DNA of 64,000 nucleotides from Gluconobacter oxydans (GTDB lineage: Bacteria; Pseudomonadota; Alphaproteobacteria; Acetobacterales; Acetobacteraceae): assembly GCF_006539685.1 (NCBI RefSeq), contig NZ_BJNM01000014.1, positions 1 through 64,000 of the forward strand, given 5' to 3'. The translations under genes and the position numbers were made by a program. Shown piece after piece: positions 1-64,000 of the stretch (position 1 is the stretch's first letter; every line of letters starts with the position of its first letter). The notes under the pieces were generated by a model, which saw only the letters and a list, made by a program, of their open reading frames with translations, made no database searches and was not told where the DNA came from.

Positions 1-1394
1 CGATAAGCGAGGGCAATCTCCGGATTATCCCAACCCGAAGCGGGCGTGTCTGGAAAATTCAGAACAGTAGGAAAACGCCTGAGATCTCGCTTGTAACTTT
101 CATAGTACGCCAGATCTTCCAGTTCCATCTTCCGATATGAGACAAGATCACAAAGGGTTTTTCCATTAAATAATATCTCTGTCCTCGTGAGATGCTTTGT
201 ACTACCAGATAGGGGGAGCGAACTGCCGGTCAGGATTATCTGATTCCAGTGCGTTCGGATCGTTCGTTCGGAGACACCTGCTGCAATTGCAAGAGCTGTT
301 TGCGTCAGCTCTCGATCACGGGGCCACTCTGCCACAAGACGCACCAGTCGACGCGATGTGGCTTCAAATCGGATTTTTCCGGTCTCGCGTCCCGCACGTG
401 CCTGCGCCTGTCGGGGCGTTTCGCTGGGGTCTCTGCGTCTGGTGGGACGTGTGGCGCGAGATGCGAGTTTTTTCTGGAAATAATTATGAATACGCTTGCA
501 CATTTCATCGACAGTCAGGCGAGCGACGGAGCGCGGAAACTGTTTATTGACCGCGAGAGCATAGGCGAGAATATCTTTAAGATCAGGCGACGGATGATTT
601 CTGAAATGCTTCCGGACCTCGTCGAACAGGTGCCGGTTGGTGGTCCGGATCGCTCTCGGAGTGTTGTAGAACTCAGTAGTTTTGTCGCAGTCCGCACCGA
701 AGTCCGGGCCTGCTTGCGGCGAAAGCAGCTTGATGACAGCGCGTAGTTCAACCGGCCCCGCCCCTGGCAGGATCTTCCAAACAGGCTGAGCAGGTGTAGC
801 GCTGTCCTGGAGATCCTTTCTGGTTGCCCATGGTGACCCGACCAGACTCAACGCAGCAAGGCGCGATGCTCCGAGAGCTTCCGCCATCAGAATTTCAGCC
901 TGATCGGCGAGGGCCTGAGGGGCGGTCCGTCCCTTCGCGCTCGTGATGACGGGCGTGCTCAGCCACAGGATTGCGAACCCGCCTGGCCCGACGGCATCAG
1001 TGACGATCATCGGACGGATCATGTCAGGCAGGGCTAACCACCGCTCCTTCCAGCCGGGGGAAAGCCTGAAGAGAAGGGCATTCCGGGCATCCGGGCTGTT
1101 CGGGGAGACGTAACGCTGTGAAATCGCTTCCACGAGGTCCATGATCTGCGCTGCCGTCTCGTCTTCGGTCATCGACGCGCGCACGCGGCACGGCAGTCGC
1201 GGCAGACACGCTTCTGCGATGGCAGAAATCGCGGGTGAAGAACTCCTTCCAATCCGCGCCAGGGCGCCCTTTAAGTACTCCGGGCGCCGGACATGCCAGG
1301 CAGTAAGTGCAGTGATGTCATGGTCTGCAGACGCTGTCAGCGCTTTTGCCTGAACTGAATCTGTGCGCAACGAAAATTCCGCTTTATCAGGCAT
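1..1394 (-). CDS. Replication-type protein (replicase/PriCT-like) of integrated element, partial
   Basis: This frame is open from an ATG at 1394 to the left edge with no stop, giving at least 464 codons, so the C-terminus is missing. I read it by hand on the minus strand. The middle has the pattern TTNRHLFDEVRKHF followed by a helical stretch with LTVDEMCKRIHNY, which resembles the end of replicase domains and the PriCT domain of plasmid and satellite Rep proteins. A helix-turn-helix-like segment (TALAIAAGVSERTIRTHW) comes after it. The likely role is replication initiation of the island, but the family assignment is by eye and uncertain. The integrase and the HTH gene lie upstream on the same strand. 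An in-frame stop lies about 150 bases upstream of the ATG, so a somewhat earlier non-ATG start is possible. Confidence 0.6.
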   Translation of the reverse strand, partial: MPDKAEFSLRTDSVQAKALTASADHDITALTAWHVRRPEYLKGALARIGRSSSPAISAIAEACLPRLPCRVRASMTEDETAAQIMDLVEAISQRYVSPNSPDARNALLFRLSPGWKERWLALPDMIRPMIVTDAVGPGGFAILWLSTPVITSAKGRTAPQALADQAEILMAEALGASRLAALSLVGSPWATRKDLQDSATPAQPVWKILPGAGPVELRAVIKLLSPQAGPDFGADCDKTTEFYNTPRAIRTTNRHLFDEVRKHFRNHPSPDLKDILAYALAVNKQFPRSVARLTVDEMCKRIHNYFQKKLASRATRPTRRRDPSETPRQAQARAGRETGKIRFEATSRRLVRLVAEWPRDRELTQTALAIAAGVSERTIRTHWNQIILTGSSLPLSGSTKHLTRTEILFNGKTLCDLVSYRKMELEDLAYYESYKRDLRRFPTVLNFPDTPASGWDNPEIALAY

Positions 1395-1417
1395 GACACA
1401 GGCTGGCGGCGGCTCGT

Positions 1418-1809
1418 TCAGAATAACGAAAGGCCGAGGAGATACACAGCAATGATCAGGGCCAGAAGGGCAGTGGCCTGTACGTAGACAGAGGCTGGCA
1501 TGACCACGATCTGGCCTGTCGCTCGCGGGCGACCTCTTTTACGCCTGACCGCAAGACCACGCTGGTCAGGTGCAGCAGAGTTATCCATGTTGGGTACAGG
1601 GGTATTGCGCTGAACGTGCGATGCGAGAAAAGCGTCAAGATCCTCCTTGCGAAAGCGAAGTCGTCGACCGATCGCAAAAAAACAGCCGGTCCTTGACCAC
1701 GCGAGCGCATCGTACGGAACCCATCATACGATATTCGCAGGTAGTCCGCCGCCTCTCTCGAAGTCATGACCTCGCAGGCGCTGCTGTTCTTCCTGTGATC
1801 CACGCCCAT
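1418..1809 (-). CDS. HTH_17/excisionase-like protein with C-terminal membrane helix, frame interrupted
   Basis: The N-terminus (EVMTSREAADYLRISYDGF) is a typical HTH_17/AlpA-excisionase fold. The frame then hits a run of seven T on the minus strand (1676-1682). Without a shift the tail is unlike any family. Reading with one extra T (or slipping back by one) gives VFFAIGRRLRFRKEDLDAFL, the expected end of this domain, then a basic linker (RRKRGRPRA) and a C-terminal hydrophobic helix ending at a TGA at 1418-1420. The corrected product is about 130 residues. The chosen start at 1809 has an AGGGAAG eight bases upstream; an earlier ATG is at 1833. It could be a sequencing error, a pseudogene or programmed slippage. 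It lies between the integrase and the replicase, where excision or replication control genes usually sit. Confidence 0.6.
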
Positions 1810-2027
1810 CCTCACTGCTTCCCTGTGCCGCATTCAGGATAGTCGGAAGTATCCGGTAAAATTCAACAGAAAACCGAAGGAAGTATTTTCGCTTTCGTTC
1901 CGAATATTATTTTTTGCGGGGCGTTTCCGGTTTCTGGGCAGAGAGAATTTCCGCAGCAGCAAGAACGATAACAAAATATTTCAAAGCGGGTTTTGTCAGG
2001 CTCACATACGTATCCTGGGGCCCCGAT

Positions 2028-3209
2028 CTACCTGGCCACGCCTTCATCGCTGTCATAAATGAAGCCAAGCACACGAGCGCGCTCTTCCGCATTCTCCGCA
2101 AGGGTCGTGAGCACGGGCTGGTAGTAGCGATCCAGACTTTTAAGATCGCGGTGCCCGGTCACGCGGCATAAATCGAGCGGATTTGGAAACAGACGGGCCA
2201 GTCGCGAGGTTGCCTCGTGCCTCAGGTCGTGGAAGGTCAGGTCGTGAAGACCAGCCCGTTTCACCATTCGGCCGTACCTCACTGAAAAAGCGCGTTCATC
2301 ACCAACATCGAAAATCAGATCTTCGGGTGCTGGCGGAGCGTCGAACGAAGCGAGTTTCTCACGAAGCAGAGCCCGTGCGCCGGGTATCAGGGGCCGGATT
2401 TCAGGGCCTCGCTCTTCCGCGAGATGGATGGTTTTGGTGTGCGACAGACGGATGGTTCTTGCTGTGAGGTCGACGTCACACCAGCGCAGGGAGGTGGCTT
2501 CGCTCAGGCGGGTTGCCTGCTCAATGGACCATCTGACAAGCCAGACATCATCAGGATGGGTGTCTGATCTCACAGCGTCCAGCAGACGCTCATACTCTCC
2601 GGAAGGCTCGTGCTCCCCCGGCGAGACGCTCCCTGCGGAACAGGCTGCCTCTTCCAGCCTGCGATTGCGCTTCCGGTCTGCCCCCGCCGGTCGCTTGATC
2701 AGGCGCCCTGAAGCCGGATTTTGCGGCAGCGGCACGTCCCACTCAGACATTGCATGCTGCAGAATGGATGCGAGAAGGTTGAGGCGTTTCACAACGGTCG
2801 CGGGGGCCAGATCTTTCGCCTGCCTGTCCCGGAAACCTCTGACAGCCGGGATCGTCAGGCGGGAGAGCTTCAGGTCAGCGATCGTGTCGCGGAGCAGAGC
2901 CGGAATATGACCAGTGCGATCGCGCTCGCGATGAGCCATGCACTCATCTCGATATCGCTCGATCAGCGCTCGCAGCACGATCCCGTCGAGGGTACGGACA
3001 TCGATATTGCGGCCCTCACGAACCTTGACCGAGGTCTCTTCGAGCCATGCACGTGCGAAACGGGCTGTATCGAATGTTCTGACGATCCGCTGGCCATTAA
3101 CCAGTTTGCGTGCCCGATACTGCTTCGGACCCTGGCAACTCACATCATCGGGCAGCGGACGTCCCGTGGCGGGATCGTTGGCATTCTCGGCGGATTTTGT
3201 GCGGGCCAT
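2028..3209 (-). CDS. Tyrosine recombinase (site-specific integrase)
   Basis: A 393-residue phage-type integrase. The N-terminal 60 residues hold an arm-type DNA-binding segment (QYRARKLVNGQRIVRTFDT), residues about 80-150 a SAM-like core-binding domain, and the C-terminal half the catalytic domain. Catalytic motifs are visible: the arginine in ATRLSEATSLRW, HxxR in FHDLRHEATSRL, the GH box in VTGHRDLKSLDRY, and the tyrosine nucleophile in that last motif. A CGGAG lies eight bases before the ATG. The gene starts 126 bases from the 3' end of tRNA-Glu and points away from it, the standard arrangement for an element inserted in the tRNA 3' end. It should catalyse integration and excision of the island to its left. 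Confidence 0.93.
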   Translation of the reverse strand: MARTKSAENANDPATGRPLPDDVSCQGPKQYRARKLVNGQRIVRTFDTARFARAWLEETSVKVREGRNIDVRTLDGIVLRALIERYRDECMAHRERDRTGHIPALLRDTIADLKLSRLTIPAVRGFRDRQAKDLAPATVVKRLNLLASILQHAMSEWDVPLPQNPASGRLIKRPAGADRKRNRRLEEAACSAGSVSPGEHEPSGEYERLLDAVRSDTHPDDVWLVRWSIEQATRLSEATSLRWCDVDLTARTIRLSHTKTIHLAEERGPEIRPLIPGARALLREKLASFDAPPAPEDLIFDVGDERAFSVRYGRMVKRAGLHDLTFHDLRHEATSRLARLFPNPLDLCRVTGHRDLKSLDRYYQPVLTTLAENAEERARVLGFIYDSDEGVAR

Positions 3210-3241
3210 GAGACGAACTCCGAAAAGGGGGCGGAATCGTC

Positions 3242-3261
3242 ATTGGTCCAGAATTGGTCCA
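3242..3261. repeat. Tandem 9-bp direct repeat upstream of integrase
   Basis: ATTGGTCCA occurs at 3242-3250 and again at 3253-3261, separated by GA. It sits between the integrase start and the tRNA 3' end. Short direct repeats in this place are often arm-type integrase or excisionase binding sites, but that role is inferred only from position. Confidence 0.5.
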
Positions 3262-3334
3262 AAATCGCTACTTAATTTTTGGATGGGATAGGGCAATTTA
3301 CCCGTAAGGCGCTGATAACATTGCCAAATAAAAT

Positions 3335-3370
3335 TGGCGTCCCATAGGGGATTCGAACCCCTGTTGCCGC
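3335..3370. other. Inferred attachment site (att) at tRNA-Glu 3' end
   Basis: The element's integrase is adjacent and points away from the tRNA, so the crossover core should lie within the T-arm and acceptor 3' strand. The matching copy would be beyond the left edge of the window, so the exact core cannot be defined here. Confidence 0.45.
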
Positions 3371-3410
3371 CGTGAGAGGGCGGTGTCCTAGGCCTCTAGA
3401 CGAATGGGAC
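3335..3410 (-). tRNA. tRNA-Glu (anticodon CTC), integration target of the island
   Basis: On the minus strand the gene starts GTCCCATTCGTCTAGAGGCC and folds as a cloverleaf: acceptor GTCCCAT/ATGGGAC, anticodon stem CCGCC/GGCGG with loop CTCTCAC (anticodon CTC), T-arm GGGGTTCGAATCCCC, discriminator G and encoded CCA at 3335-3337. The 3' end faces the integrase, so the tRNA 3' portion is the probable attachment site. The gene is intact, meaning the element restored the 3' end on integration. Confidence 0.95.
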
Positions 3411-3422
3411 GAGGCGAAGGGC

Positions 3423-3451
3423 TTGATAGTCGGCCCCTCGGTTCTTGGCAA
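3423..3451 (-). promoter_or_regulatory. Probable sigma-70 promoter of tRNA-Glu
   Basis: Reading the minus strand, TTGCCA (3451-3446) is followed after 17 bases by TATCAA (3428-3423), and the tRNA begins 12 bases further on. The spacing and placement fit a housekeeping promoter located between the hinT stop and the tRNA. Confidence 0.5.
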
Positions 3452-3458
3452 GTCTTAT

Positions 3459-3827
3459 TTAAGAAGTTTTTTGTGTCAGCAGGGGCCCAAGGGCCGCACC
3501 ACCGAACAGGTGGACGTGGAAATGGGGAACTTCCTGCCCGGAATTGGGGCCGGAATTGCTGATGAGACGGAAGCCTTCGCGGGTGAGGCCCTGTTCTTCG
3601 GCAATCTTGGAAACAGCACGCCAGAAGCCCGTGATTTCGTCGGGAGAGGCTGTTGCACCGAAATCGGCGATGGAGACGTATGGCCCCTTGGGGATGACCA
3701 GAACGTGGATCGGCGCCTGGGGAGCGATGTCATGAAAGGCGAGCGCGAAGTCGTCTTCATAGACGGTGCGGGCCGGAATTTCCTTGCGCAGGATGCGGGC
3801 GAAGATGTTGCCGGGATCGTAGGTCAT
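3459..3827 (-). CDS. hinT: HIT family purine nucleotide phosphoramidase
   Basis: A 122-residue histidine-triad protein, the usual size for HinT. The catalytic triad motif HFHVHLF is at residues about 102-108, and the N-terminal NIFARILRKEIPARTVYEDD is the conserved HIT start. HinT enzymes hydrolyse AMP-N phosphoramidates and aminoacyl-adenylates. It is the last gene of the his transcription unit, 14 bases after hisE, a common arrangement in alphaproteobacteria. An AGGAAGC stretch precedes the ATG. Confidence 0.93.
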   Translation of the reverse strand: MTYDPGNIFARILRKEIPARTVYEDDFALAFHDIAPQAPIHVLVIPKGPYVSIADFGATASPDEITGFWRAVSKIAEEQGLTREGFRLISNSGPNSGQEVPHFHVHLFGGAALGPLLTQKTS

Positions 3828-3841
3828 GGTCTGCTTCCTGT

Positions 3842-4243
3842 TCAGCCGAGCTTTTCTTTGGGGCGTGCAGCCTTTTCGGCAATGCCACTCGTGCCTTCAC
3901 GGCGCTTGAGTTCCGTCCAGACGTCTTCGGGAGAGACGCCGGCGTCTACCCACATGACGATCAGGTGGTACAGCACGTCCGCGCTTTCCCCGATCAGCTC
4001 CTTGCGGTTGCCGTTGACAGCCTCGATCAGGCATTCGACGGCTTCCTCGCCGAATTTCTGGGCGATCTTGTTGCGGCCACGGGCCATCAGGCGTGCGGAG
4101 TGGCTGAGGGACGGGTCAGTGCCGCGGCGGGACTGGACCGTATCATACAGGCGCTGGAGGACCAGTTCCTGCTGAAGGTCGGACTTCTTATCGTCCTGCT
4201 GCTTCGAAGGCTTCGGGGCCGGTTTGGTGGCGGGTTTTCCCAT
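3842..4243 (-). CDS. hisE: Phosphoribosyl-ATP diphosphatase
   Basis: HisE hydrolyses phosphoribosyl-ATP to phosphoribosyl-AMP, the second step of histidine synthesis. The all-alpha MazG-like fold is recognised by [13 protein letters not shown] and [13 protein letters not shown], which carry the metal-binding acidic residues. The N-terminal 30 residues are a Lys/Pro-rich extension not needed for activity. I chose the ATG at 4243, with GGAGAG nine bases upstream; a longer TTG start at 4258 would overlap hisF. It follows hisF directly. The hisI (cyclohydrolase) gene is not in this window. Confidence 0.93.
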
Positions 4244-4247
4244 GGTC

Positions 4248-5009
4248 TTACTCTCCAAGCCTGACCGGCAGTCCGGCCTTGTTCAGCGCGTTCTTGACTT
4301 CATCGATACGGAACTGGCCGAAGTGGAACACACTTGCCGCCAGAAGGCCACTTGCGCCGACTTCTGCGCCTTCCACGAAATGCTGCAGTTCGCCCACGCC
4401 CCCCGAAGCGACAATGGGAACCGTCACTGCGCCGCAGACGGCACGAAGCAGATCCAGATCGAAACCTGCGCGGGTGCCGTCACGGTCCATGCTGGTGAGC
4501 AGGATTTCGCCGGCTCCCAGATCCTGCATTTTTCGTGCCCATTCCACGACGTCCAACCCCGTGGGTTCGCGACCGCCCTTGGCATAGACTTCCCAGCCGC
4601 CCTTGCCGTTGGAGCGGGCATCAATGGCGACAACGATGCACTGGCTGCCAAAGCGTTCGGACGCTTCGCGGATCAGGTCCGGATTTTTGATGGCCGCCGA
4701 ATTGACGGCGCATTTGTCCGCCCCTGCCAGAAGCAGGCGGCGCATGTCTTCGCAGGTGCGCACGCCACCGCCGACGGTCAGGGGCAGGCAGATGGCTTCG
4801 GCCGTACGGCGGACGACATCGAGGATAGTGTCGCGGTTTTCGACGCTGGCGGTGATGTCGAGGAAGGTGAGTTCATCGGCACCGGCCGCGTCGTAGAGCT
4901 TGGCCTGCTCGACCGGATCACCTGCATCGCGCAGGGAGACGAAATTCACCCCTTTGACGACGCGGCCGTCCTTGACGTCCAGACAGGGGATGACGCGGAG
5001 TTTCAGCAT
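4248..5009 (-). CDS. hisF: Imidazole glycerol phosphate synthase, cyclase subunit
   Basis: A 253-residue (beta/alpha)8 barrel, the full family length. The start [20 protein letters not shown] contains the first catalytic aspartate (CLDV). LTVGGGVRT and VASGGVGEL are the two phosphate-binding loops, and LTSMDRDGT holds the second catalytic aspartate. HisF uses ammonia from HisH to form IGP and AICAR. The AICAR feeds PurH, which is encoded at 54776 in this window. The start overlaps the hisA stop by seven bases. Confidence 0.97.
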
Positions 5010-6355
5010 GAACCGAGGACGTCCAAGGCGTCTTTGAGCGAGATGCGGCCATCATACAGGGCACGGCCGACGATGGCGCCGGAAATGCCCGGAACATCGC
5101 GGGCGACATCGCGCAGCGCCTTGAGATGCTCCAGACTGCCGACGCCACCACTTGCAATGACAGGGATGGAGAGACGACGGGCCATGCCCGCGGTCTGTTC
5201 AAGGTCCAGTCCGGCCAGCATGCCGTCCCGCGTGATTTCGGTGAAAATCACGGCAGCAACACCGGCATCTTCCATGCGCAGGGCGAGATCGTTGGCTTCC
5301 AGTTCGGAGACTTCGGCCCAGCCTTCAGTCGCAACGCGGCCCTGTCGGGCATCGATGCCTGCGACGATCCGGCCCCGGAAAGCGCGGGCGGCCTGACGGA
5401 CCAGTTCGGGGTCCTTGACGGCGACCGAGCCCAGGATGACGCGTGAGACGCCGGCTTCGAGCCAGCGTTCAATGGCGGCCATGTCACGGATGCCACCGCC
5501 AAGCTGCACGGGCAGGTTCGTGGCTTTCACGATGGATTCAATCGCCGGAATATTGGTGGACCGACCGGCGAACGCACCGTTCAGATCCACGACATGCAGG
5601 TGTCGGCAGCCGGCTTCCGCGAACAGCTTGGCCTGTGCGCCGGGATCGTCGGAATAATGGGTGGCGTCTTCCATTTCCCCACGACGCAGGCGGACGCAGG
5701 CACCATCCTTGAGATCGATGGCCGGGTAGAGCGTCAGGCCGTGAGCCGGGGCGGGTGTATTGGTCATTGTGTCTGAAGCCGCGCTGCTGGTGTCGGGCAT
5801 GGCGATGCTGGACTGCCAGCGGGCGGCCTCGTTCTCGTTTGCCAGAAGTTTCGAGAGAAAAAGTCCGCGCACCGTCTGCCCTCCGATCCGTGCATAATAG
5901 GGATGGGTCCCCCAGTGTTCGAATTCGAACGACCGGAACAGCCCGATAGCGGCGACATGCGTTTCGCGGATGTCGCAGTTTACAACCTTGCAGCCAATGG
6001 CCTTCGCGCCCTTGAGCATGGCTTCCAGCAGCGCACGTCCCAGACCGCGGCCGCGGGCATAGGGGGCGACGAAGAAGCCTGTCAGATTGGCGGTGGCGGC
6101 ATGGGCTTCGTAACTTGCTGGTGGACGGACGAGCTGGCCCGCGCCGCAGATGACCCCGTTCTCACGCACGACGTAGAAGCTGCGCTCCGGCACCAACAGC
6201 AGGCCTTCGAAATAACGGGCCAGCGCCTGATGCCCGGGAGGCTGAAGCCAGCCGAAGCCGCCGCCGTCCAGAATCCCGGCGGACGTGGCTTCGATCAGCG
6301 CGTCCAGATCTTCGGGCGGAAGCGGGGAGACGACGCGTTCACAGGTGATGGTCAT
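5003..6355 (-). CDS. hisA: GNAT acetyltransferase domain fused to phosphoribosyl-formimino-AICAR-P isomerase (HisA)
   Basis: One uninterrupted frame of 450 codons joins two domains. Residues about 1-170 form a GNAT N-acetyltransferase with the acetyl-CoA loop motif [16 protein letters not shown]. After a 30-residue Ser/Ala-rich linker, residues about 205-450 are a complete HisA barrel: [35 protein letters not shown] and IASGGVGSL. HisA isomerises ProFAR to PRFAR before HisF/HisH. The ATG at 6355 overlaps the hisH stop as ATGA. An in-frame ATG at 5767 could start a stand-alone HisA, but I see no good ribosome binding site before it. Whether one or two polypeptides are made is open. The acetyltransferase substrate is unknown. 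Confidence 0.85.
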
Positions 6356-6990
6356 GAGGTCCACCGCAGGAAGTTGCCGAGGATCGTCAGACCGACATCC
6401 TGGCTCTTTTCAACGTGGAACTGCGTGCCGCAGCGGTTGCCGCGCGCGACGATGGCCGGAACCTGCGTGCCATACTGCGCGGTTGCGACGAGATCGCTGT
6501 CCGCACCATCATGCAGGGCATAGGAATGGACGAAATAGCCGTGATTGCCGGGGATGAGGCCATCCGTCAGCAGATGGGCGCCGGGCGTGAAGTCCAGCGT
6601 GTTCCAGCCCATATGCGGCAGGCGCAAACTGGCATTTGCGGCTTCATCCATGCGGCGTATATTGCCGGAAATCCAGCCCAGACCTTCGGTGCGGCCATGT
6701 TCGAGCCCGTATTCGCACATGAGCTGCATGCCGACGCAGATGCCCAAGAACGGCGTGCCATTGGCGGTCGCGGTTTCGAGCATGTTGCGCAGTGCGGGGC
6801 CAAGGCCCTGTGCGCAGTCGGCAAAAGCGCCCTGTCCGGGAAGGATCAGGCGGTCGGCATTCAGGATGTCGGTCGCATCACGCGAGATGACGACGTCGGC
6901 CTCGATCCCTTTGCGGGTTGCGGCCTTGCGGGCTGCCTGTGCGGCCGAGGCGAGATTTCCGCCATTGTAGTCAATTACGACGACGCGCAT
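6352..6990 (-). CDS. hisH: Imidazole glycerol phosphate synthase, glutamine amidotransferase subunit
   Basis: A 212-residue class I glutamine amidotransferase that supplies ammonia to HisF. The nucleophile elbow is LGICVGMQLM with the catalytic cysteine, the oxyanion region is LPGQGAFADC, and the catalytic His-Glu pair is in GTQFHVEKS. The frame is open further upstream, but the family start MRVVVIDYNGGN at 6990 is clear, and the longer version would lie inside the DUF2628 gene. It overlaps the upstream gene by 16 bases and the downstream gene by four, indicating translational coupling. Confidence 0.96.
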   Translation of the reverse strand: MRVVVIDYNGGNLASAAQAARKAATRKGIEADVVISRDATDILNADRLILPGQGAFADCAQGLGPALRNMLETATANGTPFLGICVGMQLMCEYGLEHGRTEGLGWISGNIRRMDEAANASLRLPHMGWNTLDFTPGAHLLTDGLIPGNHGYFVHSYALHDGADSDLVATAQYGTQVPAIVARGNRCGTQFHVEKSQDVGLTILGNFLRWTS

Positions 6991-7379
6991 GGAAACTCCG
7001 GAAATGTGCTGCCGTAAGGGGCAGTGTAATGCTGCTGGTCCATCCAGCGCAGGAGGGCGATGTCCCGACTGGGGGCTGCGATCGGCGTGCCGGTAACGCG
7101 GCCATTCAGGCGCTGTTCCCATAGACGGATCTCAGCCGTGAAGCTGGCGAGAACGGCATGGATGGCCACGATCAGGTCAAGCCGGGACCAGAAACCCATG
7201 AAAACATGCAGCGTGATCATGGTAGCAGCTGCAGCCAGCAGGGCTGAGATCCATGCTCCGTAAGTCAGCAGCCCCAACCAGCCGAAGAACAGGACGCGCC
7301 ATGAAAATCCGTCCTGCACCATGACGGGCATCTGCGGGCCGGCGGCCTCCGGTTTCGTGCAGGGAATGTAAAGCTTCAC
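6975..7379 (-). CDS. DUF2628-like small membrane protein in his operon
   Basis: A 134-residue protein with a central hydrophobic region (about residues 28-75: VLFFGWLGLLTYGAWISALLA, then a second helix around MITLHVFMGFW). A charged C-terminal part follows. The pattern FSWRVLFFGWLGLL matches DUF2628 proteins, often found inside alphaproteobacterial his operons. The function is unknown. The start is GTG at 7379, overlapping the hisB stop as GTGA, so it is co-translated with hisB and hisH. Confidence 0.7.
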   Translation of the reverse strand: MKLYIPCTKPEAAGPQMPVMVQDGFSWRVLFFGWLGLLTYGAWISALLAAAATMITLHVFMGFWSRLDLIVAIHAVLASFTAEIRLWEQRLNGRVTGTPIAAPSRDIALLRWMDQQHYTAPYGSTFPEFPCASS

Positions 7380-7972
7380 AGCACGCCTTTGGTGGAGGGG
7401 ATGGCGCCAGCCGATCGGGGATCGTGCGAAACAGCGACCTTCAGGGCGCGGGCAACGGCCTTGAAGCCGCTTTCTGCGATATGATGGGCATTGGTGCCGG
7501 ATTTGCAGGTCAGATGCAGGGCGATATGGGCGGACATGGCGAAGGCACGGAAGAACTCTTCAAACAACTCCGTGTCCATTGTGCCGATCTTCTCACGCGG
7601 GAAGACGACGTTCCAGGCCAGATAGGGGCGGCCGGAAATATCAACGACCGCCTCACACAGGGCTTCGTCCAGCGGCACGAGGGCATGGCCGAAACGCTCG
7701 ATGCCACGCTTGTCGCCGATGGCCTGACGGAAGGCCTGCCCGAAGACGATGCCGACATCCTCGACCGTATGGTGGCCGTCAATATGCAGGTCGCCCTTGG
7801 CTTTCAGCTCAAGGTCAAAACCACCATGCTTGGCCAGTGCCGTCAGCATGTGGTCGAAGAAACCGATGCCGCTGTCCACGTCGGAGCGGCCCTGGCCGTC
7901 GAGCGTGAGGGCAAGAGTGATGTCGGTTTCGCTGGTGGCGCGATGCAGGCGGGCGTGGCGGCTTTCGTTCAT
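7376..7972 (-). CDS. hisB: Imidazoleglycerol-phosphate dehydratase
   Basis: A 198-residue monofunctional IGPD, the usual size. Manganese-binding histidine motifs are visible: GFFDHML, IDGHHTVEDVGI and NAHHIAESGFKA. It converts IGP to imidazole acetol phosphate. It is the first gene of the his unit in this window and is transcribed away from the nitroreductase; the 210-base gap (7973-8182) should hold divergent promoters. The frame is open much further upstream as an antisense shadow of the nitroreductase, but the family start MNESRHARLHR is at 7972. Confidence 0.96.
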   Translation of the reverse strand: MNESRHARLHRATSETDITLALTLDGQGRSDVDSGIGFFDHMLTALAKHGGFDLELKAKGDLHIDGHHTVEDVGIVFGQAFRQAIGDKRGIERFGHALVPLDEALCEAVVDISGRPYLAWNVVFPREKIGTMDTELFEEFFRAFAMSAHIALHLTCKSGTNAHHIAESGFKAVARALKVAVSHDPRSAGAIPSTKGVL

Positions 7973-8182
7973 GTTCTTCCTGCTACACCAGCACGACGCG
8001 GATTTCCACGCTGTCTGGCAAAGAAGCCTGCAAAATACGTTGGCAGACAGGGAGAAAATCCGGGATGGAGAGGATGCCGATCCGTATCGACCGGCACGAG
8101 GGAGCGTCACTATTCCTTGAGAATGGCGGAGTCTGGAAATTACCCTTGGCGGAGAAGGGAGATCGGGCCATATTTCCTGATT

Positions 8183-8785
8183 ATGGCACATCATCATTCC
8201 CCTCTCGACGTCCTTCTCTCCCGCGCTTCGACGGACCATCTCGTCGAGCCCCCGCCGAAGGGGGATGAGCTCCGAACCATCCTGTCCGCCGGCCTGCGGG
8301 CTCCGGATCACGGGAAGATGCGTCCGTGGCGCTATACGGTGATCAAGGGCAAGCACCGCGAGGCGTTTGCCGATCTCGTGGTGGAAGCGATGGGGCGGCA
8401 GGAGCCTGACGCGCCAGAAGCCAAGAAGACCAAGCGCCATCACCGCTTTGCCAACATGCCGATGATCATTGCCCTGGGCATGCATCTGCAGCCGGAGGGG
8501 AAGATCCCGGTGATCGAGCAGGAAATGGCTGTGGCGGCAGGAGCGATGAACGTCCTGAACGCGCTGCATGCTGCCGGATTCGGCGGCATGTGGGTGACGG
8601 GGCCGTTCTGTGAGGACCGCGTGCTTCTTGAGTCGCTTGGTCTGCCTGAGCCGCATCGTCTGGCCGGTTTCCTGTTCGTCGGAACGCCTGCCAAGCATTC
8701 GGATGAGCGCAAGCGGCCCGAGATCGATGATTACATGGCCGTCTGGAAAGGGGACGCCATCACGTTCGCCGCGGACGCCGGTTGA
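8183..8785 (+). CDS. Nitroreductase family protein (YdjA-like)
   Basis: A 200-residue FMN-dependent nitroreductase of the short YdjA type. The signature is LLSRASTDHLVEPPPKGDEL followed by ILSAGLRAPDHGKMRPWRY, where Arg/Ser residues bind FMN phosphate, and the C-terminal GFLFVGTP. The substrate is unknown. The frame extends upstream opposite hisB, but the conserved domain begins near the ATG at 8183, which lacks a clear ribosome binding site. The ubiH-like gene follows five bases later. Confidence 0.85.
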   Translation: MAHHHSPLDVLLSRASTDHLVEPPPKGDELRTILSAGLRAPDHGKMRPWRYTVIKGKHREAFADLVVEAMGRQEPDAPEAKKTKRHHRFANMPMIIALGMHLQPEGKIPVIEQEMAVAAGAMNVLNALHAAGFGGMWVTGPFCEDRVLLESLGLPEPHRLAGFLFVGTPAKHSDERKRPEIDDYMAVWKGDAITFAADAG

Positions 8786-8789
8786 TCTG

Positions 8790-9974
8790 ATGCGTTACGA
8801 CGTCATTGTTGCGGGCGGCGGCCCTGTCGGTCTGGCCTGCGCCATTTCGCTCGGGCGCGATGGCCGGAAAGTCTGTGTGGTCGAGCGGTCACCAGCGAAC
8901 GTACTGGCTGATCCGCCGTTTGATGGCCGTGAGATCGCGTTGACGCATCATGCGTCGGAATGGCTGAAGAGTGTCGGCGCGTGGGACGAGATCCCCGCCG
9001 GTAATATCTGCCCGATGTATACGGCGCGCATTGAGACAGGAAAGTCCGGCAACCCGCCGCTTCTGTTCGATGCACCTTCCGATGGCCCCGATGCACTGGG
9101 GCACATGGTGGCAAACTACCTCATCCGCCGTGCCCTGTATCGTGTCGCTTTGCGAACGCCGGGCGTGGACATCCGGGCCGGGGAAGGCATTGCCAGTTCG
9201 TGGCACGATACCCGGTCGGCTGGTGTTGTGCTGGCCAATGGGGAACGGATCGAGGCTGATCTTCTGGTTGCGGCGGACGGGCGGTTTTCCCGTCTGCGGG
9301 CCGAAGCGGGGATCGGTGCGATCGTGCATGATTTCCAGCGCAACATCATGGTCTGCCGCATGCGGCACCCGGAGCCCCATGCCAATACGGCCCTTCAGTG
9401 GTTCGACGAAGGACAGACGATCGCTCTTCTGCCCGTCGCACCCGACGACCGGCCGGGATCATGCTCGTCGTTGGTCCTGACGCTGGAGCCGGATGAAATC
9501 GCGCGCCTCAAGGCGCTTGATGGCAAGGCTGTCAGCGAGAACATCACGGCCCGGACGCAGGGACGCATGGGGCAGATGACGCTGGAAAGCGCACGCTGCG
9601 TCTATCCGCTCAAGGCAGTCTATGCGCATCGTTTTCAGGCACCGCGTCTGGCGCTGATTGGGGATGCGGCTGTGGGCATGCATCCGATTACGGCGCACGG
9701 GTTCAATCTGGGCCTGAAGGGGCAGGAAGTTCTGGCGCGGGCGATTGCCGACGGCCCGGGGGATGCGGGTGATCCGTCTGTTCTGTCGCGTTTCGAGCGC
9801 ACGCATCGCCTAGCAACAGCGCCGCTCTTTGCCGCGACCAATGCGATCGCCACGGTTTATACCCGCGATGAGCCACCGTTCCTGATGGCGCGGCGAGCCG
9901 GATTGGCAGTGGCCAACCGTCTGCTGCCGTTCAAGGCGGCCGTGACGAACATGCTGATGGACCGGCACGGCTGA
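8790..9974 (+). CDS. ubiH: UbiH/UbiF/COQ6-family FAD-dependent hydroxylase
   Basis: A 394-residue flavoprotein monooxygenase. It has the dinucleotide-binding VAGGGPVGLACAISL at residues 6-20, the DG motif VAADGRFSRLR, and the second FAD motif LIGDAAVGMHPITAHGFNLGL characteristic of ubiquinone hydroxylases. It probably hydroxylates the benzoquinone ring in ubiquinone synthesis; acetic acid bacteria rely on ubiquinone for their periplasmic dehydrogenases. Which ring position it acts on cannot be read from the sequence. It starts four bases after the nitroreductase stop. Confidence 0.85.
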   Translation: MRYDVIVAGGGPVGLACAISLGRDGRKVCVVERSPANVLADPPFDGREIALTHHASEWLKSVGAWDEIPAGNICPMYTARIETGKSGNPPLLFDAPSDGPDALGHMVANYLIRRALYRVALRTPGVDIRAGEGIASSWHDTRSAGVVLANGERIEADLLVAADGRFSRLRAEAGIGAIVHDFQRNIMVCRMRHPEPHANTALQWFDEGQTIALLPVAPDDRPGSCSSLVLTLEPDEIARLKALDGKAVSENITARTQGRMGQMTLESARCVYPLKAVYAHRFQAPRLALIGDAAVGMHPITAHGFNLGLKGQEVLARAIADGPGDAGDPSVLSRFERTHRLATAPLFAATNAIATVYTRDEPPFLMARRAGLAVANRLLPFKAAVTNMLMDRHG

Positions 9975-10015
9975 TCCCTCTCGCAGCGCTCTTTCTGAGT
10001 TAGGAGATCTCTCCC

Positions 10016-11029
10016 ATGAAGGCTTTCGGGCACAGACGTGCAACCCGCATGGACGAAACCGATGCGCTGGTTGAACTCGACATTCCGACCCCTGTGCCGG
10101 GGCCGCGGGATGTCGTTGTGGAAATCCGGGCAGTTTCGGTTAACCCCGTCGATACCAAGCTGCGGTCGATGGATCCGCCGGGCGATGAGCCGCGGGTTCT
10201 GGGATATGACGCGGTCGGAACTGTTGTTGCGACGGGTGGTCAGGTCCGGGGTTTCCGGGCCGGGGATCGCGTTTTCTATGCGGGTACTGCCAACCGGCAG
10301 GGGAGCGATGCGCGGTTTCAGGCTGTCGATGAACGCCTGATCGCGCTCGCGCCGAAAAGCCTTTCCGATGCCGAAGCTGCCGCCTTGCCGCTGACTGCGC
10401 TTACGGCCTGGGAGCTGCTGTTCGACCGGCTGGGGGTGCGGCTGGGCGAGATGGACAATCCGGAGGCGATCATGATCGTCGGCGGTGCGGGGGGCGTGGG
10501 CTCGATCCTGACGCAGATCGCGCGTCGTCTCACGGGGCTGACAGTCATTGCCACGGCGTCCCGTCCGGAGACCACGGACTGGTGCCTGGAAATGGGCGCG
10601 CACCACGTTATCGATCATCGCCGGCCGCTCGATCAGGAACTGGCGCGGATCGGAATTCCGCAGGTGCGCTATGTGGCTGGTCTGACCGCATCCGGCGAGC
10701 ACAGGGATGCAATCGTGCGCTCTCTCGCGCCGCAAGGCGCGCTGGCCCTGATCGACGATCCGGGCGAGTTCGACATCATGCCCTTCAAGCGCAAAGCCCT
10801 CTCCGTGCATTGGGAATACATGTTCGCACGTCCGATGTTCGAGACGCCGGACATGCCCGCACAGGGTAGAATTCTGGCGCAGGTGGCATCGCTTGTGGAT
10901 GCCGGTCTTCTGAAGACAACCCTGCATGAGATGCTGGGGCCGATCACCATTGCCAATCTGCGCCGGGCGCATGAACTGCTCGAAAGCGGCAAGGGTATTG
11001 GAAAGGTCGTGCTCTGCGGTTTTGCGTAA
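10016..11029 (+). CDS. Zinc-type alcohol dehydrogenase-like / quinone oxidoreductase (MDR)
   Basis: A 337-residue medium-chain dehydrogenase/reductase. The catalytic-domain part contains SVNPVDTKLR and VLGYDAVGTV, and the Rossmann motif IMIVGGAGGVGSILTQIA lies at about residue 152. The zinc-binding cysteines of classical alcohol dehydrogenases are missing, so this is the zinc-independent YogA/quinone-reductase type, likely NADPH-dependent. An AGGAG lies upstream of the ATG. It is in the same direction as ubiH with a 41-base gap. Confidence 0.85.
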   Translation: MKAFGHRRATRMDETDALVELDIPTPVPGPRDVVVEIRAVSVNPVDTKLRSMDPPGDEPRVLGYDAVGTVVATGGQVRGFRAGDRVFYAGTANRQGSDARFQAVDERLIALAPKSLSDAEAAALPLTALTAWELLFDRLGVRLGEMDNPEAIMIVGGAGGVGSILTQIARRLTGLTVIATASRPETTDWCLEMGAHHVIDHRRPLDQELARIGIPQVRYVAGLTASGEHRDAIVRSLAPQGALALIDDPGEFDIMPFKRKALSVHWEYMFARPMFETPDMPAQGRILAQVASLVDAGLLKTTLHEMLGPITIANLRRAHELLESGKGIGKVVLCGFA

Positions 11030-11061
11030 GAACTGTCAGTTGACGGGCAGGATATGGCCCG

Positions 11062-11547
11062 TCAGTTGAAATGCGCCCGGAGCAGCGGGGTGGACGAGAT
11101 GCAGAGCATGATCAGTCCGAACAGCGCCATGACCTTGATGACAAAAAAGCAGGCGTGCTGACGGGCATCGGCGCCGGTGGCCAGCATCATGAACGGATCG
11201 GGATCGGGAAAGCCTGTTTTGCTGCCAATCTGGCCGAGTTCCAGCGCCCGCTGACGGCTGGCTGCGGCCTGGGCGCGCCGACGCATCATTTCCGTGCCGG
11301 AGATATCGGCCTTTTCGTGCAGGGCGGTGAGATAGAGTTCCAGATCCTCACGGCGATACGCGATTTTCCCGTCGGGTGCCTGCGTACGTGCCGGCCCCGT
11401 GCCGAGCAGGGCGAGCAGCTTCATCCGGCGTTCCGGCAGCCCGAGATGAACCGCGGCTTCCGCCATGGAGAGCGTCTTGGAACGGACTGGCAGGTGAAAA
11501 ACCTGACCCGGCGTCTTGTCTCCGGAAATCTGTGTCGGGGATGGCAT
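11062..11547 (-). CDS. HTH_17-like protein with C-terminal membrane helix
   Basis: A 161-residue protein from the ATG at 11547 (AGGA ten bases upstream). Residues about 25-75 look like a helix-turn-helix domain: MAEAAVHLGLPERRMKLL, then GKIAYRREDLELYLTAL. A charged Ala/Arg-rich linker follows, and the C-terminus is a single membrane helix (FFVIKVMALFGLIMLCI). The order matches the element protein at 1418-1809. It may be a membrane-tethered DNA- or protein-binding factor; the function is unknown. It lies downstream of the MscS-type channel on the same strand, 94 bases away. Confidence 0.6.
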   Translation of the reverse strand: MPSPTQISGDKTPGQVFHLPVRSKTLSMAEAAVHLGLPERRMKLLALLGTGPARTQAPDGKIAYRREDLELYLTALHEKADISGTEMMRRRAQAAASRQRALELGQIGSKTGFPDPDPFMMLATGADARQHACFFVIKVMALFGLIMLCISSTPLLRAHFN

Positions 11548-11641
11548 CGGTCTGGATCCTGGCCTCTCTGGACGGACTGACCTTAGGACCAGTCCGTCTG
11601 GAAATCGAGTATTGCGCGGAGTCCCGAAAAGTATTTTCCGA

Positions 11642-14065
11642 TCATGCTGTTGTGATGGCGACGTCTTCGGCATGGAAACGGCGGAAGACGTCAAAAAGAA
11701 TGGCGTCCTGCACACTCCCGCCGTCACGGGCCGAGATGAGGGCAACGCTCAGGGTCATGGTCAGACTGTCATCGGCAATCGCGCTGACCCGGACTTTCGG
11801 TGATGGCGTGGCGAGGACTTCGTCACGATGGGCCGCGACTTCCAGCAGCATGGCCTTTGCCTTCTCGGGATCCGTTGTCAGCGGGATCTTGAACGTCAGG
11901 GTCAGGACGCCGGTAGCACCGCTCAGCGTCGCGTTCTTGATGCTGGTCGTGATGAACTGGGAGTTCGGGACGATCATGGTCGAGCCATCGCTCAGGCCGA
12001 TGTCGGTGGCGCGGATGCTGATGCGTTTGACGTCACCGCGCGTGCCGGCGATTTCGACCATATCGCCGACGCGAACGGGGCGTTCCACCATCAGGATTAC
12101 ACCGGAGACGAAGTTCTGCACGATGGATTGCAGGCCGAAACCGATACCGACCGAGAGTGCGCTGACCACCCAGGTCAGGTTCTGGACCGAGACCCCCGCG
12201 ATGGACAGGATGCCGAGGCCGACGAGGATCCAGGCGCAGTAGGTGAAAATGCTGAGGATCGAGGTGCGGCTGCCGATATCGAGGCGTGTGGTGGGGAAGA
12301 AGCGGTCCCATAGCCAGCCGCGCGTCTGACGGATCGCGTAATAGGCCACCACCAGCAGAACAATGGCCAGCACCACGGTATCGAGCGAGATCTTCACGCC
12401 GTGGATGGTATTGCCGACGAACAGCAGCCAGAGCCGGTTCGTGATGTCCGCGACGCTGAAGCTGCCATCCGTCTGTGCGATGGAGAACAGGAGCAGCAGG
12501 AGCAGGACGTTGCCGAGCCCCGAGAGGATCACGCCAATCTGTGACAGGCGGCGCTGCGTCAGGCCGAGCTGGACCAGGCGCAGGCTGAAGAACCCGCCTT
12601 CCGAAAACAGCCGGTCCAGTACGTCGCGCCAGCACAGGCCCAGAAGCGTCACGATGGTAACACCCGTACCCAGCGAGAGCAGCCAGCCATTGAGCGTGAA
12701 GGCGAAAGCCACATAGCCCAGCAGGATGGAGATGACCGTCACCGCCAGAAGCAGGCTGGAAACACCCAGCGCGGAAGGTGCGAAACCGCGGGTATCGTTC
12801 TGGTTGCCAAGTCTGCGGAATGTGTCCACGGCGCACAGGCCAATGGCGATCGAGAACGCGATTTCCAGCAGGAGCTGAAGCGTCTGGCCAAAGGCGTCCT
12901 GAGCCTGAAAGGCCCGCAGCAGGTCCAGCAGAAGGATGCTGATGGCAAGGATCCAGTCCACGCCCCGCAACGCCTTGCGTTCGCCTGGATTCCCCTGTGC
13001 GAGAACGCCGCTGCGGCCGAAGATCGGCAGGCCGGCGCCAATGATGAAGCCACAGACGGGGACGGTCTCGCCAATGATCGCACCGATCGGGCCGCCCCCG
13101 TCGGGAAGGGCTGCCGCCGCCCAGATGAACCAGACGAGTGTTGCAAGCAGAGCCTCCAGCGCGCCGTTGAGCGTGATGGCGATGATGCTGCCCGAGAGGG
13201 CTTCTTTCACGCTGTCTTCGGTGGCGGGACGGAAATGGGCGCCGCAGCGTTTGAGCAGACGCAGGATCAGCGGTGAACTGAGGCCGATGGCCGCGAAGGT
13301 GATCGCGCAGCCGATCAGGAGATAGAGCCAGTCGGACAGCACGCCTCCCGCATGGAGCGAATAGCGGTTTTCAGCACGCTCGGTCAGGAGCGTGTTCCAG
13401 AAGCGCGGTGCGAGCGGCGAGACCGTCCGTTCGGACAGGGCTGCGTGTTGCAGGCGTGTGCGCCGCGCATTAATGGCCGTGTTGAGCTGCTGGGCCTGAA
13501 GATTATAGAGCTTGGCCCGCATTAGTGCCGATTTCACGGACTGTGAGTTCTGCTGCATCCGCTGGCGTTGTGCGGTGACGGACGCATCCTCGTTTTCCGC
13601 GGCCTTCGGGCCAAGGATTTTCAGGAAAGATTCGGTGATGCTGTCATAGGACTGGATCTGCGTGACCGCGTCCTGCGTGTTCTGCTGGACCTTCTGGATC
13701 TGGGCCGACAGGGCGTCGAGTTCGTTATTGCCCGTGTTGACGTCCTTGCGGTTCAGCGTCGCGAAAACCTGCTGCAGCACTGCGGCGCTGTCATCGAGCT
13801 GACGGCTGATGGAGGCGGACACTGCATTCCAGCCAAGGCCGGAATTGGCGGGATCTGACTGCTGGGTCTTGTCGGCATCTTTGGGCGCGTCCTTGATCGG
13901 GGCCGCCGCCGTCTGCGCCGCTGCTGCCAGCGCAGGAGGTGTCGTCACGCCTGCGCAGAGCAGACCGAAAACGAGGAACAGAGCGCCCAGCATGGATCCA
14001 CAGGTCGTTCCGGGGCGCGGGCTGCGGAGATGTGAAAAGGCGCGCGTGGGAGGCCGTGTGGTCAT
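11642..14065 (-). CDS. Large MscS-family mechanosensitive channel (DUF3772-containing type)
   Basis: About 807 residues with a signal peptide (hydrophobic LGALFLVFGLLCAGV, cleavage near ALAAA). A periplasmic helical region of about 200 residues, rich in Gln, comes next, then many membrane helices from about residue 240. The C-terminal MscS domain contains the pore-lining NFVSGVILMVERPVRVGDMVEI and the beta domain IVPNSQFITTSIKN. It should gate ion efflux on osmotic downshift. The larger size is typical of the MscK/DUF3772 class rather than small MscS. A TTG start at 14104 would add 13 residues before the signal peptide, so I prefer the ATG at 14065. Confidence 0.85.
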   Translation of the reverse strand: MTTRPPTRAFSHLRSPRPGTTCGSMLGALFLVFGLLCAGVTTPPALAAAAQTAAAPIKDAPKDADKTQQSDPANSGLGWNAVSASISRQLDDSAAVLQQVFATLNRKDVNTGNNELDALSAQIQKVQQNTQDAVTQIQSYDSITESFLKILGPKAAENEDASVTAQRQRMQQNSQSVKSALMRAKLYNLQAQQLNTAINARRTRLQHAALSERTVSPLAPRFWNTLLTERAENRYSLHAGGVLSDWLYLLIGCAITFAAIGLSSPLILRLLKRCGAHFRPATEDSVKEALSGSIIAITLNGALEALLATLVWFIWAAAALPDGGGPIGAIIGETVPVCGFIIGAGLPIFGRSGVLAQGNPGERKALRGVDWILAISILLLDLLRAFQAQDAFGQTLQLLLEIAFSIAIGLCAVDTFRRLGNQNDTRGFAPSALGVSSLLLAVTVISILLGYVAFAFTLNGWLLSLGTGVTIVTLLGLCWRDVLDRLFSEGGFFSLRLVQLGLTQRRLSQIGVILSGLGNVLLLLLLFSIAQTDGSFSVADITNRLWLLFVGNTIHGVKISLDTVVLAIVLLVVAYYAIRQTRGWLWDRFFPTTRLDIGSRTSILSIFTYCAWILVGLGILSIAGVSVQNLTWVVSALSVGIGFGLQSIVQNFVSGVILMVERPVRVGDMVEIAGTRGDVKRISIRATDIGLSDGSTMIVPNSQFITTSIKNATLSGATGVLTLTFKIPLTTDPEKAKAMLLEVAAHRDEVLATPSPKVRVSAIADDSLTMTLSVALISARDGGSVQDAILFDVFRRFHAEDVAITTA

Positions 14066-14174
14066 GCGAAGGTGTTCCGTCCAGTGTCTTGATGGGGTTT
14101 TCAACGGCTTGCGGCCGCAGGGGTTCGATTTCCGCCCTGGAGCGCTTCATTGCGCGGGGCGGATGGATACGAAA

Positions 14175-14206
14175 AGGGCACCTTCCCCCAAAGGGAAAGA
14201 TGCCCT
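14175..14206 (-). terminator. Rho-independent terminator after pyrD
   Basis: AGGGCACCTTCCC (14175-14187) pairs with GGGAAAGATGCCCT (14193-14206), with small mismatches. On the minus strand the stem is followed by TTTT. It lies just downstream of the pyrD stop. Confidence 0.65.
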
Positions 14207-14228
14207 GAGACGGGAACTTACCGGTCCG

Positions 14229-15302
14229 TCAGTTCAGCCGGTCAATGCCATGGGCATCGGCGATCGTCTCGAACCCGTCGCGACGCATGGCGTCGAGCAG
14301 TTCCGTCTTCATGCGGGTCAGGATGCCAGGGCCTTGCAGCACGAAGGACGAATAAATCTGCACCATATCCGCACCCATGCGGATGCGGGCGAGAATGTCT
14401 TCACCGGTCTCGATGCCGCCGCAGGAAATCAGCGCCAGACGGCCCTTGTTCAACCCCGAGACGATCCTCAGAACCTCGCGCGAACGCGGGGCGAGGGGGC
14501 GGCCGGAGAGGCCACCGCTTTCGCGGGCCGCCGGGTCATGCAGGGTCGCGGGACGGGCAATGGTCGTATTGGTCAGGATCAGCCCCTGCGCACCGCCTTC
14601 GATCGCGGCTTCAAGGATCGGCTCGTAAGAACTGTCATCCAGATCGGGCGCGAGCTTGACCAGAAGAGGCGGACGCTCCGGATTGCGGGTGTTGATGGCA
14701 TCCAGAAGCTCTTTCAGCATCGTTGCTGACTGAAGATCGCGCAGGCCCGGCGTGTTGGGGGACGACAGATTCATCGTGATGTAATCGGCATAGGGGCGCA
14801 CGCGGGCCACGAGGTCCGGATAGTCGCGCAGCGGGTCGGAGCCGGTCTTGTTGATCCCGATATTCACGCCAAGCGGGACGGTCGGGCCGCGCATCCTGCC
14901 ATTGGGCATCGGGCGGTGCAGGCGGGCGAGACGGCGGCAGAAGCGGTCAACGCCGCAGCCATTGAACCCCATGCGATTGATGATCGCGCCGTCCTCGACC
15001 AGCCGGAACAGGCGGGGGCCGGGATTGCCGGGCTGGGGTCGGGGCGTCACGGTCCCGGCCTCGATATGGCCGAAACCCAGCTTTGCCAGCGGACGGATGG
15101 CGCGGGCATCCTTGTCAAACCCGGCGGCCAGGCCGATCGGGTTGGGAAAGCGCAGGCCGAGCGTGCGGGTCGAGAGGGCCGGCACGTCCTTCGGGGCATG
15201 GCCGCCGAGTCCGAGTGCGAGGGAATGGATGGCGAGTTCGTGCGCCGTTTCGGTGTCGAAGCGGTGCAGGAGCGGAGTGACGAGCGTTCCGAGATCGATC
15301 AT
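14229..15302 (-). CDS. pyrD: Dihydroorotate dehydrogenase (quinone), class 2
   Basis: A 357-residue class 2 DHODH, membrane-associated and quinone-linked, oxidising dihydroorotate to orotate in pyrimidine synthesis. It has the N-terminal amphipathic helix region (LLHRFDTETAHELAIHSL), IGLAAGFDKDA, FGHIEAGTVTPRPQPGNPGPR, the NLSSPNTPGLRDLQ active-site loop with the catalytic serine, and the FMN phosphate site LISCGGIETGED. The start at 15302 gives the standard length. Confidence 0.97.
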   Translation of the reverse strand: MIDLGTLVTPLLHRFDTETAHELAIHSLALGLGGHAPKDVPALSTRTLGLRFPNPIGLAAGFDKDARAIRPLAKLGFGHIEAGTVTPRPQPGNPGPRLFRLVEDGAIINRMGFNGCGVDRFCRRLARLHRPMPNGRMRGPTVPLGVNIGINKTGSDPLRDYPDLVARVRPYADYITMNLSSPNTPGLRDLQSATMLKELLDAINTRNPERPPLLVKLAPDLDDSSYEPILEAAIEGGAQGLILTNTTIARPATLHDPAARESGGLSGRPLAPRSREVLRIVSGLNKGRLALISCGGIETGEDILARIRMGADMVQIYSSFVLQGPGILTRMKTELLDAMRRDGFETIADAHGIDRLN

Positions 15303-15426
15303 GAGTCGTTTCCATACCCTAATCCGCGGTGTGACGCATCAGCTTCGCGCGTCTGGCTCACCCCCGGAGTGTATCTGATGGCGTTTTGTCTTGGCGGTGG
15401 CGCAGGGACGCGATAGACGCGAACTC

Positions 15427-15666
15427 ATGTCCGACGCATCCGCTGCTGAATCCTATGACGAGCCTTATCTGGAGACGTGCTGCCGCTCGACGCTGCACCG
15501 GCTTTTGCTGTGTGCGTCGACGGGGCGACCGACAGGGCTGAAAGACCAGCCCTGTCTGGAGCGGCTGGAACGGCTCGGACTGTCGGAACTGCGCGATGAC
15601 GGGCGCTTCGTCATCACGCAGGACGGGCTGAAACGGCACCGCGAGGAAATCGGACCGACGGAGTGA
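15427..15666 (+). CDS. Small hypothetical protein, winged-helix-like
   Basis: A 79-residue protein from the ATG at 15427. I do not recognise a named family. The second half (LERLERLGLSELRDDGRFVITQDGLKRHREEI) has the look of a short winged-helix wing, with an RF-IT-G-RH pattern common in small DNA-binding proteins. It converges with the TIM-barrel gene that ends three bases later. A frame open to 15391 has no better start. Confidence 0.5.
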   Translation: MSDASAAESYDEPYLETCCRSTLHRLLLCASTGRPTGLKDQPCLERLERLGLSELRDDGRFVITQDGLKRHREEIGPTE

Positions 15667-15668
15667 CG

Positions 15669-16520
15669 TCAGGCCTCGCCGGTCCAGGCCTGATCCAGTC
15701 CCTCGCGGCAGAAGCGGATGACATCGCTCAGGTCGCGGTCATAAAGGCTGTCCGGCACATCTGACGAAAAGATCTCGACCGTGCAGGCGCCACGAAAGCC
15801 CGCATCCCATGTGGCATGCAGCATTTCATGAAGCGGAATGCAGCCATCGCCGGGGATCAGGCGGTCGGCGGCGGAATAGGGCGTGCGCCAGTCGCTGACC
15901 TGAAGGACGTTGATTTTGCTTCCCGCAGCACGGATAGCCGCGCAGACATCCTTCTGCTGCCAGATGTTCCAGTAATCCAGACACAGACCCATCGCCGGAT
16001 GGCCGACGTCCTCAATGATGTCCATGGCCTGCTCGATGGTCCAGATGGCGCTTTCGGTGTTCACCGAGGTCGGGTTGAGCGGCTCCAGCGACAGGGAAAC
16101 ACCCAGATCCTCGGCAAGGGGACAGAGCTCCTTCAGGTAACGCACCGTCTCGTCCATGGTACGGCGCATGTTACCCTTGGGTGGCGCGCCGGTATTGGTC
16201 ACAAAGACGCTGCCGGGGACATGAGGCGCGAGCGTTTTCAGGCTTTGGGTAAGGCGTTTGACGCGGGCTTCAGTCGCTTCAGGTTCAGGGACCATAGCGC
16301 TTCCGAAGAAGGTCCGGACCAGCGGCTGGACCGCACTGACGCTCAGCCCGCTCTCCCTGACGAGGCACATCTGCTCCTCAATGCGGGCCGGATCAAGCTT
16401 GGCTTCACAGATCTCGATCGCATCCACGCCGAGGTCGCGGTAACGCGCCACGTCTTCCTCGAACGACCAGGGCTGCGTCGTGAATTCGTTCATGCCGAAA
16501 GGGAAGGGGAGTTTCGTCAT
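15669..16520 (-). CDS. Sugar phosphate isomerase/epimerase (xylose isomerase-like TIM barrel)
   Basis: A 283-residue AP-endonuclease-2-type TIM barrel. The start is FPFGMNEFTTQPWSFEEDV. Probable metal ligands are the glutamates in LSLEPLNP and CTVEIFS and the aspartate in LCLDYWNIW. Such proteins include keto-sugar epimerases, inosose dehydratases and hydroxypyruvate isomerases; the substrate here cannot be named. It begins four bases after the alpha/beta hydrolase on the same strand, so the two probably act in one catabolic step series. Confidence 0.8.
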   Translation of the reverse strand: MTKLPFPFGMNEFTTQPWSFEEDVARYRDLGVDAIEICEAKLDPARIEEQMCLVRESGLSVSAVQPLVRTFFGSAMVPEPEATEARVKRLTQSLKTLAPHVPGSVFVTNTGAPPKGNMRRTMDETVRYLKELCPLAEDLGVSLSLEPLNPTSVNTESAIWTIEQAMDIIEDVGHPAMGLCLDYWNIWQQKDVCAAIRAAGSKINVLQVSDWRTPYSAADRLIPGDGCIPLHEMLHATWDAGFRGACTVEIFSSDVPDSLYDRDLSDVIRFCREGLDQAWTGEA

Positions 16521-16524
16521 GGGA

Positions 16525-17334
16525 TCACCTCTTCAGGAAGTCGAGAACGGTGCGGTTGAACTTTTCGGTCTCGTCGAGAAAGACCATGTGCGCGCTGTCC
16601 TCGAACTCCACGCCGGTGCAGTTGGGCATGTGCTGCGCCACCCAGGCGGGCCCGTCCGGATTCAGGACCTTGTCCTTGCGGGCGATCATCATGAGAGCGG
16701 GAAGGGTGAAGCGGGGCAGAATGTCACGCCAGTCCTGCGTGGTGTGATCCGCCATCATGGCGCTGCGGGCATGAGCCGGGCTTTGCGCCATTTCCCGGAG
16801 CAGGAGCGCTTTCTCGTCTTCGGGCAGCGGGTGGCAGATGCAGCTTTCCAGATTGCCCCTGTCGAACTCGTCCGGTGTCAGCGTGAGCTGCTGCTGCACG
16901 GCTGTCAGCCCGGCCTGATCGAAACAGGCGGCGTGGCCGAGCTTCCAGTCAGCCGAATAATACTGCTTCGGGGTCTGCTGGACGAAAATGGCGTTGCGGA
17001 TGCGCTCTGACCCGAACAGTTCCAGATACGACCAGATGATGGGGCAGCCGATCGACCAGCCCAGAACCGTCACGTCCTGAAGGTTCAGCGCAACCAGAAG
17101 ATCCCGCAGATCGGCGGCCAGACGGGAGATGCGATAGCCATGCTGAGGCTTTTCGGAGCGTCCGTGTCCCCGCAGGTCCACGGTGATGACGCGGGCCTGT
17201 TCCGAGATCGGCCCGACATTGCGATGGAAGAAGCGTCCCGAGAACGTCCAGCCATGAAGCATGACGAGAGGGCGTCCGTGTCCCTGTTCCTCGTAATGGA
17301 TACGCGTTCCGTCGCTGGTCGTAATGTGCGGCAT
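16525..17334 (-). CDS. Alpha/beta hydrolase
   Basis: A 269-residue alpha/beta hydrolase. The oxyanion loop is LVMLHGWTFSG, the nucleophile elbow GWSIG (Ser), the acid is probably in MMIARKDKVLN and the histidine in FEDSAHMVFLDE. The family includes haloperoxidase-like esterases and lactonases. The ATG at 17334 has GGAG six bases upstream, so the longer open frame to 17418 is rejected. It pairs with the TIM-barrel isomerase downstream; the substrate is unknown. Confidence 0.83.
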   Translation of the reverse strand: MPHITTSDGTRIHYEEQGHGRPLVMLHGWTFSGRFFHRNVGPISEQARVITVDLRGHGRSEKPQHGYRISRLAADLRDLLVALNLQDVTVLGWSIGCPIIWSYLELFGSERIRNAIFVQQTPKQYYSADWKLGHAACFDQAGLTAVQQQLTLTPDEFDRGNLESCICHPLPEDEKALLLREMAQSPAHARSAMMADHTTQDWRDILPRFTLPALMMIARKDKVLNPDGPAWVAQHMPNCTGVEFEDSAHMVFLDETEKFNRTVLDFLKR

Positions 17335-17464
17335 GCTCTTCTCCATGAAGGGATGGTGGAAGTGGCGTGAAGACTGTCGGAGGAATAGCGCACGGACAGG
17401 GGGCGGGGTTGCGTGCAAAGGAGCGTTTGCGCTTGCGGAGACGGGCCGCTAAATTGATCCTGCC

Positions 17465-18580
17465 ATGACTGCTTCCGCTCCTTCCGCCGTCCCTGATGCG
17501 CCTGCCGCAGCACCCCCGAACCGTGTCCTGAAACCCATCGACCTGGGGCAGGGCGTGGTGATCGAGGATCCGGTGATCCTTGCTCCGCTTTCGGGTGTCA
17601 CGGATCTGCCGTTCCGTCAGCTTGCCCGTGATCTGGGGGCAGGGCTCGTCGTGTCGGAAATGATCGCCTCCTGGGCGATGATCCGCGAGAATGAAAACAC
17701 CATGCGCATGGCGCGGATGGCCGAGCGCGGGCCGAATGCGGTCCAACTGGCCGGATGTGATCCCAAGGCCATGGCGCAGGCTGCGAAAATTTCGGTGGAT
17801 GGGGGCGCGAACCTCATCGACATCAATTTTGGCTGCCCGGTGAAGAAGGTTGCGATCGGGCAGATGGCTGGTTCTGCACTGATGCGGGACGAGGTTCTGG
17901 CCGGAAAGTTGCTCGAAGCGACCGCACGTGCCGTGAATGTACCGGTGACGCTCAAGATGCGCATGGGCTGGGACCACAATTCGCTCAATGCGCCGCGACT
18001 GGCGAAAATCGCGGAAGAGAGCGGAATCCGGCTTGTAACGGTTCACGGCCGTACCCGGCAGATGTTTTATAACGGCACGGCGGACTGGCGTTTCGTCAAA
18101 ACGGTGAAGGACGCGGTGTCACTTCCGGTCATCGTCAATGGTGATATCAACACCATCCGCGATGCGCGTGAGGCGCTGCATCAGTCTCATGCCGATGGCG
18201 TCATGATCGGGCGTGGCTGTTACGGAAGGCCCTGGTTTACGGCACAGGTGGCACAGTCCCTGCGCACCGGCGAGGATGTGCCGGACCCGGATCTGGCGAC
18301 CGAAAAGGAAATCGCCCTGCGGCATTACCGGATGATGCTCGACCATTTCGGTGAGCGGCCGGGCCTGCGTCTCGCCCGCAAGCATGTCTCCTGGTATTCC
18401 GCCGGGCTGCCGGGCTCTGCGACGTTCCGCTCCACCATCAATGGCGTCGAGAGCGCCGCCGAGGCGATTGCGCTGCTCACGGCATTCTATGACCGTCATA
18501 TCGACGCTGGTGTCGTTCGCAACCGTGAGGCCGGCCCGACGGGCAGTCTGAGCCGCGACGGCACGCGTGAAGCGGCGTGA
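17465..18580 (+). CDS. dusB: tRNA-dihydrouridine synthase
   Basis: A 371-residue FMN enzyme reducing uridines in the tRNA D-loop. The motifs are [31 protein letters not shown] with the catalytic cysteine, [21 protein letters not shown] and VNGDINT. It is of the NifR3/DusB type, which in alphaproteobacteria heads the ntrB-ntrC-ntrY-ntrX locus, as it does here except that ntrB is missing and ntrC is reduced. A Pro/Ala-rich N-terminal tail of about 30 residues precedes the barrel. Confidence 0.95.
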
Positions 18581-18604
18581 GAGCGTGAGCCGCCCCGCGC
18601 TTCC

Positions 18605-19345
18605 ATGGCAGCCATGACGGAACAGTCCGCTTCAGGTCTGGTCGAGCAGGGCTGCCATCCGGTTTTTCTGTATGGAGCGTCCCGGCTGGACCGGCAGGAT
18701 GTCGCCCGGCGGCTTCACAGTCACAGCCCGCGGGCACAAAATCCGTTCGTGATTGCAGCCTTGACCGCGACGCCGCGCGCGCTTCGTGAAGCGGCGCTCT
18801 TTGGCAACGGCGAGGCCGGCTGGATCCAGCAGGCTCAGGGCGGAACGTTGCTGCTGGACGAGATCGACTGTCTGTGCCCGCTGATGCAGGACCGGTTCAT
18901 GGATTGGCTGGCACAGGCGGACACGGATCTGCGCGTGATCGCGGGGAGCCGGCATGATCCCGTTCTTCTGCTTCGACAGGGTGGTCTGTCCGCTGCCCTG
19001 CATCGCTGGCTGTCGGCGCTGCCCTCGGCGCAGCGTCTGGGGCCGGAGCGGATCAGCGCGGTCTGTCGGCTGGCGGCCGGAACGGGCACGGCGCGCCCCC
19101 GCGGTCTGGAACGGGCACTGGAACGGCCCCTGTCCGAATATCTTGAGGGCGATCTGGAAAACGGGGCGGGCGATCTGCATGCCTGTGTGGTGGGCGAGGT
19201 CGAACGTCCGCTGATCACAATGGTCCTGCGCCGGACCTGCGGTAACCAGCTTCGGGCGGCCGCCATTCTGGGTGTGAACCGCAACACCCTGCGCAAGCGG
19301 ATCCGTGAGCTCGACATCACGATCCCGAAAGGCATCGACGAGTGA
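18605..19345 (+). CDS. NtrC remnant: degenerate AAA+ domain with Fis-type HTH, no receiver
   Basis: A 246-residue protein where ntrC would be expected between dusB and ntrY. There is no receiver domain. The Walker A position reads FLYGASRLDRQDVARRL, lacking the GK pair. Walker B is recognisable (GGTLLLDEIDCL). The sigma-54-contacting GAFTGA loop is absent (ALFGNGEAGWIQQA). The C-terminal Fis-type HTH is well kept (RAAAILGVNRNTLRKRIREL). It may bind DNA but should neither hydrolyse ATP nor activate sigma-54. The ntrY GTG overlaps its stop. Confidence 0.75.
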   Translation: MAAMTEQSASGLVEQGCHPVFLYGASRLDRQDVARRLHSHSPRAQNPFVIAALTATPRALREAALFGNGEAGWIQQAQGGTLLLDEIDCLCPLMQDRFMDWLAQADTDLRVIAGSRHDPVLLLRQGGLSAALHRWLSALPSAQRLGPERISAVCRLAAGTGTARPRGLERALERPLSEYLEGDLENGAGDLHACVVGEVERPLITMVLRRTCGNQLRAAAILGVNRNTLRKRIRELDITIPKGIDE

Positions 19346-21729
19346 GATTTCCTGCCCTGAGGCGCCTGTTCGCAAGGCTGACGAGTGCCAATGGGGCGGT
19401 TCTTCTGACAGTCATGGCACTGGTGCTCGCCTTTGCGACGTTTGTGGTGCTGTCGGGCGGCATGTCTCTGGCGCATCGTCCGCAGGTTCAGGCGATCGTC
19501 TTCCTGCTCGATTTCATCACGCTCATGCTGATTGCGGCTGCAGCCGTGGTGCAGATCGGGCGGATGGTCGCCGAGCGCAGGCTTGGTCTGGCAGGTGCAC
19601 GGCTGCATGTCCGGCTCATTACGCTGTTCGGAATTGTTGCGGTTGCGCCGACCATCGTGGTGGGCGCTGTGGCGACGCTGTTCTTCCATTACGGTGTGGA
19701 AATCTGGTTCTCCAACCGTGTGAATGATGCCCTGACCGAGGCCCGGTCCGTCGCGGTTGGCTATCTGCGCGAACATAATGACAATGCCCGGACCGAGGCC
19801 TTCGCGCTCGCGAACACGCTGATCACCGTCCAGAACGATGAGCTGTTCTCGCGTGGGACCGATCTTTTCCACGACCCCGCACGTCTTCAGGAATTCCTGG
19901 ATGATGAAGTTACCGAGCGTGGCCTGACGGATGCGGAAGTCTTCGATCCCCTGACCTACAAGGTTCTGGCAGTCGGTGGTCTTCTGGGCAGCGACGCCGA
20001 TATGACGACCGCCCCGCCTCTGCCGCCGAAATCGGTTGTTGAACTGGCGCAACATGGCGAGGCGGTCATCCTTGACCGTCCGGATCAGCGGAAAGTGCGT
20101 GCCGTGGTGGCGCTGGGGGGCAATTCCGGCCTTATGCTGGTCATCACTCGCCCGGTCGATCCGGATGTCGTGGAACACATGCGCCGCACTGATGCGCTGG
20201 TCGCGGATTATCAGCGGCTGATCACCAATCGCGGTAAGACGCAGGTCCTGTTCGCGGTCATTTTCGCCCTGATGGGGCTGCTGGTTCTGGCTGTCGGGAT
20301 GCTGACCGGGCTTGCACTGGCCAATCGTATCGCCAACCCGCTCGGATTGCTCATTCTCGCAGCCCAGCGGATTTCCAAGGGCGATCTGGGTGTGCGGGTG
20401 CCCGTCCCCGACGATGCGGGGCAGGACAAGGACGACGAAGTGACGGGCCTGTCCCGTGCTTTCAACAGCATGACGGATCAGCTTGAAAGCCAGCGCTCCG
20501 AGCTGATGCAGGCCTATGACCAGATCAACGAGCGCCGCCGCTTTACCGAAACCGTGCTGGCCGGTGTGTCGGCCGGCGTGATCGGACTGGACCGGATGCA
20601 GGTCATCGAACTGCCCAATCGCGCGGCGTCCAGCGTGCTCCAGCGCGATCTTCAGCCAGCTATCGGGATGAAGCTGACGGATCGTGTGCCGGAGTTTTCG
20701 GGCCTTCTGGATGCGGCGCGTATGGCGCCTGAACGCGTTCATACGGCGGAAATCCAGGTGGACACGGAAGGTGCCCAGCGTCCGGGTGGGCCAGGCGAAG
20801 GGGCTGGGGCCGGTGCGGGGCGGACGCTTCTCGTGCGGGTCGTGGCGGAACTGCGTGGGCAGGATGTCGCGGGTTATGTCGTGACCTTTGATGACATCAC
20901 GGATCTTCAGCCCGCACAGCGCAAGGCTGCCTGGGCCGATGTGGCACGGCGTGTGGCGCATGAGATCAAAAATCCGCTGACCCCGATCCAGCTTGCGGCA
21001 GAGCGTCTCAAACGGCGTTTCCTCAAGGAAATCCACTCCGATCCCGAGACCTATACCCAGCTTGTGGATACGATCGTGCGGCAGGTCGGCGATATCGGGC
21101 GGATGGTCGACGAGTTCTCCGCTTTTGCGCGAATGCCACAGCCCGTCATGCAGTCGGAAGATTTCTCGCGCCTGTGCCGGGAGGCGCTGGTGCTCCAGAG
21201 GAACGCTCATCCCGAAATCGTGTTCGAGACGACCGGACTGCCGCCCTCAGGGCCGATCGTGCGTTGTGACCGGCGACTCATCGGCCAGGCGCTGACAAAC
21301 CTTCTACAGAATGCCGCTGATGCCATCAGCATGGCAGGCCGCGGAAAACCGGGAGAAAATGCTTCCGGACAGCCAGTGCAGCCAATTGGACACATTGTGG
21401 TGGGCTTGCACATTCGCGGCGGGCATGTCCTGCTAGACATAGAAGATGACGGGATCGGCCTGCCGACGGTGGAACGCCACCGGCTGACCGAGCCTTATGT
21501 AACCCACAAGGCGAAGGGCACCGGCCTCGGCCTTGCGATCGTCAAGAAGATCATGGAGGACCATTCCGGGATGCTTCAGCTCACTGATCGGGAACCAGAC
21601 CAGTCCCGTGGCGCGTCGCCCGGGCAGCGGGGAACGCGTGTCACCCTGTCCCTGCCGTTATGGGAGCAGGAGAGCCATGTCCCGGGTGGAACGGACCTTC
21701 AGACCATGAGGACAGCAGATGGAACATGA
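19342..21729 (+). CDS. ntrY: Nitrogen regulation sensor histidine kinase NtrY
   Basis: A 795-residue membrane kinase. Helices near residues 20-40, 50-70 and 90-115 are followed by a periplasmic region, another helix around residue 300 (VIFALMGLLVLAVGMLTGLAL), HAMP (ANRIANPLGLL), PAS (about 400-540), the H-box (VARRVAHEIKNPLTPIQLAAERL, phospho-acceptor His) and the ATPase N and G boxes (NLLQNAADAI, GTGLGLAIVKKIMEDH). It should sense redox or nitrogen status and phosphorylate NtrX. Translation starts at GTG 19342, overlapping the upstream stop as GTGA. A Gly/Ala-rich insert lies within the PAS region. Confidence 0.95.
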   Translation: MRFPALRRLFARLTSANGAVLLTVMALVLAFATFVVLSGGMSLAHRPQVQAIVFLLDFITLMLIAAAAVVQIGRMVAERRLGLAGARLHVRLITLFGIVAVAPTIVVGAVATLFFHYGVEIWFSNRVNDALTEARSVAVGYLREHNDNARTEAFALANTLITVQNDELFSRGTDLFHDPARLQEFLDDEVTERGLTDAEVFDPLTYKVLAVGGLLGSDADMTTAPPLPPKSVVELAQHGEAVILDRPDQRKVRAVVALGGNSGLMLVITRPVDPDVVEHMRRTDALVADYQRLITNRGKTQVLFAVIFALMGLLVLAVGMLTGLALANRIANPLGLLILAAQRISKGDLGVRVPVPDDAGQDKDDEVTGLSRAFNSMTDQLESQRSELMQAYDQINERRRFTETVLAGVSAGVIGLDRMQVIELPNRAASSVLQRDLQPAIGMKLTDRVPEFSGLLDAARMAPERVHTAEIQVDTEGAQRPGGPGEGAGAGAGRTLLVRVVAELRGQDVAGYVVTFDDITDLQPAQRKAAWADVARRVAHEIKNPLTPIQLAAERLKRRFLKEIHSDPETYTQLVDTIVRQVGDIGRMVDEFSAFARMPQPVMQSEDFSRLCREALVLQRNAHPEIVFETTGLPPSGPIVRCDRRLIGQALTNLLQNAADAISMAGRGKPGENASGQPVQPIGHIVVGLHIRGGHVLLDIEDDGIGLPTVERHRLTEPYVTHKAKGTGLGLAIVKKIMEDHSGMLQLTDREPDQSRGASPGQRGTRVTLSLPLWEQESHVPGGTDLQTMRTADGT

Positions 21730-23131
21730 GATCCTGATCGTCGATGACGAACCGGATATCCGGTTTCTCATCGAGGGCATTCTGAACGACGAGGGCTACA
21801 AGACCCGGACGGCCGCCAATTCGGATCAGGCGCTCGAACTCTTCCGCGCGCATTGTCCGTCGCTGGCGATTCTGGATATCTGGCTTCAGGGATCCCGGCT
21901 GGACGGGATCGAGCTGCTCAAGATCTTCCAGACCGAGGAGCCTGGCCTGCCGACGCTGATGATTTCGGGTCACGGAACCATCGAGACGGCGGTGTCCAGT
22001 CTCAAGCTCGGGGCTTATGACTTCATCGAAAAGCCGTTCCAGTCGGACCGGCTTCTGGTCGTGGTGCGGCGTGCGCTGGAAGCCGCGCGTTTGCGGCGGG
22101 AAAATGCGGAACTGCGTCTGCGGGCCGGTCCGGAGACGACGCTGTCGGGGGACGGCGCCGTCATTTCGGCCGTTCGCGCCCAGATCGAGCGTGTCGCCCC
22201 CACCAATTCGCGCGTGCTGATCAGCGGCCCGGCCGGATCGGGCAAGGAAGTTGCAGCCCGCATGATCCATGCGCGGTCCCGTCGTGCGGAAGGGCCCTTC
22301 ATTGCCCTGAACTGCGCAACACTGGCACCGAACCGCTTTGAGGAAGAACTCTTCGGCCTTGAGGGCGAAGACGGTCAGCCGATGCGCCGTGGCGTGCTGG
22401 AGCGGGCCCATCGCGGCACACTGCTGCTCGATGAAGTCGCTGACATGCCGCCCGAGACGCAGGGCAAGATCGTCCGTGCGCTTCAGGACCAGACATTCGA
22501 GCGTCTTGGCGGCAATACGCGGGTGAAGGTGGACATCCGTGTCATCGCCACCACCAACCGGGATCTCCAGTCCGAGATCGCCGCGCACCGGTTCCGCGAA
22601 GACCTGTATTACCGCCTTGCGGTTGTGCCTCTGCGGATACCTTCCCTGCGCGAACGGCGCGAGGACATTCCCGGTCTGGCGCGGCACTTCCTGGAGCGTT
22701 GTGCGCAGTCTTCCGGCCTTCCGGTCCGGGAGCTTTCCGTGGATGCGCTTGCCGCGCTGCAATCCTATGAATGGCCGGGCAATGTGCGTGAATTGCGCAA
22801 CCTGATGGAGCGGCTGCTGATCATGATGCCGGGGACAGGCAACGATCCGATCCGGGCGGACATGCTGCCGGCCACCATCAGCCAGGGGGCGCCCTCGATG
22901 ACGCGTCTCAATTCCGGAGCGGATGTCATGAGCTTGCCGCTGCGTGAGGCGCGGGATCTGTTCGAGACGCAGTATCTTCAGGTGCAGCTCATGCGGTTTG
23001 GCGGCAATATCAGCCGGACGGCCAGCTTCGTCTGCATGGAGCGCAGTGCGCTGCACCGCAAGCTCAAGCAGCTTGGGGTGACGACGAATGAAGAGCGCAA
23101 TGCCGCACCTTCCACGCCGGTGAGTGGCTGA
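21719..23131 (+). CDS. ntrX: Response regulator NtrX
   Basis: A 470-residue regulator. The receiver domain at residues 1-120 has the acidic pair in IVDDEPDIR, phospho-acceptor in LAILDIWL and the lysine in FIEKPFQ. The AAA+ domain has an intact Walker A (ISGPAGSGKEVAARM) and Walker B (GTLLLDEVADMP). The GAFTGA position reads FGLEGEDGQPMRRGV, so sigma-54 activation is unlikely. The C-terminal Fis HTH is GGNISRTASFVCMERSALHRKLKQL. It overlaps the ntrY end by 11 bases. NtrX proteins without GAFTGA are known in alphaproteobacteria and act with sigma-70. Confidence 0.95.
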   Translation: MEHEILIVDDEPDIRFLIEGILNDEGYKTRTAANSDQALELFRAHCPSLAILDIWLQGSRLDGIELLKIFQTEEPGLPTLMISGHGTIETAVSSLKLGAYDFIEKPFQSDRLLVVVRRALEAARLRRENAELRLRAGPETTLSGDGAVISAVRAQIERVAPTNSRVLISGPAGSGKEVAARMIHARSRRAEGPFIALNCATLAPNRFEEELFGLEGEDGQPMRRGVLERAHRGTLLLDEVADMPPETQGKIVRALQDQTFERLGGNTRVKVDIRVIATTNRDLQSEIAAHRFREDLYYRLAVVPLRIPSLRERREDIPGLARHFLERCAQSSGLPVRELSVDALAALQSYEWPGNVRELRNLMERLLIMMPGTGNDPIRADMLPATISQGAPSMTRLNSGADVMSLPLREARDLFETQYLQVQLMRFGGNISRTASFVCMERSALHRKLKQLGVTTNEERNAAPSTPVSG

Positions 23132-23179
23132 GATGTCGAACCCTCTTTTTCCCTTTTCCTTCTCTCGACTGTTAACAGC

Positions 23180-23434
23180 GTGACTTCAGAACCTTCCTCT
23201 TCTGCCGGCTCCCGTGCCGTGCAGGAGGTTTTCCTCGACCATCTGCGCAGAACCGAAGCGTCCGTGACCGTCTTTCTGGTCAACGGCGTGAAGCTTCAGG
23301 GCATCGTTGCCCAGTCCGATGCGCACACCCTGCTGCTCCGTCGTGATGGCCATGTGCAGCTTGTCTACAAACACGCCGTCAGCACGATCATGCCGGTGGC
23401 GGCCATGTCCCATTTTGTGGAAGAAGAACTTTGA
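23180..23434 (+). CDS. hfq: RNA chaperone Hfq
   Basis: An 84-residue Sm-like protein. Sm1 is visible ([19 protein letters not shown]), as is the Sm2 motif YKHAVSTI that forms the proximal poly-U pocket. The hexamer matches small RNAs with mRNAs. The start is GTG at 23180; the N-terminal Ser-rich stretch is short and there is no long C-terminal tail. hflX follows with an overlapping start, the classical hfq-hflX pair. Confidence 0.97.
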
Positions 23435-24744
23435 GCGGTTTCGACACCAAAAAACCCGCAACCCGTGCGGCCGTCATCCTGCCCTGGGAGAAGTCGGGAC
23501 CGCAGGAGGAAATCCGCGCGGCCGATGCACGGCTTGAAGAAGCGGTCGGACTGACGGCCTCGATCGGGCTTGTGGTGGTGCGTCAGGCGGCCATTCTGCT
23601 GCGCGCGCGCCGTCCTGCCACCCTGCTGGGAAGCGGTCAGGTTGAACAGCTGGCTGAGGCGGTCAAGCTGGATAACGTGGATGTGGTCGTCATTGATGCG
23701 CGTCTGTCGCCGGGTCAGCAGCGCAATCTCGAAAAGGCCCTGGGCTGCAAGGTCGTGGACCGGACGGGACTGATCCTCGATATCTTCGGTGCGCGCGCAG
23801 CAACCCGTGAAGGTGTGCTTCAGGTCGAACTCGCCCATCTGGAATACCAGCGCTCGCGGCTTGTGCGGTTGTGGACCCATCTTGAGCGTCAGCGCGGTGG
23901 CTTCGGCTTCCTTGGTGGTCCGGGTGAGACGCAGATGGAAGCGGATCGCCGGATGCTGGCCGAGCGGATCGGCAAGATCAAGAAAGAACTGGAACAGGTG
24001 CGCCGGACGCGCGGACTGCATCGTGATTCCCGCAAGCGCGTGCCGTTCCCGGTCGTGGCCCTCGTGGGCTACACCAATGCGGGCAAGTCCACGCTGTTCA
24101 ATGCGCTGACGGGTGCATCCGTCCATGCGCAGGACCAGCTTTTTGCCACGCTGGACCCGACCATGCGCGGACTGCGTCTGCCCTCAGGCCGCAATGTGAT
24201 CCTGTCCGATACGGTGGGCTTCATCAGCGAACTTCCGACGGAACTGATCGCGGCCTTCCGGGCAACGCTTGAGGAAGTGGCGCAAGCGGACGTGATCCTG
24301 CATGTGCGCGACATTTCGCATCCCGACAGCGCCGCCCAACGGGCGGACGTGCTCAACGTTCTGGACGGTATGGTGCGCGACGGGATGCTCGACGCGCACT
24401 GGCCGGACCGCACGATTGAAGTGCTGAACAAGGCCGATCTGGTGGGCGGTGTCGAAGCCGTGCCGAAGCGTGAAAACGCGGTGGCGATCTCGGCCATCAC
24501 AGGCGAAGGCCTGCCGGACCTGTTCGAGATCCTGGACCAGTATCTGACGCGATCAATGAAATCCGTGGATGTGCGTCTTCCGATCACGGACGGCGCGGCT
24601 CTCGCCTGGCTTTACCAGCATGGCGAAGTGGTTGGTCGGACGGATCGCGAAGATGGGATGGACGTGCAGGTCCGTCTTTTCTCGGCGGATCTGGAGCGGT
24701 TCGAGCTGCTTCACCCGAACCGCATCATACAGCAGGAAGGCTGA
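23431..24744 (+). CDS. hflX: Ribosome-splitting GTPase HflX
   Basis: A 437-residue GTPase. The N-terminal HflX domain includes [17 protein letters not shown] and the helical arm [19 protein letters not shown]. The G domain starts at about residue 208 with G1 ([14 protein letters not shown]), then G3 (DTVGFI) and G4 (NKADL). HflX rescues stalled ribosomes under stress. It begins with TTG at 23431 within the hfq stop (TTGA overlap), so the two are translationally coupled. Confidence 0.95.
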
Positions 24745-24754
24745 ACGAACGCCG

Positions 24755-25915
24755 CTATTCGGGCGCTGGCACGGGGCGTGCCGGCCCCGAAGACAGGCGG
24801 GCCGCCTTGGCCCGCTGACGGGCGCGGTCCAGCGGGATGGCCAGCGCGTAGGTCAGGCCGAGGCCGACCACGTTCATCACAAGCTGGTCCCACAGATTGA
24901 TGCCAAAGCTTGCGAACATCAGCCGTCCCAGCAGGTCCAGCACCGTGCTGCAGGCAAAGACTTCCAGTGAATTGCGTCCCAGCAGGGCAAGGCTCTGGCC
25001 GATCCGGTCGGCTGAAATGCGGCGGAGGGCCTTGGACGACTGCACCAGATAGAAGATCGCCATGATGTCCAGCAGGCGCCAGATGGCGAGCGTGGATTTG
25101 CCTGTATTGGGCGGGGCCGGAAAAATCCGCAGAAACGGAACGTGCCAGTATTCATACGGAAAGCATAGCACGAAAGCACCTGCCAGATAGGTCAGGCACA
25201 GGGCCTTGGCCCACGGGCGATAGGGCAGATCGCCATTGTGTTTCGAGGCCCAGACAGCGCCCAGAATTCCCAAAATATAGAGAAACTGCCAGCCAAACGG
25301 GTTGAGATACCATCCATTGGGATCGAGCCAGTTCGGGATGGTGATGCGCGGATCCAGATTGGCAATGGCCCAGATACCGATGCTGAGCGCCAGCAGCAGC
25401 CATACACTGCGCTTGAGAACCCAGTAAATCAGCGGAAACAGCGCCAAAAGCACGACGTAAAGCGGCAGGATGTTCAGATAGCTCGGCAGGGCATCGAAGG
25501 TCAGGATACGCCACAGCCCGCTATAGCCATGCGCAAGCTGGGGCTCGATCGTATATTCGGGCAGGGGCTGGTAGTGCCGCCACTGGCGCACGGTCCAGAC
25601 AAAAACCAGCGTCATGCCGGTCTGGTACAGATACAGCCTGACGCAGCGCCCGAAAATGCGGTGGATGCCGGTTTTCCAGCCCTGCCTGTCGATCAGACGA
25701 CCATAGGCCAGATAGGACGCATAACCCGCCAGCATGACGAAGATTTCAGCCGCGTCCGCAAAACCAAAATTGCGGATGGTGATGCGGTTGAGCAGATCAT
25801 CGGGAACATGATCCACGAGCATCATCAACAGGGCGATGCCGCGCAGCGCATCCACACGGTGATCGCGGGGATTCTTGCGCGCTAAAGCTGCTGGGGGCGG
25901 TTGGGGCGGCTCCAT
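24755..25915 (-). CDS. OpgC-like membrane acyltransferase
   Basis: A 386-residue protein with about ten membrane helices. The start RDHRVDALRGIALLMMLVDHVPDDLL and the helix pair FADAAEIFVMLAGYASYLAYG are hallmarks of OpgC-domain proteins, which add succinyl groups to osmoregulated periplasmic glucans. The acyl group and the acceptor here are not known. It converges with hflX (10-base gap) and is transcribed alone. Confidence 0.82.
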   Translation of the reverse strand: MEPPQPPPAALARKNPRDHRVDALRGIALLMMLVDHVPDDLLNRITIRNFGFADAAEIFVMLAGYASYLAYGRLIDRQGWKTGIHRIFGRCVRLYLYQTGMTLVFVWTVRQWRHYQPLPEYTIEPQLAHGYSGLWRILTFDALPSYLNILPLYVVLLALFPLIYWVLKRSVWLLLALSIGIWAIANLDPRITIPNWLDPNGWYLNPFGWQFLYILGILGAVWASKHNGDLPYRPWAKALCLTYLAGAFVLCFPYEYWHVPFLRIFPAPPNTGKSTLAIWRLLDIMAIFYLVQSSKALRRISADRIGQSLALLGRNSLEVFACSTVLDLLGRLMFASFGINLWDQLVMNVVGLGLTYALAIPLDRARQRAKAARLSSGPARPVPAPE

Positions 25916-25989
25916 GACTTCTTCTTAGCGTCAGTACGGGGGCAGGGGTATGGGCGACTCGTTACGGTCGGATTAAAGATTGGACGGAA

Positions 25990-26646
25990 TTACAGACTGT
26001 GACTGTCCGTCTCCGGATGATGCAGGGCCGGGTCCATTCCGCCCTGCATGCCCATTCCGCCGCCTCCACCACCGCCGTCCCCACTACCTCCGCCGCCACC
26101 TTTTCCGCCTTCCTTACCGTCACCTTTGTTTCCACCATTCGAGGAGGGGCGGGCAGGCCCCTGTTCGGGCAGGACGAGATCGGAAGGCAGGCTTTCAAGG
26201 TTCAGGGCCTTGCGGATGAAGTTGCGCAGGGACACCACCAGATCATGGGTAGGGACAGGGCGTCCGGCCACAAGCTCCGCCGCCGCGCGGCCCGCCATCC
26301 GGACCTGTTCTTCTGTTCCGAGCAGGATAATGTCGGACAGCGCGGCTTCGACGGCATCGCGTATGCGGCGGTTGCGGTCCGAGCCGGAAAGTTGGTCAGG
26401 TCCCAGATCCCGCTTGTGCGTCGGATCCACGAGCAGGGTGCCGGTGAACGAACCGCCCAGTGTGCGATAGGCGGCCATCAGCACGCGAAGGCGCTCGTTG
26501 ATCTGGCGGTTCATCCGCTCCCGGCGCTGCTGGATGGTCAGCATCGTCAGCAGCCGGATGCCGACCCCGATCAGCGTGAAAAGCGCCAGCCCGATCAGGG
26601 TGGCCAGCAGGCTGTGCCAGGAACTGAAATCAATCATGCTGCGCAA
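25990..26646 (-). CDS. Hypothetical membrane-anchored protein with glycine-rich tail
   Basis: A 218-residue protein of unknown family. An N-terminal membrane helix (LATLIGLALFTLIGVGIRLLTML) is followed by a cytoplasmic alpha-helical domain with a basic start (QQRRERMNRQINERL) and conserved-looking segments (AAYRTLGGSFTGTLLVDP, RRIRDAVEAALSDIILLGTEEQV). The last 50 residues are almost only Gly, Ser, Lys, Met and His. A TTG at 26646 has GGAGAG about five bases upstream; the ATG at 26637 is the alternative start. Confidence 0.65.
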   Translation of the reverse strand: MRSMIDFSSWHSLLATLIGLALFTLIGVGIRLLTMLTIQQRRERMNRQINERLRVLMAAYRTLGGSFTGTLLVDPTHKRDLGPDQLSGSDRNRRIRDAVEAALSDIILLGTEEQVRMAGRAAAELVAGRPVPTHDLVVSLRNFIRKALNLESLPSDLVLPEQGPARPSSNGGNKGDGKEGGKGGGGGSGDGGGGGGGMGMQGGMDPALHHPETDSHSL

Positions 26647-26728
26647 CGCGTCTCTCCGGATCGCTCGGGGATGCCGTTATAACAGTCAGGCATCCACACG
26701 GTTTTGCGATTTCAGGCCCTGCTGTTCC

Positions 26729-28183
26729 TTACAGTGCGAGCAGGCTCTCGTTGGACTGCGAGGCAATGATGCCGTGCTGGTCGTGATGAAGTCCCGTGAC
26801 TTCGACCGTATGGCCGTGAGACTGGAGCTTGCCGATGATCTTCTCCAGAACCTGCACTGAAGTGATGTCCCAGAAACGCGCATGGGTGAGGTCGAGCACC
26901 ACGGTTTTTGCATCCGTATGGTAGTCGATGGCATCGGACAGGCTGTCTGCGGATGCGAAAAAGACCTGTCCTGAGGCTCGGTATGTCAGCGTTTCGCCCG
27001 ACCGCTCTTCCGTAACGCGCAGAAGCTTTGCGGCATGCCAGGCGAAGAATACGCCCGAGAGCATGACACCAACCGCAACACCTGCGGCCAGATCATGGGT
27101 CATGACGACCACGGCAACCGTGACGAGCATGGTCAGGCTGGACAGGCGCGGGTGGCGGGTCAGATCGCGCAGGCTGCTCCAGGAGAACGTGCTGGCGGAG
27201 ACCATGATCATGATGGCGACAAGGGCAGCCATCGGAACCTGTCCGACCCAGCGATGCAGCAGCACCATAAGGGCTAGCAGGAACGCGCCTGCCGTGAAGG
27301 TGGACAGGCGTCCGCGACCGCCATAGCGCAGATTGCCAACGGTTTGGCCAATCATGCCGCAGCCTGCGATGCCGCCAAATGCGCCGACGAGAATGTTGGA
27401 AATGCCGAGGCCCGTGCATTCCATGCGCTGGTCACCATGGGTGTCGGTGATGTCATCGACGACGGAGGCCGTCATCATGGATTCCAGTAGCCCCACGGCA
27501 GCCATGGCCAGCGCGTAAGGCAGCACGACCGACCATGTGGCCCAGTTCAGGGCGATATGCGGGAAGGTCAGGCTGGGCAGGCCGGTTGGCAGATCGCCGA
27601 GATCCGAAATCGTGTGAACCGGCATCGGATGCAGCATCGTGATGGCTGTCAGAATGACGATGCAGATCAGCGGCGAGGGGATGGCATCCGACAGACGGGG
27701 CAGCAAATAGATGATGACAAGGCCCAGCGCGATCAGAGCATAGGTGTGCCAGGTCACGCCCAGCATCTGCGGCACCTGTGCGGAAAAGATCATGATGGCC
27801 AGCGCATTCACGAAGCCCGTGCGGACTTCCGCGGGCACGAACCGCATGACGGCCTGAAGACGCAGCAGCCCGAACACGACCTGAAAGGCACCGGCCACCA
27901 GCGTAGCGAGCAGCATGGCCTGTACGCCGTGAGCGTGCACCAGCGGTGCCGCGACCAGAGCCACCGAACCGGCCGCACCGGAAATCATGCCCGGACGTCC
28001 GCCGAAAATGGCAATCGAGACGGAAATGACGAAGGACGCGAACAGCGAAACGGCCGGCGAGACGCCGGCGATATAGGAGAAGGCAACGACCTCGGGAATG
28101 AGGGCAAAGGTGCCGACCATTCCGGCCAGCACTTCGCGCAGCGGGTTCTGTGCCCACTGGCGACGATAGAGAGCGGGAGTCAT
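26729..28183 (-). CDS. SulP family anion transporter with STAS domain
   Basis: A 484-residue SLC26/SulP protein: about 12 membrane helices, the N-terminal signature AGMVGTFALIPEVVAFSYIAGVSP, GMISGAAGSVALV, and a C-terminal STAS domain from about residue 395 (VFFASADSLSDAI, KTVVLDLTHARFWDITSVQVLEKI). The family moves sulfate, bicarbonate or dicarboxylates; the substrate is not readable. It is transcribed divergently from the SDR gene at 28369. Confidence 0.9.
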   Translation of the reverse strand: MTPALYRRQWAQNPLREVLAGMVGTFALIPEVVAFSYIAGVSPAVSLFASFVISVSIAIFGGRPGMISGAAGSVALVAAPLVHAHGVQAMLLATLVAGAFQVVFGLLRLQAVMRFVPAEVRTGFVNALAIMIFSAQVPQMLGVTWHTYALIALGLVIIYLLPRLSDAIPSPLICIVILTAITMLHPMPVHTISDLGDLPTGLPSLTFPHIALNWATWSVVLPYALAMAAVGLLESMMTASVVDDITDTHGDQRMECTGLGISNILVGAFGGIAGCGMIGQTVGNLRYGGRGRLSTFTAGAFLLALMVLLHRWVGQVPMAALVAIMIMVSASTFSWSSLRDLTRHPRLSSLTMLVTVAVVVMTHDLAAGVAVGVMLSGVFFAWHAAKLLRVTEERSGETLTYRASGQVFFASADSLSDAIDYHTDAKTVVLDLTHARFWDITSVQVLEKIIGKLQSHGHTVEVTGLHHDQHGIIASQSNESLLAL

Positions 28184-28368
28184 GAAGGATCCTTGCAGGC
28201 AGGGCGTGAACAGGGTGCGACGTATTTAGGCCCGGCGCGGCAATGGTGAATCCAGTGTAACCCGGCTCGGTTCAGGATTGAAGGTCTGGAATGAACCGGA
28301 GCGAATTGAACAGCAGGCAACGTTTTTGCGTTGGGGTGGAACAGATCTTCCTTCATCCGGAGCATACC

Positions 28369-29232
28369 ATGGCCAACTATCCCGCCCCGCCGTTCAACAC
28401 CCCGCATCAGGATCATATTCCCGGCCAGACATCCCTCATGACGCCGAAGCCCGACCATGGTGAGCAGAGCTATGTCGGCCATGACCGTCTGCGCGGAAAG
28501 ATCGCGATCATCACGGGTGGGGATTCCGGTATCGGCCGGGCTGTTGCGATCGCGTTTGCGCGGGAAGGCGTGGATGTCGTCCTGTCGTTCCTGCCTGAGG
28601 AAATGGACGATGCCCGTGAAACCGAATCCTGGATACGCAAGGCGGGACGGCGCGCCCTCCTTGTTCCCGGCGACCTGCGGGATAGGGATGTCTGCGCCGA
28701 ACTGGTGGACCGGACGGTCGCTGAGTTCGGACAGATCGACATTCTCGTGAACAACGCGGCCTTTCAGATTGAACGGTCCTCACTGGCGGATGTCAGTGAG
28801 GAGGAATGGGACAAGACGTTCGATATCAATGCCGGCTCTGCATTCCGCCTGTCGCGTCTGGCCCTGCCGCACATGCCGCGGGGTGGGGCGCTGATCCATA
28901 CGGTTTCGGTCAATGCCGATCAGCCCAAGCCAAAGCTTCTGGCCTATTCCGCGACCAAGAGCGCCATCCAGAACTTCAGCGGCGGTCTGGCCCAGTTGCT
29001 GGGCGAGAAGGGAATCCGCTCCAACGTGGTCGCTCCTGGCCCGATCTGGACGCCGCTCATTCCCGCGACCATGGATGTCGAACACGTGGAACGCTTTGGC
29101 GCTGATACGCCGATGAAGCGCCCGGGACAGCCGGCGGAACTGGCCGGGGCGTATGTTTTCCTGGCCAGTGATGACGCCCGCTATGTCTCGGGCGCCACGA
29201 TTGCCGTCACCGGGGGTACTCCGGTGATCTGA
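28369..29232 (+). CDS. SDR family oxidoreductase (YghA/general-stress type)
   Basis: A 287-residue short-chain dehydrogenase. An N-terminal Pro-rich tail of about 40 residues, as in YghA and GspB-like proteins, precedes the Rossmann fold: IAIITGGDSGIGRAVAIAFA, ILVNNAAFQ, catalytic Ser in HTVSVNADQ and YSATKSAIQNF (YxxxK). It probably reduces aldehydes or ketones with NAD(P)H; the substrate is unknown. The ATG at 28369 has GGAG six bases upstream, so the open frame from 28291 is not used. Confidence 0.88.
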   Translation: MANYPAPPFNTPHQDHIPGQTSLMTPKPDHGEQSYVGHDRLRGKIAIITGGDSGIGRAVAIAFAREGVDVVLSFLPEEMDDARETESWIRKAGRRALLVPGDLRDRDVCAELVDRTVAEFGQIDILVNNAAFQIERSSLADVSEEEWDKTFDINAGSAFRLSRLALPHMPRGGALIHTVSVNADQPKPKLLAYSATKSAIQNFSGGLAQLLGEKGIRSNVVAPGPIWTPLIPATMDVEHVERFGADTPMKRPGQPAELAGAYVFLASDDARYVSGATIAVTGGTPVI

Positions 29233-29332
29233 GTCGGAACGGGGCGGTCGAAAAAATCCGGAGCGTAAAAAAAATTGCGTCAAAGGACTGGACGACAGCC
29301 CCAACCTTCCTCTAGAGAATGCGTCGCTGTGT

Positions 29333-29409
29333 GGCGGATGTAGCTCAGTTGGTAGAGCGCCGGTTTGTGGTACCGGTTGTCGCGGGTTCGATCCCCGTCA
29401 TTCGCCCCA
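29333..29409 (+). tRNA. tRNA-His (anticodon GTG)
   Basis: The sequence begins GGCGGATGTAGCTCAGTTGG. The acceptor stem GCGGATG/CATTCGC has an encoded extra G at position -1 opposite C73, the identity mark of tRNA-His. The anticodon stem CCGGT/ACCGG carries the loop TTGTGGT (anticodon GTG), the T-arm is CGGGTTCGATCCCCG (one wobble), and CCA is encoded at 29407-29409. Confidence 0.95.
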
Positions 29410-29443
29410 GCAATCCTTATCCCCGAAAAACTGAATATTGCCC

Positions 29444-30376
29444 TCAGGGTTTTGCGACATCAGTCTGCTGGTGGTGTCTGTGTTCCCAGTGTTCTTCCAG
29501 CGCCATGCGCTCGAAGCGCAGTTTCTGGCGGATCCAGTTCAGCATGCCCGAGAGCGTGACGACCACGATCCCCACGAAAGTCCAGTTGTCTAGAGGCTGG
29601 TTAAACAGCAGGTAGCTGAATGCCACCGCCCAGACCATCTGGCTGTATTGCGGGAGTGCCACGCGGTTCGCGGGGGCGACGGCTGTGGCCATCATCATGA
29701 AAAGCTGCCCCAGGGCGGCGAGAAACCCGTAGCCGAACAGAATGGCCCAGACCTTCAGACCATGTGGCCAGGACGCATGGGTGATCATGAGCAGACCATC
29801 CCCGATCAGTGGACCGAACAGGCTTGATCCGAACAGGGAAAGCCGTGCGCTCCCGTCTCCAGCAAGCCGGTAGGCCACGACGCTGCTAGCATTGGCGAGG
29901 GCTGCGACGATGGCGCAGACATGACCCAGATGGAATGTCCGCGCACCGGGCCGCAGGACAATCAGTACACCGAGAAATCCGACTGCGACGGACAGCCACG
30001 TCCAGAACGAGACCTTTTCCTTGAGGATCGTCACGGAAATGATGGTGACGAAGAAGGGCATCAGGAACATCAGCGACAGGGCTTCTGGCATGGGCAACAG
30101 CATGAAGGCCATGACGCTCGCGGCCGTCGAGACGAATGTCGAAACCGCGCGCAGAATCCACATCCCCGGCCGCGTTGTCGCAAAGATGTCGGAATAGGGT
30201 TCGTCGGGTCGGCGGATGAAAGGCAGGAGAATGAATCCGAAGACGCCGCCTGAAAACGCGACTTCAAAAGGGTCCAGATGTCCCGCAAGTCCTTTTGAGC
30301 AGGCATCGCTGATGGAAAAGGCGGCATAGCCCAGAAGCGCCAGAAGAATACCGGAGGAGAAAATATTCTGTTTCAT
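29444..30376 (-). CDS. EamA/DMT family transporter
   Basis: A 310-residue membrane protein with about ten helices in two EamA repeats (first repeat ILLALLGYAAFSISDACSKGL, second starting near ALANASSVVAYRLAGD). Conserved DMT features include MPFFVTIISVTILKEKVSFWTW at the end of the first repeat. It is likely an exporter of small metabolites such as amino acids. The C-terminal 25 residues are a charged His/Gln-rich cytoplasmic tail. It converges on tRNA-His. Confidence 0.88.
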   Translation of the reverse strand: MKQNIFSSGILLALLGYAAFSISDACSKGLAGHLDPFEVAFSGGVFGFILLPFIRRPDEPYSDIFATTRPGMWILRAVSTFVSTAASVMAFMLLPMPEALSLMFLMPFFVTIISVTILKEKVSFWTWLSVAVGFLGVLIVLRPGARTFHLGHVCAIVAALANASSVVAYRLAGDGSARLSLFGSSLFGPLIGDGLLMITHASWPHGLKVWAILFGYGFLAALGQLFMMMATAVAPANRVALPQYSQMVWAVAFSYLLFNQPLDNWTFVGIVVVTLSGMLNWIRQKLRFERMALEEHWEHRHHQQTDVAKP

Positions 30377-30522
30377 GAGTCTGTTTCTCCGCGGGTAAAG
30401 CTGATTCCCGTCCGGGGATAAGGAAACCTGCTTGCGCTGACAGTCAATGTTTCAGATTTCCGGAAGCGTCTTTTCTGATGCTCCGCTCATTATTGAGAGC
30501 AGGAGGAGGACGGGAGGTAAAA

Positions 30523-30551
30523 TTGGAAAGGCCGCGACCTTGATGTAGGAT
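30523..30551 (+). promoter_or_regulatory. Probable sigma-70 promoter of manC
   Basis: TTGGAA (30523-30528) and TAGGAT (30546-30551) are spaced by exactly 17 bases, about 60 bases before the manC ATG. This is the best housekeeping match in the 235-base gap between the EamA gene and manC. Confidence 0.45.
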
Positions 30552-30611
30552 GCGCGCCCTTCGGGGAAGCCGTACGGCCCCCATCTTGTGGATGAAAAAG
30601 CGTAAGCCCCC

Positions 30612-32033
30612 ATGTCCCAGAAGATCGTTCCAGTCATTCTCTCCGGTGGATCAGGCAGCCGGCTGTGGCCGGTTTCGCGCAGCAGCTACCCCAAGCAGTT
30701 CTGGCCTCTCCTGTCGAAGCATACCCTGATCCAAGAAACGGCGCTGCGCGGCGCGCGGGCAGGGCTGGCGGACCCGATCGTGATCTGTAATGCTGAGCAC
30801 CGCTTCATCGTCGCGGAACAGCTGCGGGATGTCGGGGTTAAAAATGCCCGGATCGTCCTCGAACCCGTGGGCCGCAATTCCGCTCCGGCCATAGCGGCAG
30901 CTGCGTTCCTGGTAGCCGAGACGGATCCGGACGCCGTTCTGTGGATCATGGCTGCGGATGCGGCCATTACCGATGAGGCAGCTCTCTACTCCGCGCTTGA
31001 GCATGCTGTTGCCGCAGCAGCCCAGGGACGGATCGTGACGTTCGGAATGAAGCCCACGCGCGTCGAGACGGGCTATGGCTATATCGAGAGCGGTGCGCCC
31101 CTTTCAAGCCTTGAAGGCGTTTATGAAGTCTCGCGTTTTGTCGAGAAGCCGGATGCCGTGACGGCGGAAGCCTTTTTCCGTGATGGGCGGTATCTGTGGA
31201 ATTCCGGCATGTTCGTTACCCAGGCCGGCGTTTTTCTTTCCGAGATCCAGACCTTCGAGCCTGCGATCCACGAGCATGTCGGGCAGGCCGTCCGGGCGCG
31301 CCGGAGCGACCTCGATTTCGACCGCCTGGACGATGCGAGCTTCCGTCAGGCACCGGATATTTCCGTGGATTATGCCGTGGCCGAGCGGACGAAACGTGCG
31401 GCTGTCGTGCCGGGAACATTCGGCTGGTCGGATATCGGCAGCTGGGATGCGCTGTGGGAGCTGACGTCCAAGGATGAAGCGGGCAACGCCACGTTCGGGG
31501 ATGTTTTCCTCGATGATGCGCGGAACTGCTATGTCCGCTCGGACGGAATCGTCGCCACAGTCGCCGGTGTGGAAGATCTGATCGTCGTCGTGACGCAGGA
31601 CGCCGTCATGGTCTCGCATCGTGACCGGGCGCAGGACGTCAAGCACATGGTCAGCCGGCTGAAGAAAGCCGGGCGCAAGGAAGCGGTGGCCCATAACCGC
31701 ATGTATCGCCCGTGGGGCTTCTATGAGAGCCTGATCCAGGCGGACCGGTTCCAGGTCAAGCGGATCGTGGTTGAGCCAGGCCAGAAACTCTCGCTGCAGA
31801 AGCATTTCCATCGCGCCGAGCACTGGGTTGTCGTGGGCGGCACGGCACTCGTCACCCGTGATGCCGACCAGATCATGGTGCGTGAAAACGAGAGCATCTA
31901 TCTGCCGCTGGGCTGTGTGCACCGGCTTGAGAATCCGGGGCGGATTCCGCTGACCCTCATTGAGGTGCAGTCCGGGCCTTACCTCGGCGAAGACGATATC
32001 GTTCGGATCGAGGACGTCTATTCCCGGAACTGA
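30612..32033 (+). CDS. manC: Mannose-1-phosphate guanylyltransferase / mannose-6-phosphate isomerase
   Basis: A 473-residue bifunctional type II enzyme (ManC/CpsB/AlgA). The N-terminal nucleotidyltransferase has ILSGGSGSRLWPVSRSSYPKQ, EPVGRNSAPAIAAAA and FVEKPD. The C-terminal cupin has YRPWGFYESL, GQKLSLQKHFHRAEHWVVVGGTA and a YLPLGCVHRLENPG metal site. It makes GDP-mannose for exopolysaccharide such as acetan-like polymers. It stands alone here, with no other polysaccharide genes next to it. Confidence 0.95.
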   Translation: MSQKIVPVILSGGSGSRLWPVSRSSYPKQFWPLLSKHTLIQETALRGARAGLADPIVICNAEHRFIVAEQLRDVGVKNARIVLEPVGRNSAPAIAAAAFLVAETDPDAVLWIMAADAAITDEAALYSALEHAVAAAAQGRIVTFGMKPTRVETGYGYIESGAPLSSLEGVYEVSRFVEKPDAVTAEAFFRDGRYLWNSGMFVTQAGVFLSEIQTFEPAIHEHVGQAVRARRSDLDFDRLDDASFRQAPDISVDYAVAERTKRAAVVPGTFGWSDIGSWDALWELTSKDEAGNATFGDVFLDDARNCYVRSDGIVATVAGVEDLIVVVTQDAVMVSHRDRAQDVKHMVSRLKKAGRKEAVAHNRMYRPWGFYESLIQADRFQVKRIVVEPGQKLSLQKHFHRAEHWVVVGGTALVTRDADQIMVRENESIYLPLGCVHRLENPGRIPLTLIEVQSGPYLGEDDIVRIEDVYSRN

Positions 32034-32064
32034 TGCGAACCGGGAGGCCCTGATCCTTCGTGGA

Positions 32065-32988
32065 TCAGGGCTCCTGCTTCTGGTGCGTTCTGTTGCCGAA
32101 CAGATGGTGCAGCCCGTTGGCAAGCGGAACGGGCGTGACGCCCAGACGCTGTTCCATCGGACCCACATCGAAATTCTTGTCTTCCAGAAGGCGGCGGATT
32201 TCTTCCGGCGCGATCTGCGGCAGTCTGCGGATATGCCGCGTCAGATGAGACAGCGCCATGAGCATCCATCCCGGCAGGGAGACGATGGGACGGCCGCCAA
32301 GTCCCGCAAAATACAGCACCATGCGCACGAAGGTCCGGTAAGCCACCGCTGTCGGACCGGCGATCACGATGCTTTCCGGCCCCGTGACGTCTCCGTTCTG
32401 GATCAGATGTATGGCCGAGACCAGGCAGCGTGTAACGTCCCGCTGGTCGATGGGCTGCACGAGGGCACGGCCACCGCCAGGAAGTGGGATGACGGGCAGG
32501 CGCTCCAGCAGCTTCGCTAGCCGCTGCACATTGTCTTCGCCCTGGGCACCATAGATCATGGTCGGATGCAGGATGATCGACGGGCGACCGTCGGCCTTGA
32601 GGGCGGTTTCGCCTGCGAGGACACCCCGTCCGTGATCGTCGGGCCAGCGCGTGAATTTGCGTGTGCTGCCCAGCGCTACGATAGGGGCTTTCGTAGCGGC
32701 CAGAATGGCGGGCAAGTGTCGCGCATGGGCCGTGTTGACGATAACCGCCGCATCTTCGAACGCCAGAGCCAGCGTGGCGCTGTCCGTAAGGTCTGCGATC
32801 CGCACGGCTTGACAGGCTTCTGCGATGTCGGGCGCGAGATTGCCCTGGCTGCGCACGACGGCAATGATCTTCTGGCCTTCAGCCAGAAGCGCGCGGCAGA
32901 GCGCGGATCCTGAGCGGCCGCTGGCGCCGATGATGCAGACCGGGCCTTTCGCAGGCGATGACGGGTCTGGGATGTTTCCGGTCGTCAT
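32065..32988 (-). CDS. NAD(P)-binding sugar-epimerase-like protein (NmrA/atypical SDR)
   Basis: A 307-residue atypical SDR. The Rossmann motif IIGASGRSGSALCRALLAEGQ is at residues 18-38; ALGSTRKF and ILHPTMIYGAQGEDNVQRLAKLL follow the NDUFA9/complex-I-associated epimerase pattern. A classical YxxxK catalytic pair is not obvious, so it may bind nucleotide without epimerising. It overlaps the stop of the DUF2125 gene by four bases (ATGA), so the two are one unit. Confidence 0.78.
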   Translation of the reverse strand: MTTGNIPDPSSPAKGPVCIIGASGRSGSALCRALLAEGQKIIAVVRSQGNLAPDIAEACQAVRIADLTDSATLALAFEDAAVIVNTAHARHLPAILAATKAPIVALGSTRKFTRWPDDHGRGVLAGETALKADGRPSIILHPTMIYGAQGEDNVQRLAKLLERLPVIPLPGGGRALVQPIDQRDVTRCLVSAIHLIQNGDVTGPESIVIAGPTAVAYRTFVRMVLYFAGLGGRPIVSLPGWMLMALSHLTRHIRRLPQIAPEEIRRLLEDKNFDVGPMEQRLGVTPVPLANGLHHLFGNRTHQKQEP

Positions 32989-34391
32989 TGCGCGGAAGCC
33001 TTCAGATCGGGGGAAGCGAGAAATGCCAGCATCGAGGCCGGGGAAGAGAAGGCGTCATTGAGGACCCGGAGGGAGACGGGCGTCCCGGAAGCATAGGTTA
33101 CCGTCAGGGTACGACCAGCCGGATTGGCGACATAATCCGGAATCGCGCTCAGGGCCGGATTGACGGAAAGGGCCGTCTGCAAGACCTGCGCAGCCTGCTG
33201 GCGGAGCTGGTCCGCCGTCATGCCATTCCCGGCCTGCCGGGCGGACAGGACGAAACCGGTATCAAGAAGCCTGTCTCCCTTCAGCGAGAAGCTCACGTTT
33301 TGCAGGGCCGTCGACTGGAGCATCTGCTGCGGTGAGGAATGGCCTTGCGCAAAATCCGTCTGAACGGTCCAGGCACTGGCCGTCAGGGTCATGAAACCCG
33401 GGACCGTGAGGGACGCGTCGGTTTGGGACGTGTGATCGTCCAGATTCGAGACCTGGACAGAATGGGCGGTCGAGCCTGCGCCGTTGATCGGGAAGGGCAG
33501 CTTCTCGTCGCTCTGGAAATGAAAGCCCTTCAGATCCTGCGTCATGGTCGCGGTCTGGTTCTCCAGCGTTCCCGTCCCGTGCAGTTCATCGAGCCGGATT
33601 GTGCCTGATGTCATGCTCAGCCTGAAATTGCGGGCCGCAAAACTTTCGGGCGGGGCCATGTGCGGCGGCAGGGGATGGTGGTCCCACAGGGCTGCAACCT
33701 GGGCGGCGAGATCCTTCTGTTTCAGGTCCAGCCGCTCCAGACTGGCCTGTCCGCTGACAAGCTGCGGCTCCTGACCGGGGGCGTGAACGGTGCGCTCGTA
33801 CGCGATGGTCGAACCCTCGGTGCGGAGTGTCGTGACGAGGGCGGGGCCGTAGTTGTCCAGCGTGAGACGACCGGAAAACAGGCTGTGCACATTGATCGGG
33901 CCAGGTGAGGGAGAGGGGACGAGGTTCTGGACCGAAAGCTGCTCGATCTGTCCGTGCGCGAGAGCGATATGTGCCGGATCGATTCGGGAATGGCCTTCCG
34001 TTGCGGGCCGGGAGGGCGGCAGAACCAGCTGGCGCAGGCTGAGCGTGCTGCCATGGATGATCTGCGTCGGCGTCTGAAGGAACGGTTCGCGGACTTCGAC
34101 GGCGCGAATGGAGAGGCCACCATCCGGCGTCGGGCGGGGATGGCCCAGCTTCATCCGGGAAGCGCGCAGGGTGAGTGATCCATCCCGCAGGGTGATGTCG
34201 GTCAGGATCGCGCCCAGCGAGAGAATGGCCGGGTGTGCACTTCCATAAGTGAATGTCGTCCCGGGCGGGAGAGCCGCGCGGAAGCTTGAAAGGCCGCGGA
34301 CCAGCTCCATGTGGGCTTCGTGGTGAACGCCGGCCATGCCGATTACGGCCGTTACCGAAATCAGGCTCGCCGTGAGCCAGGGTCTTTTCAC
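32985..34391 (-). CDS. DUF2125 family protein
   Basis: About 468 residues from a GTG at 34391 with AGGA nine bases upstream; the frame is open to an ATG at 34475. An N-terminal membrane helix (WLTASLISVTAVIGMAGV) is followed by a long periplasmic beta-rich region, typical of DUF2125 proteins of alphaproteobacteria. Repeated short strands with LTLRAS, LRLDELHGTG and DASLTVPGFMTLTAS suggest a lipid-transfer-like or AsmA-like fold. The function is unknown. It lies divergent from rplM. Confidence 0.7.
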   Translation of the reverse strand: MKRPWLTASLISVTAVIGMAGVHHEAHMELVRGLSSFRAALPPGTTFTYGSAHPAILSLGAILTDITLRDGSLTLRASRMKLGHPRPTPDGGLSIRAVEVREPFLQTPTQIIHGSTLSLRQLVLPPSRPATEGHSRIDPAHIALAHGQIEQLSVQNLVPSPSPGPINVHSLFSGRLTLDNYGPALVTTLRTEGSTIAYERTVHAPGQEPQLVSGQASLERLDLKQKDLAAQVAALWDHHPLPPHMAPPESFAARNFRLSMTSGTIRLDELHGTGTLENQTATMTQDLKGFHFQSDEKLPFPINGAGSTAHSVQVSNLDDHTSQTDASLTVPGFMTLTASAWTVQTDFAQGHSSPQQMLQSTALQNVSFSLKGDRLLDTGFVLSARQAGNGMTADQLRQQAAQVLQTALSVNPALSAIPDYVANPAGRTLTVTYASGTPVSLRVLNDAFSSPASMLAFLASPDLKASAQ

Positions 34392-34717
34392 GTTGATGTT
34401 CCTGTCTGAAACGGCCCCGCACAGGCGTCGGGCGCGAACGGTCTGTGTTGCGGCAGGATACCATTGTCGCGACATGGGGCAATGCAGACGTCGTTTTTGT
34501 TGCGGTAACTGGATACCGCATGGCTGAAAACGGCGGAAAACCGCTGCGAATCACATAATTCAATGTGTGAACGGGGCTTGACGTGCGCGCTGGAGACGGC
34601 AATAAGGCCCCACCTGATCCGCTTTGCCGGAGGAAAGGGTGCTTTCGGGCACCGTTTTCGCTGCAAGCGCCATCCACGGTGCGGCCCCTGGCCGTGCCCC
34701 AAGCTGGAATGTCACTA
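34392..34717 (+). promoter_or_regulatory. rplM promoter and structured leader
   Basis: This 326-base gap separates the DUF2125 gene from rplM. TTGACG at 34578-34583 is a good -35 for rplM, with a weak AT-rich -10 near 34601 (AATAAG). The transcribed leader holds two hairpins: GGTGC/GCACC around 34657-34672, and GGTGCGGCC paired with GGCCGTGCC around 34678-34698, the latter ending about 20 bases before the ATG. They could be a ribosomal-protein autoregulatory leader, but I recognise no named family. Confidence 0.4.
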
Positions 34718-35191
34718 ATGAAGACCACACGTTCGCTGAAGCCAGCGGAGGTGACGAAGAACTGGGTGCTGATCGACGCCGAAGGGCTCGTTCTCGGCCG
34801 TCTCGCCACCATCATCGCCACCCGCCTGCGCGGAAAGCACAAGCCGCAGTTCACCCCGCACGTTGATTGCGGCGACAACATTGTCGTCATCAACGCCGAG
34901 AAGGTCGTTCTGACGGGCAACAAGGTTGGCCAGAAGCTGTTCCACTACCACACGGGTCATCCGGGCGGTATCAAGGAGCGCACCATCACGCAGCGTCTCA
35001 CGGGCAAGAACCCGGGTGAAGTTGTCGAGAAGGCCGTTGAGCGCATGATCACCCGTGGTCCTCTGCAGCGCGCCCAGATGAAGCACCTGTATGTCTATGC
35101 CGGTTCCGAGCATCCGCATGACGGCCAGAAGCCTGTCAAGCTGGACGTTGCTGCGATGAACCGCAAAAACACCGTAACCCACGAGTCGTAA
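34718..35191 (+). CDS. rplM: 50S ribosomal protein L13
   Basis: A 157-residue L13 with [39 protein letters not shown] and the C-terminal [19 protein letters not shown] signature. It is an early-assembly protein of the large subunit. I took the ATG at 34718 because conserved sequence begins there ([12 protein letters not shown]), although the frame is open further and another ATG lies three codons earlier. rpsI follows ten bases later, the universal L13-S9 pair. Confidence 0.98.
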
Positions 35192-35201
35192 GGCCTGTAT
35201 C

Positions 35202-35693
35202 ATGTCCGAGACCCAAGAGCGCACCGGCACGCTGCAGGACCTTGCGAGCGTTGCTCCTGCCGTTACCTCCAACGCTGCCCCGGTTCACGAAGTCAAGCGT
35301 GACGCCCAGGGCCGTTCCTACGCAACCGGCCGTCGTAAGGACGCCGTGGCCCGCGTGTGGATCAAGCCTGGCAAGGGTGACATCATCGTCAACGGCCGTC
35401 CGGTCACGACGTATTTCGCCCGTCCGGTCCTGCGTATGCTTCTGACGCAGCCGTTCCTGATTGCTGACCGCTACAACCAGTTCGACGTGTACTGCACGGT
35501 GACCGGTGGCGGTCTGTCCGGTCAGGCTGGTGCTGTCCGTCACGGTATCTCCCGTGCACTGACGTACTATGAGCCGAGCCTGCGTGGTATCCTCAAGGCT
35601 GCCGGCTTCCTGACGCGTGACAGCCGTATTGTCGAGCGTAAGAAGTACGGCCGTGCGAAGGCACGTCGTTCCTTCCAGTTCTCGAAGCGCTGA
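35202..35693 (+). CDS. rpsI: 30S ribosomal protein S9
   Basis: A 163-residue S9. An N-terminal Ala/Pro/Glu extension of about 35 residues precedes the conserved part [40 protein letters not shown] and the C-terminal [24 protein letters not shown], whose tail contacts tRNA in the P site, are complete. It is cotranscribed with rplM and ends at a clear terminator. Confidence 0.98.
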
Positions 35694-35719
35694 TCCTTCA
35701 GCCTTTTCGAACGACGGAA

Positions 35720-35749
35720 AACCCGGCCAGAAATGGTCGGGTTTTTTTT
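35720..35749 (+). terminator. Rho-independent terminator after rpsI
   Basis: AACCCGGCC (35720-35728) and GGTCGGGTT (35735-35743) form a nine-pair stem with a six-base loop, running into a tract of eight T (35742-35749). Confidence 0.9.
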
Positions 35750-35941
35750 GTGCCCGGTGTGCGCGGATGGTCAAGGTTGTGTTTTGCGAAATAAAAAACC
35801 GTAGAATAGCCTTGGCAAGCATCTTTCGGTCTAAAAATTAATTACAAGAGAAATAACATTCCCATATCGCCAGCGCCAAGCATGTATGGCAGAGTGCGTT
35901 CGCTGTTTTTAAGACCAGAATCTTCGGAAGATGTTTTCCCC

Positions 35942-37021
35942 ATGACGCCCTTCATCATTGAAAAGACCGAAACCCCGACCGATCCCGTCAAGCGGACCGA
36001 ACTGCTCGCCAACCCGGCTTTCGGGCGTGTTTTCACCGATCACATGGCTCTCATCAGCTACTCTGCTGACAAGGGCTGGCATGATGCGAAGATTACGCCG
36101 CGCCGCCCGCTGAGCATCGATCCGGCATCGACGGTCCTGCATTACGGGCAGGAGATCTTCGAAGGCATGAAAGCCTATCGTGAGAAGGACGGCCATGTCG
36201 CCACCTTCCGTCCCGAAGCCAATGCATCGCGCTTTGCCGCGTCTGCCCGTCGTATGGGCATGGCCGAGCTGCCGGAAGATCTGTTCGTTCAGGCCGTGGA
36301 TGAACTGGTACGCGTGGATCAGGACTGGGTGCCGTCCGGTGAGGGACAGAGCCTTTATCTGCGTCCGTTCATGATCTCCAACGAAGTGTTCCTGGGTGTG
36401 AAGCCAGCGACGGAATACCTGTTCATAGTCATCGCGTGCCCGGTTGGTGCCTATTTCAGCTCCGGCTGCGTATCCGTCTGGGTGTCCGAACACTACACGC
36501 GCGCTGCCATCGGTGGCACGGGTGAGGCCAAGTGCGGTGGCAACTATGCCGGCAGCCTGATTGCCCAGGCCGAAGCCAAGGACAAGGGCTGCGACCAGGT
36601 CCTGTTCCTTGATGCGCGGGAGCGTCGCTTCGTTGAGGAAATGGGCGGCATGAACGTGATGTTCGTTCGCAAGGACGGCAAGATCGTCACCCCACCTCTG
36701 GGTGGCACCATCCTGCGTGGCATTACCCGCAACAGCCTGATCCAGCTTGCCGCCGATCAAGGGATCGAGGTGGTTGAAGAGCCGGTCGATATCGACGAGC
36801 TGTTCTCGGGTGCGGCTTCGGGCAAGTACACAGAAGCCTTCGCCTGCGGCACGGCGGCGGTTCTTTCGCCGATCGGAAAATTCATGCGTCCGACGGGTGA
36901 AGCCGTGTTTGGTGACGGCAAGACGCCTGGCCCGGTCTCGCAGCAGCTCAAGAAGGCCCTGACGGATGTGCAGGGCGGCCGGACGAACGACGTCCATGGC
37001 TGGATCCACCGCATTTCCTGA
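35942..37021 (+). CDS. ilvE: Branched-chain amino acid aminotransferase
   Basis: A 359-residue class IV aminotransferase of the longer eukaryotic-like BCAT group. The PLP lysine is in GTGEAKCGGNYAGSL; LHYGQEIFEGMKAYR, YLRPFMISNE and EMGGMNVMFV are the other signature blocks. It transfers amino groups between glutamate and Leu/Ile/Val. I used the ATG at 35942, where family sequence starts; an ATG at 35882 would add 20 unrelated residues. An AT-rich stretch at 35765-35870 probably carries its promoter. Confidence 0.93.
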   Translation: MTPFIIEKTETPTDPVKRTELLANPAFGRVFTDHMALISYSADKGWHDAKITPRRPLSIDPASTVLHYGQEIFEGMKAYREKDGHVATFRPEANASRFAASARRMGMAELPEDLFVQAVDELVRVDQDWVPSGEGQSLYLRPFMISNEVFLGVKPATEYLFIVIACPVGAYFSSGCVSVWVSEHYTRAAIGGTGEAKCGGNYAGSLIAQAEAKDKGCDQVLFLDARERRFVEEMGGMNVMFVRKDGKIVTPPLGGTILRGITRNSLIQLAADQGIEVVEEPVDIDELFSGAASGKYTEAFACGTAAVLSPIGKFMRPTGEAVFGDGKTPGPVSQQLKKALTDVQGGRTNDVHGWIHRIS

Positions 37022-37029
37022 CGCCTGTC

Positions 37030-37057
37030 AGCCGGGTTCATAAAGAGCCCGGCTTTT
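37030..37057 (+). terminator. Rho-independent terminator after ilvE
   Basis: AGCCGGG (37030-37036) pairs with CCCGGCT (37048-37054), followed by TTT. It lies just past the ilvE stop and may also slow transcription arriving from mocA on the other strand. Confidence 0.75.
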
Positions 37058-37653
37058 CAGTCCCGGTCGATCCAGCCGGCACGAACCGCAGCATCAAGCT
37101 GCTCCGGCGTGTCGATATCGAAGCCGAGTTCGGGCGCGCAGACGCAGATCGGCGCAGTTTGCGTGTTCTTCCAGAGTTGCCGCAGGCCGGTATCGCCCTG
37201 CAGGCCTTGGATACGCTGCTGGGTTGCCGGGCTCAGCAGCACCGGAATGCCCCGCCCGTCTTCGCCATAAGACGTGATGACATCTTTCCCGTCGGCGTCC
37301 TGTTCCAGAAGAACGCGAAGATGCCGCTCGGTCAGGCAGGGCTGATCCGCCCCAGTGATCAGGAGCGGGAGGCTGCTCCCGGCGAGCGCCCGATGACCGC
37401 ATCTGAGCGATGACGCCATGCCGGTCTGCCAGTCTTCATTCTGCACCAGAACGACATCGAGCCCCGCAAGGGCCTGTCGTATCGCGGCTTCAGCACCGCC
37501 CGTCACGACAACAAGATGCTCCGGTCGTGTTGCCAGCAGGAGCCGGGCGACATGTCGCACCAGAGGGACGCCACCGATGCTCAGAAGCTGTTTGGGGCGG
37601 CCGAGACGGGTGCTTCCCCCCGCGGCCAGAAGAAGGGCGGAATGGCGTTTCAT
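37057..37653 (-). CDS. mocA: Molybdenum cofactor cytidylyltransferase-type NTP transferase
   Basis: A 198-residue MobA-like nucleotidyltransferase with the motif LLLAAGGSTRLGRPKQLL and LLITGADQPCLTERHLR. Proteins of this form next to XdhC are the MocA type, which makes molybdopterin cytosine dinucleotide for xanthine-dehydrogenase-family and quinone-linked aldehyde oxidoreductases. Its ATG overlaps the xdhC stop by four bases. A second, guanylyl-type MobA domain is at 41537 in the window, so both cofactor variants may be made. Confidence 0.85.
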   Translation of the reverse strand: MKRHSALLLAAGGSTRLGRPKQLLSIGGVPLVRHVARLLLATRPEHLVVVTGGAEAAIRQALAGLDVVLVQNEDWQTGMASSLRCGHRALAGSSLPLLITGADQPCLTERHLRVLLEQDADGKDVITSYGEDGRGIPVLLSPATQQRIQGLQGDTGLRQLWKNTQTAPICVCAPELGFDIDTPEQLDAAVRAGWIDRD

Positions 37654-38621
37654 CGGGGACGGGTCGCGATCATCTGGGTCAGGATGGAGAGCGCGATTTC
37701 CATCGGGGTCCGGGCGCCGATCTCCAGTCCTGCGGGCAGGTGCAGGCGGCTGAATGCGTCTTCCGGGACCCCGGCTGCCCTGAGGGCTTCAAGCCGGCCC
37801 GGAATCTTGCGCCGGCTTCCGAGAATGCTGACGCAGAACGCTTCGGATTTCAGGGCGTGAGCTGTAAGCGTCAGGTCCGAAAGAGCGTCGTGCGTCAGGC
37901 TGTAAACGGCCGTCCACCGATCGAGTGAGAGCGTGGGAAGGGCGGCGTCCAGACTGCCGCGGATATAGTGTGCTGGCGAGAGGCCGGGAGGCGGTTCGGG
38001 GGGGCCGTAGGGCCGGAGCAGGATAGTCTCGAGTCCCATGAGGCCGGACAGGCTCAGGAGCGCAAGCGTAATGGGATCTCCGCCAGAGAGGATCAGGCGC
38101 AGGGGCGGCAAATACTGGCGAAAGAAGCGACCTGCCTCGTTTCCGGTAGAGTATGCCTCGTCGCAGAACCGCATGTTGCCCGTGTCGAGATCGGTCAGGA
38201 GCGTGACCGGTCTGCGACTCTCCCGGGCTGTCTTAAGGGTTGCGACATGGGCCCCCAGGTCCGGCACGGCCCGCACGAAAATCCCGATGCGGCCGCCGCA
38301 GGTAAGCTGGATGTCCAGAACCGGACTGCCCGCGCCATAATCTAGCATCCGTGGCTGTCCGTCTTTCAGACACTCCAGCGCCTCTCCGCGCACGGCCGCT
38401 TCCACGCAGCCGCCGGACACATAGCCCTGAACCTCTCCGTCCTCGCAGATCGCCATTTCGCTCCCCAGCGGACGCGGGGAAGAGCCGGTGATGCTGACCA
38501 GCGTTGCCAGGACGGCGCGTTTCCCTTCAGCGGACCAGTGCTCCAGTGTGGGAAACAGGTCGTCTGTCAGGCCGTAAAGCGGCCACTGGGGAAGGGGAGA
38601 AAACTGTGCCGCGGCCGTCAT
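37650..38621 (-). CDS. xdhC: XdhC/CoxI family molybdenum cofactor insertion protein
   Basis: A 323-residue protein with the XdhC/CoxI N-terminal block (LATLVSITGSSPRPLGSEMAI, YVSGGCVEAAV) and a C-terminal Rossmann-like XdhC_C domain (LRLILSGGDPITLALLSLS, CVSILGSRRK). XdhC binds molybdenum cofactor, protects it and inserts it into molybdoenzymes, acting with MocA. No molybdoenzyme structural gene is in the window. It is divergent from moeA across a 169-base gap. Confidence 0.88.
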   Translation of the reverse strand: MTAAAQFSPLPQWPLYGLTDDLFPTLEHWSAEGKRAVLATLVSITGSSPRPLGSEMAICEDGEVQGYVSGGCVEAAVRGEALECLKDGQPRMLDYGAGSPVLDIQLTCGGRIGIFVRAVPDLGAHVATLKTARESRRPVTLLTDLDTGNMRFCDEAYSTGNEAGRFFRQYLPPLRLILSGGDPITLALLSLSGLMGLETILLRPYGPPEPPPGLSPAHYIRGSLDAALPTLSLDRWTAVYSLTHDALSDLTLTAHALKSEAFCVSILGSRRKIPGRLEALRAAGVPEDAFSRLHLPAGLEIGARTPMEIALSILTQMIATRPR

Positions 38622-38638
38622 GGAGGGGTCCTGATGCT

Positions 38639-38666
38639 CTTTGGTGGCATAAGGGTAACGCCAAAG
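38639..38666. promoter_or_regulatory. Inverted repeat in xdhC-moeA divergent promoter region
   Basis: CTTTGGTG (38639-38646) and CGCCAAAG (38659-38666) form an eight-pair inverted repeat with one G-T pair and a 12-base spacer, 18 bases before xdhC. It could be an operator for molybdenum-dependent control or an RNA hairpin; it does not match a Moco riboswitch that I can recognise. Confidence 0.35.
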
Positions 38667-38790
38667 ACGATTATGACATACCCTTTCACCCTCAGACTGT
38701 TGATCCGTAGGCCATGAGGTCTATATCGGCAGGGAATACAGCGTCGGCATTTCAGCCAGCGGAACAGACACGGCAGCGACCGGAGCGGAA

Positions 38791-39987
38791 ATGAGTGAAC
38801 TCCTGAGCGTTACACGGGCCATGGAGCTTGTGCTGGATTATGCCGGCAGCTTCGGGACCGAGACGGTTGATCTGACGATGGCAGCCGGGCGTATCCTCCA
38901 GCAGACGATCCGTGCCGAACGCGCCCAGCCGCCTTATGACCGTGTGATGATGGACGGCATTGCCTTCCGCCACGGGAGCGGTCCAACGCTGGTGTCGCAC
39001 GGAATCCAGCGTGCGGGGGCACCGGGGCAGCCGCTCCCGGAGGGACATGTCTGCCTCGAAGTCATGACGGGCGCCGTGCTGCCAGAGGGTGCGGACACGG
39101 TCGTTCCGGTCGAACGTCTTGTGCGTGAAGGCCGGCTGATCCGCTTTGAAGAGGGTTATGAGCCGCGCAAGGGGCAGTTCATTCATCGCCGGGGTTCCGA
39201 CTGTGCGGCGGGAACGGAGCTTCTCGCGCCAGGTCAGCGTCTTGATGGCCCCGCCCTCGCTGTTCTGGCGGGAAATGGTCATGCCCAGGTTAGCGTATCG
39301 CGGATTCCGTCCATCGGGATTGTGGCCACGGGCGATGAACTTGTGGATGTCAGCGCACCGGTACGGGACTGGGAGATCCGGCGGTCCAATGAATACGCCC
39401 TGACGGGTGCTCTGCTGTCACGCGGCTTCAACTGCATCGAACGGTCCGTCGTACCCGATGATCTCGCGGAGACGATCGTGGCCCTGCGCGAACAGCTCTC
39501 GCGTCATGACGTCCTGATCCTGAGCGGCGGCGTGTCGATGGGGGCGTTCGATCATGTTCCTAAGGCGCTGTCGAAAATCGGGGTGGAGCGGGTGTTCCAC
39601 AAGGTTGCGCAGCGTCCGGGTAAACCGCTGTGGTTTGGTGTTGGTCCCGAGGGGCAGCGTGTGTTTGGTCTGCCGGGCAATCCGGTGTCTGCCACGACCT
39701 GTGGCGTGCGTTATGTCATGCCTATGCTTCTGGCGGGGCAGGGGCTGTGCCGCCCTGAGCCTTACACGGTCATGCTCGATGCAGAGGCCGATCTGATCCC
39801 GACGCTCACCCGGTTTCTTCCAGTCAAAGTCCGCCATGACGCTACGGGACAGGCGCTCGCAACGCCATGCCCGATGCCGACCTCTGGCGATTTCAGCTTT
39901 CTGGCGTCTACGGACGGATTTGTGGAACTGCCGCGTGGTGAAGGGATGGCGCCCCGTGGAACAGCTGCGATGTTTCATGGCTGGTAA
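38791..39987 (+). CDS. moeA: Molybdopterin molybdenumtransferase
   Basis: A 398-residue MoeA that inserts molybdate into adenylylated molybdopterin. It has the N-terminal AMELVLDYAG, the PPYDRVMMDGIAF motif with the key aspartate, IGIVATGDEL, LILSGGVSMGAFDHVP, RPGKPLWFGV and FGLPGNPVSA. All domains are present at the usual length. It starts the plus-strand molybdenum cofactor operon, and its end overlaps moaA by 11 bases. Confidence 0.96.
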   Translation: MSELLSVTRAMELVLDYAGSFGTETVDLTMAAGRILQQTIRAERAQPPYDRVMMDGIAFRHGSGPTLVSHGIQRAGAPGQPLPEGHVCLEVMTGAVLPEGADTVVPVERLVREGRLIRFEEGYEPRKGQFIHRRGSDCAAGTELLAPGQRLDGPALAVLAGNGHAQVSVSRIPSIGIVATGDELVDVSAPVRDWEIRRSNEYALTGALLSRGFNCIERSVVPDDLAETIVALREQLSRHDVLILSGGVSMGAFDHVPKALSKIGVERVFHKVAQRPGKPLWFGVGPEGQRVFGLPGNPVSATTCGVRYVMPMLLAGQGLCRPEPYTVMLDAEADLIPTLTRFLPVKVRHDATGQALATPCPMPTSGDFSFLASTDGFVELPRGEGMAPRGTAAMFHGW

Positions 39988-41011
39988 CCAGACGCCAGCC
40001 CTGACCGATCGCTTCAGCCGTCCGCTGCATGATCTGCGGATTTCCGTCATGGACCGCTGCAATTTCCGCTGCCCGTACTGCATGCCGGAAGCGACCTATC
40101 ACGAGCATTTCCGCTTTCTTGAACCGAAAGAGCGCCTGAGCTTCGACGAGATCGAACGTGTGGCGCGTGTGGCGGTCTCGCTCGGTGTCCGCAAGCTGCG
40201 GCTGACGGGTGGGGAGCCATTGCTGCGTCCGAAGCTGCCAGAACTCGTAGCGCGTCTGGCGTCCATTGAGGGTGTGGAAGACATTGCCCTGACCACCAAT
40301 GGCGTCCTGCTGGAGCGGCATGTCCAGGATCTGAAAGAGGCCGGGCTGAACCGCGTGACGGTCAGTCTCGACAGTCTGGATCCGGCGGTCTTTGCGCGGA
40401 TGAGTGGCGGCCGGGCGCAGCTTGAACCGGTTCTGGAGGCTATAGAGGCAGCACAGACCATCGGTTTTTCAGGCGGTGTGAAGCTCAATACCGTTGTCCA
40501 GCGCGGACTGAACGATGCGGGTGTAGAGGCTCTGGCCGAACGCTTCCGTCATAGCGGCGTCGTGCTGCGCTTCATCGAATACATGGATGTCGGAACGCGC
40601 AATCACTGGGAGCGCGCTGAAGTCGTACCGTCGCGTGAACTGCGCGAGCGCATTGATGCCCGGTGGCCGCTCGAACCCGTGGATGCGCATTATCGTGGGG
40701 AAGTGGCCCAGCGGTATCGCTATTGCGACGGGGCTGGGGAAGTCGGCTTCATTTCTTCCGTCACGGCGCCGTTCTGCGGAGACTGTTCGCGCGCGCGGCT
40801 GTCGTCGGAAGGGCAGCTTTATACCTGCCTGTTCGCCTCGGAAGGGAGGGATCTGCGCACGCTTTTACGCAGCGATGCGGACGACGCAGCCCTGCGGGAC
40901 CTTTTGGCCGGGGTGTGGCGCCGCCGGACGGACAGGTATAGTGAGGAACGGGCTGCCTCTTCGGATGCGCCCGCACGACGCCGCATCGAGATGAACTATA
41001 TCGGCGGCTAG
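39977..41011 (+). CDS. moaA: GTP 3',8-cyclase
   Basis: A 344-residue radical SAM enzyme, the first step of molybdopterin synthesis from GTP. The SAM cluster motif CNFRCPYC follows LRISVMDR. GGEPLLRP, the C-terminal cluster cysteines in FCGDCSRARLSSEGQLYTCLF, and the ending NYIGG are complete. The frame is open back to 39836, but the family start MAGNQTPALTDRF at 39977 overlaps the moeA end, fitting translational coupling. Confidence 0.96.
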   Translation: MAGNQTPALTDRFSRPLHDLRISVMDRCNFRCPYCMPEATYHEHFRFLEPKERLSFDEIERVARVAVSLGVRKLRLTGGEPLLRPKLPELVARLASIEGVEDIALTTNGVLLERHVQDLKEAGLNRVTVSLDSLDPAVFARMSGGRAQLEPVLEAIEAAQTIGFSGGVKLNTVVQRGLNDAGVEALAERFRHSGVVLRFIEYMDVGTRNHWERAEVVPSRELRERIDARWPLEPVDAHYRGEVAQRYRYCDGAGEVGFISSVTAPFCGDCSRARLSSEGQLYTCLFASEGRDLRTLLRSDADDAALRDLLAGVWRRRTDRYSEERAASSDAPARRRIEMNYIGG

Positions 41012-41057
41012 AATTTGGTGGCCAGAATTCGGTGATCAGACCGGGAGATCGAAGACG

Positions 41058-41540
41058 ATGAAGACGCTCACCCATGTCAACGAGTGCGGCGAGGATCCGC
41101 GCATGGTCGATATCAGCGGCAAGGATGTGACGGAACGTAGCGCGCATGCCCAGGCGCGTCTGGTTTTCCCGTCCGAGATGGCGCGGACCCTGTCGGATGC
41201 CGGGTTCATGACAGCCAAGGGTGCGGTGCTGACCGTGGCGCAGATTGCAGGCGTGATGGGCGTGAAATCGACGTCGCAGCTCATTCCGCTGTGTCATCCG
41301 CTCTCCCTCAGTGGCTGCCGGGTGGACATCACAATCGAGGGTGATGAGGCGGTGATCGACTGCCGGGTCTCGTGCAAGGGGCGTACGGGCGTGGAAATGG
41401 AAGCGCTGACCGGGGCTTCCGTGGCCGCGCTCACGATCTACGACATGTGCAAGGCCATGTCCCATGACATGGTCATCCGCGAGGTCCGGCTGATGGGCAA
41501 GGCCGGCGGCAAGCGCGATTTCCAGCGGATTGAATCATGA
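41058..41540 (+). CDS. moaC: Cyclic pyranopterin monophosphate synthase
   Basis: A 160-residue MoaC. It has LTHVNECGEDPRMVDISGKDVTER at the start, the active-site LIPLCHPLSLSGCRVDI and KGRTGVEMEALTGASVAALTIYDMCKAM. It rearranges the MoaA product to cyclic pyranopterin monophosphate. It overlaps the next gene as ATGA. Confidence 0.97.
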   Translation: MKTLTHVNECGEDPRMVDISGKDVTERSAHAQARLVFPSEMARTLSDAGFMTAKGAVLTVAQIAGVMGVKSTSQLIPLCHPLSLSGCRVDITIEGDEAVIDCRVSCKGRTGVEMEALTGASVAALTIYDMCKAMSHDMVIREVRLMGKAGGKRDFQRIES

Positions 41541-42376
41541 CACCACTTTACGGCCTGATCCTTGCAGGCGGTGCCAGCAGACGCATGGGAACGGACAAGG
41601 CCGCGCTCGACTATCACGGCAAGCCGCAGCTTCAGGCGGCGTTCGAGGTTCTGACGCCTGTGGTGGAACAATGCTTCGTCTCGGTGAGGCCGGGTCAGAC
41701 GTCCGATCCGCTGCGCTCCAGCTTTCCGCAGATCGTCGATACGGTGGATGTTGACGGACCAGCGGCGGGGCTGCTGTCGGCCCATCGGGCTTATCCGGAT
41801 GTGGCCTGGCTGGTTCTGGCCTGTGATCTGCCGATGCTGGACCGTGGCACGCTCGACACCCTGATCGCCGCAAGGGATGGAGAGCATGTCGCCGTCTCCT
41901 ATCGCAGCGAGCATGATGGTCTGCCGGAACCGCTCTGCGCCATCTGGGAGCCGGAAGCGCTTGAGCGACTGGAAAAGCAGGTTGCAGGTGGCCGGATCTG
42001 TCCGCGCAAGCTGCTGATCAACAGCCCGACAAAGCTGCTGGAGCCGCATAGCCGCGGTGCGCTCGACAACATCAACACGCCGGAGGAACGCGAAGACGTG
42101 GCCCGGCGCCTGAAGGATCTGCCGGGAGGGCCGATGATTCGCCTGACACTGGAATATTTTGCGCAGTTGCGGGAACTGGCTGGAACGCGGGAGCAGTCGC
42201 TTGAGACCTCATTCGCCACTGTGGGACCGCTGTACGAGGAACTGCGTGAAAAATACGCCTTCCCGTTCGAAGCCTCGAAGCTCCGTGTGGCGATCAACGG
42301 TGATTTCGCCCCTTGGACACAGACGTTGAAGGACGGGGACCATATCGTGTTCATTCCGCCGGTGACGGGCGGATGA
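41537..42376 (+). CDS. mobA: MobA guanylyltransferase fused to MoaD sulfur carrier
   Basis: One frame of 279 codons. Residues about 1-195 are MobA (LILAGGASRRMGTDKAAL, DVDGPAAGLL, LACDLPMLD, NINTPEE), which adds GMP to molybdopterin. Residues 200-279 are a complete MoaD (MIRLTLEYFAQLRELAG to IVFIPPVTGG), ending in the diglycine that carries thiocarboxylate sulfur. The MoaD part starts with an ATG at 42134 preceded by GGGAGG five bases before, so a free MoaD can probably also be made. moaE starts within the stop. MoaD must reach MoaE and a MoeB-type enzyme, so release or flexible tethering is needed. Confidence 0.88.
   Translation: MTPLYGLILAGGASRRMGTDKAALDYHGKPQLQAAFEVLTPVVEQCFVSVRPGQTSDPLRSSFPQIVDTVDVDGPAAGLLSAHRAYPDVAWLVLACDLPMLDRGTLDTLIAARDGEHVAVSYRSEHDGLPEPLCAIWEPEALERLEKQVAGGRICPRKLLINSPTKLLEPHSRGALDNINTPEEREDVARRLKDLPGGPMIRLTLEYFAQLRELAGTREQSLETSFATVGPLYEELREKYAFPFEASKLRVAINGDFAPWTQTLKDGDHIVFIPPVTGG
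42134..42376 (+). CDS. moaD: Possible free MoaD from internal start inside mobA-moaD
   Basis: The internal ATG at 42134 is in frame with the fusion and has the strong ribosome binding site GGGAGG at 42124-42129. The product would be 80 residues, the normal size of MoaD, with the terminal GG intact. This alternative product is an inference from the site and domain boundary. A fused protein alone is the other reading. Confidence 0.5.
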   Translation: MIRLTLEYFAQLRELAGTREQSLETSFATVGPLYEELREKYAFPFEASKLRVAINGDFAPWTQTLKDGDHIVFIPPVTGG

Positions 42377-42885
42377 GCCGCTTTCGCATGGCGTCCGCAC
42401 CCGTGGATCTGAACGCGCTGCGTGAGGATCTGCATCTGGCCGTGGCAGGCGGGTTCTGCACCTTTGAAGGCTGGGTCCGCAACAGGAACGAGGGCCGTCC
42501 GGTGGATGGTCTGGAATATGAATCCTATGAGGCGCTGGCCCAGCTCGAAGGTGAGCGGATCGTGGCTGAGGCTCTGGAGCGTTTCGAGATCAGCCAGGCT
42601 GTAGCGATGCACCGCACCGGGAGCCTGAAGGTCGGGGATGTTGCGGTCTGGATCGGCGTTTCGGCGCCGCACCGGGATGCCGCGTTTCGGGCCTGTCGCT
42701 ACATCATCGACGAGATAAAGCATCGCGTGCCCGTCTGGAAGAAAGAGCACTATCTGGACGGAGATGCCGAATGGGTGGCCTGCCATCACTGCCAGACTGC
42801 TCCGCGTGCCTCGGAGACGGGGACGCATGATCACGATCATGACCATGGCCACGATCATGGAAGCTGCGGCCACCATCATCACTGA
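42373..42885 (+). CDS. moaE: Molybdopterin synthase catalytic subunit with His-rich tail
   Basis: A 170-residue MoaE. The catalytic core is normal: GGFCTFEGWVRNRNEGRPVDGLEYESY, VAMHRTGSLKVGDVAVWIGVSAPHRDAAF and HRVPVWKKEHYLDG with the essential lysines. The last 30 residues are an unusual extension holding CHHC and then a run of His/Asp/Gly (HDHDHDHGHDHG) ending in HHHH. This tail should bind divalent metals. The start overlaps the moaD stop (ATGA). Confidence 0.93.
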   Translation: MSRFRMASAPVDLNALREDLHLAVAGGFCTFEGWVRNRNEGRPVDGLEYESYEALAQLEGERIVAEALERFEISQAVAMHRTGSLKVGDVAVWIGVSAPHRDAAFRACRYIIDEIKHRVPVWKKEHYLDGDAEWVACHHCQTAPRASETGTHDHDHDHGHDHGSCGHHHH

Positions 42886-42894
42886 CTGAGCGTT

Positions 42895-42935
42895 TCCGCA
42901 GGGCCGTATCTTTATGCCCTGCGGAGCGTTTTTAA
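42895..42935 (+). terminator. Rho-independent terminator of the moe-moa operon
   Basis: TCCGCAGGGC (42895-42904) pairs perfectly with GCCCTGCGGA (42916-42925) over a short loop, and GCGTTTTT follows. Confidence 0.8.
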
Positions 42936-42937
42936 GT

Positions 42938-42965
42938 TGTAATTGCAAATCATTCTCAATTAGAG
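42938..42965. promoter_or_regulatory. Fur-box-like operator
   Basis: Within 42938-42965 the sequence TGCAAATCATTCTCA matches the Fur 7-1-7 half-site palindrome TGATAATNATTATCA at 12 of 14 defined positions. It is flanked by further AT-rich bases (TAAT before, ATTAGA after). It lies about 40 bases before the next gene's ATG, where a Fur repressor would block transcription when iron is sufficient. Confidence 0.7.
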
Positions 42966-42997
42966 TGACTCCGGTTCTGCTGATTCGGAGTTTTCCC

Positions 42998-43588
42998 ATG
43001 ACACGGCTGTCGCTTTCCCTGTCCGACCTCTGCTGCTGTGAACGCCTCGCGCTGTGGAGTATCCGCTGCCTCATCAGCCATTACCGCTTGCCAAGCTGTC
43101 CCGAGACAAAAACGACCGACGGTCTGTTTCCCGTCTGTTTCCGCCCGGCTCTTGATGCCGCGGAAGGAGCTTTTGCGGACGCCACCCATCTTCTGAAGGT
43201 TGCGGATCAGCCGCGCCTTGCGGTGAATGCCCCGGGCATGCAGTCCCTGACGGCGCTGGAGGAACGCTTCCTGCGCGGGATCATCGCAGCCCAGAACGAG
43301 GGCCAGCGCGAAGTTTTCGTGCTTCTTGCCGAAGTCTTCCCCGACAGGTTTGTCCAGGGCTGCCTGGCCACTGCGCTGACTCTGCTGGCGGATTGTCTGG
43401 CAGGAGCCGGGCACTGGCTGCCCAAAAAACTGCTGAAAGACGAAACCACCATTTCGGGGGGAGGGGCGCTGTCTTCGATCAACCGCTGGCGGTCGGTCAG
43501 CCCGTCTCGGATGCGGGTTCTGTGGCCGCAGGATAGCGGGCCTTTACATGCTGGCATGTCGCATGATGCCAGCCGGGTGATGCACTGA
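42998..43588 (+). CDS. Unknown protein preceded by a Fur-like box
   Basis: A 196-residue protein from the ATG at 42998, with CGGAG about ten bases upstream. I do not recognise a family. The N-terminus is Cys-rich (SLSDLCCCERLALWSIRCLISH); the middle (residues about 90-140) is helical and moderately hydrophobic (FVLLAEVFPDRFVQGCLATALTLLADCLAG); the C-terminus is basic and probably disordered. There is no signal peptide. The Cys cluster and Fur-like site suggest iron-responsive expression and perhaps metal or heme binding, which is inference. The next gene overlaps its stop by one base. Confidence 0.6.
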   Translation: MTRLSLSLSDLCCCERLALWSIRCLISHYRLPSCPETKTTDGLFPVCFRPALDAAEGAFADATHLLKVADQPRLAVNAPGMQSLTALEERFLRGIIAAQNEGQREVFVLLAEVFPDRFVQGCLATALTLLADCLAGAGHWLPKKLLKDETTISGGGALSSINRWRSVSPSRMRVLWPQDSGPLHAGMSHDASRVMH

Positions 43589-43803
43589 TGATTCCGCTGA
43601 GCGGACGCCCCGCCCGGAACGGGGCAGAACCGCAGCGTCCGGGACTTGAGGAGCTGGAACACATGACGGTCTGTCTGCTGCTGCTGGCTGTCGGAGTGGT
43701 CGGGTTCTGCTGGCTGGCCTGCCTGAACCTCGAAATTTCCGCAGAAGATCTGCTGTCCGCGCTGGGATACCAGTCGGGGCAGGAAGCGTCTTTCAGGAGC
43801 TGA
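43588..43803 (+). CDS. Small single-helix membrane protein, coupled to the gene before it
   Basis: A 71-residue protein with one membrane helix (MTVCLLLLAVGVVGFCWLACLNL) in the middle and an acidic C-terminal segment (ISAEDLLSALGYQ). The family is unknown. The ATG shares an A with the upstream TGA (TGATG), so translation is coupled and the two proteins may work as a pair under the Fur-like operator. Confidence 0.55.
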   Translation: MIPLSGRPARNGAEPQRPGLEELEHMTVCLLLLAVGVVGFCWLACLNLEISAEDLLSALGYQSGQEASFRS

Positions 43804-43828
43804 GGCTCCCGAAGCGCTTCCTGAACAC

Positions 43829-44035
43829 TCAGTCTACGCCGACCATGACGCTGGAGGCCTTGATGACGGCATAGGCCTCTTTGCCGACTTCGAGGCCAAG
43901 ATCCGCGACGGCTTCATTGGTGATGGCACTGGTGATGACCGTACCGTTGACGTCGATGGTGACGTGGGACGTCGTCGCGCCCTTGAGAATGTTCGTGATC
44001 CGGCCCTTGAGCTGGTTACATGCGCTGAGCTTCAT
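43829..44035 (-). CDS. Molybdate-binding Mop/TOBE protein (molbindin)
   Basis: A 68-residue single TOBE/Mop domain: MKLSACNQLKGRITNILKGATTSHVTIDVNG and GKEAYAVIKASSVMVG. Molbindins store molybdate as hexamers and buffer it for cofactor synthesis, fitting the neighbouring moa/moe genes. The ATG at 44035 has GGAAGG seven bases upstream; an ATG five codons earlier is less likely. It converges with the Fur-box pair. Confidence 0.88.
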   Translation of the reverse strand: MKLSACNQLKGRITNILKGATTSHVTIDVNGTVITSAITNEAVADLGLEVGKEAYAVIKASSVMVGVD

Positions 44036-44131
44036 GAAAAAACCTTCCATAAGGATGGCAGACAGGAATGCCTGTCTGTCCCGTATCGGAAGGCTTCACG
44101 CCCGCGTCCAGAGAGACGGGGCTGGAAAATG

Positions 44132-44157
44132 CCTCCGGACCCCGATTGGTCCGGAGA
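44132..44157. terminator. Hairpin after the ornithine decarboxylase gene
   Basis: CTCCGGACC and GGTCCGGAG form a nine-pair perfect stem just downstream of the decarboxylase stop. The T-run after it is weak in both directions, so termination strength is uncertain. Confidence 0.5.
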
Positions 44158-44166
44158 GGGCCGTTT

Positions 44167-45306
44167 TCAAATGTAATATTCGGTCAGCGGCGGGAAGCCG
44201 TTGAAGCCCACGGAGGCGTAGGTCGAGACATACGCGCCCGTGGCGAGGATCTCGACCCGGTCCCCGCATTCCAGAGAGTCGGGCAGGGGAATGCGGTTCT
44301 TCTCGTACATGATGTCCACGCCATCGCAGCTTGGGCCGGCGAGCACGCAGGGGGAGCAGGTGGCGTCGTCTGAATCGCGGGATGTTCGGAAAGTGTAGCG
44401 GATGGCTTCACCTTCCGTCTCGGCCAGGCCACCGAAGCGCCCGATATCAAGATAGACCCAGCGCGGATCGGTTACGGCACCGCCGCGACGGCTGACGAGA
44501 ATGACCTCGCTCGACACCACGCCGGACTGCCCGACCATGTAGCGGCCTGGCTCCAGCAGGATTTCAGGCGCACCGTCCGGAAAATGCGTCCTGAGGGACG
44601 CATGGATCGTGTCGGCGAAATCCTGAACGGAGGGTACGTTCTCGCGGTAATGCGTCGGGAACCCGCCACCCAGATTGAGCATCTGAAGGTCCACGCCCTG
44701 CGCGCGCAGATCATGATACAGGCCGGCCGCCTTGGCGATCGCATGATCATAAGCGGCAACGCCCGTCTGCTGGCTTCCGACATGGAAGGACAGGCCGTAA
44801 GGCTTCAGGCCCAGGTCTCGGGCACGCAGCATCAGCGCGCGCGCGTTGCTCAGCGTAGTGCCGAACTTGCGCGACAGGGGCCAGTCCGCGCCTTCGTTTT
44901 CGACGGCCAGGCGGCAGAAAACGCGCGCGCCAGGCGCGTGCTTTGCAAGCTTCTCCAGCTCTTCGATACTGTCGAAAACGAACAGGCTGATGCCCAGATC
45001 ATGCGCTTCGCGGATCCATTCGGCTTTCTTCAGTGTGTTGCCGTAGGAAATCCGGTCCGGGGTGGCGCCGGCATCCAGGCACATCCGGATTTCCGCAGGG
45101 GATGCGACATCGAAGGACGAGCCCAGGGCCACAAGGCGATCGAGGATGGCCGGGGCCGGGTTGGCCTTGATGGCGTAATAGATTTTCGCTTCCGGGAGCG
45201 CATCGTGCAGGGCACGGTAATGCGCCCCGACGACGTCGAGATCGACGACGAGGCAAGGGGTTGCCGGCTGCTGCTCGGCAAGGAAGCGGGTGATTTTGGG
45301 AGTCAT
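44167..45306 (-). CDS. Ornithine decarboxylase, group IV (alanine-racemase fold)
   Basis: A 379-residue PLP enzyme that makes putrescine from ornithine. The PLP lysine is in IYYAIKANPAP, the substrate/PLP face in FHVGSQQTGV and LNLGGGFPTHY, the phosphate site in LLEPGRYMVGQSG, and the active cysteine from the partner subunit in GPSCDGVD. Lysine decarboxylase activity is possible in this family. The ATG at 45306 is preferred; a TTG three codons earlier is possible. Its upstream leader resembles the alphaproteobacterial speF element. Confidence 0.92.
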   Translation of the reverse strand: MTPKITRFLAEQQPATPCLVVDLDVVGAHYRALHDALPEAKIYYAIKANPAPAILDRLVALGSSFDVASPAEIRMCLDAGATPDRISYGNTLKKAEWIREAHDLGISLFVFDSIEELEKLAKHAPGARVFCRLAVENEGADWPLSRKFGTTLSNARALMLRARDLGLKPYGLSFHVGSQQTGVAAYDHAIAKAAGLYHDLRAQGVDLQMLNLGGGFPTHYRENVPSVQDFADTIHASLRTHFPDGAPEILLEPGRYMVGQSGVVSSEVILVSRRGGAVTDPRWVYLDIGRFGGLAETEGEAIRYTFRTSRDSDDATCSPCVLAGPSCDGVDIMYEKNRIPLPDSLECGDRVEILATGAYVSTYASVGFNGFPPLTEYYI

Positions 45307-45523
45307 GACACTCAATTCCCAGAACCGGACTCGTCAGGGAACGATATCGCCCTGCGAGTATGTTGCGAAACGGTCGAACGGACCGGCGAATAGCGGGAAT
45401 CCGTAAAGGGTGGATTCCTGAAGGCCAGAACGCTTGACGTCGTTGCGTAACCTCGAGTGGGCCAGTGGCACGTGCGTTGCTGCGTGAGGGCGGGATATGA
45501 GACCAAATCCCCCGTCACGCAAC
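45307..45523 (-). ncRNA. Candidate speF-type leader RNA of the ornithine decarboxylase gene
   Basis: The decarboxylase has a leader of about 215 bases. On the minus strand it opens with a long hairpin (arms 45507-45523 and 45476-45496, loop ATGAGACCAA reading plus) whose outer arms are GTTGCGTGA and its complement with a small bulge. A second small hairpin (AACG/CGTT) follows near 45434-45449. Rfam family speF (RF00518) is defined upstream of ornithine decarboxylase genes in alphaproteobacteria, so location and structure fit, but I could not run a covariance search. Confidence 0.5.
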
Positions 45524-45525
45524 CG

Positions 45526-45554
45526 ATAATTTTGCATTGTGATGGTTTTGCCAA
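45526..45554 (-). promoter_or_regulatory. Probable promoter of the ornithine decarboxylase leader
   Basis: On the minus strand TTGGCA (45554-45549) is followed after 17 bases by AATTAT (45531-45526). Transcription would start near 45518, at the foot of the leader hairpin. Confidence 0.5.
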
Positions 45555-45720
45555 TATTGGTGAGCTGAATCAGGGCGAATTCGGAACGCTGAAGGCATCT
45601 TCCGCGTCTGTACTGGCTCATGCCGTTCAATCCGGACTGTTCGTTACGGACATTCCGGGACGAAGCGGCAAAGACGCCAAGACTGCTGCCCCCAACAGGA
45701 AACTGCCGAGGACACCCTGC

Positions 45721-46767
45721 GTGAGTTTGACACCCGAATCTGCGACCCTCTCCGGCTCCCGAACCGTGCCGGGACATTCCGTCCCTTCGGAAGCCGGACA
45801 CGCACCTGCTGCGGCAGGTACGGCTGAGCCGGACGCCCCCTCGTCTCCGGACCGGCTGCACCATGCGGCCTGGCGCGTTATCGCGAAGCATCTGTTTGCC
45901 GAAGTGGGCTCAAGCCAGACGTCGCTGTCGGCTGCGGGTTGCGCTTTCTACGCCACGCTTTCCCTCTTTCCGGCCATTTCCAGCCTGATTTCCCTCTATG
46001 GTCTGGCGTTTGACCTGCAGACAGTCGAGCCTCAGCTCGAAGTCCTCCGCCATCTCCTGCCGCCCTCGGCGTACGATCTGATCGGGGACCGGATTCACGA
46101 ACTGATTTCCCAGCCTCATTCGTCCCTGACGATCGGGCTGATCTTCTCGCTCGCGATCGCCCTGTGGTCGGCTTCGGCGAGCACGAAGTCGATCCTTTCC
46201 GCGCTCAACATGGCCTATAATGCACAGGAAACTCGCAGCTTCCTGAAGTTTCAGGCCATCGCACTGTCCACTACGCTGACGGCCATTCTGGGCGCTGCGC
46301 TGACACTGGCCCTGATGGTGGCCGCACCGGCACTGGTGGATTACCTGCCGCGTCATGTCAGTTTCCTGAGTGATCCGCCATTCCCGGTTGATCTGCTGCT
46401 CTCTTACGGCGCGCCGATGGTCGTGCACACGCTCGCGCCGCTGCTGATGCTGCTGTTCGTCTTCATTGCGGTGACGCTGCTCTACCGCTTTGCGCCCTGC
46501 CGCGTGCATACGCAGTGGCGCTGGATTTTTCCGGGTTCGGCACTGGCGACCATTTTGTGGGTCATCACGTCGCTCGGCTTTTCATGGTATGTCGCGCATT
46601 TCGCGAGCTATGGCGCAACCTACGGGCCGCTTGGTGCCGTGGCAGCCATCATGATGTGGTTTTTCGTGAGTGCGTATGTGGTGCTGTTCGGGGCGGAACT
46701 GAATGCCAGCCTCGAAGCCCGGGCCGGTCAGAGTCAGGAAGTCCCCCCTCAGACCGGCGCAGCCTGA
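45721..46767 (+). CDS. YihY/BrkB family membrane protein
   Basis: About 348 residues with six membrane helices of the YihY/virulence factor BrkB family (once called RNase BN). The motifs are LSAAGCAFYATLSLFPAISSLISLYGL, LWSASASTKSILSALNMAYN, YRFAPCRVHTQWRWIFPGSALATILW and the last helices YGPLGAVAAIMMWFFVSAYVVLFGAELNA. The N-terminal 45 residues are Pro/Ser/Ala-rich. The start is uncertain: GTG at 45721 with GAGG nine bases upstream is my choice, but the frame is open to 45457. The function is unknown; it is possibly a transporter. Confidence 0.82.
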   Translation: MSLTPESATLSGSRTVPGHSVPSEAGHAPAAAGTAEPDAPSSPDRLHHAAWRVIAKHLFAEVGSSQTSLSAAGCAFYATLSLFPAISSLISLYGLAFDLQTVEPQLEVLRHLLPPSAYDLIGDRIHELISQPHSSLTIGLIFSLAIALWSASASTKSILSALNMAYNAQETRSFLKFQAIALSTTLTAILGAALTLALMVAAPALVDYLPRHVSFLSDPPFPVDLLLSYGAPMVVHTLAPLLMLLFVFIAVTLLYRFAPCRVHTQWRWIFPGSALATILWVITSLGFSWYVAHFASYGATYGPLGAVAAIMMWFFVSAYVVLFGAELNASLEARAGQSQEVPPQTGAA

Positions 46768-46792
46768 CAGTCAGGTCAGGCCGTCGTAAAGA

Positions 46793-47443
46793 TCAGTGAT
46801 GGTGGTGCGGCGTACGATGTGTGCCGCTGCCCTGCCGTGAGGCAGGGGCGATGCTGGTTCCCGCCGCCTGAATGGCCTGCGCGCTCGTATCCGACGGATC
46901 GGCCTCGGCCACTTCCGGCTCTGTGGCAGGATGCATGGACGGCGCAATATCCGTCATTTTCGCAATCGTGACATGGGCCGTGCCCGCGCCGAGCATGCCG
47001 ATCTTTGCGGCGGCGGCATGGGACAGGTCGATAATACGGCTGTTGAAAGGCCCACGATCATTGACCGTCACCACGACGGAGCGTCCTGTATCCTGCGACG
47101 TCACGAGAAGCTTCGTGCCGAGGGGCAGGGAAGGATGCGCTGCTGTCAGATCGTTGGTGTTGAATGTCGTCCCGCTGGCCGTGCGCCGTCCATGAAAATG
47201 CCGTCCATACCAGCTCGCCATGCCATGCTGGGACCAGGCGTGAGCGGCCTGGTGGGCACGGTTTGCAAGTGCGGCCCGAACGGAGTCTGCCCAGCTCGTC
47301 TTCGGCGTTCCATCAGCGGCAGAATCGTCGCTCGCGTGAGCGGCGTGATGACTGGCCAGCCCGGCAAGCGCCACGGCGAACGTCATGCTGCGCAGGGGAA
47401 TGCAACGTAAGGGATTGCGAAGGACAGACAGATCAAAGCGCAC
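46793..47443 (-). CDS. rlpA: RlpA-like septal ring lytic transglycosylase
   Basis: A 216-residue secreted protein. A signal peptide with hydrophobic core SMTFAVALAGLASHHAAHA precedes a double-psi beta-barrel: HGMASWYGRHFHGRRTASGTTFN, LTAAHPSLPLGTKLLVT and VTVNDRGPFNSRIIDLSHAAA with the catalytic acidic residues. It cleaves denuded glycan strands at the septum. There is no SPOR domain; the C-terminal tail is low-complexity and ends in HHHH. A GTG at 47443 with GGAGAAG 11 bases upstream is chosen over the longer open frame. Confidence 0.87.
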   Translation of the reverse strand: MRFDLSVLRNPLRCIPLRSMTFAVALAGLASHHAAHASDDSAADGTPKTSWADSVRAALANRAHQAAHAWSQHGMASWYGRHFHGRRTASGTTFNTNDLTAAHPSLPLGTKLLVTSQDTGRSVVVTVNDRGPFNSRIIDLSHAAAAKIGMLGAGTAHVTIAKMTDIAPSMHPATEPEVAEADPSDTSAQAIQAAGTSIAPASRQGSGTHRTPHHHH

Positions 47444-47596
47444 TATATCAGGTTCTTCTCCAGTGGACGGGACGGGCTCAGATCGCACCAGATAGCACAA
47501 AAATGCGGCCCTGTCCCCTTTTGGACACCCTGAAGACGGCAGCAATAGGGCAATGACGCTTTCATGACGGCTCCGAAAGTGCTATCGCGCGGCCAG

Positions 47597-48046
47597 ATGA
47601 AACGCCCTCTGATCACCGTTCTCAACGGTCCGAATCTCAACATGCTGGGTCTTCGCCAGCCCGGAATCTATGGTCACGCCACGCTCGATGATGTCGAGCA
47701 GGTGTGCATTCAGGCTGCCGAACGGCTTGATGTCGCCATTGATTTCCGTCAGACGAACGGAGAGGGTGAACTCGTGTCCTGGGTGCAGGAATGTCGCGGC
47801 CGTGCAGACGGTATCGTGATCAATCCTGCCGCTTACGGGCATACCTCGATTGCCCTGCTCGATGCGCTTCTGGCCGTCGAGCTTCCCGTGATTGAGGTTC
47901 ATATTTCCAATATCCATCGCAGGGAGCCGTTCCGTCATCACACCTACGTCTCGCAGGCCGCCATCGGCGTGATCTGCGGCCTCGGCGTCAGGGGATACGC
48001 GCACGCGCTTCAGGCAATAACCGACATGATCGAAGACGAAGGATGA
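47597..48046 (+). CDS. aroQ: 3-dehydroquinate dehydratase, type II
   Basis: A 149-residue dodecameric type II dehydroquinase of the shikimate pathway. It has ITVLNGPNLNMLGLRQPGIYG with the catalytic tyrosine, FRQTNGEGELVSW, IVINPAAYGHTSIAL and VEVHISNIHRREPFRHH. The family length supports the ATG at 47597; the frame is open to an ATG at 47564. Its stop overlaps the accB start (ATGA), a very common alphaproteobacterial order. Confidence 0.96.
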   Translation: MKRPLITVLNGPNLNMLGLRQPGIYGHATLDDVEQVCIQAAERLDVAIDFRQTNGEGELVSWVQECRGRADGIVINPAAYGHTSIALLDALLAVELPVIEVHISNIHRREPFRHHTYVSQAAIGVICGLGVRGYAHALQAITDMIEDEG

Positions 48047-48498
48047 GCCGTATGCTCGTGGACAAGGATGCCATTCGGGCATTGGCCGATATTCTGACGG
48101 AAACCGGCCTGACCGAAATCGAGATTTCCGAATCTGACAGCCGGATCCGTGTGGCCCGCAATGTCAGTGTGGTTCAGGCTGCTGCTCCGGCCGCCGCGCC
48201 TGCGGCACCTGCTGCCCCGGTCGCTGCAGTGCCCGTCGCCGCTCCGGCAGATCCGGCCAAGCATCCCGGTATGGTTCCGAGCCCGATGGTCGGCGTGGCC
48301 TATCTGACGCCGGATCCGGCATCTCCGCCGTTTGCCGTGGAAGGTCAGCCGGTTGCTGCCGGTCAGACGATCATGCTGATCGAAGCCATGAAGACCTTCA
48401 ACCAGATCAAGGCGCCCCGCGCCGGTACGCTGACGAAGTTCCTGGTCGAGTCCGGTCAGCCGGTCGAGTTCGGCGAAGCCCTGGCGATCATCGAGTAA
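48043..48498 (+). CDS. accB: Biotin carboxyl carrier protein of acetyl-CoA carboxylase
   Basis: A 151-residue BCCP. The N-terminal helical part is followed by an Ala/Pro-rich linker (residues about 45-72), and the biotinyl domain carries the biotin-attachment lysine in IEAMKTF plus [14 protein letters not shown]. It carries CO2 for malonyl-CoA formation, the first step of fatty acid synthesis. Its TAA overlaps the accC ATG (TAATG). Confidence 0.97.
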
Positions 48499-49850
48499 TG
48501 ATTTCCAAGGTCCTCATTGCCAACCGGGGCGAGATCGCGCTGCGTATCCAGCGCGCCTGCCGCGAGATGGGCATCAAAACCGTTGCCGTGCATTCGACGG
48601 CCGACGCCGATGCAATGCATGTGCGTCTTGCGGATGAAGCCGTCTGCATCGGTCCGCCGAGCGCACGCGACTCCTATCTGAACGTGGCTGCCATCCTCTC
48701 GGCCGCAACGATCACGGGTGCGGACGCCATTCATCCGGGCTATGGCTTCCTGTCGGAAAACGCCGAATTCGCCGAGACCGTGGAAGAACACGGCCTCGCG
48801 TTCATCGGCCCGACGGCAGAGCATATCCGCACGATGGGCGACAAGATCACGGCCAAGACGACCATGCGGGCGCTCGGCGTGCCGCTGGTGCCGGGTTCTG
48901 ACGGCGCCCTGCCGGATCTGCAGGCCGCTCGCGAAGTCGCCGAGAAGGTCGGTTATCCGGTCCTGATCAAGGCCGCCGCCGGTGGCGGTGGACGCGGCAT
49001 GAAGGTTGCGATGACGGCGGACGACATCGAGGAAGCCTGGTCGGTGGCCCGTGCCGAAGCCCGTGCGGCTTTTGGTAACGACGAAGTCTATCTTGAGAAG
49101 TACCTCAACCGTCCGCGTCACATCGAACTTCAGATCCTTGGCGATGCGCATGGCAATGTCGTGCATTTCGGCGAGCGTGACTGTTCGCTGCAGCGCCGTC
49201 ATCAGAAGCTTCTGGAAGAAGCCGGTTCGCCGGCCCTGACGGATGCCGAGCGTGAGGAAATCGGCCGCACCGCGACCGAGGCCCTGTCGCGGATGGGCTA
49301 CCGCAACGCAGGGACGCTCGAGTTCCTGTATCAGGACGGTCAGTTCTGCTTCATCGAGATGAACACGCGTCTGCAGGTCGAGCATCCGGTGACGGAGATG
49401 GTCTGCAATGTGGATCTCGTGCGCGAGCAGATCCGCATCGCATCTGGTGAGCCGCTCGGTTACACGCAGGCTGACGTCAAGATGTCCGGCCATGCGATCG
49501 AGTGCCGTATCAACGCCGAAGATCCGGAAACCTTCATGCCAAGCCCCGGCACGATCAAGGTGTTCCATGCTCCGGGTGGGCTGGGTGTCCGCATGGACAG
49601 CGCCATTTACGCTGGCTATCGCATCCCGCCTTATTACGACAGCATGATCGCCAAGCTGATCGTTCACGCCCCGACCCGCGCCGAAGCTATTGCCCGCATG
49701 CAACGTGCCCTGGACGAATGCGTGGTTGACGGTGTGAAGACGGTCATCCCGCTGCATCAGAAGATTCTGGCGGACCCGTCTTTCCAGAAGGGGGATTATA
49801 CGATCCACTGGCTGGAGAACTTTGTCGCTGCCCAGCAGGCAGGGAAATAA
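48498..49850 (+). CDS. accC: Biotin carboxylase subunit of acetyl-CoA carboxylase
   Basis: A 450-residue biotin carboxylase. It has [22 protein letters not shown], the ATP-grasp glycine loop [45 protein letters not shown] and [16 protein letters not shown]. It carboxylates biotin on AccB using ATP and bicarbonate. Length and motifs are complete. It is coupled to accB and followed 14 bases later by a NIPSNAP gene. Confidence 0.98.
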
Positions 49851-49864
49851 ACCGGAGACAGCCC

Positions 49865-50434
49865 ATGAGTTACGCAGAAACCATCGTTCTCGATGTCCGT
49901 ATCGGACAGATGCCGCAGGTGGTTTCTGCTCTCACGGGGCGTGACGGGCTCGCCGTCTGGGTGAGTGAAATCGGTGTCCTGAACCGGGTTGTCCTCTTCC
50001 GGACGGCAGACACCTATGACGCCCTTCTGGAAGGGCGTCCGGATGTGCTTGCTGCCATTCCGGAAGAACCCGTGCAGAATGTCGAGGTGACAAGCTGGCG
50101 CGTCATTTCCCCGCTGCTTCCGGCCGGGGAGCATGGCAGCCTCTATGAATGGCGCTGCTACGATCTGAAGCTTGGACAGGTCGGGAACGTGGAAGAGGCT
50201 TTTGCCGCTGCGGTTCCGGCACGCCTGGAACTGTCCCCACTGCTTTGCGGGATGATTTCGATCGAGGGAACGCCCAGGCTGGCGCATATCTGGCCGTATG
50301 CAGACATGAATGCCCGTCTGGAGATCCGGGCGCAGGCCGTGGCCACCGGTGTGTGGCCGCCGAAGATCGGTGGCGGTCTGGTTGCCATGGAAAATGCGAT
50401 CCTGCTTCCGGCACAGGGTTCCGCCTGGAGCTGA
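49865..50434 (+). CDS. NIPSNAP family protein
   Basis: A 189-residue protein with two ferredoxin-like alpha/beta halves; the second (LYEWRCYDLKLGQVGNVEEAF and LAHIWPYADMNARLEIRAQA) matches the NIPSNAP pattern of dimeric alpha-beta barrel proteins. The function is unknown; family members are often near oxidoreductases. It ends at a strong terminator, closing the aroQ-accBC unit. Confidence 0.72.
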   Translation: MSYAETIVLDVRIGQMPQVVSALTGRDGLAVWVSEIGVLNRVVLFRTADTYDALLEGRPDVLAAIPEEPVQNVEVTSWRVISPLLPAGEHGSLYEWRCYDLKLGQVGNVEEAFAAAVPARLELSPLLCGMISIEGTPRLAHIWPYADMNARLEIRAQAVATGVWPPKIGGGLVAMENAILLPAQGSAWS

Positions 50435-50460
50435 GATATCCTGAAAGACAGGCACAAAAA

Positions 50461-50497
50461 AAAGCGCTGCAGGCCAAACCTGCAGCGCTTTTTTTTA
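50461..50497. terminator. Bidirectional rho-independent terminator
   Basis: AAAGCGCTGCAGG (50461-50473) and CCTGCAGCGCTTT (50479-50491) form a perfect 13-pair stem with loop CCAAA. T-runs follow on the plus strand, and the A-run before it gives T on the minus strand. It serves the NIPSNAP gene and the convergent yfdX. Confidence 0.93.
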
Positions 50498-50520
50498 TCT
50501 AAGGGCAGGGCCTTTGAAGA

Positions 50521-51216
50521 TTACTTCGTGGCAGCTGCCGGAGCGGGAGCCGCGGTGGCCGGGGCCTGTGATTCAACGGCGTTTTCGGACACGAAGATCA
50601 CCGAATCCAGAGCCTGGTTCAGCGCATCAACAGCTTCCTGCGGGTGATGGCCTTCCGTGAACACGGTCGCACGATAGACCGCGCCTTGGACCGGGGTGAT
50701 GGGAGCAAGCGCCAGAATGAAGTCCGTATCTTCGCCGACGACCTTCATGGTTTCAGCGGCCTGATCCGTATTGCCGGATTTCAGCTGCCCATTGGCCGAG
50801 GCAACCGCCGTCTTCTTTTCGGGAGCAAGGGTTTCGTTCACGATGAACTCACCGCCAACCGGGAGCCAGTCGGTCTGTCCCACAACAGGCTGGTGGTTTG
50901 CTGCAACAGGATGCTGCGGGGCGGGGTGCAGATCGTTTTCGGCGGCCTGAAACTTCTTGTCAGCCTTTTCAGCGGCGGCAAGACGCTTCTGGGCGTCATA
51001 AAGTGCCGGGATGGCGGCTTCGGTCTTGCCGCCCGTCTGCAGGATATCACGGGCGTTCATGATGTCCTGGAAGGCGCGCTGTCCATCAGCGGAAAGGTGA
51101 TGAAAAGCCCGGTGCGCCTTGAACTGCTCCCAGTGTGAGTGAAGTGAAGCTGCGCCAGCCAGAGGTGTTGCGCAGAGAAGGGTTGAAATTGCAGCCATGG
51201 CGGGAATGAATTTCAT
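50521..51216 (-). CDS. YfdX family periplasmic protein
   Basis: A 231-residue secreted protein with a clear signal peptide (AMAAISTLLCATPLAGAAS). The helical start after it (LSADGQRAFQDIMNARDILQTGGKTEAAIPALYDAQKRL) and WLPVGGEFIVNETL match YfdX. In enterics YfdX is part of an acid-resistance regulon; a similar acid-stress role would suit an acid-producing bacterium, but this is inference. The C-terminus is an Ala/Pro tail. Confidence 0.8.
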   Translation of the reverse strand: MKFIPAMAAISTLLCATPLAGAASLHSHWEQFKAHRAFHHLSADGQRAFQDIMNARDILQTGGKTEAAIPALYDAQKRLAAAEKADKKFQAAENDLHPAPQHPVAANHQPVVGQTDWLPVGGEFIVNETLAPEKKTAVASANGQLKSGNTDQAAETMKVVGEDTDFILALAPITPVQGAVYRATVFTEGHHPQEAVDALNQALDSVIFVSENAVESQAPATAAPAPAAATK

Positions 51217-51628
51217 GATATCGTCTCCGTGAATCTTCGGTTCTGACTCTCATGGATATTTCATGGGGACAGATCGGGCAAATTACCGATCATTTAGTGA
51301 CTGTAGGTCTTGCCGGTTTCTTTTGCCGGCGCTCCCAACGCTGTGTGTTGTTTTCCGTGCGGGGCCGGAGGGGATTTCTGAAAACCGGTCTTAACACATC
51401 TCATTCGCATTGTTGCTCTGGAGGTGTTATTTTTGGAACTAAGAGACCATCCGGCGTGATGTCTTGAAATAAAAATGAGAATATCAAGGTTTTCATTTGC
51501 GGATGGCTTGCGCTGGGGGGGGGCTTTCCGTATGTACGATGCCTCAATCACGATACCGTGCCTTGCGCCGGAAAGTCGGCCTTTCCTGAACGCATTGCAG
51601 GCATCAGCCGAGTAGCGAGTATTTCCAG
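51217..51628. other. 412-base intergenic region between yfdX and edd
   Basis: No ORF or RNA gene was recognised. It should contain the divergent promoters of yfdX and edd. It holds a tract of nine G (51515-51523), and AAATGA/TCATTT arms around 51473-51500 that could form a small hairpin. Confidence 0.5.
51515..51523. repeat. G9 homopolymer tract
   Basis: Nine consecutive G bases lie about 105 bases before the edd ATG. Such tracts can vary in length by slipped-strand mispairing. Confidence 0.8.
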
Positions 51629-53476
51629 ATGTCTCTGAATCCCGTCGTCGAGAGCGTGACTGCCCGTATCATCGAGCGTTCGAAAGTCTCCCGTCGCCGG
51701 TATCTCGCCCTGATGGAGCGCAACCGCGCCAAGGGTGTGCTCCGGCCCAAGCTGGCCTGCGGTAATCTGGCGCATGCCATCGCAGCGTCCAGCCCCGACA
51801 AGCCGGATCTGATGCGTCCCACCGGGACCAATATCGGCGTGATCACGACCTATAACGACATGCTCTCGGCGCATCAGCCGTATGGCCGCTATCCCGAGCA
51901 GATCAAGCTGTTCGCCCGTGAAGTCGGTGCGACGGCCCAGGTTGCAGGCGGCGCACCAGCAATGTGTGATGGTGTGACGCAGGGGCAGGAGGGCATGGAA
52001 CTCTCCCTGTTCTCCCGTGACGTGATCGCCATGTCCACGGCGGTCGGGCTGAGCCACGGCATGTTTGAGGGCGTGGCGCTGCTGGGCATCTGTGACAAGA
52101 TTGTGCCGGGCCTTCTGATGGGCGCGCTGCGCTTCGGTCATCTCCCGGCCATGCTGATCCCGGCAGGGCCAATGCCGTCCGGTCTTCCAAACAAGGAAAA
52201 GCAGCGCATCCGCCAGCTCTATGTGCAGGGCAAGGTCGGGCAGGACGAGCTGATGGAAGCGGAAAACGCCTCCTATCACAGCCCGGGCACCTGCACGTTC
52301 TATGGCACGGCCAATACGAACCAGATGATGGTCGAAATCATGGGTCTGATGATGCCGGACTCGGCTTTCATCAATCCCAACACGAAGCTGCGTCAGGCAA
52401 TGACCCGCTCGGGTATTCACCGTCTGGCCGAAATCGGCCTGAACGGCGAGGATGTGCGCCCGCTCGCTCATTGCGTAGACGAAAAGGCCATCGTGAATGC
52501 GGCGGTCGGGTTGCTGGCGACGGGTGGTTCGACCAACCATTCGATCCATCTTCCTGCTATCGCCCGTGCCGCTGGTATCCTGATCGACTGGGAAGACATC
52601 AGCCGCCTGTCGTCCGCGGTTCCGCTGATCACCCGTGTTTATCCGAGCGGTTCCGAGGACGTGAACGCGTTCAACCGCGTGGGTGGTATGCCGACCGTGA
52701 TCGCCGAACTGACGCGCGCCGGGATGCTGCACAAGGACATTCTGACGGTCTCTCGTGGCGGTTTCTCCGATTATGCCCGTCGCGCATCGCTGGAAGGCGA
52801 TGAGATCGTCTACACCCACGCGAAGCCGTCCACGGACACCGATATCCTGCGCGATGTGGCTACGCCTTTCCGGCCCGATGGCGGTATGCGCCTGATGACT
52901 GGTAATCTGGGCCGCGCGATCTACAAGAGCAGCGCTATTGCGCCCGAGCACCTGACCGTTGAAGCGCCGGCACGGGTCTTCCAGGACCAGCATGACGTCC
53001 TCACGGCCTATCAGAATGGTGAGCTTGAGCGTGATGTTGTCGTGGTCGTCCGGTTCCAGGGACCGGAAGCCAACGGCATGCCGGAGCTTCACAAGCTGAC
53101 CCCGACTCTGGGCGTGCTTCAGGATCGCGGCTTCAAGGTGGCCCTGCTGACGGATGGACGCATGTCCGGTGCGAGCGGCAAGGTGCCGGCCGCCATTCAT
53201 GTCGGTCCCGAAGCGCAGGTTGGCGGTCCGATCGCCCGCGTGCGGGACGGCGACATGATCCGTGTCTGCGCGGTGACGGGACAGATCGAGGCTCTGGTGG
53301 ATGCCGCCGAGTGGGAGAGCCGCAAGCCGGTCCCGCCGCCGCTCCCGGCATTGGGAACGGGCCGCGAACTGTTCGCGCTGATGCGTTCGGTGCATGATCC
53401 GGCCGAGGCTGGCGGATCCGCGATGCTGGCCCAGATGGATCGCGTGATCGAAGCCGTTGGCGACGACATTCACTAA
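51629..53476 (+). CDS. edd: Phosphogluconate dehydratase
   Basis: A 615-residue Edd of the IlvD/Edd family, first enzyme of the Entner-Doudoroff pathway (6-phosphogluconate to KDPG). Iron-sulfur ligands are in AMCDGVTQG, LLGICDKIVPG and GTCTFYGTANTN. LATGGSTNHSIHLPAIARAAG and LLTDGRMSGASGKVPAAIHV are catalytic signature blocks. The length is that of Edd, longer than typical IlvD. eda follows 12 bases later. Confidence 0.97.
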   Translation: MSLNPVVESVTARIIERSKVSRRRYLALMERNRAKGVLRPKLACGNLAHAIAASSPDKPDLMRPTGTNIGVITTYNDMLSAHQPYGRYPEQIKLFAREVGATAQVAGGAPAMCDGVTQGQEGMELSLFSRDVIAMSTAVGLSHGMFEGVALLGICDKIVPGLLMGALRFGHLPAMLIPAGPMPSGLPNKEKQRIRQLYVQGKVGQDELMEAENASYHSPGTCTFYGTANTNQMMVEIMGLMMPDSAFINPNTKLRQAMTRSGIHRLAEIGLNGEDVRPLAHCVDEKAIVNAAVGLLATGGSTNHSIHLPAIARAAGILIDWEDISRLSSAVPLITRVYPSGSEDVNAFNRVGGMPTVIAELTRAGMLHKDILTVSRGGFSDYARRASLEGDEIVYTHAKPSTDTDILRDVATPFRPDGGMRLMTGNLGRAIYKSSAIAPEHLTVEAPARVFQDQHDVLTAYQNGELERDVVVVVRFQGPEANGMPELHKLTPTLGVLQDRGFKVALLTDGRMSGASGKVPAAIHVGPEAQVGGPIARVRDGDMIRVCAVTGQIEALVDAAEWESRKPVPPPLPALGTGRELFALMRSVHDPAEAGGSAMLAQMDRVIEAVGDDIH

Positions 53477-53488
53477 GGAAGAGTTCTG

Positions 53489-54112
53489 ATGATCGATACT
53501 GCCAAACTCGACGCCGTCATGAGCCGTTGTCCGGTCATGCCGGTGCTGGTGGTCAATGATGTGGCTCTGGCCCGCCCGATGGCCGAGGCTCTGGTGGCGG
53601 GTGGACTGTCCACGCTGGAAGTCACGCTGCGCACGCCCTGCGCCCTTGAAGCTATTGAGGAAATGTCGAAAGTACCAGGCGCGCTGGTCGGTGCCGGTAC
53701 GGTGCTGAATCCGTCCGACATGGACCGTGCCGTGAAGGCGGGTGCGCGCTTCATCGTCAGCCCCGGCCTGACCGAGGCGCTGGCAAAGGCGTCGGTTGAG
53801 CATGACGTCCCCTTCCTGCCAGGCGTTGCCAATGCGGGTGACATCATGCGGGGTCTGGATCTGGGTCTGTCACGCTTCAAGTTCTTCCCGGCTGTGACGA
53901 ATGGCGGCATTCCCGCGCTCAAGAGCTTGGCCAGTGTTTTTGGCAGCAATGTCCGTTTCTGCCCCACGGGCGGCATTACGGAAGAGAGCGCACCGGACTG
54001 GCTGGCGCTTCCCTCCGTGGCCTGCGTCGGCGGATCCTGGGTGACGGCCGGCACGTTCGATGCGGACAAGGTCCGTCAGCGCGCCACGGCTGCGGCACTC
54101 TTCACGGTCTGA
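53489..54112 (+). CDS. eda: 2-dehydro-3-deoxy-phosphogluconate aldolase
   Basis: A 207-residue class I aldolase splitting KDPG into pyruvate and glyceraldehyde-3-phosphate. The active-site glutamate is in LEVTLRTP, the phosphate site in GAGTVLNPSDM, and the Schiff-base lysine in SRFKFFPA, followed by CPTGGITEE. It is the partner of edd; together they carry most cytoplasmic sugar acid breakdown in acetic acid bacteria lacking phosphofructokinase. Confidence 0.97.
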   Translation: MIDTAKLDAVMSRCPVMPVLVVNDVALARPMAEALVAGGLSTLEVTLRTPCALEAIEEMSKVPGALVGAGTVLNPSDMDRAVKAGARFIVSPGLTEALAKASVEHDVPFLPGVANAGDIMRGLDLGLSRFKFFPAVTNGGIPALKSLASVFGSNVRFCPTGGITEESAPDWLALPSVACVGGSWVTAGTFDADKVRQRATAAALFTV

Positions 54113-54128
54113 TCTTCGAAGCGTTTTG

Positions 54129-54167
54129 CGGATGCCGTCAGAATGTTGCGGCATCCGTGAACGTTTT
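54129..54167 (+). terminator. Terminator-like hairpin after eda
   Basis: CGGATGCCG (54129-54137) pairs perfectly with CGGCATCCG (54149-54157), followed by TGAACGTTTT. The T-run is short, so termination may be partial. Confidence 0.6.
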
Positions 54168-54215
54168 GTGAACAAATGGTTTGCGAGACACGTCGAAGCA
54201 GACCATATAGGGCGC

Positions 54216-54779
54216 GTGACCGGACGTTCCCATCTGCTGATTGGCGGCTTTGCCGTGCTGTGCGCGATGCGCTGGCATATCCTGTCGCCTGAACCGCTCT
54301 CCGTCTGCACGGGATTGCTGGGCAGTCTTCTGCCAGACATCGATACCGAACGCTCCATGCTCGGCAGCCGGCTGAAATTCCTTTCCCGTTTTCTGGCAAA
54401 GACTTTTGGTCATCGTGGCCTTACACATTCCGGCGTAATGCTGCTTCTGGCCGCGGCCGCGCTGAATGGGCTGATGGGGCCCGAAAGCCTGCGTGGCCCC
54501 TGGGGTGCGCTTCTGCTGGGGGCAGGGACGCATATCGCGGCTGACCTTCCGACAGGGGGATGCCAGCTCTTCGCGCCTCTCAGCCGTTCGCGACTCTCGC
54601 TCTGGCCTTATGTCCGGACTGGCGGGATCGGAGAAATCATGCTTCTTGTGCCCATTCTCTGCCTTCTGGGTTGGGCAGGATTTTCCGGTAATGGCCCTGT
54701 TCCGGGTCATGTTCCTCCCTCTGCGCATCACTCGCGGTTGCGCGGACATGTTTTGAAGGATATTTCATTCTCATCATGA
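54216..54779 (+). CDS. YdjM-like inner-membrane metal-dependent hydrolase
   Basis: A 187-residue membrane protein of the YdjM family. RSHLLIGG, the DIDTERS segment ([13 protein letters not shown]) and [14 protein letters not shown] carry the His/Asp residues typical of the family, and [21 protein letters not shown] is the second metal motif. It has four to five membrane helices. I prefer a GTG at 54216; an ATG at 54132 lies inside the eda terminator hairpin. Its end overlaps the purH start (ATGA). Confidence 0.75.
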
Positions 54780-56353
54780 CTGAGACCCGACTCCCCGTCC
54801 GTCGCGCCCTCCTCTCCGTTTCTGACAAGACGGGACTGATCGAACTGGGGCGTGCGCTTGCCGCCCACGGTGCGGAACTGCTTTCGACGGGAGGCTCTGC
54901 AAAGGCCCTTCGTGAAGCGGGTCTGACAGTCAAGGATGTCTCGGAGCATACCGGTTTTCCTGAAATCCTGGACGGCCGGGTCAAGACCCTCGTCCCGCAG
55001 GTGCATGGTGGCATCCTAGGACGTCGCGACCTTCCGGCACATGTCGCGCAGATGGCGGAACACGGCATTGCGCCGATCGATCTGGTCTGCGTGAACCTCT
55101 ATCCTTTTGCTGCGACCGTCGCGTCCGGGGCAGGGGACGAGGACTGCATCGAGAACATCGATATCGGTGGTCCGGCCATGATCCGTGCCGCCGCCAAGAA
55201 CTTCGATCACGTCACGATCCTGACCGATCCGCGTCAGTATGCGGCTGTCATCGCCTCACTGGAACAGGGCGGTACGGTCCTGGCGGAACGTCGTGATTAC
55301 GCTGCCTCCGCCTATGCCCATACGGCCGCCTATGACAGCATGATCTCCCGCTGGTTCGCAAAGCAGGCCGGTGAGATCCTTCCTCCCGTTCTGACCCTGA
55401 GCGGCACCCGCGATGATCTGCTGCGCTATGGTGAGAACCCGCACCAGAAGGCCGCCTTCTATCGCGACGGCAGCCAGCGTCCGGGCGTTGCAAGTGCACG
55501 TCAGGTTCAGGGGAAGGCCCTGAGCTACAACAACATCAACGACACGGATGCCGCATTCGAAGCCGTCGCTGAGTTCGACGAGCCGACGGTCGTGATCGTC
55601 AAGCATGCCAATCCGTGTGGCGTAGCTTCTGCTACCACTCTGGAACAGGCCTGGATCGCGGCCCTGCGCTGTGACCCGGTTTCGGCCTTCGGTGGCATCG
55701 TTGCAGTCAACCGGACGCTGAATGGTGCCACGGCCCAGAGGATCAGCAAGATCTTCACCGAAGTGATCGTGGCTCCCGATGCCGATGCAGAAGCCATTGA
55801 GGTCCTGTCGCGCAAGAAGAACCTGCGTCTGCTGCTCACCGACGGCGTGCCCGACCCGACAGCTGAAGGACTGGCCTTCCGTTCCGTCGCGGGTGGCTTT
55901 CTGGCACAGACCCGTGATGCGGGGCGTGTGACGGAAGCCGATCTGAAGGTCGTGACCAAGCGCGCACCGACGGCTCAGGAAATGAAGGACCTGCTGTTTG
56001 CGTTCCGTGTCGCAAAACACGTGAAGTCAAACGCTGTCATCTATGTCCGTAACGAGGCAACGGTCGGCATTGGCGCCGGACAGATGTCCCGGGTGGACAG
56101 CGCGCGTATCGCAGCGCGCAAGAGCGAGGACGCTGCGAAGGAAGCCGGAGAACGTGCACCGCTGACGACAGGTTCGGTCGCGGCTTCGGACGCCTTCTTC
56201 CCCTTCGCTGACGGTCTTGAGAGCGTCGTTGCGGCTGGTGCTGTGGCTGTCATTCAGCCAGGCGGCTCCATTCGCGATCAGGAGGTGATCGATGCAGCAG
56301 ATGCTGCCGGGATCGCCATGGTATTCACCGGCATGAGGCATTTCCGACATTGA
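54776..56353 (+). CDS. purH: Bifunctional AICAR transformylase / IMP cyclohydrolase
   Basis: A 525-residue PurH, the last two steps of IMP synthesis. The IMP cyclohydrolase domain (residues 1-200) has [17 protein letters not shown] and [15 protein letters not shown]. The transformylase domain has [36 protein letters not shown] and the C-terminal [12 protein letters not shown] and [11 protein letters not shown]. It also recycles AICAR released by HisF. Confidence 0.97.
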
Positions 56354-56700
56354 AAAAGCTCGCTTTCGCCAGCCTGGTCCTGGCGCTCTCCGTCTCCGCA
56401 GCCGAGGCCGCTCCCTGCGTCTATGACATGACGCCGCTGCCCGTCACGCAGGGGATTGTCTCCGGTATTACGCCTACGGGCGTGAAATTGCGCGATGGAA
56501 CCACGGTCATTCTGCCGGACGAACTTCTGGCCGGTGTTCGGCTGAACCAGAAACTGGCTGTCAGGGGTCTGGTCTCTACGACGACGCATACGGTTCAGGC
56601 GCTGGCTCTGGAAGGCAACCCGCCTGTATGCCCCAGTGCGCCTACAATCCCGCGCGGACCTTTTGCGGGGTCTTCGGCTTATGATGCGATCCATCCCTGA
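56350..56700 (+). CDS. Small secreted hypothetical protein
   Basis: A 116-residue protein with a strong signal peptide ([20 protein letters not shown]). The mature part of about 95 residues has two Cys (APCVYDM, PPVCPS) and a short beta-rich core ([27 protein letters not shown]) like an OB-type strand set. The family is unknown. It starts with TTG at 56350 inside the purH stop region, so it is translationally coupled, and it ends before a large hairpin. Confidence 0.6.
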
Positions 56701-56777
56701 GTCCTAAGGTGCTGGTCGCTTCATATTTCTGAAGGGATGAGCCTTTCAGTTCTGTAGCTCCTGACATTGTGCTCTAG

Positions 56778-56817
56778 CGCCCCCGAGAAAGCCTGAAAAA
56801 AGGTTTTCTCGGGGGCG
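56778..56817. terminator. Strong 16-pair hairpin before the flagellar operon
   Basis: CGCCCCCGAGAAAGCC (56778-56793) pairs with GGTTTTCTCGGGGGCG (56802-56817), with one G-T pair and an eight-base loop. There is no T-run after it on either strand, but it lies between the purH unit and the flagellar genes, so it probably ends transcription or protects RNA 3' ends. Confidence 0.6.
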
Positions 56818-56912
56818 TATGCTTTTGGGGTCGCTAAACGCTTTCTTTACTGTTCCTGTGCCAACAGTTTCCCCGGGTTTCCCATTGTCAGCGGATCCGG
56901 AGGCACACAGTT

Positions 56913-58241
56913 TTGTCATATGTCACGACATCCGCAGTTGTAACGACAACGGGGACAGGACGGCTCGAAATCCTGCCGCAAACTCAACTGGCGTCGAATG
57001 AGCGTTTTCGCGATTTTCTGGAAAGCTATGTGCACCAGAAATCCCCTGCACATGCCGATGACAGCCAGAAAGCTTCAACAGACAAGCCCCGGGTCCTAAA
57101 AGCTGCGACATCCCCATCCCAGGAGAAGGGGCAAACCCAGATTCAGAAAACCAGCTCTGAAATGGCCGCTGCCACGAAGCGCGATGAAGCTGCAAGCTCG
57201 CCGCAGCATTCTGTTTCTGCGAAGCAGGTCAGTACAACGGCTCAGAATACTGTATCGCCTCATGCCGCTCAGAAGAGCGCCATGGCAGCTAATAAGGGAC
57301 AGCCTCAAAAAATCGCCGGCGATGGGCATCAGAAGACGTCTCAAACGAATATCCCAAAGAGCAGTGACAAATATTCGGTTGCTGATGGGCAAAAGGCAGA
57401 AAAATCTGCCCTGACGCAGGGTGAGGGGGCTGACGCTGCTGATGACCATTCAACGGAGAACGTATCGCCACAGGACAGTATCCCTGTGGCTGGATCGAGC
57501 GTCTCTGCTGTGGGTGAGGCGGCGCCGAAAGACCACCCGTCATTAGCTGACACCGCACAGTCAAATTCAGAAACGGGCGGGACCGAAGCATCCACTCAAA
57601 AAGAGACCAGCTTTTCGGCAGAGAAACAGGATAGCGCAGAAGTAAAAGAAAATACTGTCTCGGATGTGACGTCTACAGCACAGAGCGTTCCAGCATTTCA
57701 ACTGGACTCTGTATCCGCGGAGAAAACATCCACCAATTCAGCCGACGAGCCGTCTCATGCCGCTCCGTCAGAAAATGCTTCAGAGATGGCCGACAATAAT
57801 GAACAGGTCTCCCGTCATGACGAGCAGCAGCCTTTGCTCTATCAGAAGAGCAGTAACGGGAGCACGACAACTCATATTGAAATGAATGTCGGCCACCACG
57901 AAAAAGTCCATGTGGAAATTGGTGAAACGACTGCCAGGGAGCAGCGGATTCACATCAATACGGATAATCCGGAAGTCTACCAGTCTCTCAAAGACGACCG
58001 CGATACATTGCTCGCAAGTCTGGCGCAGAGTTCCGTTTCCGTGACTGCCTCGCAGAGCATCATCCCCCCGAATATCCAGATCAGTCTTTCGCAACCCTCT
58101 TTCCTGAGCATGTCATCCGACGGGGAGCGGCAGGGAAGCAATAACCAGTCAGGAGGAGGGGCAAAGGGCACCTCATCAGCGACTGATACTCCATCTCCTG
58201 AACGTCGATTTCTGCGTGGCGTCGTCGATCTCACCGTCTAA
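56913..58241 (+). CDS. fliK: Flagellar hook-length control protein FliK-like
   Basis: A 442-residue protein, mostly Ser/Ala/Gln/Lys-rich and low in hydrophobic residues, as expected for the FliK ruler region. Residues about 310-390 (KVHVEIGETTAREQRIHINTD, YQSLKDDRDTLLASLAQ) resemble the FliK C-terminal switch domain. It starts with TTG at 56913 behind GGAGG nine bases upstream. It is followed by flgD, the usual order. Identity rests on composition, the C-terminal pattern and context. Confidence 0.7.
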   Translation: MSYVTTSAVVTTTGTGRLEILPQTQLASNERFRDFLESYVHQKSPAHADDSQKASTDKPRVLKAATSPSQEKGQTQIQKTSSEMAAATKRDEAASSPQHSVSAKQVSTTAQNTVSPHAAQKSAMAANKGQPQKIAGDGHQKTSQTNIPKSSDKYSVADGQKAEKSALTQGEGADAADDHSTENVSPQDSIPVAGSSVSAVGEAAPKDHPSLADTAQSNSETGGTEASTQKETSFSAEKQDSAEVKENTVSDVTSTAQSVPAFQLDSVSAEKTSTNSADEPSHAAPSENASEMADNNEQVSRHDEQQPLLYQKSSNGSTTTHIEMNVGHHEKVHVEIGETTAREQRIHINTDNPEVYQSLKDDRDTLLASLAQSSVSVTASQSIIPPNIQISLSQPSFLSMSSDGERQGSNNQSGGGAKGTSSATDTPSPERRFLRGVVDLTV

Positions 58242-58256
58242 CATAGGATTCGAAAC

Positions 58257-58997
58257 ATGGTTTTTTCAGTTGGTACCACGACCGCCAGCACGTCGCTTCT
58301 AAGTCAGGCTATTGCCGCCGCGAAAAGCAATGCGGCCGCAAATGCAGCCTCTGCTTCTTCCAGTACGTCAACGAGCGCCAGCAGTTCGAGCAGCTCGCTG
58401 TCCTCTCTGGGGGGGAATTTCAACCAGTTCCTCACGCTGCTTACAACACAGCTGCAGCATCAGGACCCCAGTAACCCAACCAGCACTGATTCCTTCACGG
58501 CCGAGCTCGCTCAGTTTGCCGGCGTTCAGCAGCAGGTCGAGACCAATACAAATCTGACCAGTCTGATTTCCGCGACGCAGGACAACCAGATGGCTTCAGC
58601 GGTCAGCCTGATTGGCAAGACGACAACTGCGAGCAGTTCCAGCCTGCCGCTTCAGAGCGGTTCTGCATCCCTGTCGTTTACCGCGCCTCAGGCAGAAGAT
58701 GTCGCGATTGCCGTAACGGACAGTACAGGTACGGTTGTGAAGTCCGAAACAGTCAATGCGTCCGCGGGAGCAAATACCTGGACATGGGACGGCAAGAACA
58801 ACAGCGGGACGCAGTTAAGCGATGGCGCCTATACGGTTGCAGTAGAGGGAAGTTCTACTGATGGTACCAGCGTTGCTCTTCCGACCACGATAACGGGGAC
58901 TGTCACGGGTGTTTCAAAGGGAACAACGGGCGTTAATATTGATATGGGCGATGCTACCATTGACATGAGCGATCTGACCGGATTTTCGACCACCTGA
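58257..58997 (+). CDS. flgD: Flagellar hook assembly (capping) protein FlgD
   Basis: A 246-residue FlgD. A Ser/Ala-rich N-terminus is followed by the conserved NFNQFLTLLTTQLQHQDPSNP, then SFTAELAQFAGVQQQVETN, SLIGKTTT and the FlgD Ig-like domain (TWTWDGKNNSGTQLSDGAYTV). It caps the growing hook while FlgE subunits add. It lies 15 bases after the fliK-like gene. Confidence 0.95.
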   Translation: MVFSVGTTTASTSLLSQAIAAAKSNAAANAASASSSTSTSASSSSSSLSSLGGNFNQFLTLLTTQLQHQDPSNPTSTDSFTAELAQFAGVQQQVETNTNLTSLISATQDNQMASAVSLIGKTTTASSSSLPLQSGSASLSFTAPQAEDVAIAVTDSTGTVVKSETVNASAGANTWTWDGKNNSGTQLSDGAYTVAVEGSSTDGTSVALPTTITGTVTGVSKGTTGVNIDMGDATIDMSDLTGFSTT

Positions 58998-59091
58998 TTC
59001 CGGCGACTGATAATGCCCATTGTTAGGCGTGCGTTAACCTTTTTGCTCCACAATCAGCATTATCGACAGTTGGGTTTAGGGGTGAGTGCTC

Positions 59092-59175
59092 ATGTGGGCA
59101 GTGCAGGAAGGTTTTTCTAAAGAGAGTCGCCAGGATGACGATTCACTGAAAAACCGGAAAGAGAGCAGCCGGTGA
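59092..59175 (+). CDS. Possible 27-residue leader ORF coupled to fliF
   Basis: ATG at 59092 opens a frame of 27 codons ending in a TGA (59173-59175) that overlaps the fliF GTG (GTGA). A purine-rich AGGGGTGAG lies about ten bases before the ATG. The product is hydrophilic (KESRQDDDSLKNRKESS), with no family. It could be a real small protein, a leader that opens fliF translation, or chance. Confidence 0.4.
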   Translation: MWAVQEGFSKESRQDDDSLKNRKESSR

Positions 59176-60851
59176 AAGCGCTTCTAGCAAACCTCAAGCA
59201 GTTGGGGCTACCGCGTCTGGCTGCCCTTGGCGGCGTTGGCGTTGCGATGCTGGTTCTGCTCGGCGTGCTTGTCCTTCATGGAGTTAACGCCACAAACGGC
59301 CTGCTCTACCGTGATCTGGAAGCGCATGAAGCAGGTGAAATCGTAGAGCAGCTTGCAAAGGCCCACATCAAATATCGTCTTCAGGATCAGGGCAGTACGA
59401 TCATGGTACCTGATGACGACGTTGCACGTGCCAGATTGCTTCTGGCTCAAAGCGGCCTGCCATCAGGCGGGTCTGTCGGATACGAGATATTCGACAAGGG
59501 CAACAGCTTTACCGCCACGCAATTCGAACAGACGATCAATGAAACCCGTGCACTCGAGGGGGAACTGGAACGGTCAATCCGTCTGATCCATGGTGTCCGG
59601 AATGCCAGGGTGCATCTTGTGCTGCGTCACAGGGAGCTTTTTTCAACAGATGAGCAGAATGCTCAGGCGAGCGTCCTTCTTTCAATGGATGGTGGACGTC
59701 GGCTGGATGAGGAAAGCATTGCAGCAGTCGTGAATCTGGTTTCCGCAGCGGTCCCCGGGCTGGACGCCCACAATATCTCCCTGATCGACAATCGTGGCCA
59801 TGTTCTTCTCAAGCAGGGAGAAGGAAACTCGAACGGCGGTCAGTCTGCGGAAGAGCAGCGGCAATTGATTGAACAGCGTATCGCGCGTGAAGTCGAGGAT
59901 CTGCTGGGATCTTCACTGGGGCCTGGACATGTGCGTGTAGAAGCCAATGTCACCATGAATAACGATCATGTTCGGGAAACCCAGGAAAATTATGATCCCG
60001 ACCAGCAGGTTCTGAGGTCGCAACAGACCAAGACAGAAAAAAGCATCAATACCCAAGGCTCTACCAACACCACGGTGTCAAATAATCTTCCGAACGCTAA
60101 TGCGGGACAGCAGCAGAATGGAAGTCAGAGCAACCGGCAGGAACAAACGAATAACTATGAGATAAGCAAGACAGTCCGGACCCTGGTTCAGGATCAGCCA
60201 CGCATTGCCCGTATCAGTATGGCCGTCATGGTCGATGGTATCAGCCAGTCTGATGGAAAAGGGCACGCGTCATGGCAGCCGCGCAATCAGGAAGAACTTG
60301 GTCGCCTGACCGCGTTGACAAAAAGTGCGGTTGGCTTCGATCAGAGCAGAGGTGACGTAGTAACCGTAATGTCCATGAAGTTTACGGATATGGACATGGA
60401 AATGAAGCCAGAGACTTCCGGCTGGAGCAAGTTTTTCACCCATTCAAATCAGATGGAGGCGATAAGGTTTGGATTATTCGCAGCCTGTCTGGCGATGGTC
60501 CTGTTCTTTGTCGTGCGCCCACTGCTCCGGCCGATTGGAGAACCCAGCTCTGGGAAATTGCTCAATTTTGCCGCTTCTAAAGATCGTACCCCGGCTGTCG
60601 ATCTTTCTTCGCAGGGAGCTGTTTATCTGCCCGACAGTCAATCCGAGAGAGCAAGAACTCCAATGCTCGAGGCGGCTTATGTGAATGCTGAACCGGTTGA
60701 CGAGGAAACAGTCTCTGTCAGTGGAGTACAGGGAAGGATTAGAGCCTCTTCCGTTCAGAAAGTTGTAGATCTCGTGGAAACTCATCCATCTGAAAGTATT
60801 GCCTTGGTAAGGGGATGGTTGATGCCTTCTCAGGAAGGCGCGGGAGGATGA
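59172..60851 (+). CDS. fliF: Flagellar MS-ring protein FliF
   Basis: A 559-residue FliF. The first membrane helix is AALGGVGVAMLVLLGVLVLHG (residues about 16-36). The ring-building YscJ/FliF domain has LLYRDLEAHEAGEIVEQL, SFTATQFEQTINETRALEGELERSI and ARVHLVLR. A Gln/Asn-rich loop lies at about 275-325, the second helix around 432-452, and the C-terminal FliG-binding tail at the end. It assembles the base of the motor in the inner membrane. The start is GTG at 59172. Confidence 0.96.
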   Translation: MKALLANLKQLGLPRLAALGGVGVAMLVLLGVLVLHGVNATNGLLYRDLEAHEAGEIVEQLAKAHIKYRLQDQGSTIMVPDDDVARARLLLAQSGLPSGGSVGYEIFDKGNSFTATQFEQTINETRALEGELERSIRLIHGVRNARVHLVLRHRELFSTDEQNAQASVLLSMDGGRRLDEESIAAVVNLVSAAVPGLDAHNISLIDNRGHVLLKQGEGNSNGGQSAEEQRQLIEQRIAREVEDLLGSSLGPGHVRVEANVTMNNDHVRETQENYDPDQQVLRSQQTKTEKSINTQGSTNTTVSNNLPNANAGQQQNGSQSNRQEQTNNYEISKTVRTLVQDQPRIARISMAVMVDGISQSDGKGHASWQPRNQEELGRLTALTKSAVGFDQSRGDVVTVMSMKFTDMDMEMKPETSGWSKFFTHSNQMEAIRFGLFAACLAMVLFFVVRPLLRPIGEPSSGKLLNFAASKDRTPAVDLSSQGAVYLPDSQSERARTPMLEAAYVNAEPVDEETVSVSGVQGRIRASSVQKVVDLVETHPSESIALVRGWLMPSQEGAGG

Positions 60852-60856
60852 TGGAT

Positions 60857-61861
60857 ATGGAAAAGAATATCTCCGGCGTACAAAAAGCGGCCATTCTGAT
60901 GATGGCCTTGGGCGAGGAAAATTGTTCTCGTTTGTTTGAGCAGATGCATGAAGAAGAAATTAGAGAAATTTCATCTGCAATGGCTCAGTTGGGTATTGTT
61001 TCGTCAAATACCGTCGAAAAAGTATGCCACGAATTTAGCCAGGGCTTGGGGTCTGCTGAAGGTGTAGTGGGAGATCTGGAAAGTACGGAAAAGCTTCTCA
61101 AAAATGCTCTTCCCGCCAATCGGGCTGCAGCAATCATGGAAGAAATCCGTGGGCCTGCCGGGCGTACAATGTGGGATAAGCTCGGCAATGTATCGGAGAC
61201 AGTTCTCGCGAATTATTTGAAAAATGAATATCCACAGACTGTTGCCGTTATATTGAGTCGGATCAAACCTTCTCATGCGGCTAAAGTTCTGGCGCTTTTT
61301 CCGGAAGAATTTTCATTAGATATCATGATGAGAATGCTTAAAACGGAAACAATACAGAAAAACGTTCTTCAAAGCGTTGAAAAGACACTGAGGTCGGAAT
61401 TTGTGTCAAATATTCCGCGCGGAATAAACCGGAATAGCCATGAGGTTCTGGCAGACATATTTAACAATTTTGACAGGCGCATTGAAGGTAGATTTATGAC
61501 TGCTCTGGAAGAGCGGAGCCAGGATGATGCCGAACAGATCAAAAGTCTTATGTTCACCTTCGAGGAACTCGTCAATCTTTCCAGTGAGAGTTTGATAGTA
61601 TTGCTGAATCAGATACCTAGGGAAAGCCTTCCGCTAGCACTTAAAGGTGCAAGCGATAAATTGAGACAGGCATTTCTTGCTTCCATGTCGGAGCGTGCAG
61701 GTCGTATTCTTGTGGATGAAATTGAAGATCTGGGTCCTGTACGAGTAAAAGATGTTGATACTGCACAGAACCAAATTCTTGTTATTGCGAAAGATCTTGT
61801 GGACCGAGGCGAAATTGACCTGATTGATCAAGAACAGCCTGGAAATGAGATGATTGTCTGA
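60857..61861 (+). CDS. fliG: Flagellar motor switch protein FliG
   Basis: About 334 residues. It has the start SGVQKAAILMMALGEENCSRLF, the EYPQTVAVILSRIKPSHAAKVLALFP armadillo block, and the C-terminal charged torque region ALKGASDKLRQAFLASMSERAGRILVDEIEDLGPVRVKDVDTAQ. FliG joins the C-ring to the stator. Several ATGs cluster at 60848, 60851 and 60857; the last has GGGAGG at ideal spacing, and all fit next to the fliF stop. Base composition begins to turn AT-rich here. Confidence 0.95.
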   Translation: MEKNISGVQKAAILMMALGEENCSRLFEQMHEEEIREISSAMAQLGIVSSNTVEKVCHEFSQGLGSAEGVVGDLESTEKLLKNALPANRAAAIMEEIRGPAGRTMWDKLGNVSETVLANYLKNEYPQTVAVILSRIKPSHAAKVLALFPEEFSLDIMMRMLKTETIQKNVLQSVEKTLRSEFVSNIPRGINRNSHEVLADIFNNFDRRIEGRFMTALEERSQDDAEQIKSLMFTFEELVNLSSESLIVLLNQIPRESLPLALKGASDKLRQAFLASMSERAGRILVDEIEDLGPVRVKDVDTAQNQILVIAKDLVDRGEIDLIDQEQPGNEMIV

Positions 61862-62532
61862 TGGTCCACAATTTCTCAGGAGGCAATAATGCTTCTGGAA
61901 TTCTCTACGCGGAGGACTTCGATAGGGTCTTGCCGGACAATGTAGAGAAAAGTGACGATATATCGCCGCCCACGGAGAATGAAAACACTAATACGCTATC
62001 TGATGAACTTTTAGAAGAATCTTATCAAAGAGGGCTGCAGGAAGGAAAAATATTGGGAAAGGAAGCATTTGATAATGAAAAAATAAGCATGGAGAGTTTT
62101 TATAAAAATGAAATAAGAAAAGAAATAGATAGAATATTTGAAAGTATAAAAAACATAGAGAAGGATATTTCTAAGCAGGCTACGTCTTTCTTCCTAAAAA
62201 TGCTTGTGAATCTGTTTCCGGAGCTTTTGACGCAGTATGGAGTGGAAGAGGCAAAGCGAACGATCGAAAAAATTAATTCATACATAAAAGATAATTTCCA
62301 GTTGGAATTAACTTGTTCTCAAGAGTTTTCTGAAAAAATAGAAGGGTACTTTGGAGAATTCACACAAAAAACAATAAATATTATTGTTGATGAGGCGAAA
62401 AAAGGTGGGGATTTCAAGGTTTCCTGGGATACAGGTCTGTTCGTTCGGAATGCGGATAAAGTTGTTTCTGAAATAACGTCACAAATTCTCTCGCTCTCTC
62501 AGGAAAAAATAGGAGGAAAAAATGCTGGATAA
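61861..62532 (+). CDS. fliH: Flagellar assembly protein FliH-like
   Basis: A 223-residue acidic protein. YQRGLQEGKILGKEAF matches the GxxxG-containing FliH region; a coiled-coil stretch follows (KNEIRKEIDRIFESIKNIEKDI), then the C-terminal domain FLKMLVNLFPELLTQYG. FliH holds the export ATPase FliI, whose gene is not in this window. The ATG overlaps the fliG TGA by one base (TGATG). Codon use is very AT-rich compared with genes left of 60000. Confidence 0.82.
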   Translation: MVHNFSGGNNASGILYAEDFDRVLPDNVEKSDDISPPTENENTNTLSDELLEESYQRGLQEGKILGKEAFDNEKISMESFYKNEIRKEIDRIFESIKNIEKDISKQATSFFLKMLVNLFPELLTQYGVEEAKRTIEKINSYIKDNFQLELTCSQEFSEKIEGYFGEFTQKTINIIVDEAKKGGDFKVSWDTGLFVRNADKVVSEITSQILSLSQEKIGGKNAG

Positions 62533-62839
62533 AGATGATTTCAGTGTAGAAAAAGAACAGTTTTCAAAAGAGGAAATTTCTGGCGATAAAACGCCTAATG
62601 ATTTGCAGGCCATTTACGACATTCCTGTTACATTAAGCGCAGTATTGGGCCGCGCCACAATGCCGATAAATCAATTATTGAAGCTGGGGCGGGGGGCTGT
62701 GGTGGAGTTGGACCGGAAGATTGGAGATCCAATCGATATTCTTGTCAATAACCGCTTAATTGCAAGAGGTGAGGTGGTTATGGTGGATGAGACGCGTTTA
62801 GGCGTAACCATGACTGAAATCGTAAAGTCAGAAAATTAA
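62522..62839 (+). CDS. fliN: Flagellar motor switch protein FliN
   Basis: A 105-residue protein with the SpoA/FliN domain: YDIPVTLSAVLGRATMPINQLLKLGRGAVVELDRKIGDPIDILVNNRLIARGEVVMVDE. The N-terminal 28 residues are charged and variable. It is part of the C-ring and the export gate docking site. The AGGAGG ribosome site is seven bases before the ATG, and the start lies within fliH. Confidence 0.95.
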   Translation: MLDKDDFSVEKEQFSKEEISGDKTPNDLQAIYDIPVTLSAVLGRATMPINQLLKLGRGAVVELDRKIGDPIDILVNNRLIARGEVVMVDETRLGVTMTEIVKSEN

Positions 62840-62859
62840 AAATCCATATCGGAAGAAAA

Positions 62860-64000
62860 ATGAATAATATAAAAAAAAGTTTCTCTTCCGAGATGGGAAG
62901 AATTTTTTCATCAAATAATATTCCTCAAAGCGTGCTCGCTTTGAAAAAGTGGGTCCCTGGATCAGATATCGGGCTTGCCCTCTCTGTTTCTGCGCTGTTG
63001 TCGATACTGGTTCTGCCCCTCCCGACGTTTGTTTTAGACGTCGGATTGTCGTTGTCGGTTACGTTATCCATTCTGGTTCTGATGGTAGCGTTATTTTTAA
63101 ATAAGCCGCTTGATTTCACGTCTTTTCCAACACTGCTTCTACTAACAACCCTACTGAGGCTTTCACTCGAGGTAGCAACCACACGTTTGATTCTGAGTCA
63201 CGGATACGAAGGTACTTACGCCGCGGGTCATGTTGTCGCGGCTTTTGGTGGCTTTTTGATGGGCGGAGACGTAGTTATCGGAGCCATTTTGTTCTCGATA
63301 CTTCTGGTTGTTAACTTTATGGTTATTACCAAAGGTTCGGGACGTATTGCCGAGGTTGCAGCCAGGTTCTCTCTGGATTCCATGCCAGGAAAACAAATGG
63401 CAATTGATGCTGAACTATCCTCAGGCGCTATTACTGATTCTGTTGCACGTAAAAAACGTAGAGAACTTGAAGAAGAAAGTGGCTTTTATGGCGCGATGGA
63501 TGGTGCTGCCAAATTCGTGCGTGGAGACGCGATTGCCAGTCTGATCATAACCGCTATCAACATTGTAGGGGGATTAACTATAGGTGTTGTTCGCCACGGT
63601 ATGCAGATAGCAGATGCAGCTACCTCGTTTACTACGTTGACAATAGGTGATGGTCTTGTTTCGCAAATCCCTGCCCTGTTGGTTTCTACGGCCTCAGGTA
63701 TTGTCGTAACAAAGGGTGGCACTGAAGGCGGAGCTGACGTTGCTCTTGTCCGTCAATTGGGTGGTAATTCTAAACCGCTTGCCTTGGCTTCCGGCTCGGC
63801 AGTGGTTTTGGCATTAATACCAGGTTTGCCGACATTTCCTTTTTTGTTTCTAGCAGTTTTGGCTGGCGGAGCGGCTTGGATAAGATACCGGACTCCCGTG
63901 GTTGGTACGGATAATGATGGAGATTCTGTTGTAGTTCCCGAAAATCCTGTTCCCACAGAGGTTCCAATTTCGGAAAGCCTGAAGGTGGATCTATTGAGAC
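62860..64000 (+). CDS. flhA: Flagellar export protein FlhA, partial
   Basis: The frame opens at the ATG at 62860 (GGAAG upstream) and runs off the right edge after 380 codons. The FHIPEP signature is clear: DIGLALSVSALLSILVLPLP, LEVATTRLILSHG, VVNFMVITKGSGRIAEVAARF and SLDSMPGKQMAIDAEL. At least seven membrane helices are present up to about residue 345, and the cytoplasmic domain is just beginning. FlhA is the central proton-driven gate of flagellar type III export. Confidence 0.96.
   Translation, partial: MNNIKKSFSSEMGRIFSSNNIPQSVLALKKWVPGSDIGLALSVSALLSILVLPLPTFVLDVGLSLSVTLSILVLMVALFLNKPLDFTSFPTLLLLTTLLRLSLEVATTRLILSHGYEGTYAAGHVVAAFGGFLMGGDVVIGAILFSILLVVNFMVITKGSGRIAEVAARFSLDSMPGKQMAIDAELSSGAITDSVARKKRRELEEESGFYGAMDGAAKFVRGDAIASLIITAINIVGGLTIGVVRHGMQIADAATSFTTLTIGDGLVSQIPALLVSTASGIVVTKGGTEGGADVALVRQLGGNSKPLALASGSAVVLALIPGLPTFPFLFLAVLAGGAAWIRYRTPVVGTDNDGDSVVVPENPVPTEVPISESLKVDLLR

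What the first reader, a model, noticed from the sequence alone, without database searches (positions are those of the whole stretch)
41537..42376. MobA-MoaD fusion with an internal ribosome site that could also release MoaD
The sulfur carrier is fused to the guanylyltransferase that acts later in the same pathway, while a GGGAGG five bases before an in-frame ATG at the domain boundary suggests that free MoaD is made too. One gene might give two products, setting carrier and transferase amounts.
Basis: partly seen in the sequence, partly recalled or inferred. Interest (0 to 1): 0.6.

Follow-up and report, generated by a model that had tools for sequence, protein, structure and literature searches.

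The report
MobA-MoaD gene with conserved inner start
In Gluconobacter two genes for making the molybdenum cofactor have merged into one, yet the second gene's own ribosome-binding site and start codon are preserved inside it, which suggests that the one gene makes both a joined protein and the small free sulfur carrier.

Summary
Window 41537-42376 (+) is one 279-aa ORF: a MobA-type nucleotidyltransferase joined to a complete MoaD ending in GG. An in-frame ATG (codon 200, 42134) sits at the domain boundary, 4 nt after GGGAGG and 5 nt after its GGAG core. In one genome this could be chance: 45 of 2094 in-frame internal ATGs pair as well. Comparison makes chance unlikely. Of 22 Gluconobacter genomes with the pathway, 20 have the fusion, and all 20 keep GGAG-N5-ATG in a linker that varies and carries a 4-codon indel. 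Gly197 is GGA in 20 of 20; of 16 invariant Gly columns only Gly279, at the overlapping moaE start, is equally fixed. Two Gluconobacter and 16 other family loci have separate mobA and moaD. Of 42 fusions labelled outside the family, none has an ATG with comparable pairing there. No separate moaD was found in this genome. Best reading: one gene, two products, MobA-MoaD and free 80-aa MoaD. No protein evidence exists. Internal starts that release a C-terminal domain are known elsewhere. I found no MobA-MoaD fusion in the papers searched.

The parts
41537..42376 (+). mobA-moaD fused ORF, 279 aa plus stop
   Evidence: no stop inside
41537..42133 (+). MobA part (codons 1-199) including the linker
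   Evidence: Pfam NTP_transf_3 at residues 6-148; PDB E. coli MobA 1e5k/1fr9 by sequence and by fold
42125..42128 (+). GGAG core of the internal Shine-Dalgarno-like site (within GGGAGG 42124-42129)
   Evidence: at -9..-6 of the inner ATG in 20 of 20 fused Gluconobacter genes
42134..42136 (+). inner in-frame ATG, proposed start of free MoaD
   Evidence: invariant in 20 of 20 fused Gluconobacter genes; aligns with, or lies within one codon of, the separate moaD starts of relatives
42134..42376 (+). MoaD reading frame from the inner start, 80 aa, ends in GG
   Evidence: Pfam ThiS; PDB MoaD 1fm0 E 9.4e-10; the first strand of the MoaD domain starts at residue 201 in the model
41537..41540 (+). ATGA overlap: mobA start on the moaC stop
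   Evidence: sequence
42373..42376 (+). ATGA overlap: moaE start on the fused gene's stop; forces codon 279 to GGA
   Evidence: sequence; GGA in 20 of 20
41058..41540 (+). moaC (neighbour)
   Evidence: Pfam MoaC
42373..42885 (+). moaE (neighbour), partner of MoaD in molybdopterin synthase
   Evidence: Pfam MoaE

Best explanation
In the Gluconobacter line mobA and the following moaD became one reading frame, but moaD's own ribosome-binding site and start codon stayed under selection. Ribosomes that begin at the mobA start make the MobA-MoaD fusion. Other ribosomes begin afresh at GGAG-N5-ATG inside the message and make free 80-aa MoaD. Both groups stop at the TGA that overlaps the moaE start, so both can feed moaE translation and keep MoaD in step with MoaE, while MobA stays lower. 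Shown by sequence: the fusion, the conserved site, the unfused relatives, no separate moaD found, the overlaps. Inferred: that ribosomes use the site, that free MoaD accumulates, and the ratio control.
For: (1) 20 of 20 fused Gluconobacter genes have GGAG at -9..-6 of the inner ATG, across a 4-codon linker indel and otherwise variable linker codons; in one species Gly198 becomes Val yet GGAG stays. (2) Codon 197 is GGA in 20 of 20 with 0 codon changes on the tree; of 16 invariant Gly columns only 197 and 279 have 0, the other 14 have 2-10, and 279 is the moaE overlap. (3) In 10 genes around the locus in 18 aligned Gluconobacter loci, 41 of 64 in-frame ATGs (gene starts included) are conserved; 3 of the 41 have an SD tetramer in 18 of 18: two ordinary gene starts and this site. 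(4) Relatives have separate moaD starting at the aligned place or one codon after it. (5) No separate moaD was found in this genome: the other two ThiS-family hits are ThiS (TIGR01683, above cut-off) and a RelA/SpoT protein (TIGR00691, above cut-off). (6) SD pairing is stronger in the 20 fused genes (mean -11.2) than in 18 separate relatives (mean -8.3), Mann-Whitney p 7e-5, not corrected for relatedness. (7) Of 42 fusions labelled outside the family, 7 have an ATG within 3 codons of the place and none of these pairs better than -6.0. (8) The linker is the weakest block of the model (mean pLDDT 64 for residues 191-200) and the first MoaD strand starts at residue 201. (9) G. oxydans 621H RBSs are reported as aGGAg, spacing 3-14 nt (PMC5756330, passages).
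Against: No protein or ribosome data. Single-genome pairing strength is not rare enough alone: 45 of 2094 internal ATGs match it. An internal ATG in moeA has a slightly better mean energy (-11.3) in the same 18 loci, though an SD tetramer in only 1 of 18. Predicted mRNA structure does not expose the site: opening energy 14.1, and 9 of 24 other internal ATGs are easier. Fusions elsewhere lack the site, so free MoaD is evidently not indispensable everywhere. Zero codon change alone is seen at 6 of 89 invariant columns of residues with four or six codons. Some outside fusions have other possible starts: a GTG five codons downstream (to -8.8, L072) or an ATG 9-15 codons upstream (to -12.0, L071), so an inner start there is not wholly excluded.
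Confidence: 0.8

Rival explanations
1. The fusion protein alone does both jobs; the inner GGAG-ATG is a relic of the once separate moaD start and is little used.
For: MobA-MoaD fusions labelled outside the family lack a comparable ATG site (0 of 42), and in 8 of the 15 such genomes searched (15 of the 42 loci) the fusion gives the only ThiS-family match, so a fused MoaD probably works there.
Against: A relic should decay; instead the site is invariant in 20 of 20 genes while the linker beside it changes and carries an indel, with zero codon changes at Gly197 against 2-10 at 14 other invariant Gly columns.
Confidence: 0.1
2. Gly-Gly and Met are kept for the protein's sake (linker turn, start of the first MoaD strand), and the SD-like string is a by-product.
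For: Gly197 and Met200 are invariant as residues and Gly198 is kept in 19 of 20.
Against: The codon, not only the residue, is fixed at 197; Gly198 is Val in one species with GGAG retained; most of the 19 outside fusions aligned have neither the Gly-Gly nor the Met (L072 has a Gly-Gly; L063 and L098 have a Met).
Confidence: 0.06
3. The SD-like string mainly slows translating ribosomes at the domain boundary to help MobA fold, with little initiation.
For: It lies just after the MobA domain and just before MoaD.
Against: Pausing needs no ATG and no fixed 5-nt spacing, yet both are fixed in 20 of 20; the ATG coincides with separate moaD starts in relatives.
Confidence: 0.04

Closest known systems
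Internal in-frame starts that release a C-terminal domain (CTP1L-type endolysins, PMC4777826, abstract and passages; archaeal Cas11b, PMC11899642, and SpaO, PMC12132427, start of abstract in listing; Spa33, PMC6925163, listing)
   Same: An in-frame start inside a gene giving full-length protein plus free C-terminal part. In endolysins an SD-like string lies in the linker, and a synonymous change near it altered the amount of the small product (PMC4777826, passages).
   Different: In the endolysin the short product is a partner of the long one. Here it would be a separate pathway protein, and the inner start appears to be an older gene's start retained through fusion. No product has been shown here.
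MoaD fusions to MoaE or MoeB (PMC11237513, passages; MoaD-MoaE also in PMC1779556, passages)
   Same: The same sulfur carrier joined to another molybdenum-cofactor protein.
   Different: In MoaD-MoaE fusions the MoaD C-terminus is not free and cleavage was proposed to be needed (PMC11237513, citing others). In MobA-MoaD the C-terminal GG stays free, so no cleavage should be needed (inference).
MobA-MobB and MoaC-MobA fusions (NCBIfam PRK14490, PRK14500)
   Same: MobA joined to another protein of the pathway; these two models are the best NCBIfam matches of the MobA half.
   Different: Different partner; scores (165.9 and 177.3) are far below the cut-offs (354 and 606) because only the MobA half matches.
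MobA-MoaD fusions of Steroidobacter-type Gammaproteobacteria and others (42 of loci L052-L106)
   Same: Same domain order and GG ending, about 50% identity.
   Different: No comparable inner ATG with SD; the 7 of them put on the tree fall apart from Gluconobacter, beside gammaproteobacterial separate genes.

Membership tests
MobA guanylyltransferase | MobA-like NTP transferase domain (Pfam PF12804) | tested here: met
   110.3 bits against cut-off 27; E. coli MobA structures are the top fold matches
MobA guanylyltransferase | NCBIfam equivalog TIGR02665 above its cut-off | tested here: not met
   83.2 bits against 151.85; so 'MobA' is by domain, fold and operon, not by that equivalog
MobA guanylyltransferase | LAGG...RMG..K loop (motif recalled, from no call) | tested here: met
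   LAGGASRRMGTDK, residues 9-21; G11, G12, R16, M17, D20 and K21 invariant in 32 aligned fusions
MobA guanylyltransferase | GTP-dependent activity on molybdopterin | not testable with these tools
   needs an assay
MoaD sulfur carrier | beta-grasp ThiS/MoaD domain (Pfam PF02597) | tested here: met
   67.1 bits against 22.5; MoaD 1fm0 E 9.4e-10
MoaD sulfur carrier | free C-terminal Gly-Gly | tested here: met
   ends PPVTGG at the stop; GG invariant in 32 aligned fusions
MoaD sulfur carrier | NCBIfam equivalog TIGR01682 above its cut-off | tested here: not met
   61.6 bits against 66.15, narrowly below (scored on the whole fusion)
MoaD sulfur carrier | next to moaE, with a MoeB-type activating enzyme in the genome | tested here: met
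   moaE overlaps the stop; two ThiF-family genes in the genome, one of which matches MoeB models best, though below their cut-offs (PRK05690 261.2 against 266)
Dual-product gene with an internal in-frame start | conserved SD and start codon inside the ORF at a domain boundary | tested here: met
   20 of 20 fused Gluconobacter genes
Dual-product gene with an internal in-frame start | both protein products detected | not testable with these tools
   needs protein or ribosome data

The most novel reading that the evidence does not exclude
A gene fusion in which selection kept both architectures at once. The Gluconobacter line gained a MobA-MoaD protein that works as a linked unit, while the preserved inner start supplies free MoaD in step with MoaE. 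Unrelated lineages that made the same fusion without such an inner start offer a natural comparison for whether tethering a carrier to a later enzyme is useful or only tolerated.
Probability: 0.4. Interest if true: 0.55.

Novelty: new member of a known kind. Interest (0 to 1): 0.42.

Why it matters
It gives a clean, testable case of how two overlapping or abutting genes can fuse while the second keeps its own product, with close unfused relatives and independently fused lineages lacking a comparable inner start as comparisons. It also warns that annotation by ORF alone will show one MobA-like protein and may appear to lack moaD.

Tried and rejected
Single-genome test of SD strength: only mildly unusual (45 of 2094 internal in-frame ATGs as good), so I did not rest on it. 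mRNA accessibility: the inner start is not unusually open, so it is no support. Separate moaD elsewhere: the other two ThiS-family hits in this genome are ThiS and a RelA/SpoT protein; rejected. Alternative inner starts: the window's GTG 12 codons upstream (-9.5) is not listed for the other 19 fused Gluconobacter genes. Some fusions outside the family have an ATG 9-15 codons upstream with good pairing (to -12.0), one a TTG 7 codons upstream (-14.9, L096), and one a GTG 5 codons downstream at -8.8 (L072); I suspect chance and the TPEE-coding string of MobA but did not test it. Papers: nine searches. 'MobA-MoaD' gave 0 papers and 'molybdenum cofactor guanylyltransferase' plus 'MoaD domain' gave 0. 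The library holds open-licence papers only, so absence from print is not shown. PMC6147048, PMC5756330, PMC2700814, PMC11237513, PMC1779556 and PMC4777826 were seen as passages only. No passage shown names a MobA-MoaD fusion; in PMC1779556 12 of 26 places were shown, 'MobA' occurs 0 times, and Gluconobacter occurs only in species lists.

Rows dropped before counts: of 46 loci L052-L094, L096, L098 and L106, four (L065, L066, L068, L090) have a stop between the domains and were left out of the 42. In one search a further set of loci showed only a MobA or only a MoaD match and enters no count. One search used wrong frames for four control genes (moeA, moaA, the gene at 42998, yihY) and one search missed some genes; both were replaced. 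In some searches the tetramers GGAG, AGGA and GAGG at -14 to -4 count as SD.

Full report
What is there. The ORF 41537-42376 (+) encodes 279 aa without a stop. Residues 6-148 match Pfam NTP_transf_3 (MobA-like) and 206-279 match ThiS/MoaD, ending PPVTGG. By sequence the two halves match E. coli MobA (1fr9, 1e5k) and MoaD (1fm0); by fold the best matches are E. coli MobA, to the MobA half. Two NCBIfam equivalogs, TIGR02665 (MobA) and TIGR01682 (MoaD), are below their cut-offs, the latter narrowly. The gene lies in the order moeA, moaA, moaC, mobA-moaD, moaE, with ATGA overlaps at both of its ends. The inner ATG is at 42134, codon 200; GGGAGG is at 42124-42129, 4 nt before it, and the GGAG core is 5 nt before it.

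Where it comes from. The window is contig 14 of a 2.7-Mb genome. The nearest named hits are Gluconobacter roseus, potus and vitians (96-97%), so it is a Gluconobacter. Of 26 genomes searched in the genus, 22 match the fusion protein and the same 22 have MoaE; the other 4 have neither. Of the 22, 20 have one open frame and 2 do not: G250 has an in-frame TAA directly before the ATG, and G317 has overlapping genes in different frames. In this genome the other two ThiS-family matches are ThiS (TIGR01683, 52.8 bits against 37.45) and a RelA/SpoT protein (TIGR00691, 691 against 499). In the other genomes the further matches show a like pattern of lengths and scores (G307 lacks the ThiS-like one) but were not examined one by one.

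Is the inner start under selection? In all 20 fused genes GGAG stands at -9..-6 of the inner ATG, although the codons around it vary and six genes lack four linker codons. Codon 197 is GGA in 20 of 20. In the 21 stretches sampled from this genome GGA is 1618 of 10546 Gly codons, although in the fused gene set itself GGA is 120 of 424. Of 16 Gly columns that are invariant, 14 show 2-10 codon changes on the tree and two show none: 197, and 279, whose GGA is forced by the overlapping moaE start. In the wider set of 89 invariant columns of residues with four or six codons, 6 show none, so a still codon alone is not rare. The combination with the fixed spacing, the ATG and the following G is the argument. 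In a second look at 10 genes in 18 aligned named Gluconobacter loci (largely the same species), 41 of 64 in-frame ATGs are conserved and 3 have an SD tetramer in 18 of 18: the moaC start, the start of the gene at window 42998, and this site. One internal ATG of moeA has a similar mean pairing energy but an SD tetramer in only 1 of 18.

Comparison outside. Where one search found both parts in other Acetobacteraceae loci, mobA and moaD are mostly separate: they overlap by 1, 4 or 13 bases as a rule, one abuts (L012) and one has a gap of about 59 bases (L016), and moaD starts at the aligned place or one codon after it. Several further loci showed only one of the two parts. One further Acetobacteraceae genome (L008) is fused, with an ATG but only -7.1 pairing. 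The 42 fused loci labelled outside the family, largely Steroidobacteraceae and other Gammaproteobacteria, have a variable linker; 7 of 42 have an ATG within 3 codons, with energies -0.9 to -6.0. The 20 Gluconobacter values run from -8.7 to -13.5. Other possible starts with better pairing but at other places occur in some of the 42 (see Tried and rejected). In 8 of the 15 of those genomes that I searched the fusion gave the only ThiS-family match; completeness of those genomes is not told. The tree (7 of the 42 included) puts Gluconobacter fusions beside Acetobacteraceae separate genes and the others beside gammaproteobacterial separate genes, so the fusion probably arose more than once. The place of G250 (L007) has weak support (0.43), so whether it never fused or split again is open.

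How it most likely works. Ribosomes from the mobA start, whose own SD pairing is weak (-4.1) and which overlaps the moaC stop, make the fusion. Others begin at the inner site and make MoaD of 80 aa. The predicted model has both domains folded and its weakest block at residues 191-200, with the first MoaD strand starting at 201, so the short product would be a whole MoaD. After fusion, translational coupling at the old mobA stop is lost; the stronger pairing in fused genes (mean -11.2 against -8.3 in 18 separate relatives) would fit a need for independent initiation, though the species are not independent data. Both products end at the moaE overlap and could feed moaE. A gene that best matches MoeB models, though under their cut-offs, is elsewhere in the genome.

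What is known. An internal start releasing a C-terminal domain is known in endolysins (PMC4777826, passages), archaeal Cas11b (PMC11899642, start of abstract in listing) and type III sorting proteins (listings). MoaD fusions to MoaE and MoeB are described (PMC11237513, passages). I found no MobA-MoaD fusion in the papers searched, in an open-licence library only.

Verdict. It is a new member of a known kind, with a good natural control.

Noticed in passing
window 42826-42882: MoaE ends in a His/Asp-rich tail (HDHDHDHGHDHGSCGHHHH), which looks metal-binding.
   Followed up: no
genomes G054, G131, G315, G180: Four of 26 Gluconobacter genomes lack both MobA-MoaD and MoaE matches, suggesting loss of the molybdenum cofactor pathway.
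   Followed up: partly
window 37057-38621 (-): A MocA-like nucleotidyltransferase and an XdhC-family gene lie on the opposite strand beside the moa genes.
   Followed up: no
window 39836-41011: The mechanical moaA ORF overlaps the end of moeA by about 50 codons; the real moaA start is probably the ATG at 39977.
   Followed up: no
L022 (genome G056): An Acetobacteraceae mobA/moaD pair groups with Dyella and Rhodanobacter genes on the tree, suggesting horizontal transfer or contamination.
   Followed up: no
L080: A contig labelled Klebsiella pneumoniae MAG carries a MobA-MoaD fusion like those of Steroidobacter-type bacteria, so the label is probably wrong.
   Followed up: no
genome G022: Two MobA-like copies with similar scores (59% and 58% identity to the query) on different contigs.
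   Followed up: no
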